In this document: one piece after another, positions 1 through 42,318 of the stretch
Position numbering within the stretch: position 1 is the first letter of the stretch
Layout of the letters: the number at the start of each line of letters is the position of its first letter
Assembly (NCBI GenBank): GCA_018816645.1
Contig: JAHIVN010000126.1
Coordinates: 1 to 42,318 of the forward strand
Length of the DNA stretch: 42,318 nucleotides
Source: Patescibacteria group bacterium
GTDB taxonomy: Bacteria; Patescibacteriota; Dojkabacteria; JAHIVN01
Direction: 5' to 3'
Program-made: the position numbers and the translations under genes
The notes under the pieces: generated by a model
The model's database searches: none
The model's input: only the letters and a program-made list of their open reading frames with translations
Told to the model about the DNA's origin: nothing

Positions 1-2098
1 CCATAGCACGTCGCAGCACATCTGCTTCACCAAGAGAATAACCCGCAACATCCACTGCTATACGAAGAACCTGCTCCTGATAGATAGCAAAACCATAAGT
101 ATTCTCGAGAATCGGCTTTAAGGTAGGATGCAGGTATTCTACTTTCTGTTTGCCAAATTTACGAGCAATGTAATCAGGAATGTACTTCATCGGACCTGGT
201 CTGTAGGCTGCTCCTAAAAAGATCAGGTCTTCAAATGTAGACGGTTTAAGCTCTTTAAGATATTTCTTCATACCTTCGCTCTCAAACTGGAAAACAGCAG
301 TTGTCTGACCTTTTCGAAATAAATCATAGGTGATGTCATCGTCAAGCGGGATCTCGTTTATATCTATATCTTTGCCCTTAAATTCTTTTACAAGCTCTAA
401 AACATTTTTTATAATCGTAAGATTCGTCAATCCCAGAAAATCAAACTTCATAAGCCCTACATTTTCAATTGTATAACCTTCTATTTGAGTAATGACGCGG
501 TCTCCCTGTCCCGTCTCTCTTTGTAATGGGATATACTCAACGATAGGCTTCGGAGTAACAAGATAACCGCATGCATGCGTAGATACATGTCTAGCAATCC
601 CCTCTACTCTTTGGACTATATCGGCAAGTTTCTTTAACTGAGCATCGGAATTGATAATTTTGCCAAATTCTCTATTTCCACTCATCATATCTACCATATG
701 TGCTACTTTTCCAAATTTCACATCAACCATTTTTGAAAGCTTATCCGCGATCTCTAGATCAATATCCAACACACGAGCAACGTCTCGAATTGCAGCCCGA
801 GTTTTCATTCTTCCAAAAGTCCCTATGAACGCAGTATTCTTCTTTCCATACGTATCTGTCATGTACTTGAAAAGTTCGTCACGCCTGTCGTCCTGAAAGT
901 CGATATCAAAATCTGGTGGAGAAAGCCGCTCAGGATTGAGAAATCTCTCAAAATAAAGCTCATACTTGAAAGGATCAATGTTCGTTATTTTTAAAGCATA
1001 AGAGACAACACTGCCGGCACCACTTCCACGTCCAGGACCTACAATGATCCCCTTGTCCAATGCCCAGTTTACATAATCCTGAACAACGAGAAAATAGTCG
1101 TCATATCCTTTTTCATGTATTAGATCCAGTTCGTAATTCAACCTATCTGTTATTTCATCAGTCAGCTTTCCATAACGACTCTTAGCACCTTCAAAGCTGA
1201 TATCCTTCAATGTATCCTTTGCACTCTTCCCTTTAGAGAGTTTACCGAATTTAGGCTGAACTCTCTCGAATAAAATATCAAAGTCCTCAACGCTCTCTAC
1301 AATTTTTTGAGTATTCTCTATTGCTTCAGGAATGTCAGAAAAAAGCTCCTTCATCTGATCTGAATCTTTTATATAGAACTCTTCTGACCAGGACTTTCTT
1401 CTGGTATCATCGTCCATTTTTTTTCCGTCGCTTATAGCCCATAGAACCTCCTGGGCAAACCAATCATCCTTGTTTAAGTAATGACTGTCACAGCTAGCTA
1501 CAAGAGGAAGATTGAGTTTTTTAGCAAACTTTACCAGCTTATCTACTAGATTTTCTGCTTCCTTTATTCCATTCCGCTGAATCTCAATATAGAACTCGTC
1601 AAGATGTTTACGAAGGAATTCTGCCCACTCCTTAGCCTCTTTGTCCTGTCCCTTAGCCAACTGTTTATTTACGATTCCACCTAAACATGCACTTAAACCT
1701 ATCACGCCTTTGCCGTATTTCTCTAGGAGTTCTTTGTCTATACGAGGTTTATAATAAAAACCTTCAAGATGGGAATCAGACACCATCTTAACTATATTTT
1801 TATATCCTTCAAGATTCTTTGCTAAAAGAACAATGTGATATCTTTTGTCATCCACCTTCGGAACTTTGTCAAACCTAGTTCTGAACGCGATATAAGCCTC
1901 AACACCTAATATCGGTTTTATTCCCTGCTCTTTACACTGAAGCCAGAAATCATATATACCATACATGACACCATGATCGGTCAGAGCAACACTATTCATG
2001 CCCGACTCCTTTATCTTTGACACCAGATCTGGAATCTTCGTAAGACCATCGAGAAGTGAGAACTCACTATGCAAATGTAGATGAGAAAAATCAGCCAT
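1..2098 (-). CDS. dnaE: DNA polymerase III alpha subunit, N-terminal part (cut by window edge)
   Basis: This is the replicative DNA polymerase catalytic subunit, cut by the left edge of the window: 699 complete codons are visible. The N-terminus MADFSHLHLHSEFSLLDG is a PHP domain with its HLH motif and an early TDHG. Further in, GPGRGSGAGSVVSYAL and PPDFDIDFQDDRRDE (about residues 395-407) are the Pol III palm, and FDIDF holds the two catalytic aspartates, close to E. coli D401/D403. The last visible residues, SLGEADVLRRAM, are the finger region. The start is the ATG at 2098-2096. No clear Shine-Dalgarno sequence precedes it. Full-length DnaE has about 1100-1200 residues, so roughly 400-500 are missing. 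The DnaE rather than PolC type is inferred from the N-terminal PHP domain without an inserted exonuclease. Confidence 0.97.
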   Translation of the reverse strand, partial: MADFSHLHLHSEFSLLDGLTKIPDLVSKIKESGMNSVALTDHGVMYGIYDFWLQCKEQGIKPILGVEAYIAFRTRFDKVPKVDDKRYHIVLLAKNLEGYKNIVKMVSDSHLEGFYYKPRIDKELLEKYGKGVIGLSACLGGIVNKQLAKGQDKEAKEWAEFLRKHLDEFYIEIQRNGIKEAENLVDKLVKFAKKLNLPLVASCDSHYLNKDDWFAQEVLWAISDGKKMDDDTRRKSWSEEFYIKDSDQMKELFSDIPEAIENTQKIVESVEDFDILFERVQPKFGKLSKGKSAKDTLKDISFEGAKSRYGKLTDEITDRLNYELDLIHEKGYDDYFLVVQDYVNWALDKGIIVGPGRGSGAGSVVSYALKITNIDPFKYELYFERFLNPERLSPPDFDIDFQDDRRDELFKYMTDTYGKKNTAFIGTFGRMKTRAAIRDVARVLDIDLEIADKLSKMVDVKFGKVAHMVDMMSGNREFGKIINSDAQLKKLADIVQRVEGIARHVSTHACGYLVTPKPIVEYIPLQRETGQGDRVITQIEGYTIENVGLMKFDFLGLTNLTIIKNVLELVKEFKGKDIDINEIPLDDDITYDLFRKGQTTAVFQFESEGMKKYLKELKPSTFEDLIFLGAAYRPGPMKYIPDYIARKFGKQKVEYLHPTLKPILENTYGFAIYQEQVLRIAVDVAGYSLGEADVLRRAM

Positions 2099-2283
2099 AC
2101 CCAAAAGGTTTTATCCCTATTTCGTATTTTGCTAAATTACATCGGAACTTAATAAATCTCTGCGTTATCTAAATATAGAGGAGTAAAGCTTTTAACACAA
2201 GAACAAATGTACAATATTTGGAAACAATAGAAAATAATTACATAGTCCTCAACGAATCAACTAATTTTCAAATTGGTATGAAC

Positions 2284-3114
2284 CTAAAAGGACATCTGAT
2301 TGTAGAAGGAGTATAAATGGGTTATCCAGGTTTCTGGGTTTTGTGGTCCATATGACGAATAAGCCAGCTCTTCAAAAGTATCAACACCCTTGAGATAATA
2401 GTTGCCAGCAATCCAGTCAGCTGAAAATGATATCGCTTCAGGCCAGCTGGCAAATCTAAATCCGATCATTCCCCAGGCACTATGTCCGGGACAAACTCGA
2501 CCAAGCCCCGATTCCACTCCGGCAATAGCAAGAAAGTATTTACAATAATGCTCACCGTATTTGATGCAGGAGTCAAGTATCACATCTGAATATGGAGCCA
2601 TGGGCGAACCCTGCGACACTAGATACGTCTGGATCAGAGTAATTTTATTCATTCTCTCTCGCTTTTTTTCTTCTTCTATTCTACGTTTTTCTTCCTCTAT
2701 CCTTTGTAATTTCTCATCGTATTTACTTTTAGCTTCAAGCATCTCTTCACTCGAAGGCCTCAGAAGCCTAAACTCAACTTCATTCACAGTATTGAAGTCA
2801 ACCTCCTCTGACATGACAGTGCTGGCACCAAGCACACTTGTTTCGGCTTTTACCTGTTTGACAACATTTGGATCACTAATTGATCTGAAAGCAAGAAACA
2901 GTACAAGAAACAAAGCAACTATACCACTTAATATCCTAAAGTGTGGTACGAACCGCACTATTGATGCAGTAACTTTCTTGTGAGATTTTGATTGTTCTCC
3001 TGAGTACCTTTTCAGAACTGCTTTGTAAGAGTTTAAGCCTATATTATAGGCAAATTTCAAAAGTAAAGCATTATAACAATGCATATTTTTTAAGTCAAAC
3101 TTGCTATCGGTCAT
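2284..3114 (-). CDS. Membrane-anchored lysozyme-like (glucosaminidase/SLT-type) protein
   Basis: The product has 276 residues. After a basic N-terminus there is one hydrophobic segment (about residues 57-75), so it is probably an inner-membrane anchor with the rest outside. A Glu/Lys/Arg-rich coiled coil follows (about 125-160), then a C-terminal domain with FLAIAGVESGLGR, AWGMIGFRFASWPEAI and a terminal YSSYGPQNPETW. The ExG/ESG motif after a hydrophobic strand, followed by a G-[FI]-x(n)-W pattern, is what is seen in lysozyme-fold peptidoglycan hydrolases, with E about residue 202 as candidate catalytic acid. It stands alone, divergent from galE with 72 bases between. A role in peptidoglycan turnover is inferred from the fold signature. 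The exact family is not certain. Confidence 0.7.
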   Translation of the reverse strand: MTDSKFDLKNMHCYNALLLKFAYNIGLNSYKAVLKRYSGEQSKSHKKVTASIVRFVPHFRILSGIVALFLVLFLAFRSISDPNVVKQVKAETSVLGASTVMSEEVDFNTVNEVEFRLLRPSSEEMLEAKSKYDEKLQRIEEEKRRIEEEKKRERMNKITLIQTYLVSQGSPMAPYSDVILDSCIKYGEHYCKYFLAIAGVESGLGRVCPGHSAWGMIGFRFASWPEAISFSADWIAGNYYLKGVDTFEELAYSSYGPQNPETWITHLYSFYNQMSF

Positions 3115-3186
3115 ATGATATTTAATATTGATACATTTCGGAGTTTATGTTATTTTTATTTAGCTTAATTCTTCACAGACTCTAAA

Positions 3187-4194
3187 TTGAAAAAGATTCT
3201 TATTACAGGTGGAGCTGGCTATATTGGAAGTCATGTACTGAGGCTTCTTTCCCAGAACAAAAATTACGACTTAACAGTAATAGATAGCCTAGAAAAGGGT
3301 TTTAAACAGGCAGTTGATATAATTAGCAGTGAATCTCAAAACACTATAAAGTTTATACAAATGGATCTTCGAAATATAAACGATTTCGATAGACTAGATA
3401 ACCAGAAGTTTGATGCGACTTTGCATTTTGCTGCATTTATTTTGGTAGGGGACTCTGTTGAGAAGCCTATAAAATACTTTGAAAATAATGTCTCCGGCTC
3501 TATTAACTTACTCAAGTACCTAAATGAAAGTAATTCGAAGAATCTAGTATTCTCTTCAACCAGTGCACTTTATTCTAAAAGGGCAACACCCCCATTTACT
3601 GAAGAAAGCCTCGTTGAACCGGAGAATCCCTATGCAGAGTCCAAATATACTACTGAGAAGATCATAAACTGGATGAACGAATCACACGGCTTTCGATCCA
3701 TCATCCTGCGTTACTTCAATCCCTGCGGCTGTAGTTTAGATGGGAAAATAGGTTACTCCTTGATTCCCTCACTTCACTTATTTCCAAATGTCGTTCGCGG
3801 AGCTCTGGGACAGCAACCATTTACAGTAACATGTGGCAAGGTAAACACAGCTGATGGAACAACGATCAGAGATTACTTCAACGTCTTAGATCTTGCTGCT
3901 GCACACAAAATTGCACTCGAGGCCCTATTAGAAGGTAAAGCAGGAGGTACCTATAACGTGGGAACTGGAAAAGGACACTCTGTTAAAGAGATCATTGATA
4001 TTGTTAAGAAAATAACTGGAGTCGAATTCAAAATCGAACCTGGAATGCAAAGGCCGGGGGAATTGCCCGAAGTATATTGTGATCCGAGCAGATTCAAAAA
4101 TGAATTTAACTGGGAGCCAAAATACACTCTTGAACAGGCTGTTGAGAGTTTAGTAAAGTGGTTCAAGAAGCATCCAAACGGATACAACTACTAA
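3187..4194 (+). CDS. galE: UDP-glucose 4-epimerase (extended SDR)
   Basis: This protein interconverts UDP-glucose and UDP-galactose (or the N-acetyl forms), feeding surface glycan synthesis in the cytoplasm. The 335 residues match the usual length. The NAD-binding motif TGGAGYIGS lies at residues 7-15, VIDSLEKG follows beta-2, and the catalytic set is S124/T125 with Y149-x3-K153 (PYAESK). The C-terminal substrate domain has RYFNPCG, TIRDYFNVLDLA and NVGTGKGHSVKEI. Translation must start at the TTG at 3187, because the glycine motif begins only six codons later and no ATG lies upstream in frame. The UDP-Gal versus UDP-GalNAc preference cannot be read from sequence. Confidence 0.95.
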   Translation: MKKILITGGAGYIGSHVLRLLSQNKNYDLTVIDSLEKGFKQAVDIISSESQNTIKFIQMDLRNINDFDRLDNQKFDATLHFAAFILVGDSVEKPIKYFENNVSGSINLLKYLNESNSKNLVFSSTSALYSKRATPPFTEESLVEPENPYAESKYTTEKIINWMNESHGFRSIILRYFNPCGCSLDGKIGYSLIPSLHLFPNVVRGALGQQPFTVTCGKVNTADGTTIRDYFNVLDLAAAHKIALEALLEGKAGGTYNVGTGKGHSVKEIIDIVKKITGVEFKIEPGMQRPGELPEVYCDPSRFKNEFNWEPKYTLEQAVESLVKWFKKHPNGYNY

Positions 4195-4243
4195 CCTTAA
4201 AAATATCACAATCAATAGATATCTACGACACGTAAGATGATGA

Positions 4244-4272
4244 TTGACTGGGAAATTTCCTCCTGCTATAAT
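4244..4272 (+). promoter_or_regulatory. Sigma-70 promoter of the gre gene
   Basis: TTGACT (4244-4249), a 17-base spacer and TATAAT (4267-4272) form a near-consensus housekeeping promoter. Transcription should begin near 4279. This excludes any translation start at the TTG at 4244, which is itself the -35 box, and sets the start of the following gene at the ATG at 4313. Confidence 0.85.
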
Positions 4273-4312
4273 ATGCATTCACACAACTACAACGAAAGGA
4301 CCCTTTGTTTTA

Positions 4313-4747
4313 ATGCAAAATATCATTCTTTCCCATTCAAAAATCAAAGAGCTAAAGGCTAAATACCACAAGCTCAAGGAAGAACTACGTCAACACCATG
4401 AAGAAGAAAGCTCAACAATACTCATGAGCTTCAAAGAGGCAGCTTCAAATGACGCTGATTTTAGTGCAAAGGAATCGGAATTACGAAGGCTAAAAAGTAT
4501 TCTCTCAAAGGTGAAAGTGCTTCCAGAGAAAGTTAATAGCAGGAAGATTATTCTTGGATCGTACGTCGAATTTGTTGATAAGAATAGAAATACAAACAAG
4601 TATAGACTTGTTCATCCTCTTGAAGCTGATCCGGACAAGAAACTTCTTTCAACCGAATCCCCCTTAGGAAAAACTCTCCTGGGGAGAACAGAGCAAGATA
4701 TCTTCTGTTCTGGGACAAAGAACTTCAAAATTACAAAAGTATTCTAA
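4313..4747 (+). CDS. Gre-type transcription elongation (transcript cleavage) factor
   Basis: Gre factors insert a coiled coil into the RNA polymerase secondary channel and stimulate cleavage of backtracked RNA. This product has 144 residues, against about 158 for GreA. The N-terminal helical hairpin (about 8-80) and the C-terminal FKBP-like domain (about 83-144) are both visible. The C-terminal domain is clear: GSYVEFVDKNRNTNKYRLVHP and SPLGKTLLGRTEQDIF. The hairpin tip reads EAASNDADFSAKE, where GreA/GreB have EAxxxGDxxENAxYxxxKE, so about five residues holding the two catalytic acids are missing or replaced by ND-D. The start follows from the promoter at 4244-4272. A purine-rich GAAAGGA lies 13 bases before the ATG. 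Whether it still promotes cleavage or acts as an inhibitor is open. Confidence 0.85.
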   Translation: MQNIILSHSKIKELKAKYHKLKEELRQHHEEESSTILMSFKEAASNDADFSAKESELRRLKSILSKVKVLPEKVNSRKIILGSYVEFVDKNRNTNKYRLVHPLEADPDKKLLSTESPLGKTLLGRTEQDIFCSGTKNFKITKVF

Positions 4748-4866
4748 GGTTAAATCAGGCTAAAATATTTTGTAAACCTACCAGTCAATATAGGTGTATA
4801 TATTTACAAATTTACATAATAATAGTACATTACTTAATAGAATTATCTTTTTAATCATAGCTTCCT

Positions 4867-6831
4867 ATGAAATCAAAAAAACTCATCCCCAGTTTAGTTA
4901 TTGTTATTGGAATCATTCTATTATCTTTTTGCTTTGGTATCAGTTATTTAGCTTACAAATATGTCAAAGACCAGAGAGATGAGGATTACAAACCCCTCTG
5001 GATCCCGAAGCTTTCAGATACTATGACCAGCTTTCAAAGTGATGCGGAATTTGACAGCTATATGACCAAAGTTGAAGAAGATTTAGATTCAAATAATGGA
5101 CAAGGCCCGGGTACAGGAGGATGGGGTTATATGGAAGAAAGTTCGGACATGGCGATAAATCCATCTTCTCCAACAAAAGAAAGTATAACGAATGTGCAGG
5201 AAAGCGGAGTAGATGAGGGAGACATCGTGAAAGCCTATGAGAATTACCTTGTAATACTTCGCAGAGGAAAGTTGTTCACTGTTAACATCGAAAATGCTGA
5301 TAGGAAAGAGCTAAGTGCCGTTTCTAGTATAAATGCCTATCCAGAAGGTTTTAGTCAGGGAACCTGGTATGACGAAATGCTGATTTATAAAAATAAAATT
5401 ATTGTTATCGGTTATTCGTACCAGCTAAGTGCTACTGAGGTAAATATGTTTGAGATCAGTAAAAGTGGTTCACTTTCACATTCAGATTCTTACTACATCG
5501 ATTCAAATGACTATTACTCATCAAGAAACTATGCCAGCAGGCTCGTGGATGATCGGCTGATATTTTACATGCCTTACTATTTATTCTCCTATAATTATGT
5601 AAATGATGAATATAGACAAGAGGTTTCTTTTCCACAAGTCAGGAAATGGCTTGAAGGTAATACACTTTCCGAAGGAAGAGATATTCTAAATAAAACAGAC
5701 ATATACAAGCCTGTGCAGGATTCGTATTCACCGACACTACATACTGTTGTAAAATGCGACTTGGACAGCTCTGATTTCGACTGTACGGCAAAAGCAATTC
5801 TCGGTCCTTATTCTAGAAACTTCTATGTATCACCAAATGCAATTTATGTCTGGGTATCTGATGATGACTATAGTCATTATCTTGAGGAAGAAGATTCTGA
5901 TCGCAATGAAATCTCCTCTGATTCTTATGTTTATATGTTTCTCATAGATGACAGTACAGCGCGAGTATTACGCGCGGATGGAAGTCCTGTCGACCAGTTT
6001 TCATTCAAAGAGGACGCTGACGGATATTTGAATGTCGTAGTTCGTGAATATACTTCAGGCGACGCGATGTGGAATCCCGAAGCAACCAGCGGAGCGATGG
6101 CGCTGCTCAGAGTATCTCTCGAGGAATTCGGTCCAGAGCCTCAAGAGGCTAAAACTGGCTCCTACAAAGATCTACCTTCTCCAGAAGGATACACACTACA
6201 AAACAGATTCGTAGGAGACTATCTGCTTTATGGGTCAGGCAGCAACTGGTATTACGACGAAAATGCTGAAGTAAACCTGTACGTCAATGAATATAAGACT
6301 ATGAAAAGTTCCCAAAGTATCAATCTAGCACATAGTGTAGACAGACTCGAAGTGCTGGGAAATAATGCAGTAGTAATTGGCACTAATAATGAGAGCCTCA
6401 AGTTCAGCTCTATTGAGCTTGGTGATAAATCTGTGATTAAGGACACTTACTCAATCAAAGGTGCTCAGCAGGGAGAACTTAGAAGTCATGGCTTTTTCTA
6501 TAAAGAATACGAGGATTTGGGTGTACTTGGCCTGCCGATTCTGGGGCAAGGAGAATTGTACGAACATCTGTTTAACGACTCAGCTCAGATAGTATTTTTG
6601 AAAGTAGGGGATAATTTGAACTTCAACCTGCTTGGAACTCTGGACGGAACTCCGCCTGAAAATGAAAACACAGACAACTGTCAATTTTCCTGTACTGACT
6701 GGTACGGCAACTCAAGGCCGATATTTTATACTGATAGAATATTTGGACTTATGGGCTATGAGCTTGTCGAGGGGAAGATTGAGAATGATAAAATAAATGA
6801 AATTGATAGATTGAATTATCTTTCGGATTAA
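4867..6831 (+). CDS. Exported C-terminal beta-propeller domain protein (PF09826-like)
   Basis: The product has 654 residues with an N-terminal membrane anchor (about 7-30), an acidic linker, then a long domain that opens with NVQESGVDEGDIVKAYENYL (109-128). That opening is the hallmark of the secreted beta-propeller family PF09826. Repeated blade-like strands follow (YLVILRRGKLFTVNI, NKIIVIGYSYQL, NAIYVWVSDDDY, GDYLLYGSG, LGNNAVVIGTN), and the domain carries Asp/Ser/Tyr-rich loops. A late CQFSCTDWYG pair of cysteines could form a disulfide outside the cell. Function in this family is unknown; surface binding is only an inference. It follows the gre gene by 119 bases with no clear promoter of its own. 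Confidence 0.8.
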   Translation: MKSKKLIPSLVIVIGIILLSFCFGISYLAYKYVKDQRDEDYKPLWIPKLSDTMTSFQSDAEFDSYMTKVEEDLDSNNGQGPGTGGWGYMEESSDMAINPSSPTKESITNVQESGVDEGDIVKAYENYLVILRRGKLFTVNIENADRKELSAVSSINAYPEGFSQGTWYDEMLIYKNKIIVIGYSYQLSATEVNMFEISKSGSLSHSDSYYIDSNDYYSSRNYASRLVDDRLIFYMPYYLFSYNYVNDEYRQEVSFPQVRKWLEGNTLSEGRDILNKTDIYKPVQDSYSPTLHTVVKCDLDSSDFDCTAKAILGPYSRNFYVSPNAIYVWVSDDDYSHYLEEEDSDRNEISSDSYVYMFLIDDSTARVLRADGSPVDQFSFKEDADGYLNVVVREYTSGDAMWNPEATSGAMALLRVSLEEFGPEPQEAKTGSYKDLPSPEGYTLQNRFVGDYLLYGSGSNWYYDENAEVNLYVNEYKTMKSSQSINLAHSVDRLEVLGNNAVVIGTNNESLKFSSIELGDKSVIKDTYSIKGAQQGELRSHGFFYKEYEDLGVLGLPILGQGELYEHLFNDSAQIVFLKVGDNLNFNLLGTLDGTPPENENTDNCQFSCTDWYGNSRPIFYTDRIFGLMGYELVEGKIENDKINEIDRLNYLSD

Positions 6832-6863
6832 GGTTGCTTTTTTGATTATATCTAGGGAGCCTG

Positions 6864-6878
6864 CCTGTCGGAGACAGG
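6864..6878. repeat. Small perfect hairpin CCTGTC-GGA-GACAGG
   Basis: This is a six-base-pair stem with a three-base loop, 33 bases after the stop of the beta-propeller gene. It has no T tract, so it is not a classical terminator. Similar GC-rich palindromes lie at 26014-26032 and 31734-31759. Confidence 0.55.
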
Positions 6879-6950
6879 GAACTTAATTAATCCAGCTGTG
6901 CGGGAAAACTCAAATTCCTGCCAAGGTCTCCTTTCCCAGATACTTAGTAC

Positions 6951-7020
6951 CGGATTCCTAATCCCCGATACCAGTCACCAAATCCCTGCTCCTAATAAAC
7001 TCTACTCTACTAGAATTCTT
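6951..7020. repeat. Degenerate intergenic repeat, copy A
   Basis: The stretch from about 6978 reads CCAAATCCCTGCTCCTAAT and then CTCTACTCTACTAGAATTCT. A clearly related stretch at 10526-10583 reads CCAAATACCTACTCCCTGAT and then CCCCACTTTACTAGATTTCT. Both precede a plus-strand gene by 50-60 bases. The upstream part of this copy (CCCGATACCAGTC) belongs to the GATACC-type sequence also seen at 8257-8372, 16001-16066 and 23201-23250. Confidence 0.5.
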
Positions 7021-7034
7021 CAATAACTATATCC

Positions 7035-7040
7035 TATAAT
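7035..7040 (+). promoter_or_regulatory. Probable -10 box (TATAAT) of the pyruvate-kinase-like gene
   Basis: A perfect TATAAT lies 28 bases before the ATG at 7069. No good -35 box is found at 16-18 bases upstream, so the assignment rests on the -10 alone. Confidence 0.45.
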
Positions 7041-7068
7041 ACAACACTAACATTGTCAGCGACGAATT

Positions 7069-8256
7069 ATGGAAAAACAGCAAGTACCCGAAATATTGGT
7101 AACACTTCCGGGTGATTCTACAAGGGAATTCCTGGAGGCACATATAAATGCAGGTGCGACAGGCCTTAGAATCCATACTGCAAAGATGGCGTCGGAACAA
7201 ATAGCACGACTTGTTCGGTTATGTCAACAGTTAGACCTATGTCCCGTAGTTGATCTTGCCGGAAACAGAAAAGCTAGAACACTCGATACACCTGGAATGG
7301 TCCATGGAAGCGGTCTCGAGAGTCAAAATAAGCTACTGGCAATTGAAAGGGGTAACATTGTTATATTGGTTCCGGCTAGTACTACTAATTCAGTAATAGC
7401 AAATCTGCAATCACGTACACAGTACAAATATCTGAGGGTAACAGCCATTCCAGCTTTAAATAACGGTGACATGCTCGAGTTCGCAGACGGAAAGGTGGCT
7501 TGTAATGTAATTGAAGCTCCTCAAATCGAGGGGCTTCAAGATTATCTAGCAGTAACAATAACAGAAATTACAAACACTGCCGGAATATTCTGGAGAATGG
7601 GGATTACAAGTTCAACAAATGATCTCTTTTCTGCTCCTGGAGGTATCTTATCAGAAATAGATTTGAATATTCTTCAGGAACTTAAACAGTCCGGGTTAAC
7701 TAAAGATATTATAATAGCATTGTCATTTGTATCATATCCTGGACAGATTACAGAAACTATCAAATTGCTTGAAAAAATTGGATTTAAATTAAAAAACATT
7801 ACTTTGCAGGCAAAAATTGAAACGATACAAGGTGCTGAAAACGTTCTCGAAATTGTTAATGCTACAAGAGAAAAAGGTGTAGCTATAGAGATTGAGATTG
7901 CGCGAGGTGACCTCGCAGAAGCTTGTAAATTACACAAAAGAGATCTATACGAAGTTCAAACCCAAATCATCAATAATTTAACAGGCAAAAATGTAAAGGT
8001 AATTATAGCAACAGGAGTTGCTGAATCAGCTATTTCAAAAATCAGGGAATCTGGTAATTTTAAACAACTTAGTTCAGCCGAACGACGCAAAATTGTCCAT
8101 GAGACACTTTATATTCTAACTGGCCGTGCTGTCGGCTGGATGCTTGCCGGAGAAACAATGATAACAGGACAAAACAGTGTTGAAATTACAAGAATTGTCA
8201 GAGAAACTTACGAAAGGGGAGTACAGATTGTACAACGCTTCCAACGTAGAATATAA
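7069..8256 (+). CDS. Divergent pyruvate-kinase-like protein lacking the C-terminal domain
   Basis: The 395 residues follow the pyruvate kinase order: ILVTLPGDS...AGATGLRIHTAKM (PK: atiGPaS...GanvaRlNfSH) at 9-40, a B-domain-like stretch at about 70-170, LSEIDLNILQEL at 194-205 (PK: ltekD..dl), QAKIETIQGAENVLEIV at 247-263 with the catalytic-lysine position K249, ARGDLAEA at 278-285, VIIATGVAES at 311-320, and AGETMITGQNSVE at 360-372 (PK: SGETAkGkyPvE). The allosteric C domain of about 120 residues is absent. The DTKGPEIR motif is replaced by DLAGNRKAR, and the Mg-binding glutamate of GDLGxE is shifted by one position. Activity is therefore doubtful. It could be a repurposed or regulatory relative. 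The start is well set by the ATG and by the -10 box at 7035. Confidence 0.75.
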   Translation: MEKQQVPEILVTLPGDSTREFLEAHINAGATGLRIHTAKMASEQIARLVRLCQQLDLCPVVDLAGNRKARTLDTPGMVHGSGLESQNKLLAIERGNIVILVPASTTNSVIANLQSRTQYKYLRVTAIPALNNGDMLEFADGKVACNVIEAPQIEGLQDYLAVTITEITNTAGIFWRMGITSSTNDLFSAPGGILSEIDLNILQELKQSGLTKDIIIALSFVSYPGQITETIKLLEKIGFKLKNITLQAKIETIQGAENVLEIVNATREKGVAIEIEIARGDLAEACKLHKRDLYEVQTQIINNLTGKNVKVIIATGVAESAISKIRESGNFKQLSSAERRKIVHETLYILTGRAVGWMLAGETMITGQNSVEITRIVRETYERGVQIVQRFQRRI

Positions 8257-8372
8257 TGGTATCTGGTAACCGGTATCCGGTATGGGGTAGCAGTAGCAGC
8301 TCACTGATCACTAACTGTTACCAGGTACCAGTTCCTAGTTACCAGATAATCGTTACCTGTTACCAGTCCCAA
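8257..8372. repeat. Intergenic GGTATC/GTTACC inverted-repeat tract
   Basis: The 116 bases between the pyruvate-kinase-like stop and the next start are made of variants of GGTAACCGGTATC on the left and GTTACCAGGTACC on the right. TATCTGGTAAC (8260-8270) is perfectly complementary to GTTACCAGATA (8338-8348), so the RNA could fold into a long imperfect hairpin that starts four bases after the stop codon. The tract is open in one frame, which would falsely lengthen the next gene. Confidence 0.7.
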
Positions 8373-9053
8373 ATGCAAATCGATCACTCAGCCCAAATTT
8401 CCATACTTAGAGAACTTCTCTTTAAGCCGAAGGCTCGATTCTGCGATCTGAACAAGACTGATCTAACAAATGATCATTTCAACTTTCATCTCAAACGCCT
8501 TGTGAAGCTGGGAATCGTTGAGAAAAAAGAAAACTACTATCAGCTTTCTCCGCAAGGTTTGGATATAGCAGGCAGAATGGATCTGAAAAACATGGAGATC
8601 ATAAAACAGCCCAAAGTTGGTGTGATGATTTATGTAACTCGCACTATTAATGATAAAATAGAAGTCTTAATGGGAAAGAGGTTACGAGACCCTTCAAAGG
8701 ATATGATTGGTCTCCACACAGAAAAGGTGCGTTTCGGAGAATCCTTTGTTGAAACAGCGAAAAGATGTTTGACCAAAGAGACAGGACTGACAGGAGATTT
8801 TGAATACACCGGGGCTGTTCACATGATCAAGCATCAATGTAAATTTCCATACATAGACGTCATCCTAAACTGTTATAAATCGACTGAGATTAGCGGGAAA
8901 CTAATCGAACTGACTCTAGAGAGTGAAAACTTTTGGATCGACTTCGATAAGGTCAAGAATCTCAGAAATAAATTTTACGGTCTTATCGAAGATCTTGCTG
9001 CCATAGCTTCTGGTAAGATTTTTTTCAAAGAGCGAATTGTAAAATCTGATTAA
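8373..9053 (+). CDS. Winged-helix / Nudix-fold fusion protein
   Basis: The product has 226 residues. Residues 1-75 look like a winged helix (ISILRELLFKPKARFCDL, NDHFNFHLKRLVKLGIVEKKENYYQLSPQGL), the pattern of MarR/ArsR-like DNA-binding domains. Residues 85-226 are a Nudix fold: GVMIYVTRTINDKIEVLMGKR, then GESFVETAKRCLTKETGL. The Nudix box GX5EX7REUXEEXGU is damaged: REL is RCL and EE is KE, so two metal-binding glutamates are gone. Known Nudix-wHTH regulators (the NrtR type) have the opposite order and often lost catalysis, so a ligand-sensing repressor is a fair inference. The start is the ATG at 8373, because everything in frame upstream is intergenic repeat. Confidence 0.7.
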   Translation: MQIDHSAQISILRELLFKPKARFCDLNKTDLTNDHFNFHLKRLVKLGIVEKKENYYQLSPQGLDIAGRMDLKNMEIIKQPKVGVMIYVTRTINDKIEVLMGKRLRDPSKDMIGLHTEKVRFGESFVETAKRCLTKETGLTGDFEYTGAVHMIKHQCKFPYIDVILNCYKSTEISGKLIELTLESENFWIDFDKVKNLRNKFYGLIEDLAAIASGKIFFKERIVKSD

Positions 9054-9101
9054 TTGTACCCAAAGACTCATTAATACGTAAAAATATATGTAAGGACTTA
9101 C

Positions 9102-9608
9102 ATGAAAAAACTCGAGAAAAGAGGAGAGTTTATTGAGGCTTTCAACAAATACAATACTGGAATATTTAGGTATCTTTATTTAAGATCAAATTTTCATAAA
9201 GAAACCGCTCAGGATCTCGCTCAGGAAGTTTTTGTGAAAGCTTGGAAACACAGAGGCTCTTATAATAGCAGAAAAGCTACAATCAAGACATGGTTATTCA
9301 CCATTACGAAAAATACGCTTGTTGACTTTTATAGAAAAAACCGAAAAGTTGAATCCTTAGAAGATACCAAACTAGAATCAATTCTTGTTACAACTGATTC
9401 TGAAGATAAAATCTTGTACGATGAAATCTTAAAAAAATTAAAAGTGCTTTCAAGTAATGAACAAGAATTAATTATCTTAAGATTTATTGAAGGTTTTGAA
9501 ATCAGCGAAATCGCTAAGATGATAAATAAAAATTACACCGCCGCTAAAATAGCTATTCTCAGGGCTTTAGATAAATTGAAAGAACTAATAAGTCATGAAG
9601 TTAAGTGA
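9102..9608 (+). CDS. ECF-type RNA polymerase sigma factor
   Basis: The product has 168 residues. Region 2 is at about 10-80: FRYLYLRSNFHKETAQDLAQ, EVFVKAWKHRGSY, TIKTWLFTITKNTLVDFYR. Region 4 is at about 110-165, with LSSNEQELIILRFIEGFEIS followed by EIAKMINKNYTAAKIAILRA. A good Shine-Dalgarno sequence (AAGGAC) precedes the ATG. The gene overlaps the next by 14 bases (ATG at 9595 inside its last codons), so the two are translationally coupled, the normal layout for an ECF factor and its membrane anti-sigma partner. Confidence 0.93.
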   Translation: MKKLEKRGEFIEAFNKYNTGIFRYLYLRSNFHKETAQDLAQEVFVKAWKHRGSYNSRKATIKTWLFTITKNTLVDFYRKNRKVESLEDTKLESILVTTDSEDKILYDEILKKLKVLSSNEQELIILRFIEGFEISEIAKMINKNYTAAKIAILRALDKLKELISHEVK

Positions 9609-10395
9609 AGAACAACTGAAGCAAAAACTGAAGGAGTTGAATCTCCAGCCGGATCAAAGCTGGCGCACAGAAACTCAGGATTATTTGAATGAGTTAATTC
9701 TAAAAGATGTACCCAAAGACAAAAAATCACGTAATATTCTTACGTATATATTTTATATTTTTACTTTTCAATTTATGAATAGCAAGACTAAAGTACTTGC
9801 AGGTTCAATAGTTGGAGTGATCGCGGCATTTTCACTGGGAACTGCTGCTTATGCTTCAAATGATGCTGTTTCAGGTGACTTGCTTTATCCACTCGATAAG
9901 GCTATGGAAAGCATGAAGAGAGTAATGCTCCTAGATCCTGTGAAAAAGGCTGAATACGAGGAAGATATCCTTGATGAAAGAATCGGTGAGCTGAAAAAGC
10001 TGCAAAATCAGCAAGCAGAGCAAGCTCGATTAGACCAAGCCGGAGAGGATATAGAACAGCAAAAGAGCAGAATTCAGGAAAGAATAAGAGAAATCGAAGA
10101 AAACGACCCGAACGAGAATAGTCAGGAAGATCAGGAAAGAATTAAAAACAGATTTGAGGAACAAGAAGAAGAGCATAATGAGGTAAAGGAAATGAATCAG
10201 AAGCAGGAGAATAAACCTTCAAGTGAAACTGAGGAGGATTCCCTGACAACCACCTCGAGCTCCGATGATACTCCAGGAGAACCGGGGGGTGTTGGAGTAC
10301 AGCAAAGACCACAGGATCAGGACCGTGATGGATGTACAGGAGACTGCGGTTCAAATGAAGGTGATGGAGATAAGCCCAGAGAAGGCTGGGACTAA
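9595..10395 (+). CDS. DUF5667-type membrane protein, probable anti-sigma partner
   Basis: The product has 266 residues. The N-terminal about 55 residues are soluble and charged, as expected of a sigma-binding part. A transmembrane helix lies at about 63-83 (VLAGSIVGVIAAFSLGTAAY). The outside part starts with ASNDAVSGDLLYPLDKAMES, the DUF5667 signature, then a long Glu/Gln-rich coiled coil (about 120-205) and a disordered tail with DGCTGDCGSNEGDGD, a small Cys pair in an acidic Gly/Asp context. The coupled position after an ECF sigma gene supports an anti-sigma or sensor role. This is inferred from context, since the N-terminus does not show a ZAS zinc motif. Confidence 0.75.
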   Translation: MKLSEEQLKQKLKELNLQPDQSWRTETQDYLNELILKDVPKDKKSRNILTYIFYIFTFQFMNSKTKVLAGSIVGVIAAFSLGTAAYASNDAVSGDLLYPLDKAMESMKRVMLLDPVKKAEYEEDILDERIGELKKLQNQQAEQARLDQAGEDIEQQKSRIQERIREIEENDPNENSQEDQERIKNRFEEQEEEHNEVKEMNQKQENKPSSETEEDSLTTTSSSDDTPGEPGGVGVQQRPQDQDRDGCTGDCGSNEGDGDKPREGWD

Positions 10396-10421
10396 ATTTT
10401 TTCAATGGGTAAATCAGCCAG

Positions 10422-10448
10422 AAAGGAGCGGAAAACCGCTCCTTTTTT
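10422..10448 (+). terminator. Rho-independent terminator of the ECF/DUF5667 operon
   Basis: The arms AAAGGAGCGG and CCGCTCCTTT form a 10-bp stem closed by AAAA and end in a run of six T residues, 27 bases after the stop codon. Confidence 0.93.
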
Positions 10449-10519
10449 ACAGGTCTACAGTTTTATGAAATTCATAAAGATCCCCGAAAAGATTTGTAAC
10501 AATATATATCCACCAGACA

Positions 10520-10583
10520 ACAGCTACTAAATTCCAAATACCTACTCCCTGATACTAAACCCCACTTTACTAGATTTCTACGC
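10520..10583. repeat. Degenerate intergenic repeat, copy B
   Basis: This is the partner of the stretch at 6978-7020. It shares CCAAATnCCTnCTCC, then a TACTAGAnTTCT end, with small insertions and substitutions between. It lies about 60 bases upstream of the Nudix gene. Confidence 0.5.
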
Positions 10584-10644
10584 TGCAGTAATTTATAATT
10601 TTCACAACTTTAAACTCTACATTTTAAATTCTGCATTAGAAAAA

Positions 10645-11097
10645 TTGAACACCCAAGATAATGCTAAATTCCACATAGTTCTAGTCAGCGGAGTAGTTGA
10701 GAAAAATGGAAAATACCTAATCGCACAGAGGAGCTTTGATGAAATTCAGGCTCCCGGAAAATGGGCGCTTCCAGGTGGTAAAGTAGAATTATTTACAAAA
10801 GAAAATGATTTAGATGTTTTAGAAAAAACACTTGAAAAGGAAATAGAAGAGGAAGTCGCGGTTCGGATCCATCCTAAGCCTGTCTATGTTAAAAGCTCAT
10901 CATTTACTCGTATCGATGAAGCAACAGTAGTTGGAATTCTTTTCTTGTGCAAATGGAAATCCGGCAAAGCAGAACCTCTAGAGGATACCATCAAGGTTGC
11001 ATGGGTTGGGATGAATGAGCTTGATAATTTCGTTTTTTGCGCCGGGATAGAGAATGCTCTAAAACTAGCCGATGAAAGGAGAAGCTCAATGAATTAG
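10645..11097 (+). CDS. Nudix hydrolase
   Basis: The product has 150 residues. It starts at a TTG, the only plausible start before FHIVLVSGVVEKNGKYLIAQR. The Nudix box is GGKVELFTKENDLDVLEKTL followed by EKEIEEEVAV. The spacing is stretched by an insertion, RE is KE, and the final G is A, but the EExxEE core glutamates are kept, so it can probably bind metal. The substrate (a nucleoside diphosphate derivative) is unknown. The last four bases overlap the stop of the convergent kinase gene. Confidence 0.85.
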   Translation: MNTQDNAKFHIVLVSGVVEKNGKYLIAQRSFDEIQAPGKWALPGGKVELFTKENDLDVLEKTLEKEIEEEVAVRIHPKPVYVKSSSFTRIDEATVVGILFLCKWKSGKAEPLEDTIKVAWVGMNELDNFVFCAGIENALKLADERRSSMN

Positions 11098-11498
11098 ATA
11101 ACTGCTTTGATGTAAGGTAAAAATATCATCAACCCGATTGCTATATCCATAATGGCGATAATTAAAACAGCTGCAGAAGCTAAGTCCTTAACCTTTTTCA
11201 CCACTACATTAAACTGCTTTAATTCAACCATTGCCTCAATGCTGGTATTCATAAGTTCAGCACTCAATGTGATTCCAAAGCAAAATATGAGAACAATCCA
11301 CTCGAGTTTGCTGATACCTAGAAATATTCCCGCAATGACAACATTCAACATCAAGAAAAGCTCTATAATGAAATTCAGCTCATACTTAAATCCAATCTTC
11401 AGTCCTGAAATTGCGGCTTTATAACTTCTCAGGTGATTGCTTACGTTATACTCCACCTTTTTATCTATCCATTTACTTTTGATTTCGTGTGAATCCAT
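11094..11498 (-). CDS. dgkA: Diacylglycerol kinase / undecaprenol kinase family
   Basis: This is a small integral-membrane lipid kinase of 134 residues, the normal size. It shows an amphipathic N-terminus, three membrane helices (about 44-60, 66-84, 108-130) and the family signatures FGITLSAELMNTSIEAMVEL and VKKVKDLASAAVLI (catalytic E and KD-ASAAVL). In Gram-positive-like envelopes this family phosphorylates undecaprenol, and the neighbouring murG/ftsW genes would fit that. Its start lies inside the last 26 bases of the surface-protein gene upstream, suggesting co-transcription. Confidence 0.92.
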   Translation of the reverse strand: MDSHEIKSKWIDKKVEYNVSNHLRSYKAAISGLKIGFKYELNFIIELFLMLNVVIAGIFLGISKLEWIVLIFCFGITLSAELMNTSIEAMVELKQFNVVVKKVKDLASAAVLIIAIMDIAIGLMIFLPYIKAVI

Positions 11499-13542
11499 TT
11501 TTGAAAAGCATTATAAATAAGGATGAAAACAGAATGAAAATTGTTAATGATAAAATGTTTGCACCTGTTTGAGGTAAATTTAGGGTTAATATGGTGGGAT
11601 CGTTATCCTCACTAGTATCCGGATCATCGGTTAATTCTTCAGTATCGTTCTCTCCATCATTGTCGCTGTCATACACAACTCTTCCTTGATTTACTACCTC
11701 ACTATCTGCTATTTCACTTTTTAATCTGCCTCGAATAACTATCTCCACCTCTTCTCCCTCCGGGATATCTATCCCTGTAATGTGAACCAAATTACTTGTA
11801 GAATGATCCTCACTTCCCTCTGGAATACTGATAACTTCAAATGTTTCAAACTGTTCAGGTTTTGGATCAAAGAACTCGACTCCTACCAAGTCCGCATTAC
11901 CATTATTCAGAATAGTAATTGTATATTGAATTATTTCCCCAGGGGAAACTTCGCCATTTTCTTGTAAAGGAGTGCCCCTTTTAATTGCCTGTACCAGACC
12001 ATTATATGGAAGCTGGTATACACGAATATGCTGATAGTTCGCACCATCAACTCCACAAGTAAACTCCACCAGCTCCTTGTTTAGGTCCTGATCTATATTG
12101 AATATCTTGAAATCATGCCCAAAGCTACCACGCCTATTTAACCAAGTCCATTTATCTTCGTTTAGTAGTGTAAATGAATCCACATTATCTTGATAAATCC
12201 AAAGCTGGCCATCGTAGCTACCATTCGTTGGTGATGCTGTTCCAATATATCTATCACCAGTTATAATAAGTTCCTTTGTCGAATCCCCATAGACATTGTA
12301 CATAAACATTTCTGAACTATTATTTACAGATTTATTTCCCATCGCCCAGTAAGTAGATTCATGTATATCACCTAATGGTTTCCTGATTAGGAAAAATTGC
12401 CGAGTGTATTCAGGAACAATGGTCTGATATTCATAAACAAAAAAAACCCACTCAGGCGTATCACCATTTAGGTTGACTACAGCATGATACATTCCCCCAA
12501 TGTGAAGTGGTAGTCCGACTTCTTCTGAATAATAACTAGACTCAACCAGAGAGTCTCCATCAAAGTCGTATCGATAGAAGTCATAATAAGATGTAGAATC
12601 TGGAAATGTCCCAATCCAATGGGTACTAGCTACATATATTTCCTCAAACCCGTCATTATCTAGATCATAGATTTCTAAGCCGGTTGTATTCTTATACTCA
12701 TTATAGTTTATCTTCCATGAATTATTTGAGAATAATGTAAAATCAGGACTACACTCCCAAATCTTGATTTCATGTAAATATGTCTCATCTACCCAAGTTG
12801 TTCCAATGGTTAGGACTTCGTTCTCATTATCACTATCGAAATCTGCGACCCTGACACCACCTATTGGATAATCATCATTAGCCAAGCCTATATCCCAAGT
12901 AGTTTCCGTAAGTAGAGAAAGATCGGTACCGTCCCAATTATATATAAATAAACTCATATTTTTCCCTTCACCTACTACTGTACTATTTCCAATATGTATG
13001 AGTTCTTTCGTGCCATCTCCATCAAAATCATTTGCCTGCAAGTACTCACCACTGGAATACTGTAATTTGTGTCCTGAAGCCAACTGATCCAGTAAGACTA
13101 ATCTATCAGCGTATGGTTCAGAAGGATCATAACGCCAAACCTGAAGAAAATTATTATCTGTTTGGGTAGAATCTGTCATAGTTATCAGCTCAACTGTCCC
13201 GTCATTATCAAGATCCACAATAAACATATCATCTCCATGTGACTGTGCCCCAGTAACTGTTTGCCATGCATACGGCGGGTTCGTATACGTAGCGTCACCA
13301 TCCGGATACTGGTCTCCGATATCAGGATCATATCCAGGAGGATGGGGTAGAGGATACTCAAGTTCAAGAAAGCCGCCGCTCAACAGAGCTCTTTTATCAG
13401 AGTTTACATTTTCAACTTGTTCCCAGGGATACGAACCAAATCGAAGATCATTTTCGTCAGATGCTTTGACAGACTCACTGTTAAAGCCAAGAAAAACCAC
13501 GAACAACAACACTAATATGTGGTACTTAAGATTAATCTTCAT
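11473..13542 (-). CDS. LPXTG-type surface protein with FG-GAP/VCBS repeats and a DUF11-like domain
   Basis: The product has 689 residues. It has a cleavable signal peptide (residues 1-27, ending near VKASDEN). About six calcium-binding FG-GAP/VCBS-like repeats follow (DLDNDGTVELITM, DFDGDGTKELIHIG, DFDSDNENEVLTIG, DLDNDGFEEIYVAS), forming a probable propeller. A DUF11-like Ig fold (about 520-620, SPGEIIQYTITILNNGNADL) and an acidic DSDNDGENDTEE stretch come next. The C-terminus is LPQTG (about 654-658), a hydrophobic helix and FKNGFTRNQK, a standard cell-wall sorting signal. It should be sortase-anchored. No sortase gene is in the window. Confidence 0.88.
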   Translation of the reverse strand: MKINLKYHILVLLFVVFLGFNSESVKASDENDLRFGSYPWEQVENVNSDKRALLSGGFLELEYPLPHPPGYDPDIGDQYPDGDATYTNPPYAWQTVTGAQSHGDDMFIVDLDNDGTVELITMTDSTQTDNNFLQVWRYDPSEPYADRLVLLDQLASGHKLQYSSGEYLQANDFDGDGTKELIHIGNSTVVGEGKNMSLFIYNWDGTDLSLLTETTWDIGLANDDYPIGGVRVADFDSDNENEVLTIGTTWVDETYLHEIKIWECSPDFTLFSNNSWKINYNEYKNTTGLEIYDLDNDGFEEIYVASTHWIGTFPDSTSYYDFYRYDFDGDSLVESSYYSEEVGLPLHIGGMYHAVVNLNGDTPEWVFFVYEYQTIVPEYTRQFFLIRKPLGDIHESTYWAMGNKSVNNSSEMFMYNVYGDSTKELIITGDRYIGTASPTNGSYDGQLWIYQDNVDSFTLLNEDKWTWLNRRGSFGHDFKIFNIDQDLNKELVEFTCGVDGANYQHIRVYQLPYNGLVQAIKRGTPLQENGEVSPGEIIQYTITILNNGNADLVGVEFFDPKPEQFETFEVISIPEGSEDHSTSNLVHITGIDIPEGEEVEIVIRGRLKSEIADSEVVNQGRVVYDSDNDGENDTEELTDDPDTSEDNDPTILTLNLPQTGANILSLTIFILFSSLFIMLFKNGFTRNQK

Positions 13543-13608
13543 TTATAAGAAAATAGCACTTCACATTATAGACATACCTAAGAAAGTGTCAAATCTACAC
13601 TGAAAAAT

Positions 13609-14742
13609 TTATATTGGGGCACTGGGCTGCGAACTGGGAGGAGGAGTGTTAGGATAACTATTTGGCTGATTATTAACAGGTACCTGTGTATTTTGAGGTT
13701 GACTAGTTGGCTGCTGATCTTGTGGGCTAGTGGAAGAAGGTTGTACAGTATCCTGTGCTTGAAAATTTACATCCACTGCTGACTGGGATGGCACAAAACC
13801 CTGAACAGGTTCTTTATTCGGTGCAAACTGTTCTGTTTGAGTATTTTCCGGATTAGATTGCTGATCTACTGGTTCTTGGTAATAATTCTGGCCTGGTACT
13901 GGCTCTGAAGCCTGCTCCATATTAGAACCCGTTTGCTGCTGCGGAATACTGTTTACCTGCTGTACTGGATCCTGTACGGGTTGCTGTGGAATTTGCTGAA
14001 CCTGAGGTTGTGATTGATAACCTGTATTGACAGAAGTTCCATCAATCTGACCTGAAACAGGATATGTTGGCAGCTGTTGCTGCACACTTGCACCCCCTCC
14101 TAAATTTTGTTGACCAACCGGCATAGTCCCCTGTGGGACATTGCTACTGGTAGGCATAGTGTCAACTTTAAAAATTTCTTGTATCAGCTTATCAGACATA
14201 TAATCGAGAATTACTATTATCACAATCGCAACTAGTGTTGCCGTTTCAAATTTCAAAGATTCCGTTTCAATAGTTGGAAGTATTCCTTTGAAAGGTTCAT
14301 AAAATATTGAGGAAATGCCATAAAGAATTGCTATGAAACTGCTTTTACCAGCTCCTAGAAGTTTGAAAACAAGTCTCATCCCAAGAATTATCTCTGCTAT
14401 CTTGAAAAGTGAGTCAAGAAAAGATTGCATCTTGCCCTTAAATGAGGGCTCAAAAACGCCATTCACTATTTTGACAGCAATCAGTGTGGCGATGATAAAT
14501 ATTATGACACCAATAATCGAATCAACTTCAAAAACAATTTTTCCAGATACAATTTCTCCCAGAGTTCCATCATAAAATGAAAAAATCGGCCTGGATAGAT
14601 CATACCAGAATTTGACAAATGAACTTTCGACACTTGCTCCGATAAGGCGCAGTGTAATCCTGATCAAAAGGATGATCTCAAAAACACCAAATATGAGCAG
14701 TAAAACACTATGTATAAATTTCCGTATCCTTTCTAACTCCAT
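13609..14742 (-). CDS. Tandem YggT-like membrane protein with Gln/Pro-rich tail
   Basis: The product has 377 residues. Two copies of a YggT-like unit are visible: ILLIRITLRLIGA...FVKFWYDLSRPIFSFYDG (about 23-60) and ILGMRLVFKLLGA...SFIAILYGISSIFYEPFKG (about 118-155), each followed by a hydrophobic helix, giving about four membrane segments. From about residue 200 to the end the chain is low-complexity Gln/Pro/Ser/Val (QQLPTYPVSGQ, QVQQIPQQPVQDPVQQ), probably disordered. YggT proteins are linked to cell-division and envelope functions in other bacteria. The position just downstream of murG supports the same here. Confidence 0.7.
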   Translation of the reverse strand: MELERIRKFIHSVLLLIFGVFEIILLIRITLRLIGASVESSFVKFWYDLSRPIFSFYDGTLGEIVSGKIVFEVDSIIGVIIFIIATLIAVKIVNGVFEPSFKGKMQSFLDSLFKIAEIILGMRLVFKLLGAGKSSFIAILYGISSIFYEPFKGILPTIETESLKFETATLVAIVIIVILDYMSDKLIQEIFKVDTMPTSSNVPQGTMPVGQQNLGGGASVQQQLPTYPVSGQIDGTSVNTGYQSQPQVQQIPQQPVQDPVQQVNSIPQQQTGSNMEQASEPVPGQNYYQEPVDQQSNPENTQTEQFAPNKEPVQGFVPSQSAVDVNFQAQDTVQPSSTSPQDQQPTSQPQNTQVPVNNQPNSYPNTPPPSSQPSAPI

Positions 14743-14780
14743 CGTATGTATAATAAAAAAAGTAGTTTTTATATCACATA

Positions 14781-15959
14781 TTATTTTTTTCTCACCATTT
14801 TGATGACCACATCTGCGATAATTTCTGCAGCTCTCAGATTGATTTTTTCTTTTGCTTTCTTTTCAGTTTCTTTTAGATTTAGGTTATTGAAATCTTTGCC
14901 CTTGCTGATATTTTTCATAGCCTTTCTAATACTATCCTTGAGTGTATTGGGTGTCAAATCCTTCTCCTCTATAATTATACTTACACCTAAACTTTCCAGC
15001 ATTTTAGCATTTAGGAACTGCTCATTTTGATTTGTCCAAGGGATAGGAATAAGTACAGCCAGCTTCCCTAGAGCCAGTATGTCCGAGCAGATATTTGCTC
15101 CCGACCTAGAGACAATCAGATCAGCTTTAGTAAATATTTCTCCTATCTGGGGTCCATACGTTGAACCTCTCACTATATACGTACCCTTGGTTCTTCCCGT
15201 CAGTGATTTCTCCAGTTTTTCACACCTCTCAAAGTCTCTTGTGACGGTGGTCAAGCCGGTTTGATGTATTACATTGAAGCTTTTCAATAACTCCTCAACA
15301 ATTTCCAAGACATTTTGATTGATGATATGTGCACCCTGATTTCCACCAGTTATGTAAATTGTTTTCAGCTTCTCATTTACTCTGTAAATATCAGTAGTCA
15401 TATTAAATATTTCCTTTCTTACTGGATTACCTGAGACAATAACCTTTCTTTTATCAAAATATCCGGAAGATTCCTGCCAGGAGATCAGGACTTTCTTTGC
15501 AAACTTTGCTACGACTTTATTTGCTATACCTGTCACTACAGTCTGTTCATGTGTGATAATTGGAATCCGAAGCAGCCAACCGGCTATAACTACAGGAACA
15601 GCAATATAACCTCCAAAAGAGACTATTACAGTTGGACGATCTTTTAATAAGAGAAATAGCGATTGGATTATACCTATTGGTATCTTTACAATGTTTATCA
15701 AGAAGCTAATGAATGAGGAAACACTTTTAAATCTAACAATCTTCCCCGTAACTATATCTTCAAACGGAATATTCAAGTCTTTATACACAACTTCGTACTC
15801 AGCACTATAGTTCTTATCCCCAGTCATAGTTTTCTTCCTTCCAAACCAGAAAAACTGAGTATAACCACGAGATCTCAGCTCTTCAATCGTAGCAAGAGCA
15901 GGAGTAAGATGACCACCGGTAATTAGAAATTTGTAATCCTTATCTGTATTCATATGCAC
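14781..15959 (-). CDS. murG: MurG-like UDP-GlcNAc : lipid I N-acetylglucosaminyltransferase
   Basis: MurG makes lipid II at the inner face of the membrane. The 392 residues carry the GT28 landmarks: TGGHLTPALATIEEL (usually GGTGGHxxPAL), FGGYIAVPVVIAGWLLRIP, ITHEQTV (usually HEQN), YITGGNQGAH near 200 (GGSQGA), and SRSGANICSDILALGKLAVLIPIP with TNQNEQFLNA (donor-binding loop). The first glycine loop is shortened and HEQN is HEQT, so the protein is divergent but keeps all the main motifs. The C-terminus is Lys-rich. It lies downstream of the ABC transporter genes and FtsW on the same strand. Confidence 0.87.
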   Translation of the reverse strand: MHMNTDKDYKFLITGGHLTPALATIEELRSRGYTQFFWFGRKKTMTGDKNYSAEYEVVYKDLNIPFEDIVTGKIVRFKSVSSFISFLINIVKIPIGIIQSLFLLLKDRPTVIVSFGGYIAVPVVIAGWLLRIPIITHEQTVVTGIANKVVAKFAKKVLISWQESSGYFDKRKVIVSGNPVRKEIFNMTTDIYRVNEKLKTIYITGGNQGAHIINQNVLEIVEELLKSFNVIHQTGLTTVTRDFERCEKLEKSLTGRTKGTYIVRGSTYGPQIGEIFTKADLIVSRSGANICSDILALGKLAVLIPIPWTNQNEQFLNAKMLESLGVSIIIEEKDLTPNTLKDSIRKAMKNISKGKDFNNLNLKETEKKAKEKINLRAAEIIADVVIKMVRKK

Positions 15960-16007
15960 ATTATAACGGAAGAGAAGAGGAGATGCTACATAATTATTCA
16001 GGTAACG

Positions 16008-16061
16008 GGTATCAGTATCTGGTAGCTAATATTGAATACCGAGTACCAGTTCCCTGATACC
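16008..16061. repeat. GGTATCAG...CTGATACC intergenic hairpin
   Basis: GGTATCAG (16008-16015) and CTGATACC (16054-16061) are perfect inverted repeats in a tract full of GATACC/TACCAG variants. On the minus strand the tract begins five bases after the stop of the ABC permease. The same octamer pair recurs at 23205-23245. Confidence 0.65.
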
Positions 16062-16066
16062 AGACT

Positions 16067-17416
16067 CTATTCATAGTGCAGTGCCTTTACGGGATCAAGT
16101 TTTGAAGCTCGAATCGCAGGATAGATTCCTGCAATCGTAGCAACAACAACGGAAAGTCCCGGAGCCAAAAGAAGCAAAGAAGATACGTTAGAAAGATCCA
16201 AGGTATCAAATGCTGACAATACAGTCTTATGACCAATGATATTAAGCAATTCTGCAATTCCAAACCCCAGTCCTAAACCAATAAGCCCTCCAAATAAACC
16301 TATAAGAGCTGCTTCTAGAGTGAAAAGTAATGCTACAGTTTTTTTGGTTGCTCCTATAGCTTTCATAACACCGATCTCCCTAGTTCTCTCATACACAGCC
16401 ATAACTAGTGTATTGAGTATGCCAAGTGATGAAACTGCCATAGCAAGAACTCCAAAAGAGCTGAATGCTATTGTCAACACTCCAAATATATCATTTAGAA
16501 TATTTTGACTTTCTTCATAAGTCATCCCGCTATAACCAAGTTCTTCGATTTTCTTCTTCACTTCGTCCGCTCTGTCAGCTGAATCGAGCTCCACCCAGGC
16601 AACAATTCTCTGTTCGTCCTTATCAGTTAGTACATTATCCGAACCTCTTGCAAATCTCGACATTTCCAGTGCATCAGTATAAGACAAATAAACAGCTGAC
16701 GATAAAATGGTTTTTTCTGTTATACCCACAACTTCAAATTTGTAATCCTTCACTTTTTCCTCCATGGCGGTGACAGAGCTGGGAACAGCTATACTTGCTA
16801 CGGCATCAAATGTAGGCTGCTGCTTTACTCTTAGGATGATAGTTTTACCTATCATTTCCTCAGCATTACTGTAACCGAAACTTTCGACAAATTGATTTGC
16901 AAGCATCATTTTACCGGAGTTACTATCTTTTAATTTCTCACCAGCGACCAAGTTTAAATTTTCCTGTAAAAATTCCGGGAGATACACTGCATATGAAACC
17001 TTCAGCCTTTTATCTTTCTCTTCCATCTTTGCATATTCAACTGTCGGCATAGGTATTTCATGAACCTTTTTCACTCCATCTACCTGTGAAATTTTCTCCA
17101 TATCGGCATCTTTAAAAGTCGCGAAGTCAAAACTTATGCTTCCCGAATCCCCTTCTTTGTATTCCTCTGGTCCGCTGCCAATACTTCCCATAAATTCCTG
17201 CCCTGGTCTTTCTTTGCTGGCATAGATTTCGATAAGCTTTGGAGAATTCATAGAGTTGAACTGAGCATTCAGGAAGTTCTCAAATCCTGGGATAACAGCA
17301 TAAACAAGCGATATAAGTGTCGCTCCTATAACAATAGAAAAAATAGTTAGAAGCGTCCTTAGCTTCTGCCTAAACAGATTTGAAAATGCAATTTGTATAC
17401 TGTCTATAAACTTCAC
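16067..17416 (-). CDS. MacB/FtsX-like ABC transporter permease
   Basis: The product has 449 residues with the MacB fold: an N-terminal helix (FSNLFRQKLRTLLTIFSIVIGATLISLVYA), a large extracytoplasmic domain (about 45-300), and three C-terminal helices (ILNDIFGVLTIAFSSFGVLA, TVALLFTLEAALIGLFGG, LLLAPGLSVVVATIAG). The motif YERTREIGVMKAIGATKKTV and the ending YPAIRASKLDPVKALHYE are diagnostic. It pairs with the ATPase gene 90 bases upstream. Such pairs move lipoproteins, peptides or lipids, or signal to cell-wall hydrolases. The place between ftsW and murG makes an envelope role likely. Confidence 0.92.
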   Translation of the reverse strand: MKFIDSIQIAFSNLFRQKLRTLLTIFSIVIGATLISLVYAVIPGFENFLNAQFNSMNSPKLIEIYASKERPGQEFMGSIGSGPEEYKEGDSGSISFDFATFKDADMEKISQVDGVKKVHEIPMPTVEYAKMEEKDKRLKVSYAVYLPEFLQENLNLVAGEKLKDSNSGKMMLANQFVESFGYSNAEEMIGKTIILRVKQQPTFDAVASIAVPSSVTAMEEKVKDYKFEVVGITEKTILSSAVYLSYTDALEMSRFARGSDNVLTDKDEQRIVAWVELDSADRADEVKKKIEELGYSGMTYEESQNILNDIFGVLTIAFSSFGVLAMAVSSLGILNTLVMAVYERTREIGVMKAIGATKKTVALLFTLEAALIGLFGGLIGLGLGFGIAELLNIIGHKTVLSAFDTLDLSNVSSLLLLAPGLSVVVATIAGIYPAIRASKLDPVKALHYE

Positions 17417-17506
17417 TCTATTTAACTACTTAACTATTTTACTATTTAACTTCCTGTATTCAGCTTATTTGCTTATCAGTCTATCTGCTTGTCTGTTAGC
17501 CGCTTA

Positions 17507-18217
17507 CTAATCAGTATATTCCTTCACAGCCTCTTTCTTTCCATTTGTTACGTCTTCAACTATCTTGCCGTCCAGTATACGAAGAATTCTATCTGCCTTA
17601 TGTGCTATTCTATCGTCATGAGTAACCACTAGTATTGTGACATTCATTTTTTGCTGTAAATCATGAAGAAGCTCGATAATTTTTTCTCCGGATTTGCTGT
17701 CAAGATTTCCCGTAGGTTCATCAGCAAGTATGACTTTAGGAGAATTTACCATGGCACGAGCGATACTTACACGCTGCTGCTGACCGCCGGAAAGTTCTGT
17801 CGGTTTATGACTGACCCTATCAGCAAGTCCAACCTTTTCAAGCGCTGCACGAGCCTTCTCTTTTCTTTCCTTTTTCGGCATACCAGCAAAAATGAGTCCC
17901 AGCTCAACATTATCCAGAGCCGTGTATCTTGACTGAAGATTGAAATTCTGGAATATGAATCCAACTGTTTTATTTCTATACCTGGCAAGATCCCTATCCT
18001 TAAGAACTGCTAAATCATCTCCATCGACAGTGATTGATCCGTTATCTAGTGAATCCAGTCCGCCAATAGTATGAAGCAGTGTTGACTTCCCGCTTCCAGA
18101 AGGCCCTATTATAGCGATAAACTCTCCCTGCTTGACGTCAAAAGTTACATCGTCAAGAGCTTTTATCTCTTCGTCTCCCATTCTATATGTTTTTTTAGCG
18201 TTTTTGATCGAGATCAT
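17507..18217 (-). CDS. ABC transporter ATP-binding protein (LolD/MacB type)
   Basis: The product has 236 residues. Walker A GPSGSGKST at 38-46, the Q-loop region IFQNFNLQSRYTALDNVELGL, the signature LSGGQQQR near 141, Walker B VILADEPTGNLDS near 160 and the switch histidine in TILVVTHD are all intact, so it should hydrolyse ATP. It is the partner of the permease at 16067-17416. The 90 bases between the two genes contain degenerate CTATTTAACTA-type repeats. Confidence 0.95.
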   Translation of the reverse strand: MISIKNAKKTYRMGDEEIKALDDVTFDVKQGEFIAIIGPSGSGKSTLLHTIGGLDSLDNGSITVDGDDLAVLKDRDLARYRNKTVGFIFQNFNLQSRYTALDNVELGLIFAGMPKKERKEKARAALEKVGLADRVSHKPTELSGGQQQRVSIARAMVNSPKVILADEPTGNLDSKSGEKIIELLHDLQQKMNVTILVVTHDDRIAHKADRILRILDGKIVEDVTNGKKEAVKEYTD

Positions 18218-18321
18218 GGATTTTATTCTAGACGCGTTATTATATACTTATAATTACATTTTGAAAAGTCATCCCCTCTTAAATCACCCAATTGCTATCC
18301 CTATCAAAGAACTAAGGCAAA

Positions 18322-19521
18322 TCATCTAAATACAGCTTTTTCACTACTCTTACTCACATTCAGCAAAATCCCAACCCCGGCAAGAACCACAACCATCGAA
18401 CTTCCGCCATATGAAAAAAAGGGTAGGGGAATACCTGTAAGCGGCCCAAGCGCTATATTTGCAGCAATATTTAGAAACGCCTGCAGTCCGATCCATACTG
18501 TAATGCCGGTAGCAAGCAGAGAGCCGAGACGATCATGCGCGTTTCTTGCTATTCTCAGTCCTCTAGAGACAAACATGAGAAATGCCAGTACCAGCACTAC
18601 ATCGCCCACAAAGCCAAACTCCTCAGCATACACAGCAAAGATAGTGTCCGTAAAAGCACTATTTCCAACAAGGTAGAAAAATTTCTGCCTTGATTCTCCA
18701 AAACCAATCCCAAACAGACCACCGGAACCAATAGCTATAAGAACCTGATTTATCTGATATCCGGAAATCCAGGGATCCGGAGCATAACCAGACTTTATAG
18801 TCTCCAGAAATGTTGATACTCTGCTCGCACGATACGGCGAAATGATAGCAGCAAGCACCCCAAGGACACCCATCACAGCAATTATAAAGAATGACCCCAG
18901 AGTATGCAGTGCATCCGTTCCTGAGATGAAATAAACAGCCAGAGCAGTGAATGCAACAACAGCAGTAGTCCCAAGATCTGGTTCAACTATGATGAGAAAA
19001 CATATAGTAAAAAGAATAAACGCAAATGGAAGGAGCTCGGTTTTCAGATGCTGAGTAAATGCTTCTTTCAGATTTCCGCTTCTCTGTTTCTGTTTCGCCA
19101 GCCAGCAGGCCAGGTAAACCGTGAATGTAAGTTTGGCAAGCTCGGAGGGCTGTATATTTACAACACCTATACTGAACCATCGCCTGCTTCCAAATACCAG
19201 AGGTCCTGCAAAAACTACTAAAACCAAAAGAACTATTGTGGTTACAATAGCCGGAACTATAAGCTTCGGATAGTTGTGATAGTCGAACAGATAAGTAAAA
19301 GCAAAAGCGGCCGCTCCAACGAGAACCCAAACTGTTTGCAGCTTCAGAAATCTGAATTGATCACCATAAGTCTCTGATGCAACTATCACACTGGCATCAT
19401 AAACCATCACCAGTCCAAAAAGGACAAGTATAACAACTAAGGCCAAGAGGATATAGTCAGGAGCCCCTTTCGAAAAGAGTCTTGATCTCGTTCTTTGTAA
19501 AAATCGTTGTCGTTTTGTCAT
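18322..19521 (-). CDS. ftsW: SEDS-family cell division / peptidoglycan polymerase
   Basis: This multi-pass membrane protein polymerises lipid II. From the ATG at 19521 it has 399 residues with about ten membrane helices. Key SEDS features are GPLVFGSRRWFSIGVVNIQPSELAK, IIVEPDLGTTAVV (with the essential Asp) and the C-terminal GPLTGIPLPFFSYGGSSM. FtsW rather than RodA is inferred from murG in the same cluster. A reading frame continues upstream to a TTG at 19566, but that TTG is part of the -35 box of the gene's own promoter, so the ATG is preferred. Confidence 0.92.
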   Translation of the reverse strand: MTKRQRFLQRTRSRLFSKGAPDYILLALVVILVLFGLVMVYDASVIVASETYGDQFRFLKLQTVWVLVGAAAFAFTYLFDYHNYPKLIVPAIVTTIVLLVLVVFAGPLVFGSRRWFSIGVVNIQPSELAKLTFTVYLACWLAKQKQRSGNLKEAFTQHLKTELLPFAFILFTICFLIIVEPDLGTTAVVAFTALAVYFISGTDALHTLGSFFIIAVMGVLGVLAAIISPYRASRVSTFLETIKSGYAPDPWISGYQINQVLIAIGSGGLFGIGFGESRQKFFYLVGNSAFTDTIFAVYAEEFGFVGDVVLVLAFLMFVSRGLRIARNAHDRLGSLLATGITVWIGLQAFLNIAANIALGPLTGIPLPFFSYGGSSMVVVLAGVGILLNVSKSSEKAVFR

Positions 19522-19537
19522 AGCATTTTCGTCATTT

Positions 19538-19566
19538 ATATTACTATGAGAAACGGGAGAATACAA
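19538..19566 (-). promoter_or_regulatory. Promoter of ftsW
   Basis: On the minus strand TTGTAT (19566-19561), 17 bases, TAATAT (19543-19538). Transcription would start near 19531, about ten bases before the ATG. It stands back to back with the promoter of the 19605 gene. Confidence 0.6.
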
Positions 19567-19587
19567 TTTTCATGATTTACACTTCAG

Positions 19588-19597
19588 ATGATATAAT
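19588..19597 (+). promoter_or_regulatory. Extended -10 promoter, probably leaderless mRNA
   Basis: TGATATAAT is an extended -10 box (TGnTATAAT). TATAAT ends at 19597 and the ATG begins at 19605, so the predicted first transcribed base is at or next to the start codon. No Shine-Dalgarno sequence is possible. Confidence 0.65.
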
Positions 19598-19604
19598 ATA
19601 AGAT

Positions 19605-21695
19605 ATGGATCTTGAATTTGAAGGAGAAATCAATGAGGCAACCTCTATGTTTCATAAAGAGACAGCGATTTCTCCTGTTGTAGCCGACTTTCTCCTTGAC
19701 TTCCTAGACTCTTCACGGAACTCAGCTCAAGAAAGAGTGCTATCTAGCAGATTTCTTAGTTTGTTCTTCGGCTCTCTCACAGATCTAAATAGGTTTGAGG
19801 CAATTGTGGGTGCAATGGAAAAGGTCCGTTTACAAATAGGAGAATCACAAAGAGAGAATCCCGATACTATTCTCCCGCGATCAGCACTAACTAGAAATTT
19901 TCGACAAATACAGAAAAAAGAACAGCTTCAAGAGAAGGAAGTTTCAGTCCAAGTTCTTGTTCGTCTTTGTGAAATAGCAAAAAGTGAACACATTCTTGCT
20001 GAAACCGCTGCTTTGACACTCAGAGTTCTACTAGTAGAGACAAATTTCAAGCTAGGTATACTTCGTATAGAGCAACTTGCATGTGAGATGGCAAGAGCTG
20101 GCCTTGCTAATGACTGGTCCAGAACTAATCTCTTATTTGAATTTGTTTCTGCTAGTTTTTTTCTTAACAAGTTGCCCTATCAGGACCTTGATACGCATTT
20201 TCTTGAGCGAGCCCGTGCCTATCAAGGTATTCATCCATCCGATCATGCAAATAGAGTTATCCACTGGGTTGATTTCTTAACATTAAATGTTTCTGAATAT
20301 GGCATGTTTGAGCAATATAGACAGCTTCAGAGTTATCTTGCTAAACCGTTCTCGATAGTAAATGGGGAAAAAGCTTCACTAGATACTGACAGACTAAGAC
20401 GATATCTACTTAAAAATCTACATTTTCAGATTGGAATCGCTGGTTTTGCCGATCAAGTTGACAGGCAAGTACAATTCCTAAGAGATAAAAGATTCCCAGA
20501 CTTAAGACTCAAAGAAGAACTTGCTGCATCAGTAATGCGGCAAGGTGTAGACATCCCCAATAAACGATTATCGGAAGCAATAAGCCCCATGACATTGGGA
20601 AGACTAGGAGGTCTGTTAATGAAACATGATTTTAATAACATATTGCTTGATATTCAAGACAGTTTACAATATTTATTCGGATTTGAACTAGCGAACTTAT
20701 GCCAGGAACTAGCTTACAAGAGATCTGGATCACAGGCTGGTGAAGTAGGATTCTATATTGGAAATGAATTCAGAAGATTAACCTTCGTAACAAGAACAGG
20801 ACCAAAGCATGCTACCCCAGATAAATTGCAAGTGGGCAGGATGGTTAGAGACGAATATAAATTGCAAAACCAAACTTCTCGAATCATAGGTCCAACGGAG
20901 GCAATTGACCTGATGCGTTTTATGCATCTTACTCCGGAGGAGATACCATGGCTATCATCAGTATTAAAATCAACTGCTGAAGAAGCATTAGGTCTAGCAG
21001 ATAATGACTTGAAACAGAGGCAACAACTTTTAGTAGGAATATTACAGAGCTCTCTGAATTGGACGATAAGTACTAGAGGAGATATTCTTGCCGCATCAGC
21101 CGATAGTACACTTATAAGAGAAGTTGGATTAACCCAGGTAGCTTATAATATCGTTCCTGCAAGGATTTTGCCTGGTGCAATACAGGCGACAATATCTCTG
21201 GATCAAGCAAGGTTACCATTTATAATTGGCCCAAGTCTGAACGTTTATTTTCAGGGGACATTATCTCCAGAACAAGCAATTCAGCAAGCGAACAATGTAC
21301 TTACTAGAATGTCAACTCCAGAAGCTTACTGGTTTTCTCTTCTTATCTTGGGAGGGCTACACCAGATAACAACAGGACTGATCAAAGCTATTCCAGTTTC
21401 ACAAGGGACGATAATGATAAGGAGAGAAGAATCAGTAACCAGAGCATTTCAAGGACGGAGGGGTCATATTCGGTGTCTTGCTAGGGGAAGTGGTTTTACT
21501 CAAGAGCAATACGATTTAGCACTGTTACATGGAGTTGACTTACATATTGTCAACGATCTTAGAGGTGGTTGGACCTCCACACAAGTTCAAACGGATATAG
21601 GCCCTCAAGTATTCACAAAAGGACAATATACATTTGTCGTTCCAGTTGAAGCCCCTCCAGATGCTATAGTGGCACCAAACGTCTGGCAATTCTAG
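19605..21695 (+). CDS. Large cytoplasmic protein of unknown family
   Basis: The product has 696 residues and I do not recognise it. There is no signal peptide or membrane segment. The first about 450 residues read as alpha-helical (many amphipathic stretches such as VLVRLCEIAKSEHILAETAAL). The last third is more mixed and strand-like (VAYNIVPARILPGAIQATIS, PFIIGPSLNVYFQGTL, FTKGQYTFVVPVE). By my count it has about 50 Arg against 23 Lys, the opposite of the Lys-rich housekeeping proteins nearby. It is divergent from ftsW across 83 bases. Codon structure is clean over 2 kb, so it is certainly a gene. Confidence 0.85.
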   Translation: MDLEFEGEINEATSMFHKETAISPVVADFLLDFLDSSRNSAQERVLSSRFLSLFFGSLTDLNRFEAIVGAMEKVRLQIGESQRENPDTILPRSALTRNFRQIQKKEQLQEKEVSVQVLVRLCEIAKSEHILAETAALTLRVLLVETNFKLGILRIEQLACEMARAGLANDWSRTNLLFEFVSASFFLNKLPYQDLDTHFLERARAYQGIHPSDHANRVIHWVDFLTLNVSEYGMFEQYRQLQSYLAKPFSIVNGEKASLDTDRLRRYLLKNLHFQIGIAGFADQVDRQVQFLRDKRFPDLRLKEELAASVMRQGVDIPNKRLSEAISPMTLGRLGGLLMKHDFNNILLDIQDSLQYLFGFELANLCQELAYKRSGSQAGEVGFYIGNEFRRLTFVTRTGPKHATPDKLQVGRMVRDEYKLQNQTSRIIGPTEAIDLMRFMHLTPEEIPWLSSVLKSTAEEALGLADNDLKQRQQLLVGILQSSLNWTISTRGDILAASADSTLIREVGLTQVAYNIVPARILPGAIQATISLDQARLPFIIGPSLNVYFQGTLSPEQAIQQANNVLTRMSTPEAYWFSLLILGGLHQITTGLIKAIPVSQGTIMIRREESVTRAFQGRRGHIRCLARGSGFTQEQYDLALLHGVDLHIVNDLRGGWTSTQVQTDIGPQVFTKGQYTFVVPVEAPPDAIVAPNVWQF

Positions 21696-21935
21696 TTCGT
21701 TGTGAAAAATTGCTGGTTCAACGCAGCAGCCACGCAGCCTTGTTTCCATAGAGCTTTATTCTGAAATCTATTTAATCTTGAATGCGGGATTTATGGAGCA
21801 ATTGAACCTGCAAAAGATTGATCGAGTTGATTACGTATTAAGGATTACGCCATAAGGAATACGGAATATTGACAACTGTTTACTGTTCCCCTGCGTCATG
21901 ATATATTTACAAAATCAGTTATTAGGAATTAAATC

Positions 21936-22157
21936 ATGAAAATCAAAAAGTCCTGGACTATTCAGAAACTTCTAGATGAATATCCTGATGCAGCAGAAGT
22001 ACTTGTAGAATACGGCTTTCACTGCATCGGCTGCGCCATTGCTTCTATGGAGACGATAGAACAGGGTGCGGGGGCACATGGACTGGATGAGGAAAAGTTT
22101 AAAGAAATGATGGGAAAGCTGGAAAAACTTGGAAAGAAAAATATTAAAGAGTCTTGA
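21936..22157 (+). CDS. DUF1858-domain small protein (CxxC)
   Basis: The product has 73 residues. IQKLLDEYPDAAEVLVEYGFHCIGC followed by AIASMETIEQGAGAHG is the DUF1858 pattern, a helical domain with a conserved C-x2-C (CIGC). It is often found alone or fused to hybrid-cluster or ScdA-like proteins, and is presumed to be redox- or metal-related. AGGA lies nine bases before the ATG, a reasonable ribosome site. It converges with the next gene, with seven bases between the stops. Confidence 0.85.
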   Translation: MKIKKSWTIQKLLDEYPDAAEVLVEYGFHCIGCAIASMETIEQGAGAHGLDEEKFKEMMGKLEKLGKKNIKES

Positions 22158-22164
22158 ACTACCT

Positions 22165-23016
22165 CTATTGGAAAATAGCAACTATTTCATTGTACCAGCT
22201 TTCGGAATATGGCTCAAGAACTAGTTCATCTAACCCTGGGACATGCCCCGATCTCTTTGCTTCAACCTGATATTCTCCGAAAGTTAGCCCATTTTGCGCA
22301 CAATAAACTGCTAATCCGAAAACATTGTTGCGTAATTCAGAGATACGTAAAGAATCTTTCGCAGTCCAAATCTGCACAAGAGATAAATCTACACTTCCCA
22401 TATCATAGGCTTGAGCCAACTCAACCCAAAACGGAGACGTTCTCAATTCTGTTCTCTGAGCAAGATTAACCAGTGAGAATGTAATTCCCCCAGTCATTAC
22501 ACTTGTCTGAGTATGTGAGCTAAAAGTATAAAAATACCTATCACCAGGAAGAGTTTCAGCTGAAAGATCTAAAACAAATATATAACCTATTCTGGGAGGT
22601 TTCAATCCTTTTCCCATTAGCTTATATAAACCAGTGTCATGATGTTCATAGAGAAAATCGATTGCTTGTTCATAAATTCTAACGTCCGGAACAGCAAATG
22701 TTGCCGGATGAAATACACGTATTTCCTTGCCAGCGTGACTATAAATTGTGAGCCTGTCAACTTGTGCCTCAACATCGGCTCTTAGGATCGCCCTGTCAGC
22801 TGCCGGAAGAAAGGGAAAACAAGCCTGATTCCTTCTCCCCATCTCGAAAACTCTTGCAATATCTTTTTTCGTTGCAGGTCTGGTTGAAATGTCAAAATCA
22901 TAATGCTCACGAATAAAAAGTCCAACTGGTACCGCTGCAGCACCTGCTGCCAAAAGAAAATATCTCAAAACAGTTCTTCGTGATATAGGCACGACTTCCT
23001 TGGTCTCACCAGCCAT
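22165..23016 (-). CDS. Exported protein of unknown family with twin-arginine-like signal
   Basis: The product has 283 residues. The N-terminus is a basic region, SRRTVLRYFLLAAGAAAVP, then charged sequence: an S-R-R-x-[VF]-L pattern followed by a moderately hydrophobic helix, as in Tat signals, with no lipobox cysteine. The mature part is not recognised. It has ARVFEMGRRNQACFPFLPAA, RIGYIFVLDLSAETLPGD and RYFYTFSSHTQTSVMTGGI, compatible with a mixed alpha/beta domain. Arg exceeds Lys. No tat genes are in the window, and an uncleaved membrane anchor is an alternative reading. Confidence 0.7.
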   Translation of the reverse strand: MAGETKEVVPISRRTVLRYFLLAAGAAAVPVGLFIREHYDFDISTRPATKKDIARVFEMGRRNQACFPFLPAADRAILRADVEAQVDRLTIYSHAGKEIRVFHPATFAVPDVRIYEQAIDFLYEHHDTGLYKLMGKGLKPPRIGYIFVLDLSAETLPGDRYFYTFSSHTQTSVMTGGITFSLVNLAQRTELRTSPFWVELAQAYDMGSVDLSLVQIWTAKDSLRISELRNNVFGLAVYCAQNGLTFGEYQVEAKRSGHVPGLDELVLEPYSESWYNEIVAIFQ

Positions 23017-23204
23017 TATTTTTTTGTCTAAATAAAAATAAATTAGATCATTTTCTATGTTAATTTCTCTACCTTGCGATATACTGCTTAGATTTTCCGC
23101 TTACGCTTAACATATTCATAACACTTAGAATAAAGTCCGCGTATTATATTACAATAACTAATCAATTTAATGATAACAATGGAAAAAATAACGACAATAA
23201 ATCT

Positions 23205-23245
23205 GGTATCAGAGAACAGATTCCGCATAGCTGTTAACTGATACC
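23205..23245. repeat. GGTATCAG...CTGATACC hairpin after the FKBP gene
   Basis: GGTATCAG (23205-23212) pairs with CTGATACC (23238-23245), and the inner GAACAG/CTGTT extends the stem around an 11-base loop. On the minus strand it starts 19 bases after the FKBP stop codon. There is no T run behind it. Confidence 0.65.
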
Positions 23246-23263
23246 TGTTTTGCATCAACCTGT

Positions 23264-23758
23264 CTATTTCACTATTTCCAAGAGCTCAATCTCAAAAACA
23301 AGTCCTGCCTTTGGGGGAATACTCCCCGAACCTGTCTCTCCATATCCCATGCTGGAAGGAATTTCCAGCTTTCTTTTCCCTCCGACTTTCATCCCAAGCA
23401 ATCCTTTTTCCCAGCCTTCAATCACACCGCCCGAACCAACAGTGAACTCAAAGGGCTCATTTCTGTCAACCGAGCTGTCAAACTTTGTACCGTCGATTAG
23501 TGTCCCGGTATAGTGAACACTAACAGTATCGCCATTCTTAACTTCTGCTCCTTCACCAACCTTTGTATCTTCTATCTTAAACTCATCGAAATCTTCTGCC
23601 TCCTGTGTATTTAACTCATCTACTTTATCCTGTAAATTCACATCTTCTGTAGTAGGTTCTTCTTTTGGCGGGTTTGATGGGCTAGTCTTATCCATGATTA
23701 ATATGAATAATCCTGTAAGAATTAAAATAGGCAGAATTAATATTAGTACTTTTTTCAT
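23264..23758 (-). CDS. Membrane-anchored FKBP-type peptidyl-prolyl isomerase
   Basis: The product has 164 residues: an N-terminal hydrophobic anchor (about 3-21), an acidic Pro/Glu-rich linker, and one FKBP domain (about 60-164). The domain has [53 protein letters not shown] and [20 protein letters not shown], keeping the active-site Y, D, F, V-I, W and Y positions. It should speed prolyl isomerisation outside the membrane during folding of exported proteins. A promoter is visible upstream. Confidence 0.95.
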
Positions 23759-23792
23759 TTTATACTTTCTAATAAATAAACTACAAAAGAGA

Positions 23793-23821
23793 ACTTTATT
23801 CTACTTACGTGATACGGTCAA
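23793..23821 (-). promoter_or_regulatory. Promoter of the FKBP gene
   Basis: On the minus strand TTGACC (23821-23816), 17 bases, TAAAGT (23798-23793), followed by about 35 bases to the ATG at 23758. Confidence 0.6.
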
Positions 23822-23971
23822 CACTTTGCAGTTTTATGTTACCGGTCAATTATATTGTTTTCAGGATTAGTTCACAAGATGCAACGACAAATCATGCTAT
23901 TTTTCCTATCTACTCATTTGTAAATAAATCTGATAGTATTCAATCATAATTTCCAGAATTCAAATCCTACA

Positions 23972-25489
23972 GTGACTATCCTGAAGTCAGTAAACAAAAA
24001 AGAAACACTGCTGGCCACTCTTATCTGGACCATTATACTAATGGGTCTCGTACTCAGGAGCTATGGGATAGACAGACCAAATCTTTGGTTTGATGAAGCC
24101 TTTAGTGTAGTTTTTGCTCAAAGAGACATATTGTCTGTCTTCAAGTTATCACTAAATGACACTACGACACCTCTTTTCGAAATAATTCTGTATTTTTTAT
24201 TTAGAATTTATCCAAATAACGAATTTATTGCGCGTCTGCCTTCACTTCTAGCTGGCATTGGAAGTCTATTTGTATTCTACATTATCATTACGTACGTTTT
24301 ATCCAGAAGATACCGTATTTTTGCACTTTTACTTTTTTCTACAAATCTTGTTTCTTTATATTTTTCCAGGCAAGCTAGGGCATATGCTCTTACTCAGTTT
24401 TTCTTGCTCATAGCCTGTTACAGCCTTATACGCCTCGTAAAGCACTGGAATAAAACATTTTTTCTCTTACTTATCTTTTCAAACATTCTCGCTTTTCTTT
24501 CACACCAGCTGGCAGTCTTCTTCATCATAGGTGAATGTGTTGTCGTTATTTTTGAGATCACAAAGAAAAATGAAGATCTTGCTTTACTACGTTTTCTAAC
24601 CTTACGTAAAAAAACTCTGATCCGTTGGTTTTTAGCTTTTCTTCCTGTTGGTGTTATGATTTTCATCTGGTCGCTTTTCCTAATTGCCCAAGTCAAAGAT
24701 GCTTCGCAGGTCTTTTATTTGCAATTCCACCCTTATAGATCACTTATAGGAACTATCGGCGAGTTATCATTTTGTAATTTGAAAGTAAATCTCGAATCGC
24801 TTTCTTTTATATATCCATTTGAGAGAGTGCTCATATTCGCGTTTGCAGTATTTGGAACGATAGTAGAAATGAAGTACAGACGGAAGAAGACACCTTTCTA
24901 TTCAGTTCTTTTCTGGATTCCACTAGCTTGTATGTACGTTGTTTCCTTCAAGGTGCCTATCTTTTCCGTGAGATACATAAGCTTTCTCACACCCTACTTT
25001 ATAATCTTGATAGTGAAGGGAGTCAAGGCATGTGTTCCGAAACGAGCCCTACAATACATTCTCATTGGCTTCTTTGTCATAGGCAACCTTTTGGTTTACT
25101 TCAAATACCTAAAGAATGATACAAAAAAGACTCACTTTCTGGATCTGGTCAGCTATCTAAACAAAAGCAAAAAAGATGATGATCTCATGCTTGCTACCAA
25201 CGCACTCATCTATACCCCAGTCCGCTATTACTCTAAAGAAAATTTCGAAAGTTATATTTATGACTCCTGGGAAAATATACCTTTTTACCACGGGAAGGTG
25301 ATACTTACTGAAGAGGATCTGCTCTACGATTACGTAAAAATCAAATCGTATAAAAGAGTCTGGATAATAACTGACTACAATAGAAATCTAGAAAATTCGT
25401 GTCTTGAAGATACATTCGAGAAAGATTACAAACTGGAAGCAACAAAAAGATTTCGGATCAAGTATCTATGTCTTTGGGTTGCTCTATGA
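23972..25489 (+). CDS. GT39/ArnT-like membrane glycosyltransferase
   Basis: The product has 505 residues. It starts at a GTG. After the first membrane helix, NLWFDEAFSVVFAQRD carries the DE motif in the first outer loop typical of polyprenol-phosphate-sugar-dependent glycosyltransferases (PMT/ArnT/DUF2723 group). Ten or more hydrophobic helices follow, with NEFIARLPSLLAGIGSLFVF and LYFSRQARAYALTQFF (the second conserved loop, R-A-Y). The C-terminal about 110 residues are soluble and outside. It would transfer a sugar from a lipid carrier to a surface acceptor; which sugar cannot be told. Confidence 0.85.
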   Translation: MTILKSVNKKETLLATLIWTIILMGLVLRSYGIDRPNLWFDEAFSVVFAQRDILSVFKLSLNDTTTPLFEIILYFLFRIYPNNEFIARLPSLLAGIGSLFVFYIIITYVLSRRYRIFALLLFSTNLVSLYFSRQARAYALTQFFLLIACYSLIRLVKHWNKTFFLLLIFSNILAFLSHQLAVFFIIGECVVVIFEITKKNEDLALLRFLTLRKKTLIRWFLAFLPVGVMIFIWSLFLIAQVKDASQVFYLQFHPYRSLIGTIGELSFCNLKVNLESLSFIYPFERVLIFAFAVFGTIVEMKYRRKKTPFYSVLFWIPLACMYVVSFKVPIFSVRYISFLTPYFIILIVKGVKACVPKRALQYILIGFFVIGNLLVYFKYLKNDTKKTHFLDLVSYLNKSKKDDDLMLATNALIYTPVRYYSKENFESYIYDSWENIPFYHGKVILTEEDLLYDYVKIKSYKRVWIITDYNRNLENSCLEDTFEKDYKLEATKRFRIKYLCLWVAL

Positions 25490-25514
25490 ACTATTCCTCA
25501 AAGAGAAGTAATGC

Positions 25515-25895
25515 TTAGTAAACCTCGCCAAAGGCAATCGCATAATTCTTCCCATATTTCTTCGAACACTTTGGACAGTAAGCGAAATGAAAGTATTGCT
25601 TTTTAAACTTCAATCCCTTTTTGGACGCATAATCCTGCATCACATTAAACCACTTGGGAACGTCTTTATAAGAACCTTCAAACACTTTGCTTATGAATGT
25701 CCCTGTAAATTTTACTATCCTGGCATCTGAAACCTCATTTGTAACTGTCATATGAAGTTCAGACTTCCATGGAGACGGATCATAGGCCAAGACAAGAAAA
25801 TCCTCGTCGCTAGGAGCAGCCCCGGCATCTTGGATTTTCTTGAACATTCTTGTTACAACTTTCCCCATATTTAGAGGAACGTGAAATAACTTCAC
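25515..25895 (-). CDS. GyrI-like / effector-binding-domain protein
   Basis: The product has 126 residues and starts at a GTG (25895). ARIVKFTGTFISKVFEGSYK followed by DVPKWFNVMQDYASKKGL and YFHFAYCPKCSKKYGKNYAIAFGEV resembles small stand-alone proteins of Firmicutes with the TCPKCAKxYGKNYVV ending. These are often annotated only as hydrolase or GyrI-like. The C-x2-C is conserved in that group. The direct repeat 25896-25989 starts exactly one base upstream of the start codon and contains its promoter region (GATAAT four bases before GTG). Before the insertion it probably followed the TrmB regulator gene in one transcription direction. Confidence 0.6.
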   Translation of the reverse strand: MKLFHVPLNMGKVVTRMFKKIQDAGAAPSDEDFLVLAYDPSPWKSELHMTVTNEVSDARIVKFTGTFISKVFEGSYKDVPKWFNVMQDYASKKGLKFKKQYFHFAYCPKCSKKYGKNYAIAFGEVY

Positions 25896-25989
25896 TACAT
25901 TATCAAAATAAAAAGCGGAATAATGTCCGAAGCTCGAACCAACCCTAATCTTTTATCCCCATTTTCCCCCTTGGCCCTGTAACAAACAT
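25896..25989. repeat. 94-bp direct repeat, left copy
   Basis: This copy is identical to 28962-29055 at 92 of 94 positions by my alignment. It holds the upstream region of the GyrI-like gene plus the last 15 codons (with stop) of a TrmB-type gene. Together with the right copy it bounds a segment of about 3 kb. Confidence 0.92.
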
Positions 25990-26012
25990 TTCTTTTCCGA
26001 TCCAAAGACTCG
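25945..26012 (-). pseudogene. 3' remnant of a TrmB-type regulator gene
   Basis: In the minus frame this reads TSLWIGKEMFVTGPRGKMG followed by IKD and a stop. The intact gene ends WKDAIEMFVTGPRGEMGIKD at 29011. The similarity ends abruptly upstream, where a GC-rich palindrome and unrelated sequence begin. It is either a duplicated tail or what is left of a second paralogue. Confidence 0.8.
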
Positions 26013-26013
26013 T

Positions 26014-26032
26014 CCGCCTCTGACGGAGGCGG
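26014..26032. repeat. GC-rich hairpin CCGCCTC-TGACG-GAGGCGG
   Basis: This is a perfect seven-base-pair stem with a five-base loop, directly after the left direct repeat. It belongs with the short GC palindromes at 6864 and 31734. From here to 26225 there is no gene. The stretch 26033-26160 is GC-richer than its surroundings and has short open frames interrupted by stops on both strands. Confidence 0.6.
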
Positions 26033-26225
26033 TGAACAGTATTCCCTCTCTGTTCTAAACCTTACTCAGAATTTCGGCGTACTCATCCGCTTTAGGCTTC
26101 AACTATACCTTCGGTTTGTCTCAGCCTGATCTCGTTAAGCTAACCCGTTTCGAGTTCTCGCCTGATATAGTCCCTTAGAAAATGTGACTAAACTAATATA
26201 TTTCTTGTCTATGATAATATATATT

Positions 26226-26744
26226 ATGACAGAAAAAGAGATAATTGAAAGAATAGTTAAGGGAGATAAATATTTATTCGCTAAGCTATACAAGTATTAT
26301 TATTCATATGTATTTTACCGTATATATAACTTTATCGGTAATATCACAGAAGCCGAAGATCTGGTCCAGAACGTTTGGATCAAAATATATTTTGCAATTA
26401 ATAAATTTAAAAGTGACTCGTCCTTTAAGACTTGGATTTATAAAATTACTACTAACGAATGTATTAATTATCTTAAAAGTAAAAGAGTATTAATTGATCT
26501 TGATCGCATAGTTGATACACTCCAAGTTTCAAGAGATCCGACAAAGGATATTGAGAATGAAATTGATGTGACAAATTTGCTAAGTATATTGTCTAAGTTA
26601 GAAAGGACATTGTTAGTGTTTAAGTATATTGACGAGTACACATATGTGGAAATCAGTCAAATAACTGGACTTTCTGAAAGTGCGGTAAAAATGAGAATAA
26701 ATAGAGCAAAAATTAAACTTAAAAATGAGAAAAATAATGCATGA
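26226..26744 (+). CDS. ECF-type RNA polymerase sigma factor (second)
   Basis: The product has 172 residues. Region 2: LFAKLYKYYYSYVFYRIYNF, TEAEDLVQNVWIKIYFAINK, FKTWIYKITTNECINYLKSK. Region 4: LSILSKLERTLLVFKYIDEY then TYVEISQITGLSESAVKMRI and NRAKIKLK. The start is the ATG at 26226. A longer frame from 26184 only adds AT-rich upstream DNA that includes TATGATAAT. It overlaps the next gene by eight bases (ATGCATGA), so the two are coupled. It sits inside the segment bounded by 94-bp direct repeats. Confidence 0.93.
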   Translation: MTEKEIIERIVKGDKYLFAKLYKYYYSYVFYRIYNFIGNITEAEDLVQNVWIKIYFAINKFKSDSSFKTWIYKITTNECINYLKSKRVLIDLDRIVDTLQVSRDPTKDIENEIDVTNLLSILSKLERTLLVFKYIDEYTYVEISQITGLSESAVKMRINRAKIKLKNEKNNA

Positions 26745-26955
26745 AATAAAACAATTATTTATAAAAGAACAAAAGCAAGTGAAACCAGTAAAACCAAGTG
26801 TCGAAAGAATCCTGGCTAAAATTGAATTACTTGAGATTCTTCAATCTTTCTTGGAACTATATGTAGAAGTCCCTTCAATATATTTTAATAAATTAATTTT
26901 TAATAACAGAAAGCATGGAAAATCAAATTCTCGTGCAAATTCAAGAGTGGGATGA
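26737..26955 (+). CDS. Small coupled protein, possible anti-sigma factor
   Basis: The product has 72 residues. It starts inside the stop of the ECF sigma gene and ends 41 bases inside the next gene. It is Lys/Gln-rich at first (LFIKEQKQVKPVKPSVERIL), then amphipathic (KIELLEILQSFLELYVEVPS), with a basic tail. There is no membrane helix or zinc motif. The coupled position fits a sigma-binding regulator, but there is no sequence proof. Tight overlaps on both sides support that it is translated. Confidence 0.6.
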   Translation: MHEIKQLFIKEQKQVKPVKPSVERILAKIELLEILQSFLELYVEVPSIYFNKLIFNNRKHGKSNSRANSRVG

Positions 26956-27739
26956 TATCCTGCTCAATTCCGTGAATGGAGTCGTAACTTCATTCTCTAC
27001 ATTTCTCCCAAATATTTTGGGTGCACTAGTACTGCTAATTATGGGAGTAATAGTATCTAAGTACTTAAGAAGGTTTACGAAAGGTCTTTTGACAAGAGCA
27101 AGGTTAATTAAGATTTTTGGTGAGGCAAAAATCGATGAAAAGCTTGACAAGGCTGGAGTTAAAGTAAGTATTATTGACATATTTGCAAATTCTGTATACT
27201 GGGCATCAATGCTTGTTGTATTGATGGCGGTTGCTGATGTACTTAACCTTTCCGTTGTTACTAACACAATTGGCAGCTTAATTGCTTATATTCCAAGCAT
27301 TATTGCTGGAATCTTAGTCATTATAGTAACCGTTGCAGCCGCCAACCTTGTTAGAGATATCGTAAAAAGTAGCCTTGATCAAGTAGAAGCTACATACAGT
27401 AAAGCTTTAAGTAGTGTATCATATGCATTAATACTTTTATTTGGTTCTGTTATCGCTATTAATCAAGTTGGTATAGATATTACCATCATCACAGCAAATA
27501 TAACCGTAATTGTTGTAGGTGTAGCTTTAACAGTAGCTTTATCACTTGGACTTGGGTCGAAAGATATTGTAGCAAACATTCTTGCTGGACATTATCTTAA
27601 AAAAGAGTTCAGCAAAGGTGATAAAATCTCTTTAGGAAACGTTTCTGGTACAGTTGAAAAAATCACTGATACTAATATAATCTTAAAGACTGACAAAGGT
27701 ACAATTGTTGTAGCTAACAACAAAGTGATGATGTCATAA
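26915..27739 (+). CDS. MscS-like mechanosensitive channel / conserved TM-helix protein
   Basis: The product has 274 residues. Membrane helices lie at about 29-48 (LPNILGALVLLIMGVIVSKY), 85-110, 120-148 (LIAYIPSIIAGILVIIVTVA) and 165-210, the last being the pore-like Gly/Ala-rich helix (VVGVALTVALSLGLGSKDIV). A small beta domain follows (FSKGDKISLGNVSGTVEKIT, NIILKTDKGTIVVANN), as in MscS. The C-terminal alpha/beta vestibule is missing, so this is the short type with PF05552-like helix repeats. As the third gene behind an ECF sigma factor it may be the output of an envelope or osmotic stress response. Confidence 0.85.
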   Translation: MENQILVQIQEWDDILLNSVNGVVTSFSTFLPNILGALVLLIMGVIVSKYLRRFTKGLLTRARLIKIFGEAKIDEKLDKAGVKVSIIDIFANSVYWASMLVVLMAVADVLNLSVVTNTIGSLIAYIPSIIAGILVIIVTVAAANLVRDIVKSSLDQVEATYSKALSSVSYALILLFGSVIAINQVGIDITIITANITVIVVGVALTVALSLGLGSKDIVANILAGHYLKKEFSKGDKISLGNVSGTVEKITDTNIILKTDKGTIVVANNKVMMS

Positions 27740-27750
27740 TTGAGCTCTTT

Positions 27751-27784
27751 GAGTGGCAATCGTATACGATTGCCACTCTTTTTT
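27751..27784 (+). terminator. Strong terminator of the ECF/MscS operon
   Basis: GAGTGGCAATCGTA (27751-27764) and its exact complement TACGATTGCCACTC (27765-27778) form a perfect palindrome followed by six T residues. It begins 11 bases after the stop codon. Just after it the 13-base unit TTTTTATCAAGAC is repeated in tandem. Confidence 0.92.
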
Positions 27785-27948
27785 ATCAAGACTTTTTATC
27801 AAGACTCTGTTATAAAATAGTATTAAGTTGCTTCGTTTATTGCATAGGGCGAGAGCCGAGAGAAAGTTTGATCAAGATTAAATTCTTCGTAAGAATAATT
27901 GCAAGCCTTCTGAACTGTGTCTAGAATAAAAAATGAAGAGTGACGATT

Positions 27949-28720
27949 TCAAAACTCGAAAAGTCTTGTCCTGATTAATTTAAAGTAATGTCTCATCACA
28001 AAAATCTTATACAGTCTGCCATACGCTTCGATTGACTTTTCGTAAAACCTGTCTATTCTTCGATTTGTATTATCACTATGTGCAAAAAGTCTCTCAAGCT
28101 TCCACCTCTTAGTACAATAGCCTTTATTCTTCTCGTAAATATCCTCATAACTCCTAATTTCTGTACTACTTCTATACTCAATAACAGGTATCCCCCCTAA
28201 ATTCAGACAATCCTTCCTAAAATACTCTTTATCATATGCCTTATCGGCACCTAGCCTCTTTCTTAAAACAAATGCTTTCTTTATAAGCTGTAATCCAAAC
28301 AAAGAATCAAGTTCTGCCGCCTTACTAAATATCCATACAAGTGGATTCCCATTTCCATCACAATACACATGTCTTTTTATTCCTACACTGTTATACTTCC
28401 CCGAATAATTTACTTCCTTTCGCCCCCTTTTTACTTTCAGCTAAGCTCCCATCAATGTAACCATTCACTAGGTTTAGTTTCCCTAGATCTAGTACCTTAT
28501 GTTGAAGATCACGAATAATGTCATCCCATACTCCTAATTCGTCATATTCCTTTATTCTCCTCCAACAGGTAACCCCAGGCGGATAGTATTTGGGCATATC
28601 GTTCCATCTGATTGCTGTGGAAAGAAAGTAGAGTATCTCATTTATTACTTCTCTATCATCTACTCTCGGTCTTCCTGTTTTAGCTGGAAACGGAAGGTAG
28701 TCCTTTATGGCTGTCCATTC
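27949..28720 (-). pseudogene. Broken IS5-type DDE transposase
   Basis: Minus-strand fragments join into one transposase. The N-terminal part reads EWTAIKDYLPFPAKTGRPRV, DDREVINEILYFLSTAIRW and PGVTCWRRIKEYDELGVWDD, then the first Asp in GYIDGSLAESKK. The second part holds YNSVGIKRHVYCDGNGNPLV, the second Asp in GADKAYDKEYF, and the Glu in RWKLERLFAHSDN. They are out of frame by one base at a run of five A and five G (28423-28432). A TAG at 28723-28721 cuts the N-terminus off from the only nearby ATG (28752), which is in another frame. A +1 insertion in the homopolymer is the simplest cause. An assembly error is possible. Confidence 0.85.
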
Positions 28721-28825
28721 CTATTCTTTTTGATTGTTAAAGTGACTTTCATTTCTGCAGGCAGTAATTGATAATTTTATTTACTTCCTACATTTTAGCT
28801 TAACTACTTTATCTTTTCGAGTTTT
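27951..28825. mobile_element. IS5-family-like insertion sequence remnant
   Basis: The transposase pseudogene is bracketed by inverted repeats: AAAACTCGAAAAG at 27951-27963 and CTTTTCGAGTTTT at 28813-28825, with partly matching flanks. An element of about 0.88 kb is normal for the smaller IS5 subgroups. I see no clear target duplication. The left terminal repeat overlaps the end of the transposase frame. Confidence 0.75.
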
Positions 28826-28917
28826 AAAATGGTTCGAGAATGTATTTGCATTAATTAGTTCTATCCATCTTAATATCCTTATTGTTTGACGCAGTTAACT
28901 CCTAATGTGTGGTTTTC

Positions 28918-28959
28918 TTTGCTTTGAGAACCCAGATTCATCTGGGTTCTCAAAGCAAA
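28918..28959. repeat. Perfect 20-bp-arm inverted repeat
   Basis: The arms TTTGCTTTGAGAACCCAGAT and ATCTGGGTTCTCAAAGCAAA are separated by two bases. No T run follows on either strand, so a terminator role is unclear. It ends two bases before the right copy of the 94-bp repeat, at the edge of the inserted segment. Confidence 0.88.
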
Positions 28960-28961
28960 TA

Positions 28962-29055
28962 TACATTATCAAAATAAAAAGCGGAATAATGTCCGAAGCT
29001 CGAACCAACCCTAATCTTTTATCCCCATTTCCCCCCTTGGTCCTGTAACAAACAT
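28962..29055. repeat. 94-bp direct repeat, right copy
   Basis: This copy matches 25896-25989 with two mismatches. It includes the real 3' end of the TrmB-type gene at 29011 and, downstream of it, a copy of the GyrI-like gene's upstream region that now has no gene behind it. Confidence 0.92.
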
Positions 29056-29862
29056 CTCTATTGCATCCTTCCAGACATAATCAAAAAGTTGTTTTTGTAA
29101 AGTCGCTAAATACTTGTTTTGGACCTCGATACACAGTAATTCATTATTTCTATAATCAAGCATACCCACAACATCGTTGTAAATATAAATCTCAAATTTA
29201 ATCTCAAGTATCTTTGGATCTATATACCTAAGCTTCTGGTGATTTTCGATATACTCAGTAACATCAGTCCAACCAGGCATGAAACTTTCATTTGTCAGGT
29301 CATAATGCACAATACCACGGTGAACCGCTTCCTGCCTGTATTTCTCCGCAAAACTTGCCTGCAGAAATGCGGATAGCCGGGAGACTTCAAAGATTCGCAT
29401 CTTCTTCCTGGCTCTTAATGTATTCCAAATAACTTGTTTAAGCCCCTCAACTCCATAATAATGCAAGACATTTGACTCATCCTTAGTACTCCCTTTGGCA
29501 AATTCAGAAAAGTTTGTCTGCATCAAGTCGAGAGATTTCTTTAAGGCATCCACTTCCGCCTCTTTCACCTCGACTAGACTCGCTAAATTTTTGTAGGGGA
29601 AAGCTCTATATAACTTGCTTGAGCTTGTATTCTCTAGAGTAATAAGGTTTTTATCAACCAAAGCCTCCAGAATACTATCTATTATGGACCTTCCAATACC
29701 CGTTAGTTTATGTAGTTTGTAAGATGTTGCAACACCCGCCCTAGTAAGCTCAATATAGATCAATGCCTCATTTTCAGTCAAACCAAATTCTTTCAGGTTC
29801 TCGATTAGAGCAAGCCTCTGGCTTTCTTCAATTTTACTTTTGGATTTAATTTCTTTAGTCAT
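29011..29862 (-). CDS. TrmB-family transcriptional regulator
   Basis: The product has 283 residues from the ATG at 29862. The winged helix lies at about 15-95: LKEFGLTENEALIYIELTRA, ATSYKLHKLTGIGRSIIDSI, LEALVDKNLITL, YRAFPYKNLASL. A coiled coil (about 98-125) and an effector-like C-terminal domain (about 130-283) follow. This is the usual TrmB layout, in which sugars or other ligands tune DNA binding. A longer frame from 29925 is unlikely, because TATAAT (29874-29869) lies six bases before the chosen ATG, which makes the mRNA nearly or fully leaderless. Its last codons lie in the 94-bp repeat. Confidence 0.85.
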   Translation of the reverse strand: MTKEIKSKSKIEESQRLALIENLKEFGLTENEALIYIELTRAGVATSYKLHKLTGIGRSIIDSILEALVDKNLITLENTSSSKLYRAFPYKNLASLVEVKEAEVDALKKSLDLMQTNFSEFAKGSTKDESNVLHYYGVEGLKQVIWNTLRARKKMRIFEVSRLSAFLQASFAEKYRQEAVHRGIVHYDLTNESFMPGWTDVTEYIENHQKLRYIDPKILEIKFEIYIYNDVVGMLDYRNNELLCIEVQNKYLATLQKQLFDYVWKDAIEMFVTGPRGEMGIKD

Positions 29863-29868
29863 AATGAA

Positions 29869-29877
29869 ATTATAACA
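29869..29877 (-). promoter_or_regulatory. Extended -10 promoter of the TrmB-type gene
   Basis: On the minus strand TGTTATAAT (TGnTATAAT). The box ends six bases before the ATG at 29862, as for the gene at 19605. No convincing -35 box is seen. Confidence 0.6.
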
Positions 29878-29989
29878 TTTCTGCAGCAACACAACTACAC
29901 TGTTGCTGATATAAACGTCGAACACTCCATAGTTGCAGATATCTTAGACTTTTTTATAGATGTAAATTTTGATAGTAAAATTACGCATA

Positions 29990-30721
29990 ATGAAAAAAAT
30001 ATTACTAATTGATGATAACAACGAAATAAGCAAGAAACTATTTGAAATGCTGTCCTTGCCCAGCAGCCGATTAGAGGCTACACGGTTAGATATCAAAGAA
30101 TTCTTAAATCTCAATGAGACAGACAAACTACTAAAGAAAGTTGTGCACAGCAAACCAGACAAGTATGACTGCATGATCATTGCTCCGATGAGCTTTAGTT
30201 ATGATCACACCGGAGATCAAAAAACAAGATTGGATTTCAAGGTGTGGGATGAGCTTTTTGGTATAAACCTAAAGATTCCCGCATTGCTTATGGATCATGC
30301 AGACAAAATAGTCAAGAAGGATGGGTCTATTATAAATCTGATCTCTGCAGATTATATGTTAGGGTCGTTCGTTAGTAAGATTTACTCTGCCAGCATGGCG
30401 GCAAAGGTCAGCCTCGTGAAAAGCTATGCCAATCTTCTTGGGAAGCAGAAAATTAGAGTAAATGGAGTCGCTGCTGGCTGGGTCAGGGAAGTGATGAATG
30501 AGGAAAGCTATCCGAAAGCTCTTTTGAATGAAATCCTCAAGTTTACTCCAATCGAAAGAATGGCTTCTGCAGAGGAGATAGCAAAAGTGTTCTGCTGGCT
30601 CGCAAGTAAAGAAGCTTCTTTCATATCAGGACAAGTTATCCATGTTGATGGGGGATACTACAATGTTGATCCGGTAACTAGATTGGAAGGGGATTGTGTG
30701 AAGATTCAAGGGACTTTGTAA
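29990..30721 (+). CDS. SDR-fold protein with degenerate active site
   Basis: The product has 243 residues from the ATG at 29990; an earlier TTG at 29969 is less likely. The C-terminal two thirds are clearly short-chain dehydrogenase: FKVWDELFGINLKIPALLMD, GSIINLISADYMLGS, IYSASMAAKVSLVKSYANLL, IRVNGVAAGWV and the ending ASFISGQVIHVDGGYYNVDP. Two essential features are missing. The TGxxxGIG cofactor loop is replaced by IDDNNEIS, and the YxxxK motif is Y132-SAS-M136. S119 and Y132 remain. It may be a binding or scaffold protein rather than an oxidoreductase, or use a changed mechanism. Confidence 0.82.
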   Translation: MKKILLIDDNNEISKKLFEMLSLPSSRLEATRLDIKEFLNLNETDKLLKKVVHSKPDKYDCMIIAPMSFSYDHTGDQKTRLDFKVWDELFGINLKIPALLMDHADKIVKKDGSIINLISADYMLGSFVSKIYSASMAAKVSLVKSYANLLGKQKIRVNGVAAGWVREVMNEESYPKALLNEILKFTPIERMASAEEIAKVFCWLASKEASFISGQVIHVDGGYYNVDPVTRLEGDCVKIQGTL

Positions 30722-30750
30722 CAAGACACTAGCATGTCAGCCTCTGGCAA

Positions 30751-30852
30751 AAGCGGTGGACCATGCCTTCTCCCGCTCTGCGGGATTCGGCAGGTCTCTG
30801 CTTGTTGCCATTCGCCCTGCGCCTTGCTTGGGCTCATGGACAAGCGGTGGAC
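30751..30852. repeat. Short direct repeat of the tRNA-Gly 3' end enclosing a GC-rich segment
   Basis: AAGCGGTGGAC occurs at 30751-30761 and again at 30842-30852, where it is the 3' end of tRNA-Gly. The 80 bases between are far more GC-rich than the neighbourhood and contain the hairpin CCCGC-TCT-GCGGG. The layout resembles a tiny att-bounded insertion. Confidence 0.45.
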
Positions 30853-30916
30853 GGGATTCGAACCCGCGACCTTTTCCTTGGCAAGGAAATATTCTAGCCA
30901 ACTGAACTACCACCGC
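30843..30916 (-). tRNA. tRNA-Gly (anticodon GCC)
   Basis: The minus strand folds as a normal cloverleaf: acceptor GCGGTGG/CCACCGC, D arm AGTTCAGTTGGCTAGAAT, anticodon stem-loop TTTCC-TTGCCAA-GGAAA with GCC, T arm GCGGG-TTCGAAT-CCCGT, and discriminator T (U73), as usual for tRNA-Gly. CCA is not encoded. Antisense translation across it gives the spurious WTGFEPATFSLA string. Confidence 0.97.
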
Positions 30917-30961
30917 ATCCTCACAATTATATTAACTTCTTTTGAAATAAACAACCCTGAT

Positions 30962-31600
30962 TCACCAATATTGCTCTGACCAATGCGGAGCCGGAGTTTC
31001 TTTGCCATATAAGGATCGTTCCAAATCTCTCTGGACATGAAGTAGGTAGCTAATCCCAGTTTCATCAGTACCTGGTATTTGGCCGAAGATATCAGAAATG
31101 TCAAAGGTGAACTGCAAAAGAGCTTGTCCAGGCCTAGAATTCACTACAACTTCAACAATCTTTCTAATGGAAAGTGCTTCCTTCAGATAATTAATTGCAG
31201 TCGTATCTTCCAGATACTTATAGTAATCTGCGAATCCAATTGCCATAGAATATCTCCAAATCATAACAAGCACCCCGAACTCATTCCCCTCCAATCCTGA
31301 TCTCATTCCTCCACCATACTCCGGATAAAAACGAACAGGATTAAAGTCAATTTTGATTTGGTTGAAACCATTATTACCTGCCGACAAATCCAGTGTAGCC
31401 CTAAGAAAGTTTTTGACTCTTACCTGTTCCATCGATATTACAGCATCTTCGGCCACATCAACTGCCCCTAGTCTTCTCAACTGATATCTATATGCAGCAA
31501 CTGCAGCAAAGTAGAGTACCTTGATTCTTGTCCTAGTAACAAGCCTTTCAACAGTGAAGTTCTGTTCTAGCATTTCATAACTAGGCTTTTGATCCTCCAT
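30962..31600 (-). CDS. Protein of unknown family between two tRNA genes
   Basis: The product has 212 residues from the ATG at 31600. I do not recognise it. It is soluble, with helical N-terminal LVTRTRIKVLYFAAVAAYRY and strand-like VRVKNFLRATLDLSAG, GFNQIKIDFNPVRFYPEYGG, FGVLVMIWRYSMAIGF and ALLQFTFDIS. TATAAT (31618-31613, minus) lies 12 bases before this ATG, so an earlier ATG at 31621 would overlap the -10 box. It lies 29 bases after tRNA-Val and 45 before tRNA-Gly on the same strand, so read-through of all three is possible. Confidence 0.75.
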   Translation of the reverse strand: MEDQKPSYEMLEQNFTVERLVTRTRIKVLYFAAVAAYRYQLRRLGAVDVAEDAVISMEQVRVKNFLRATLDLSAGNNGFNQIKIDFNPVRFYPEYGGGMRSGLEGNEFGVLVMIWRYSMAIGFADYYKYLEDTTAINYLKEALSIRKIVEVVVNSRPGQALLQFTFDISDIFGQIPGTDETGISYLLHVQRDLERSLYGKETPAPHWSEQYW

Positions 31601-31629
31601 AGAAAGATGAGAATTATACATATTGAATA

Positions 31630-31703
31630 TGGGCGGTATAGGAATCGAACCTATGACCTTTCGGATGTAAGCCGAATGCTCTAACCTGCTGAGCTAACCG
31701 CCC
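31630..31703 (-). tRNA. tRNA-Val (anticodon UAC)
   Basis: The minus strand has acceptor GGGCGGT/ACCGCCC, D arm TAGCTCAGCAGGTTAGAGCA, anticodon stem-loop TTCGG-CTTACAT-CCGAA with TAC, T arm ATAGG-TTCGATT-CCTAT and discriminator A. CCA is not encoded. Confidence 0.97.
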
Positions 31704-31733
31704 ATACATTCTTCGGAACCAAACTGCTGCACG

Positions 31734-31759
31734 CCCGACGTAGCCTTGGCGAAGTCGGG
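31734..31759. repeat. GC-rich palindromic repeat CCCGAC...GTCGGG
   Basis: Six-base arms around GTAGCCTTGGCGAA, 30 bases upstream of tRNA-Val on the minus strand. I recall similar CCCGACGTAGC...GCGAAGTCGGG units from Patescibacteria genomes, but this needs checking. Confidence 0.55.
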
Positions 31760-31851
31760 AGTAAGCATCAACATTAATTTTAAATAGCTTCACGGGGCAG
31801 TTCTCAAAGAACTATGATAATTTTACTATAGATACTGAAAGATTAGCAAGA

Positions 31852-31884
31852 AAGAAAAGCAGCCGGACCAGAGGCTCGCCTGCT
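31852..31884 (-). terminator. Possible terminator after the TolB-like gene
   Basis: On the minus strand AGCAG (31884-31880) pairs with CTGCT (31862-31858), with a smaller GAGCC/GGCT alternative inside, followed by TTTTCTTT. The stem is short and bulged, so this is tentative. Confidence 0.4.
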
Positions 31885-31903
31885 TAAGACATTTTTGAAT
31901 CAG

Positions 31904-33853
31904 TTACATCCCATAGTACGGTGAGTAAGAGCTGTAATAAGCCCCAAGAACACTATCAGTCACCTGCTGAGCTTTCACATTATCAAGAGAATCGATCGCC
32001 CACATGACCTTTTCGCTATTATAGAAAACTATCCCATCACTATTCCAAGAATAATCAGTTACCTTTCCATCCTTAGTTACTTTTGTCTCTCCCTTGCCAT
32101 CCAAGCTGGTCCTATATACATCAGCATCATTGTCTCGAGAAGTGATATAGGTTATAAAGTTGCCGTCAGGTGTAAATCTTGGCTGCTGCTCCATTACCGA
32201 AGTATTTGTAACCCGATACTGGATATCTTCAAATATTCCTACATTCCAAAGATCCCATCTACCCAGTGATCCATCCCAAACCATGATCAGTGCAAATTTA
32301 CGATTTGGTGATATATCGGCTGGATAAGCAGTATAGTCATCCCCCTCTTCCCATACAAGCCTAGCTTGAGAATTTTCCGGGTTCAAGTAATACAAACCAT
32401 CTTTGATATCAGGATTTTGACTTGAGTACACACTAAAGAGCAGGAAATCTCCATTATTTGCAATGATTGTTGAACCTATATACAAATTCTTGCCTGAGTA
32501 GACTTTCTTTACATTCGTACCGTCCAGATCCCCATAGTACAGTTTAACACTATATGGATCAACATCGTAATTATATTCAGTATAAGTTCTTTTCATTGAT
32601 TCAAAATTGTATGACCCGATATTTCCACTATAGTCATCGTAACTTGTCTTGGAAACCTTGTTTATAACTCCTCCCGTCGAACTTGTCGAATATACTAATG
32701 GAATGATAGAGTTATTCTCATCTTTTACCGCCTCCCTAGTAGAAATGAAGTAGACCGTACTTCCATCACTAGTCAAGAAAGGTGAAGAGCTGTCACCCTT
32801 ATTATCAGATAACATCTTCTCAGAAGAACCGTCATAGTTGGATATGTAGACATTTTTATTTCCCATTCGATTTGAAACGTAGACCACTTTTCCTTTACGT
32901 GTAATCTCAATGTCTTTTACTATATTACTACCTTGATTCAGATCAAAACTCTTGTCCTTGTCTAGATAATTTTCTAAAAAGAAGCTTAGTTTTGCTTTTG
33001 TCCCTAGTTCAATATCAGCAAGCTTGAAACTTCCAGCCTCATCTGTTCTTGCCTCTTTATCTGCATACTTCACAAGAACTGCAGCTTTTGGTTTGAGCGT
33101 ATATGAATCCACAATTTTCCCTTCGACATCAGCAGCCGGAGTAAGTGCCAGATTATCAAGAACATTCTGCCCCTCATCAACAGTGATCTCAAACTCTTCG
33201 TCAAGAAAATGTACAGATTCAACTTTTAGAACTCTATCTCCAATTGCAACACGGGAAACCGAAAAACTCCCATCATCATTTATTTCTACTTCCTCGTCAT
33301 CAAGAAATAATTCAAGATCATCATACAACGACAGATCTACATCTACATTTCCAGTCAGACTACCGAAACCCTCTGGTTCGATTGTCACATCCAAGTCGTT
33401 CCTGCCTCTCTTCACATTATAGTCAAACTCTTTCTGTTTAAAATTAGACGCGTTTACAGAAATACTGGCTTTGCCGTAACGCAAGTCGCCTACTACATAG
33501 GAACCATTGATTTCACTTGTGGCACATTTCTCAGCTACGCAAATGACAGCTCCCTGGACAGCCTTCCCATCCTTATCATAAATTGATCCGGATAGAGAGG
33601 AGGGGAGTAGATAAGAATCTAGTTTGAAAATAAGAATTACAATACCCAGTAAAAGCAAAATTACTGTAAAGAGTATCGTCAGTAGAAACACTCTTTGAAA
33701 CTTCCCTTGTGAGAGGAACCAAGTTTTAATCTTACCGATAAGACCAACTGAAGCCACGACTTTTTGTTCTTCCGTTACTGGATGGCTTTCATCCTCAAGT
33801 TTTACATTTTTATTACCTGCATTTGTTGTTAATTCTTGTTTTAAATCTCCCAT
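31904..33853 (-). CDS. Membrane-anchored CarboxypepD_reg plus TolB/PD40 propeller protein
   Basis: The product has 649 residues. The cytoplasmic N-terminus (1-55) precedes a membrane helix (about 56-76, FLLTILFTVILLLLGIVILI). Outside are about three carboxypeptidase-regulatory-like beta sandwiches (LSGSIYDKDGKAVQGAVICV, GSLTGNVDVDLSL, ADVEGKIVDSYTLKPKAAVL), each with the GxVxDxxgxPlxgAxV-type start. A TolB-like propeller follows (about 325-649): GKVVYVSNRMGNKNVYISNY, SSPFLTSDGSTVYFISTRE, QQPRFTPDGNFITYITSRDN. The family is a typical surface protein of these lineages; partner and ligand are unknown. Confidence 0.85.
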   Translation of the reverse strand: MGDLKQELTTNAGNKNVKLEDESHPVTEEQKVVASVGLIGKIKTWFLSQGKFQRVFLLTILFTVILLLLGIVILIFKLDSYLLPSSLSGSIYDKDGKAVQGAVICVAEKCATSEINGSYVVGDLRYGKASISVNASNFKQKEFDYNVKRGRNDLDVTIEPEGFGSLTGNVDVDLSLYDDLELFLDDEEVEINDDGSFSVSRVAIGDRVLKVESVHFLDEEFEITVDEGQNVLDNLALTPAADVEGKIVDSYTLKPKAAVLVKYADKEARTDEAGSFKLADIELGTKAKLSFFLENYLDKDKSFDLNQGSNIVKDIEITRKGKVVYVSNRMGNKNVYISNYDGSSEKMLSDNKGDSSSPFLTSDGSTVYFISTREAVKDENNSIIPLVYSTSSTGGVINKVSKTSYDDYSGNIGSYNFESMKRTYTEYNYDVDPYSVKLYYGDLDGTNVKKVYSGKNLYIGSTIIANNGDFLLFSVYSSQNPDIKDGLYYLNPENSQARLVWEEGDDYTAYPADISPNRKFALIMVWDGSLGRWDLWNVGIFEDIQYRVTNTSVMEQQPRFTPDGNFITYITSRDNDADVYRTSLDGKGETKVTKDGKVTDYSWNSDGIVFYNSEKVMWAIDSLDNVKAQQVTDSVLGAYYSSYSPYYGM

Positions 33854-34662
33854 ATCAAAATGTATCTAAATTAAATTATAAATACAGTATAGAGTTTATT
33901 CTTTAGTTTTACAAGATAAATCTAAACCATAAGATATAGCTGTAACGAATAAAACATATAGAAGTAACACGAAAGAAACTCTATAGACCTGCTAAAACAA
34001 ACCGGCCATCAAATCACTGAGGGTCTGAAGATATATTTTCTGGGGGAGTTTAGAATATAGATTTTATAGCACTAAAAAGATTCTTGAGCACATCCAGAAA
34101 CCCCGGCTGTGGATCAGATATCCTTTTTAGCTTCTGATGAATATTTGATTGTTTTGCAATCCGATCCCAATCGGATATATTGCGTATAATAGCCAATCAA
34201 ACACTAAAATTAAGCTCCATTGGAGCGAAGCAGACTAAAAATATACCCAGCACAATAAAGAAATATTGTTAAATGGAACTATTCTTAGCTTCTGCAAAAA
34301 AGCGAGAATAATTATAGCAGGTAGATATAAGAAGGTAAAGCTTACTATGAGACTCTTCTTGGAAAATGATAAAGCCTAAAATCTAATAAGTTTTTCGCAG
34401 ACAACAATATTACTAGTTAAATATCCTGCTATTAAACTAATCCTGCTTCTCACGTATTCAAACAGAAATTTCAGCAGTTAATCAAATTGAAGCTTTACCT
34501 AATACGGCATTCCAATCTTGTAACCTGCCTGTCTGCTGAAAGTAAATCTCGGATAACGAATTAATAACTCAATAACATAAAAGTAATGATCCAATGCAAA
34601 GAATCAAACCTGTTAATTTGTTTTTGAAAAGTATTATTTCTAGGCTGTTAGAGAAAACAGAT
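33854..34662. other. Gene-poor stretch of about 0.8 kb
   Basis: No convincing gene is visible here. The stretch is AT-rich with stops in all frames except one short minus-strand frame (34050-34196). It contains a hairpin at 34156-34183 (GCAAT CCGAT-CCCA-ATCGG ATAT ATTGC) and a small GCTCCA-T-TGGAGC palindrome near 34220. It borders two damaged genes, so it may be the residue of lost genes. Confidence 0.6.
34050..34196 (-). CDS. Possible 48-residue peptide
   Basis: A TTG-started minus frame reads IIRNISDWDRIAKQSNIHQK and continues to PQPGFLDVLKNLFSAIKSIF before a TAA. The end would be an amphipathic helix. There is no ribosome site and no recognised relative, so it may be chance or a gene fragment. 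Confidence 0.22.
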   Translation of the reverse strand: MAIIRNISDWDRIAKQSNIHQKLKRISDPQPGFLDVLKNLFSAIKSIF

Positions 34663-34691
34663 TTGCAACTCATAGTAATTATTAATATAAT
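34663..34691 (+). promoter_or_regulatory. Sigma-70 promoter of the 34714 gene
   Basis: TTGCAA (34663-34668), 17 bases, TATAAT (34686-34691). Transcription should start near 34698, which sets the ATG at 34714 as the translation start and excludes the upstream ATG at 34594. Confidence 0.75.
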
Positions 34692-34713
34692 TCCGTATAA
34701 AGAAGATAATAAT

Positions 34714-35248
34714 ATGGAAGGAACGACAGTATATAATGAATCGACTCTTAAGAAAAGTGGAGTTGAGGGTGGTAGCTCTAGTGAAATGCATGTAGTTGAT
34801 TTCAATGATTCAATTGTTCCTCGGGTATCTATGGTAGTTCTGAATAACTTACCTGCTAGGTTTCGTGCTCATCCTAGTATTTATGAACCTTCTGCGAGTC
34901 GCATAAGTTGTGCATTAGAAGTGACAAGAACATTGACTACTAGAAGATCTGCGTTTCTAGTGTTTTATGATGCCGCTGAACAAAAGATTTTTCATTTTTA
35001 CTTTGATCTTTATGAAAGTTGGATAGCTCCGACACGTTCAATCTGTGTTAGAATAGAGGAGACTGGAGCTATAATCCCTTTCAAGCCAGGAGAGGGATTA
35101 GCAATAATTCTATTACTAGAGCCTCTAGTTCGACAACATCCTGCTTGGTAAGTGGAAGGACCCGCTTGATGTAGTTTCCTGCTCTTTGATAGATAGTGAA
35201 GTTGCTGTTGATGCATCCAAGTGGCTGAACCAACGGTTATTTTTGTAG
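34714..35248 (+). pseudogene. Unknown gene with a +1 frameshift near its 3' end
   Basis: From the ATG at 34714 the frame encodes 145 residues (MEGTTVYNESTLKKS, SMVVLNNLPARFRAHPSIYE, SAFLVFYDAAEQKIFHFYFD) and stops at 35151. In the +1 frame right after a TAG at 35126-35128, a protein-like stretch continues for 39 residues: FDNILLGKWKDPLDVVSCSL then IDSEVAVDASKWLNQRLFL, ending at 35248. Removing one base near CTA-G-TTC (35125-35129) would join them as EPL-FDNILLGKWKD, about 178 residues. I do not recognise the family. The good promoter upstream is intact. Recent mutation, an assembly error or recoding could explain it. Confidence 0.6.
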
Positions 35249-36025
35249 ATAATCCTCGAACAAACAATTTAGAGCATAGACTCTTCTTACACGATAAAGT
35301 GCATATTCGGCAAATCTACCTACTGGCTCTCTAAGAGCTATCAAGGTTTGAACTAATTGCTGTTTTTGGAAATCACCCAGTGATCCTTCTCTTTGTAACG
35401 TGATAGCAGAGAATATGATCGCTGCATTAACTTTTATGTAAAGATCCGTATCACGATTACTTTTCAGCATATTTACAATTAAGCTTGGTAAACTTCCGCC
35501 ATGCGCCTGCCATATTTCATTTACAGCCCTGACTTCATCATTTGACAACATTATCTGTAAACCGTCGATATCTTTTCCGAACAATCTTCTTTGTTCATCA
35601 GTAACCTATACTCTAGTCCTGGCATTTGGAATAGACAGGTTGATACCTGCTGTTGCCTGTTCGATATTCCCCAACAAATCATCAGCAGAATCAACTTTTA
35701 AGCTTTCAAGACTCCCTGCTAAAATTGCTCTTTGATCTTCAGAGAAGGCTCCTCCACCTAATACACTTGCTAGACTCTGTTCCAAATCTGCAACAGTCTC
35801 TCTTACGCGTGCTCTTATATCTACTAACGGTTGTCTCAAAGCTATTTTGTCGAAGACCTGCTGGATTAACTCCAGCTTCTGATTATATCTGGCAATTCTC
35901 TCTTCTGTATTTCTAAACAATTCATATCTTCCTAGAAAAGTTCCAGTTACTATATACAGGGTGTGACGTAAGGCGTCCATTCGTGTGGGGACTTCGACAC
36001 TTTCTTTAGTAGTTGCTTCCTTCAT
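35237..36025 (-). pseudogene. Unknown gene interrupted by one in-frame TAG
   Basis: The minus frame starts at the ATG at 36025 (MKEATTKESVEVPTRMDALR) and is open for 139 codons to a TAG at 35608-35606. It then continues in the same frame, VTDEQRRLFGKDIDGLQIML and on, for another 122 codons to TAA at 35237. Both halves look coding and alike: FSEDQRAILAGSLESL before the stop and VTDEQRRLFGKDIDGL after it could be related helical units. A single nonsense mutation is the simplest view. No family is recognised. The 3' end overlaps the convergent frameshifted gene by 12 bases. Confidence 0.72.
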
Positions 36026-36087
36026 ATAAAGCTAATTAACAACTTAAATTTTAGTTAAAGATTCCGTCTTGTTTAGTATTTCATTTT

Positions 36088-37110
36088 CTACCTCGAAACT
36101 CTCTCTATCTTATCCAAAAGTTCCTTCTCTATATCAAACTTTCCCACTTTTCCTAAGTTTTCCATCCTTCTATAACTTGCATCGCCTGGTACCATAACTG
36201 TATCAAATCCCTTTCCAGGTTTTTGACTCCGGATCTCTTCACATAAACTCGATACAGAATTTTTAAATTTATCAATATCAGTAAATGTACTGATGTCTAT
36301 AGCAAAAACAACAAAGCCCTGCTCGTCAGGTAAATCTGCATTCTGTGTGAATTCATTTGAAAGACACCCCCTTACCAGAGCCCCCGACAACATCTCAACC
36401 AAAAGCAGAATCGCAAATCCTTTATGCCCACCCCCGATTGGCAGGAGATTGGAAGATTCATCGTCAAATAAAGTTTTATCTGGATCATTAGTCGGAACAC
36501 CGTCCACATCAACTGCTGAATTTGGAGGCAGTGATTTTCCTTCACGATGGGTTTTGAGAAGTTCAAAGTAGGAAATGTTTGATGTTGCTAAATCAGCAAG
36601 GATAGGCTCAGTTTTTGAGGGCACAGCATATGAAAGAGGTGCCGTACCAAACATTCCCTTCGTCCCGCCAAACGGCACTACGCCATCATAGCCTCCCTGA
36701 TACATACTTATCCCTATCAGATTCCTGTCCGCCAGTCCTTCAGTCCAAAAGTTTAGAGCATGAATTCCGCCGGTGTTATACATACCCATCATAGAAATTC
36801 CATATTTTCGAGCTCTTTTTTCCAGCTCATCATGCACCCACTTTATTTTGAGGGATGGAGCCAATTTAGAGAAGTTGATCAGAAGAGAACTTCCCTTATC
36901 AACTAGTGTCTTTACTTGTGACTCCTTATTAAGACTCCAATTTTCAACATCATGAACAGCTTCTTTGAAGGGATGCATTCTTGGGTATTTTTTTAGATGA
37001 GTGAAGATAGTTTCTTTTGCAAAATAAAGTGTTTCTTTTTTTGTCACAAATTCAGACGCTGCATTCTTCAATAAAGTTTCAGCCTTACTAATTGTAACTT
37101 TCATTGGCAT
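36088..37110 (-). CDS. Ldh_2-family (malate/L-lactate dehydrogenase-like) protein
   Basis: The product has 340 residues from the ATG at 37110 (a second ATG two codons later is equally possible). The family core is clear: GVVPFGGTKGMFGTAPLSYA, PILADLATSNISYFELLKTH, LPPNSAVDVDGVPTNDPDK and LLPIGGGHKGFAILLLVEML with SGALVRG. These correspond to GTNPxaxaxP, vlDmATS, DxxGxPttDP and PLGghKGygLal of the NAD(P)-dependent Ldh_2 fold. The N-terminal HGxxR and the SNHxG motif with the proposed catalytic histidine are not evident (MYNTGGIHALNFW stands there). It may have a different substrate or have lost activity. Confidence 0.82.
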   Translation of the reverse strand: MPMKVTISKAETLLKNAASEFVTKKETLYFAKETIFTHLKKYPRMHPFKEAVHDVENWSLNKESQVKTLVDKGSSLLINFSKLAPSLKIKWVHDELEKRARKYGISMMGMYNTGGIHALNFWTEGLADRNLIGISMYQGGYDGVVPFGGTKGMFGTAPLSYAVPSKTEPILADLATSNISYFELLKTHREGKSLPPNSAVDVDGVPTNDPDKTLFDDESSNLLPIGGGHKGFAILLLVEMLSGALVRGCLSNEFTQNADLPDEQGFVVFAIDISTFTDIDKFKNSVSSLCEEIRSQKPGKGFDTVMVPGDASYRRMENLGKVGKFDIEKELLDKIERVSR

Positions 37111-37293
37111 AATTAACAAATAAGTAATTAAAAATAGTCCGTAGTCAGTAATTTATGGTCTGTATACTGTAAGCTTTTTGCAATCTGCTACATTTTAAAA
37201 TTTGGTATTAGTTACAGATTCCAAAGCCACAAATCTAAGGCCATAACCAATTATAGCTAATTTGCTTGTTAAGTTAAATATCAGCTGATTCAC

Positions 37294-38940
37294 CTACACA
37301 GTCTCCACATACTCACTGACAAAAGTCTCCTCCCGGATCAATTCATTTTCTTCCCAGACCTTTCTGTCAAAAGAACCAAAAAAGCGTTTATCTGATCTTT
37401 CATTCCACTTCTTCCAGTCGCTCAACTCAACTTTTCGGTCATCTGAATATTCACTGCTGGTCATTATAAAAATTGTGTGATACTGATAGTCTCCCTTCTG
37501 ATAGATATTTGTTCGAAGAAGAATAGGGTAGGGCAAATCATTTTCAAAAACAAAATCCAGTTTGGGATCAGTAGTCACCGCTGCCTGTACGATATTGTAT
37601 TTGTATTCTCCCCAGTTGTAAGATTCGACATAAAAACTATGAGAGTGCCATTCGACAATCGGGAAACCTCCCTCAAGTACCGCGCGAAAGGCCGTTGTTG
37701 AAGCATTACAAACCCCGCCTCCGTAGGATCTCCAATTTCCTGTCATACCACCCGGTCTCACATCCATCTCTTCCAGAAAAGAAACCTTGTCTCCCTGCAG
37801 TATGATCGTATGATGCAGCTCTTCTATTGCTCCTTGTGCATTGGCCAATTTCAAGTTCTTCTCACCGTTTTCATATATCGGCATTCTTGTTTTGCCGGCC
37901 GAAAGAAGTTGAGTAAAATCAAGTACTTCTAGATTTTTATCCAAATTTGTTTTATCTAATGATTTGTACACAATCGGAAGATCAGAATTTGGCAACTTCA
38001 ACCACTCTTCTATTTGCTTCATAGTATCGCTGATCTTTAAACCTCCAGCTTTTTCAAAGGATTTGAAAAGCAGAACTTTGTCTCCCCAGACCACGTAGTC
38101 ATCATCGTACGGAGGACTAGACTCCCTTGCTTTCAATTTCTGTAGTTCATTCTTGAGTTTCTCGGAGTTGAGAATTTTCCAATTTAGACCTTCACCTTCT
38201 GTATAAAGTCCAAAAAACTGATCGAGAACAGCATCATCTCCGAAAGGTGATCTTAAAGAAATATTTATAACAGCTCCGTCCTCTAGATATTTTCTGCAGA
38301 AACTAACAATCTTTGCTTCATCAGGATTTAACGCTATTTCAACAAAAGTTGTTTGTACACCTGTACGATTATCAATTGCCTGAATTGTCAGTTCCGAAAG
38401 CCTTTCTTCGTCTATAGATATAAAGTAGTTAGCATTCATACAATTGAGCACACGGCCGTCTCTCACCTGAGCAGCGTATTTTGTATTCTTTGTGATCGGT
38501 AGTCCTTGAAGAATCGGATCGATATTTATAATATACGTTGGTGTTAGATTTTCTTTATCAAGTAGCTTCAGTCCGTCAGTATACAATTTAAGCAAACTTG
38601 CACCCTTTCCATATTCCAAAAGATTAGCCGGATCGATACTGATATCTAGTTCGCTCGTCGGAACTGTAAAAGAATATCCGTCTACACTGAAATCGATTTT
38701 CTGCGGTATGGTCGGGATGATTTTCTCGTTAACAAATCCAGATAGTTCATCATTCTCGAGTCCGAAAGCACTTACTCCGAGAATTGTAACTCCAGGAAGA
38801 ACCTTGTTTTTGTAAAAAACATTTACAAATAGGTAATAAGCCCCGCTTATAATAAGTACAAATATCAAAGTAAATATAAACGACCTTTTAAAGGCCAGCT
38901 TCTTTTTATTATTTTGAATCTCCCCTAGATTTATTTTCAT
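37294..38940 (-). CDS. VanW family protein with peptidoglycan-binding-like domains
   Basis: The product has 548 residues. A membrane anchor (about 20-40, FIFTLIFVLIISGAYYLFVN) is followed by VLPGVTILGVSAFGLENDEL, the start of PG_binding_4-like domains, which probably occur twice (about 45-200 and 200-350). The VanW domain has GGMTGNWRSYGGGVCNASTT (about 395-414), FPIVEWHSHSFYV, and PKLDFVFENDLPYPILL. It is common in Gram-positive-like and Patescibacteria envelopes. Its role in peptidoglycan or vancomycin-related function is unproven. It stands alone, 174 bases upstream of the Ldh_2 gene on the same strand. Confidence 0.92.
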   Translation of the reverse strand: MKINLGEIQNNKKKLAFKRSFIFTLIFVLIISGAYYLFVNVFYKNKVLPGVTILGVSAFGLENDELSGFVNEKIIPTIPQKIDFSVDGYSFTVPTSELDISIDPANLLEYGKGASLLKLYTDGLKLLDKENLTPTYIINIDPILQGLPITKNTKYAAQVRDGRVLNCMNANYFISIDEERLSELTIQAIDNRTGVQTTFVEIALNPDEAKIVSFCRKYLEDGAVINISLRSPFGDDAVLDQFFGLYTEGEGLNWKILNSEKLKNELQKLKARESSPPYDDDYVVWGDKVLLFKSFEKAGGLKISDTMKQIEEWLKLPNSDLPIVYKSLDKTNLDKNLEVLDFTQLLSAGKTRMPIYENGEKNLKLANAQGAIEELHHTIILQGDKVSFLEEMDVRPGGMTGNWRSYGGGVCNASTTAFRAVLEGGFPIVEWHSHSFYVESYNWGEYKYNIVQAAVTTDPKLDFVFENDLPYPILLRTNIYQKGDYQYHTIFIMTSSEYSDDRKVELSDWKKWNERSDKRFFGSFDRKVWEENELIREETFVSEYVETV

Positions 38941-39117
38941 TTACTGCTAGAAAAACACAAACATCAAGATAGCATAAAGTTGTGATTTGATAAAGTGAAT
39001 ATACATTTAACTTCCCCGAGTATAGAAAGTAACAGACTGAAATATGGTCAGTCGAGGCTCACAGCTTGCAAAGATTCAAACAATTCCCGGGAGGTGGAAA
39101 TAAAACAGAAAGACACT

Positions 39118-39492
39118 TCAAGGTTCTGGCTCATCATATCCTAACCTTTGAAACACCTCTTCAAATTTTCCGTACCGAACAGCTCTAAAAGCACAATTCA
39201 AGGAACTTCCGACACGAACTCTCCATGTTGTAAAATCTCCCCCTCTTAGTTCGCATAGTGTTCTTGCTGCTGTTTCCTTCCAGAGATCTCTCTCCTCTGC
39301 AGTAAATTCAGTCACTAAATTAAGTAAGTATCCCAGAACAAACCCATCACCCCCTGCACCTTGAAATTTTATTTCAGGTTCCATAACAGCAATTGCGGAA
39401 ACTAGGTGTCTCATTCTAGCCTTCCCCATACCTCTTATAGCTAAGGCTGAAGCTTGTATAAATTGTTCAGATGCAGATAACCCTTGTTCCAT
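39118..39492 (-). CDS. Small protein of unknown family
   Basis: The product has 124 residues from the ATG at 39492. An upstream extension to 39582 is unlikely, because TATAAT-like sequence (AAGATATAATAC) lies inside it, about 40 bases before this ATG. The chain is Arg-rich and helical: EQFIQASALAIRGMGKARMR, LLNLVTEFTAEERDLWKETA, ARTLCELRGGDFTTWRVRV. There is no membrane segment or known motif. Confidence 0.65.
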   Translation of the reverse strand: MEQGLSASEQFIQASALAIRGMGKARMRHLVSAIAVMEPEIKFQGAGGDGFVLGYLLNLVTEFTAEERDLWKETAARTLCELRGGDFTTWRVRVGSSLNCAFRAVRYGKFEEVFQRLGYDEPEP

Positions 39493-39729
39493 TTTGCTGA
39501 ATGTTAAGAAATAGTATCTTATAATAGTATTATATCTTAACTCTGTGAAAAATTCTACTGATACACGTGGGTACAAGTACATGTGAATAGTTTTTACATT
39601 TGAGGAGATAATATTTGATACCTAGTACAAGTACCCATCCTGACAAATCAAGTTAGACTACTACTAATACTAGCCCTGAGTAATAAACCCTAGAACTTTT
39701 AGATATTACATATTACATTTGAGTTACTT

Positions 39730-39852
39730 CTACTCCGGTCTCATCGTCCCGCCCCAAACCTGCCAGGCAAGAGCTGATTTAGCAAACAGACTTAAGAGAA
39801 TGTACACCTTTTCGCCAAAGGCATAATCTTTCCATTTGCCATCAAGCTTCAT
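39730..39852 (-). pseudogene. C-terminal fragment of a heliorhodopsin gene (TM7 with Schiff-base lysine)
   Basis: A 40-codon minus frame with ATG at 39852 and TAG at 39730 reads KLDGKWKDYAFGEKVYILL, then SLFAKSALAWQVWGGTMRPE. Heliorhodopsin HeR-48C12, as I remember it, ends KGKWSNYLRGERAYIVLSL then VAKSALAWQIFSGTLIPA. The match covers helix G with the retinal-binding lysine (AKSALAWQ) and ends at the natural C-terminus. Upstream on the minus strand the frame has a TAG two codons before the ATG, and the rest up to the fpg start is AT-rich intergenic-type sequence, so helices A-F are absent here. It is probably the remnant of a lost gene. Otherwise the rest of 39583-39969 shows no gene. Confidence 0.8.
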
Positions 39853-39969
39853 TGACTACTCAAAAACAAGACTGTAACATGATTTATAATCAACAACTTT
39901 AAGTTACTAATCTTTGATCTTTGAGATTTTAATTTTGAGTTATCACATATTACATATTAGATATTTCCT

Positions 39970-40782
39970 ATGCCCGAACTTCCCGACCTTGCAGTCTTCC
40001 AACAAAATCTAAAGACAATTGTTCTCAACAAGATAATCTCCTCTTCAGGATGCAATGCAGTAAAATCCCTTATAAACTCGTCACCTGAAGAGCTCGACGA
40101 AGCGGTAAAGGGAAACCAGTTTACAGATATCACAAGACGCGGCAAGCATCTGATCTTCACACTAAATAATGATTTGAGACTTGTTCTGCACCTCATGCTC
40201 AGAGGCAGGCTTCTTTTACTCAAAAGCTCACAGACTCATCATACAGAAGAATGTATCTGGTTTGACTTCTCCGACGGCACAATGCTTGTAGTGATTGATC
40301 CTACCCGCTGGATAAAACTTGAACTTCTCAAAGATGGTGATTTGAATAATTCAAAATTGCTCAAAAATCTTGGTCCTGAAGCAGACAAAGTGACTTTAGA
40401 AGAATTGAAAGAAATTCTACAGAAATCAAGGCTTGGTAGAATCAAACCGCTTCTTATGGACCAAAAAAAGATTGCCGGTATAGGCAATGCGTACGTAGAT
40501 GAGATCCTCTGGAAAAGCAAAATACATCCAAACAAAACAGCGTCATTGTTAACTGATGCACAGATAAACACACTTTATAGAAATATTTCGAATGTTCTGA
40601 AATGGGGAGTAGAGGAGAGCACAAAAGACGTTGGAGGTGAACTTGCAGAATCAGAACGGAGTTGGATGAATGTTTATAGAAAACGAGGCAAGCCCTGTCC
40701 AAATTGTAAAACTCCAATTGAGCAGACGAAAGTTGTTGGGAGAGATACTTTTTACTGCAGGAGATGTCAATGCAACCAATAA
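39970..40782 (+). CDS. mutM: Formamidopyrimidine-DNA glycosylase
   Basis: This repair enzyme removes 8-oxoguanine and FapyG and cleaves the abasic site. It has 270 residues. The catalytic N-terminus is MPELPDLAVF (usually MPELPEVE; P2 and E3 are kept, E6 is D). RRGKHLIF holds the conserved lysine and LMLRGRLLL follows. The helix-two-turn-helix has KKIAGIGNAYVDEILWKSKI with the conserved Asn, and the zinc finger is CPNC...VVGRDTFYCRRCQ with the essential Arg. All key parts are present, so it should be active. Confidence 0.96.
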   Translation: MPELPDLAVFQQNLKTIVLNKIISSSGCNAVKSLINSSPEELDEAVKGNQFTDITRRGKHLIFTLNNDLRLVLHLMLRGRLLLLKSSQTHHTEECIWFDFSDGTMLVVIDPTRWIKLELLKDGDLNNSKLLKNLGPEADKVTLEELKEILQKSRLGRIKPLLMDQKKIAGIGNAYVDEILWKSKIHPNKTASLLTDAQINTLYRNISNVLKWGVEESTKDVGGELAESERSWMNVYRKRGKPCPNCKTPIEQTKVVGRDTFYCRRCQCNQ

Positions 40783-40813
40783 AATAATGATTTTTTTTTA
40801 AGAACACTGATAA

Positions 40814-41584
40814 ATGGAACAGGAAGAAAAAAGCCCAAGAGATAAAATGAAAATTGTACGAAGATATTACACAGAAGGGGTTTTGAAATTGGAAAGATTT
40901 CCACTTAGTCCTCTCTGTCTTCCTGAAACTGTGCTTGTCCCATATCAAATAACCGGCCGACTCACCGAAGCAATAAGTGAAACTATGAGCGATAATTTGG
41001 AGAGGGCCCAGATGATTGGTATTGACCCATTTTCCAACGAACCTTTCGAAATCTCCTCTGTGACAGTTGGCACGAGTCATTTTGTTCGGCTGCACACTAG
41101 TCTTCGAACAGTTATGACTGGAAATCCAGCAAAGCCCGTTTTACTCGATTGGCATACCCATATTTTACTAGAAAGAAAAACACAACAAACAGAAGAAACG
41201 ATAGCGGATGTTGTCCCGTCAGAACAGGATCTCCATTCTCAGTTTGCACCTTTACGTGGATTATTATCAATTATTGCAAGTGGGGATATGCAGATCCTTG
41301 TATGCAGGACTGAGCAAGCCATTAATATTAAGAAAACCCCGTTCATAAGAGTAGCTCGAATGTTCTTGACCTCACTAAGAATATTCTTAATTTATAGAAA
41401 ATGTTTACCTGAAATTGGAGAGGAAATCCCAACTGACGCTCGAGAAAGAAACCTCCAAATTCTTGTAAAGCTGGCTGGTTTAATCGAATCTATTGGTTTC
41501 GGATTGTATCTAAGCGATGTGGAGCAGCAGCATATTGAGAATGGAATCAAGTTTACACGAATCCCAGGAGCTCAAAAACTATGA
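40814..41584 (+). CDS. Unknown protein with a JAMM/MPN-like metal motif
   Basis: The product has 256 residues without membrane helices. The middle carries a pattern that fits a JAMM (JAB1/MPN+) metalloprotease: NLERAQMIGID with E63, a run of strands, then LLDWHTHILLE (H114, H116), and after a 19-residue insert PSEQDL (S136, D139), followed by RGLLSIIASGDMQILVCR. Canonical JAMM is E-x(n)-HxHP-x(6-7)-S-x2-D; here P is I and the loop is longer. The C-terminal about 80 residues are helical and unassigned. A peptidase or deubiquitinase-like role is an inference from this motif only. It follows mutM by 31 bases. Confidence 0.5.
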   Translation: MEQEEKSPRDKMKIVRRYYTEGVLKLERFPLSPLCLPETVLVPYQITGRLTEAISETMSDNLERAQMIGIDPFSNEPFEISSVTVGTSHFVRLHTSLRTVMTGNPAKPVLLDWHTHILLERKTQQTEETIADVVPSEQDLHSQFAPLRGLLSIIASGDMQILVCRTEQAINIKKTPFIRVARMFLTSLRIFLIYRKCLPEIGEEIPTDARERNLQILVKLAGLIESIGFGLYLSDVEQQHIENGIKFTRIPGAQKL

Positions 41585-41666
41585 CCTCAAAGTGAGTTTG
41601 AGACTATAAGTTTAACGTTAAATTAGAGATACTTTTTATTGTAAGGAGTGTCAAAGGTGATTATTG

Positions 41667-42170
41667 TCACGCAGATATCAAAGGAGGGGCGTTTGGTGGA
41701 AGAATCTGTGGAGTTGGGGTTGGAGCTGGTAGGGTTGGTTTAGGTTTGAAAAGATCAAGCGGATTTGGATTTGGTCCGAATGGCTGCCTCAATCCTTCTC
41801 TTATTATTGGAAATGTATCGTCAGCATTTAATGCAAGGTATAAAGCAGCACCTCCCAATTGAAGTCCTGCAATTCGCAATAGAAAACCGCTAAAAAAACC
41901 TATATTTCGGATTTTCTCATCTGGATGATTGATAGTCCGTCTCTCTATGGCATTTCCAGCAAAGTACATCAGAACACCTGCAACACTAAATCCTGTAATC
42001 AAAAATGGATTTTCATTCCCAGGTTTGCTTAGATATGCTCCACATATAAAAGCTCCGGTACCAAATGAGAACATGGGAATTGCATATCTGTGAGTAAAAT
42101 CAAAGACACGGCCAGCTACTTCTTCTAACCGTCCTACTTGAGCATCTTGTACAGAAGAAACATCTTCCAT
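41667..42170 (-). CDS. Small membrane protein with proline-rich tail
   Basis: The product has 167 residues. Three hydrophobic segments: about 31-49 (YAIPMFSFGTGAFICGAYLS), 57-74 (FLITGFSVAGVLMYFAGNAI) and 92-112 (GFFSGFLLRIAGLQLGGAAL). The last about 40 residues are Pro-rich (FGPNPNPLDLFKPKPTLPAP then TPTPQILPPNAPPLISA), probably disordered. No family is recognised. It converges with the JAMM-like gene and lies ten bases from the presumed end of the IS1595-type element. Confidence 0.6.
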   Translation of the reverse strand: MEDVSSVQDAQVGRLEEVAGRVFDFTHRYAIPMFSFGTGAFICGAYLSKPGNENPFLITGFSVAGVLMYFAGNAIERRTINHPDEKIRNIGFFSGFLLRIAGLQLGGAALYLALNADDTFPIIREGLRQPFGPNPNPLDLFKPKPTLPAPTPTPQILPPNAPPLISA

Positions 42171-42180
42171 AATATAATTA

Positions 42181-42318
42181 GGGTCTAGACAACTTTAGGA
42201 TGATATAATCTATCTTAAACGATACTAGACAATGAAAAACAAGTATTTAAACAAGGCACACATTTCAGAACGAAAATTTAGAGAAATTTTAAGGTTTTTC
42301 ACTGAAGATGAAACTGCA
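42181..42318 (+). mobile_element. Left end of an IS1595-family-like insertion sequence
   Basis: The segment starts with GGGTCTAGACAAC, a possible terminal inverted repeat, and contains an extended -10 box (TGATATAAT, 42201-42209) and a transposase start. The other end is outside the window, so the element boundary is provisional. Confidence 0.45.
42232..42318 (+). CDS. IS1595-type (ISXO2-like) transposase, N-terminal 29 residues
   Basis: The visible residues MKNKYLNKAHISERKFREIL and RFFTEDETA match the start of IS1595-group transposases, which begin with a short basic stretch then HISExKFRxxxxxFxxDxTA before the DNA-binding domain. The gene runs out of the window, so its integrity is unknown. 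TATAAT lies 22 bases before the ATG. Confidence 0.7.
   Translation, partial: MKNKYLNKAHISERKFREILRFFTEDETA

Follow-up and report, generated by a model that had tools for sequence, protein, structure and literature searches.

The gene at positions 40814–41584 (forward strand) of the window, by which the whole analysed stretch of 42,318 nucleotides is meant, very probably encodes a stand-alone metallopeptidase of the JAMM/MPN+ type that belongs, as a highly divergent member, to a Dojkabacteria family apparently not described before. The 256-residue JAMM/MPN-like protein was characterized from its open reading frame, its translation, a match to the family profile and a predicted model. What is new is the family together with a structural variant, a loop insertion, within a known superfamily; the fold itself is known. 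What sets the family apart is its loop insertion, its restricted distribution and its lack of the usual partner, all of them uncommon, and the assignment provides a functional class for a protein left blank by the family libraries searched.

Glu63 (41000–41002), His114-Thr115-His116 (41153–41161) and Ser136-Glu-Gln-Asp139 (41219–41230), all on the forward strand, follow one another in the JAMM/MPN+ order E-HxH-SxxD and stand in the translation exactly where an earlier note on this DNA had placed them. Glu63 is the predicted general acid–base glutamate, His114 and His116 are predicted zinc ligands, Ser136 is expected to be the oxyanion serine and Asp139 the third ligand of the zinc. Residues 117–135 (41162–41218, forward strand) lie between His116 and Ser136 and make up the 19-residue loop that the same note had counted. 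A C-terminal insert, at about residues 170–228 (41321–41497, forward strand), was predicted by the model to contain two helices (177–201 and 207–226) and is longer than in the relatives viewed (every fourth relative of the alignment).

The co-directional upstream neighbour is the formamidopyrimidine-DNA glycosylase Fpg/MutM (39970–40782, forward strand; Pfam H2TH, Fapy_DNA_glyco and zf-FPG_IleRS), separated from the window gene by 31 bases. The convergent downstream gene (41667–42170, reverse strand) encodes a small protein whose tail is rich in proline and which contains hydrophobic stretches; it gave only a sub-threshold SdpI match, was assigned to no family and had no match in genomes G001 or G002. 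Since no clear ribosome-binding site is seen ahead of the first ATG, Met12 (base 40847) is a possible alternative start of the window gene. An antisense reading frame of 213 residues (40454–41095, reverse strand), which overlaps Fpg and the JAMM gene, is most likely spurious.

Discovery and distribution of the family

With the window protein as the query, two genomes besides its own were matched at E ≤ 0.001 among the 57 genomes searched, and the same two weak hits, with none further outside its own genome, were obtained with 379 genomes of the phylum. One of these two hits, L003 (protein P0003 of genome G055), served as the query that led to the family; L003 is treated here as the canonical relative and provides the family residue numbering. 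As a query it hit 43 of the 85 class genomes searched, and the window's own gene was among the hits, at E 7.9e-4. Both outside hits, found before the family was known, are members of it.

Profile A5, with the window protein included, detects the family in 42 of 81 genomes of the class Dojkabacteria. The 14 genomes that match the family profile in the phylum sample of 379 genomes all belong to this same class. Short peptide patterns scanned over GTDB species genomes gave 26 loci. Three genomes yielded two rows each (G036, G041 and G000, the window's own), in each case two pieces of one gene, and the family is therefore normally single-copy. Exact peptide patterns gave no close relative of the window protein in genome contigs or viral contigs, nor did the patterns used reveal any family relative in viral contigs. 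No paper on JAMM proteins of Dojkabacteria or Patescibacteria was found in the PMC open-licence library.

The window protein matched no Pfam family at E ≤ 1, so for the libraries tried it is indeed otherwise unrecognised, as had been stated. When the 40 relatives were scanned singly, the best E values were 0.0022 for Pfam, 0.0058 for NCBIfam and 0.0016 for PADLOC, each in one member; Prok-JAB (PF14464) was reached by one of the 40 at E 0.15 and PADLOC JAB rows by at most two (best 0.017). At the curated cut-off of PF14464 there was no match in the window protein or anywhere in the window's genome, and a profile of the 40 relatives gave no match to PDB sequences at E ≤ 10. The proposal of a candidate new JAMM-like family stands with respect to Pfam, NCBIfam and PADLOC because none of these recognises the family, and 'new' is to be read relative to them.

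The alignment of 40 relatives (A2) leaves out the window protein (L001), L004 and L005 (duplicates of L003 and L002, respectively), L019 (G036, gene in two pieces) and L041 (G041, split over two frames). The members from G014 and G047 were found later and stand outside A2; as judged by eye, they keep the E, HxH and SxxD residues. A likely C-terminal transmembrane segment, also recognized by eye, is present in L043 (G051) and L107 (G047) and suggests membrane-anchored versions.

Catalytic residues, membership and predicted fold

Nine columns are invariant in the 40 relatives (Pro42, Thr62, Glu68, Val93, His145, His147, Pro148, Ser162 and Asp165 in L003 numbering). Five of them are the JAMM residues E, H, H, S and D, the counterparts of Glu63 (Glu68), His114 and His116 (His145 and His147), and Ser136 and Asp139 (Ser162 and Asp165). 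Conservation of these five residues among relatives, put forward earlier as a check, was thus seen in 40 of the 40 aligned.

The spacing from HxH to Ser is less regular. The published JAMM motif is EXnH(S/T)HX7SXXD (PMC300881); this H-x7-SxxD spacing occurs neither in the window protein, with 19 residues, nor in the 40 relatives, in which the loop has 10–33 residues (median 15). All of the RadC-like (23/23) and Prok-JAB (4/4) proteins inspected have a seven-residue loop. Because the relatives depart in this way from the motif, RadC and Prok-JAB alike, a long loop characterises the family; the earlier note was right as to its presence, but it is common to the 40 relatives and not peculiar to the window protein. 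Two short strands are placed in the loop by both models, at residues 149–152 and 155–158 of L003 and at 119–122 and 129–132 of the window protein. The window protein reads HTHI, without the proline of HxHP, and the G047 member likewise lacks it (HTHF). Between E and HxH the window protein is shorter by about 27 residues.

Membership was assessed with a profile of the 40 relatives from which the window protein was excluded. The window protein scored 15.7 bits, whereas shuffling its sequence 20,000 times gave at most 10.0. In a comparison of the family profile with the 168 open reading frames of the window, only the JAMM gene's own entry was among the best six rows listed. On addition to the fixed alignment with mafft --add, the E, H, H, S and D of the window protein fell on all five catalytic columns, and none of 100 shuffles added in the same way matched more than three. 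All five residues were also in register with the relatives using E-INS-i. With the auto, L-INS-i and G-INS-i modes of mafft applied to the window protein and the 40 relatives, E, S and D were in register and HxH was in register with 0 of 40. The window gene lay above E 0.001 in the 379-genome phylum search with the A2 profile and was not reported, so the family link of this gene, though significant, is weak.

The A5 profile gave the window gene E 8.6e-13, which is not independent evidence because A5 contains the window protein. For A5, 36 of the 40 relatives were picked, with mafft auto, so that the five residues stood in register; this alignment is the basis of the window model. The window protein is 14–25% identical to the 36 aligned relatives, the G001 copy included. 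Two further alignments were rejected: HxH was misplaced in A1, and in A3, in which the relatives were cut into N and C halves, the C halves were misaligned and the alignment was not used further.

The family model had a mean pLDDT of 90.5 and a pTM of 0.85. The corresponding values for the window model were 73.6 and 0.68, obtained from an alignment pre-selected for residues in register. For structure comparison, the 1000 candidates from Foldseek were re-aligned by VIA-align, which gave 117 matches with Z ≥ 2 for the family model. The best 50 of these 117 are all JAB/MPN proteins or complexes holding one, headed by Pyrococcus JAMM1 (5ld9_A; Z 7.9, r.m.s.d. 3.1, 112 aligned) and followed by Cap3 (9ild_A, Z 7.6) and CsRpn11 (6fnn_B, Z 7.5). 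For the window model 48 of the 50 matches listed are JAB/MPN, the unclear ones being 8ppl_I8 and 2kks; the best is the COP9 signalosome (9efq_E; Z 7.2, r.m.s.d. 5.0, 162 aligned), and CsRpn11 gave Z 6.8. In these counts the BubCD, Plant-Complex-C, proteasome, ER membrane complex and Prp8 chains were taken by us to be JAB/MPN.

All of these Z scores are below 8, the range in which the tool warns of a possible common arrangement, and in Foldseek's own ranking nothing was found for the family model at E ≤ 0.001. Since no Z reaches 8, the case for the fold rests on the consistent list of matches together with the invariant residues. On the comparison with JAB/MPN folds that had been proposed earlier, both the family and the window models are MPN/JAMM-like, and neither of the two outcomes named in the note as refuting its reading came about. 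In the window model (secondary structure from DSSP), Glu63 directly precedes strand 64–70, HxH stands at the end of strand 109–114 and Ser136 and Asp139 stand at the start of helix 137–141. This predicted order, helix-E-strand, strand-HxH and S-helix-D, fits the remark that the residues have MPN+ secondary structure around them and agrees with that of AfJAMM, in which E22 is on beta2, H67 and H69 are on beta4 and D80 is on alpha2 (PMC300881).

Activity, gene context and alternative readings

The window gene product is probably active. Zinc binding and peptidase activity are attributed to the family by analogy with the JAMM mechanism of PMC300881. In such a mechanism His114, His116 and Asp139 of the window protein would hold one zinc ion, Glu63 would activate the zinc-bound water and Ser136 would stabilise the tetrahedral intermediate, with a peptide or isopeptide bond being hydrolysed. 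The extra hairpin between HxH and Ser would lie next to the metal and probably gives the substrate pocket its shape. If this is true, the JAMM site tolerates changed spacing between its metal ligands.

We regard it as unlikely that the window copy is instead a paralogue that was freed from catalytic constraint and then diverged into an MPN- pseudo-enzyme or scaffold. Such a course is known for Rpn8 and some MPN subunits of eIF3, and the very long branch of the window protein (2.7 substitutions per site), the loss of the HxHP proline and of residues before HxH, and the lack of a close relative in the 379 phylum genomes or by peptide patterns in genome contigs would all fit it. However, the five catalytic residues are kept at 14–25% identity, which would be unexpected without selection on the site, and the G047 member has also lost the proline and yet retains the E, HxH and SxxD residues by eye. 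A divergent but probably active enzyme is thus the preferred reading.

The relation of the window gene to the other copies was considered from the tree and from gene order. In the tree the window protein was placed with L002 and L003, not with the copies from G001 and G002, but on a very long branch and at a node without a support value, so that this placement is given no weight here. The G001 and G002 copies, which come from the same taxonomic family, adjoin fmt. The Fpg of the window shares 72–74% identity with its counterpart in G001, a genome of the same genus, across the portion present there, and the Ldh_2 and VanW proteins on the same G001 contig are about 62% identical to those of the window. 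This G001 contig ends inside Fpg, and in G002 no JAMM gene was seen behind Fpg within the approximately 420 bases to the contig end. With the G001 protein as the query, fmt was not found in the window's assembly (140 contigs, 91% complete), which is probably an assembly gap. As fmt is missing from a 91%-complete assembly, the usual family copy may simply be missing too; the window gene would then be a second, fast-evolving copy.

Gene neighbourhoods were compared at 31 loci in 30 different genomes (L041 and L085 are on one contig), and ten of the 27 recurrent clusters, those found in three or more loci, were named by Pfam. Three arrangements recur. In the first, fmt lies upstream on the same strand with no open reading frame of 80 residues between (L034, L035, L036, L041/L085, L082 and L084); it overlaps the JAMM gene by a base in L082 and is 25–26 bases away in L035 and L034. 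Two open reading frames separate fmt from the JAMM gene in L083, and Lgt is upstream in several of the fmt-linked loci. In the second, LemA, DUF2207 and JAMM genes stand in a row (L067, L068, L070, L072, L075 and L069, the contig of L069 beginning inside DUF2207). In the third, found in eight loci, the JAMM gene is flanked by an AI-2E transporter and, across from it, by an Ig-domain (Big_6) protein together with a sortase (for example L062, 6682–8410, and L081, 2551–4299, in one Dojkabacteria group), with DUF2085 also present in seven of the eight. The neighbours differ by lineage and none is constant, so the substrate is not readable from context.

These neighbourhoods also bear on whether the window protein and its family are deconjugating enzymes of an endogenous ubiquitin-like or sulfur-carrier system, after the manner of the E1–JAB operons or of HvJAMM1 and SAMP1, a reading that we consider distinctly unlikely. 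In its favour, the prokaryotic JAMMs studied act on or beside ubiquitin-like or sulfur-carrier proteins in the cited papers (HvJAMM1 with SAMP1, CsRpn11, and DRJAMM on MoaD–MoaE; PMC4443979, PMC6043591, PMC8832034), bacterial JAB genes adjoin E1-like genes (PMC1779556), and several of the best structure matches of the family model are ubiquitin or Ubl deconjugases. In contrast, ThiF/E1-like genes score above the cut-off in only 12 of the 81 genomes of the class (14 with E ≤ 0.001). Five of these 12 also have the family, compared with 42 of 81 overall (Fisher p = 0.54). No ThiF match was obtained in the window's genome at 91% completeness. E1-like genes are likewise absent beside the window gene, its two neighbours being Fpg and the small protein without a family, and from the ten named neighbour clusters. 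Because the presence of ThiF/E1-like genes does not go with that of the family, a ubiquitin-type partner is unsupported, and so is the link to ubiquitin-like tags suggested in the earlier note. We infer a substrate other than an E1-dependent ubiquitin-like tag.

A coincidental JAMM-like motif in an unrelated protein is very improbable, for although the sequence link is weak and the A2 profile did not retrieve the window gene at E ≤ 0.001 from the phylum sample, 0 of 20,000 shuffles reached its profile score, five catalytic columns were matched compared with at most three in 100 shuffles, both outside hits found before the family was known proved to be members, and the window model matches JAB/MPN structures.

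Within the favoured reading, a metallopeptidase family of the Dojkabacteria, a more specific picture can be offered tentatively. The Dojkabacteria JAMM lineage may be stand-alone, without any E1/ubiquitin-like system, its loop hairpin serving to clamp a substrate that belongs to basic cell processes (the gene is fmt-coupled in some lineages); the window's genome may have a second, fast-evolving copy of changed specificity. If true, a conserved E1-free JAMM lineage in small-genome bacteria implies that the fold has substrates still to be found. Phage-tail and defence versions of JAMM are known.

Comparison with known JAMM systems

The family was compared in profile–profile mode with 17 profiles, from four Prok-JAB proteins, 22 RadC proteins and 15 neighbour families as controls. 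Prok-JAB ranked first (P 0.0012, probability 19%, score 28.1; next score 18.7), and in its alignment HxHP and SxxD were in register with a gap inside the loop; an earlier, less clean comparison had given a probability of 7%. This sequence match points weakly to the same superfamily. RadC gave no match (P 0.12). A first RadC comparison had been spoiled by the fused protein L118, and the cleaner repeat was also without a match. L118 itself (G257:C9, a 565-residue frame) appears by eye to be a RadC-type protein fused in frame to a C-5 cytosine DNA methyltransferase.

At E ≤ 0.001, PF14464 was found in 39 of 361 phylum genomes, with only four above the cut-off. The RadC-like HNHPS/HSHPS signature is carried by 23 of the 30 PF14464 loci listed; the HNHPS...PSxxD proteins are presumably RadC (JAMM-like). 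RadC resembles the family in also occurring in Patescibacteria and in its HxHP and SxxD signature, and the P before SxxD is present in the window protein as well. It differs in the seven-residue loop of all 23 inspected and in the lack of a profile–profile match.

Prok-JAB shares HxHP...SxxD with the family, and the predicted family fold matches Cap3 (9ild) with Z 7.6 and BubCD (9ea4), which we take to contain JAB, with Z 7.1. The differences are that PF14464 is not matched by the family, that the loop has seven residues in the four Prok-JAB proteins inspected and that no E1 partner was found for the family. One Patescibacteria chain, L110 (G272:C33, 461 residues), combines an N-terminal Prok-JAB with what looks by eye like an E1/ThiF domain and is a possible bacterial ubiquitin-like system outside the Dojkabacteria.

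The archaeal JAMMs AfJAMM (1oi0), Pyrococcus JAMM1 (5ld9) and CsRpn11 (6fnn) resemble the family in predicted fold (Z 7.3–7.9 with the family model), in the order of elements and in the E, HxH, S and D residues. They differ in motif spacing, which is seven residues in the published motif (PMC300881) and 10–33 in the Dojkabacteria family, and in the loop hairpin and the extra strands before HxH that the family model predicts.
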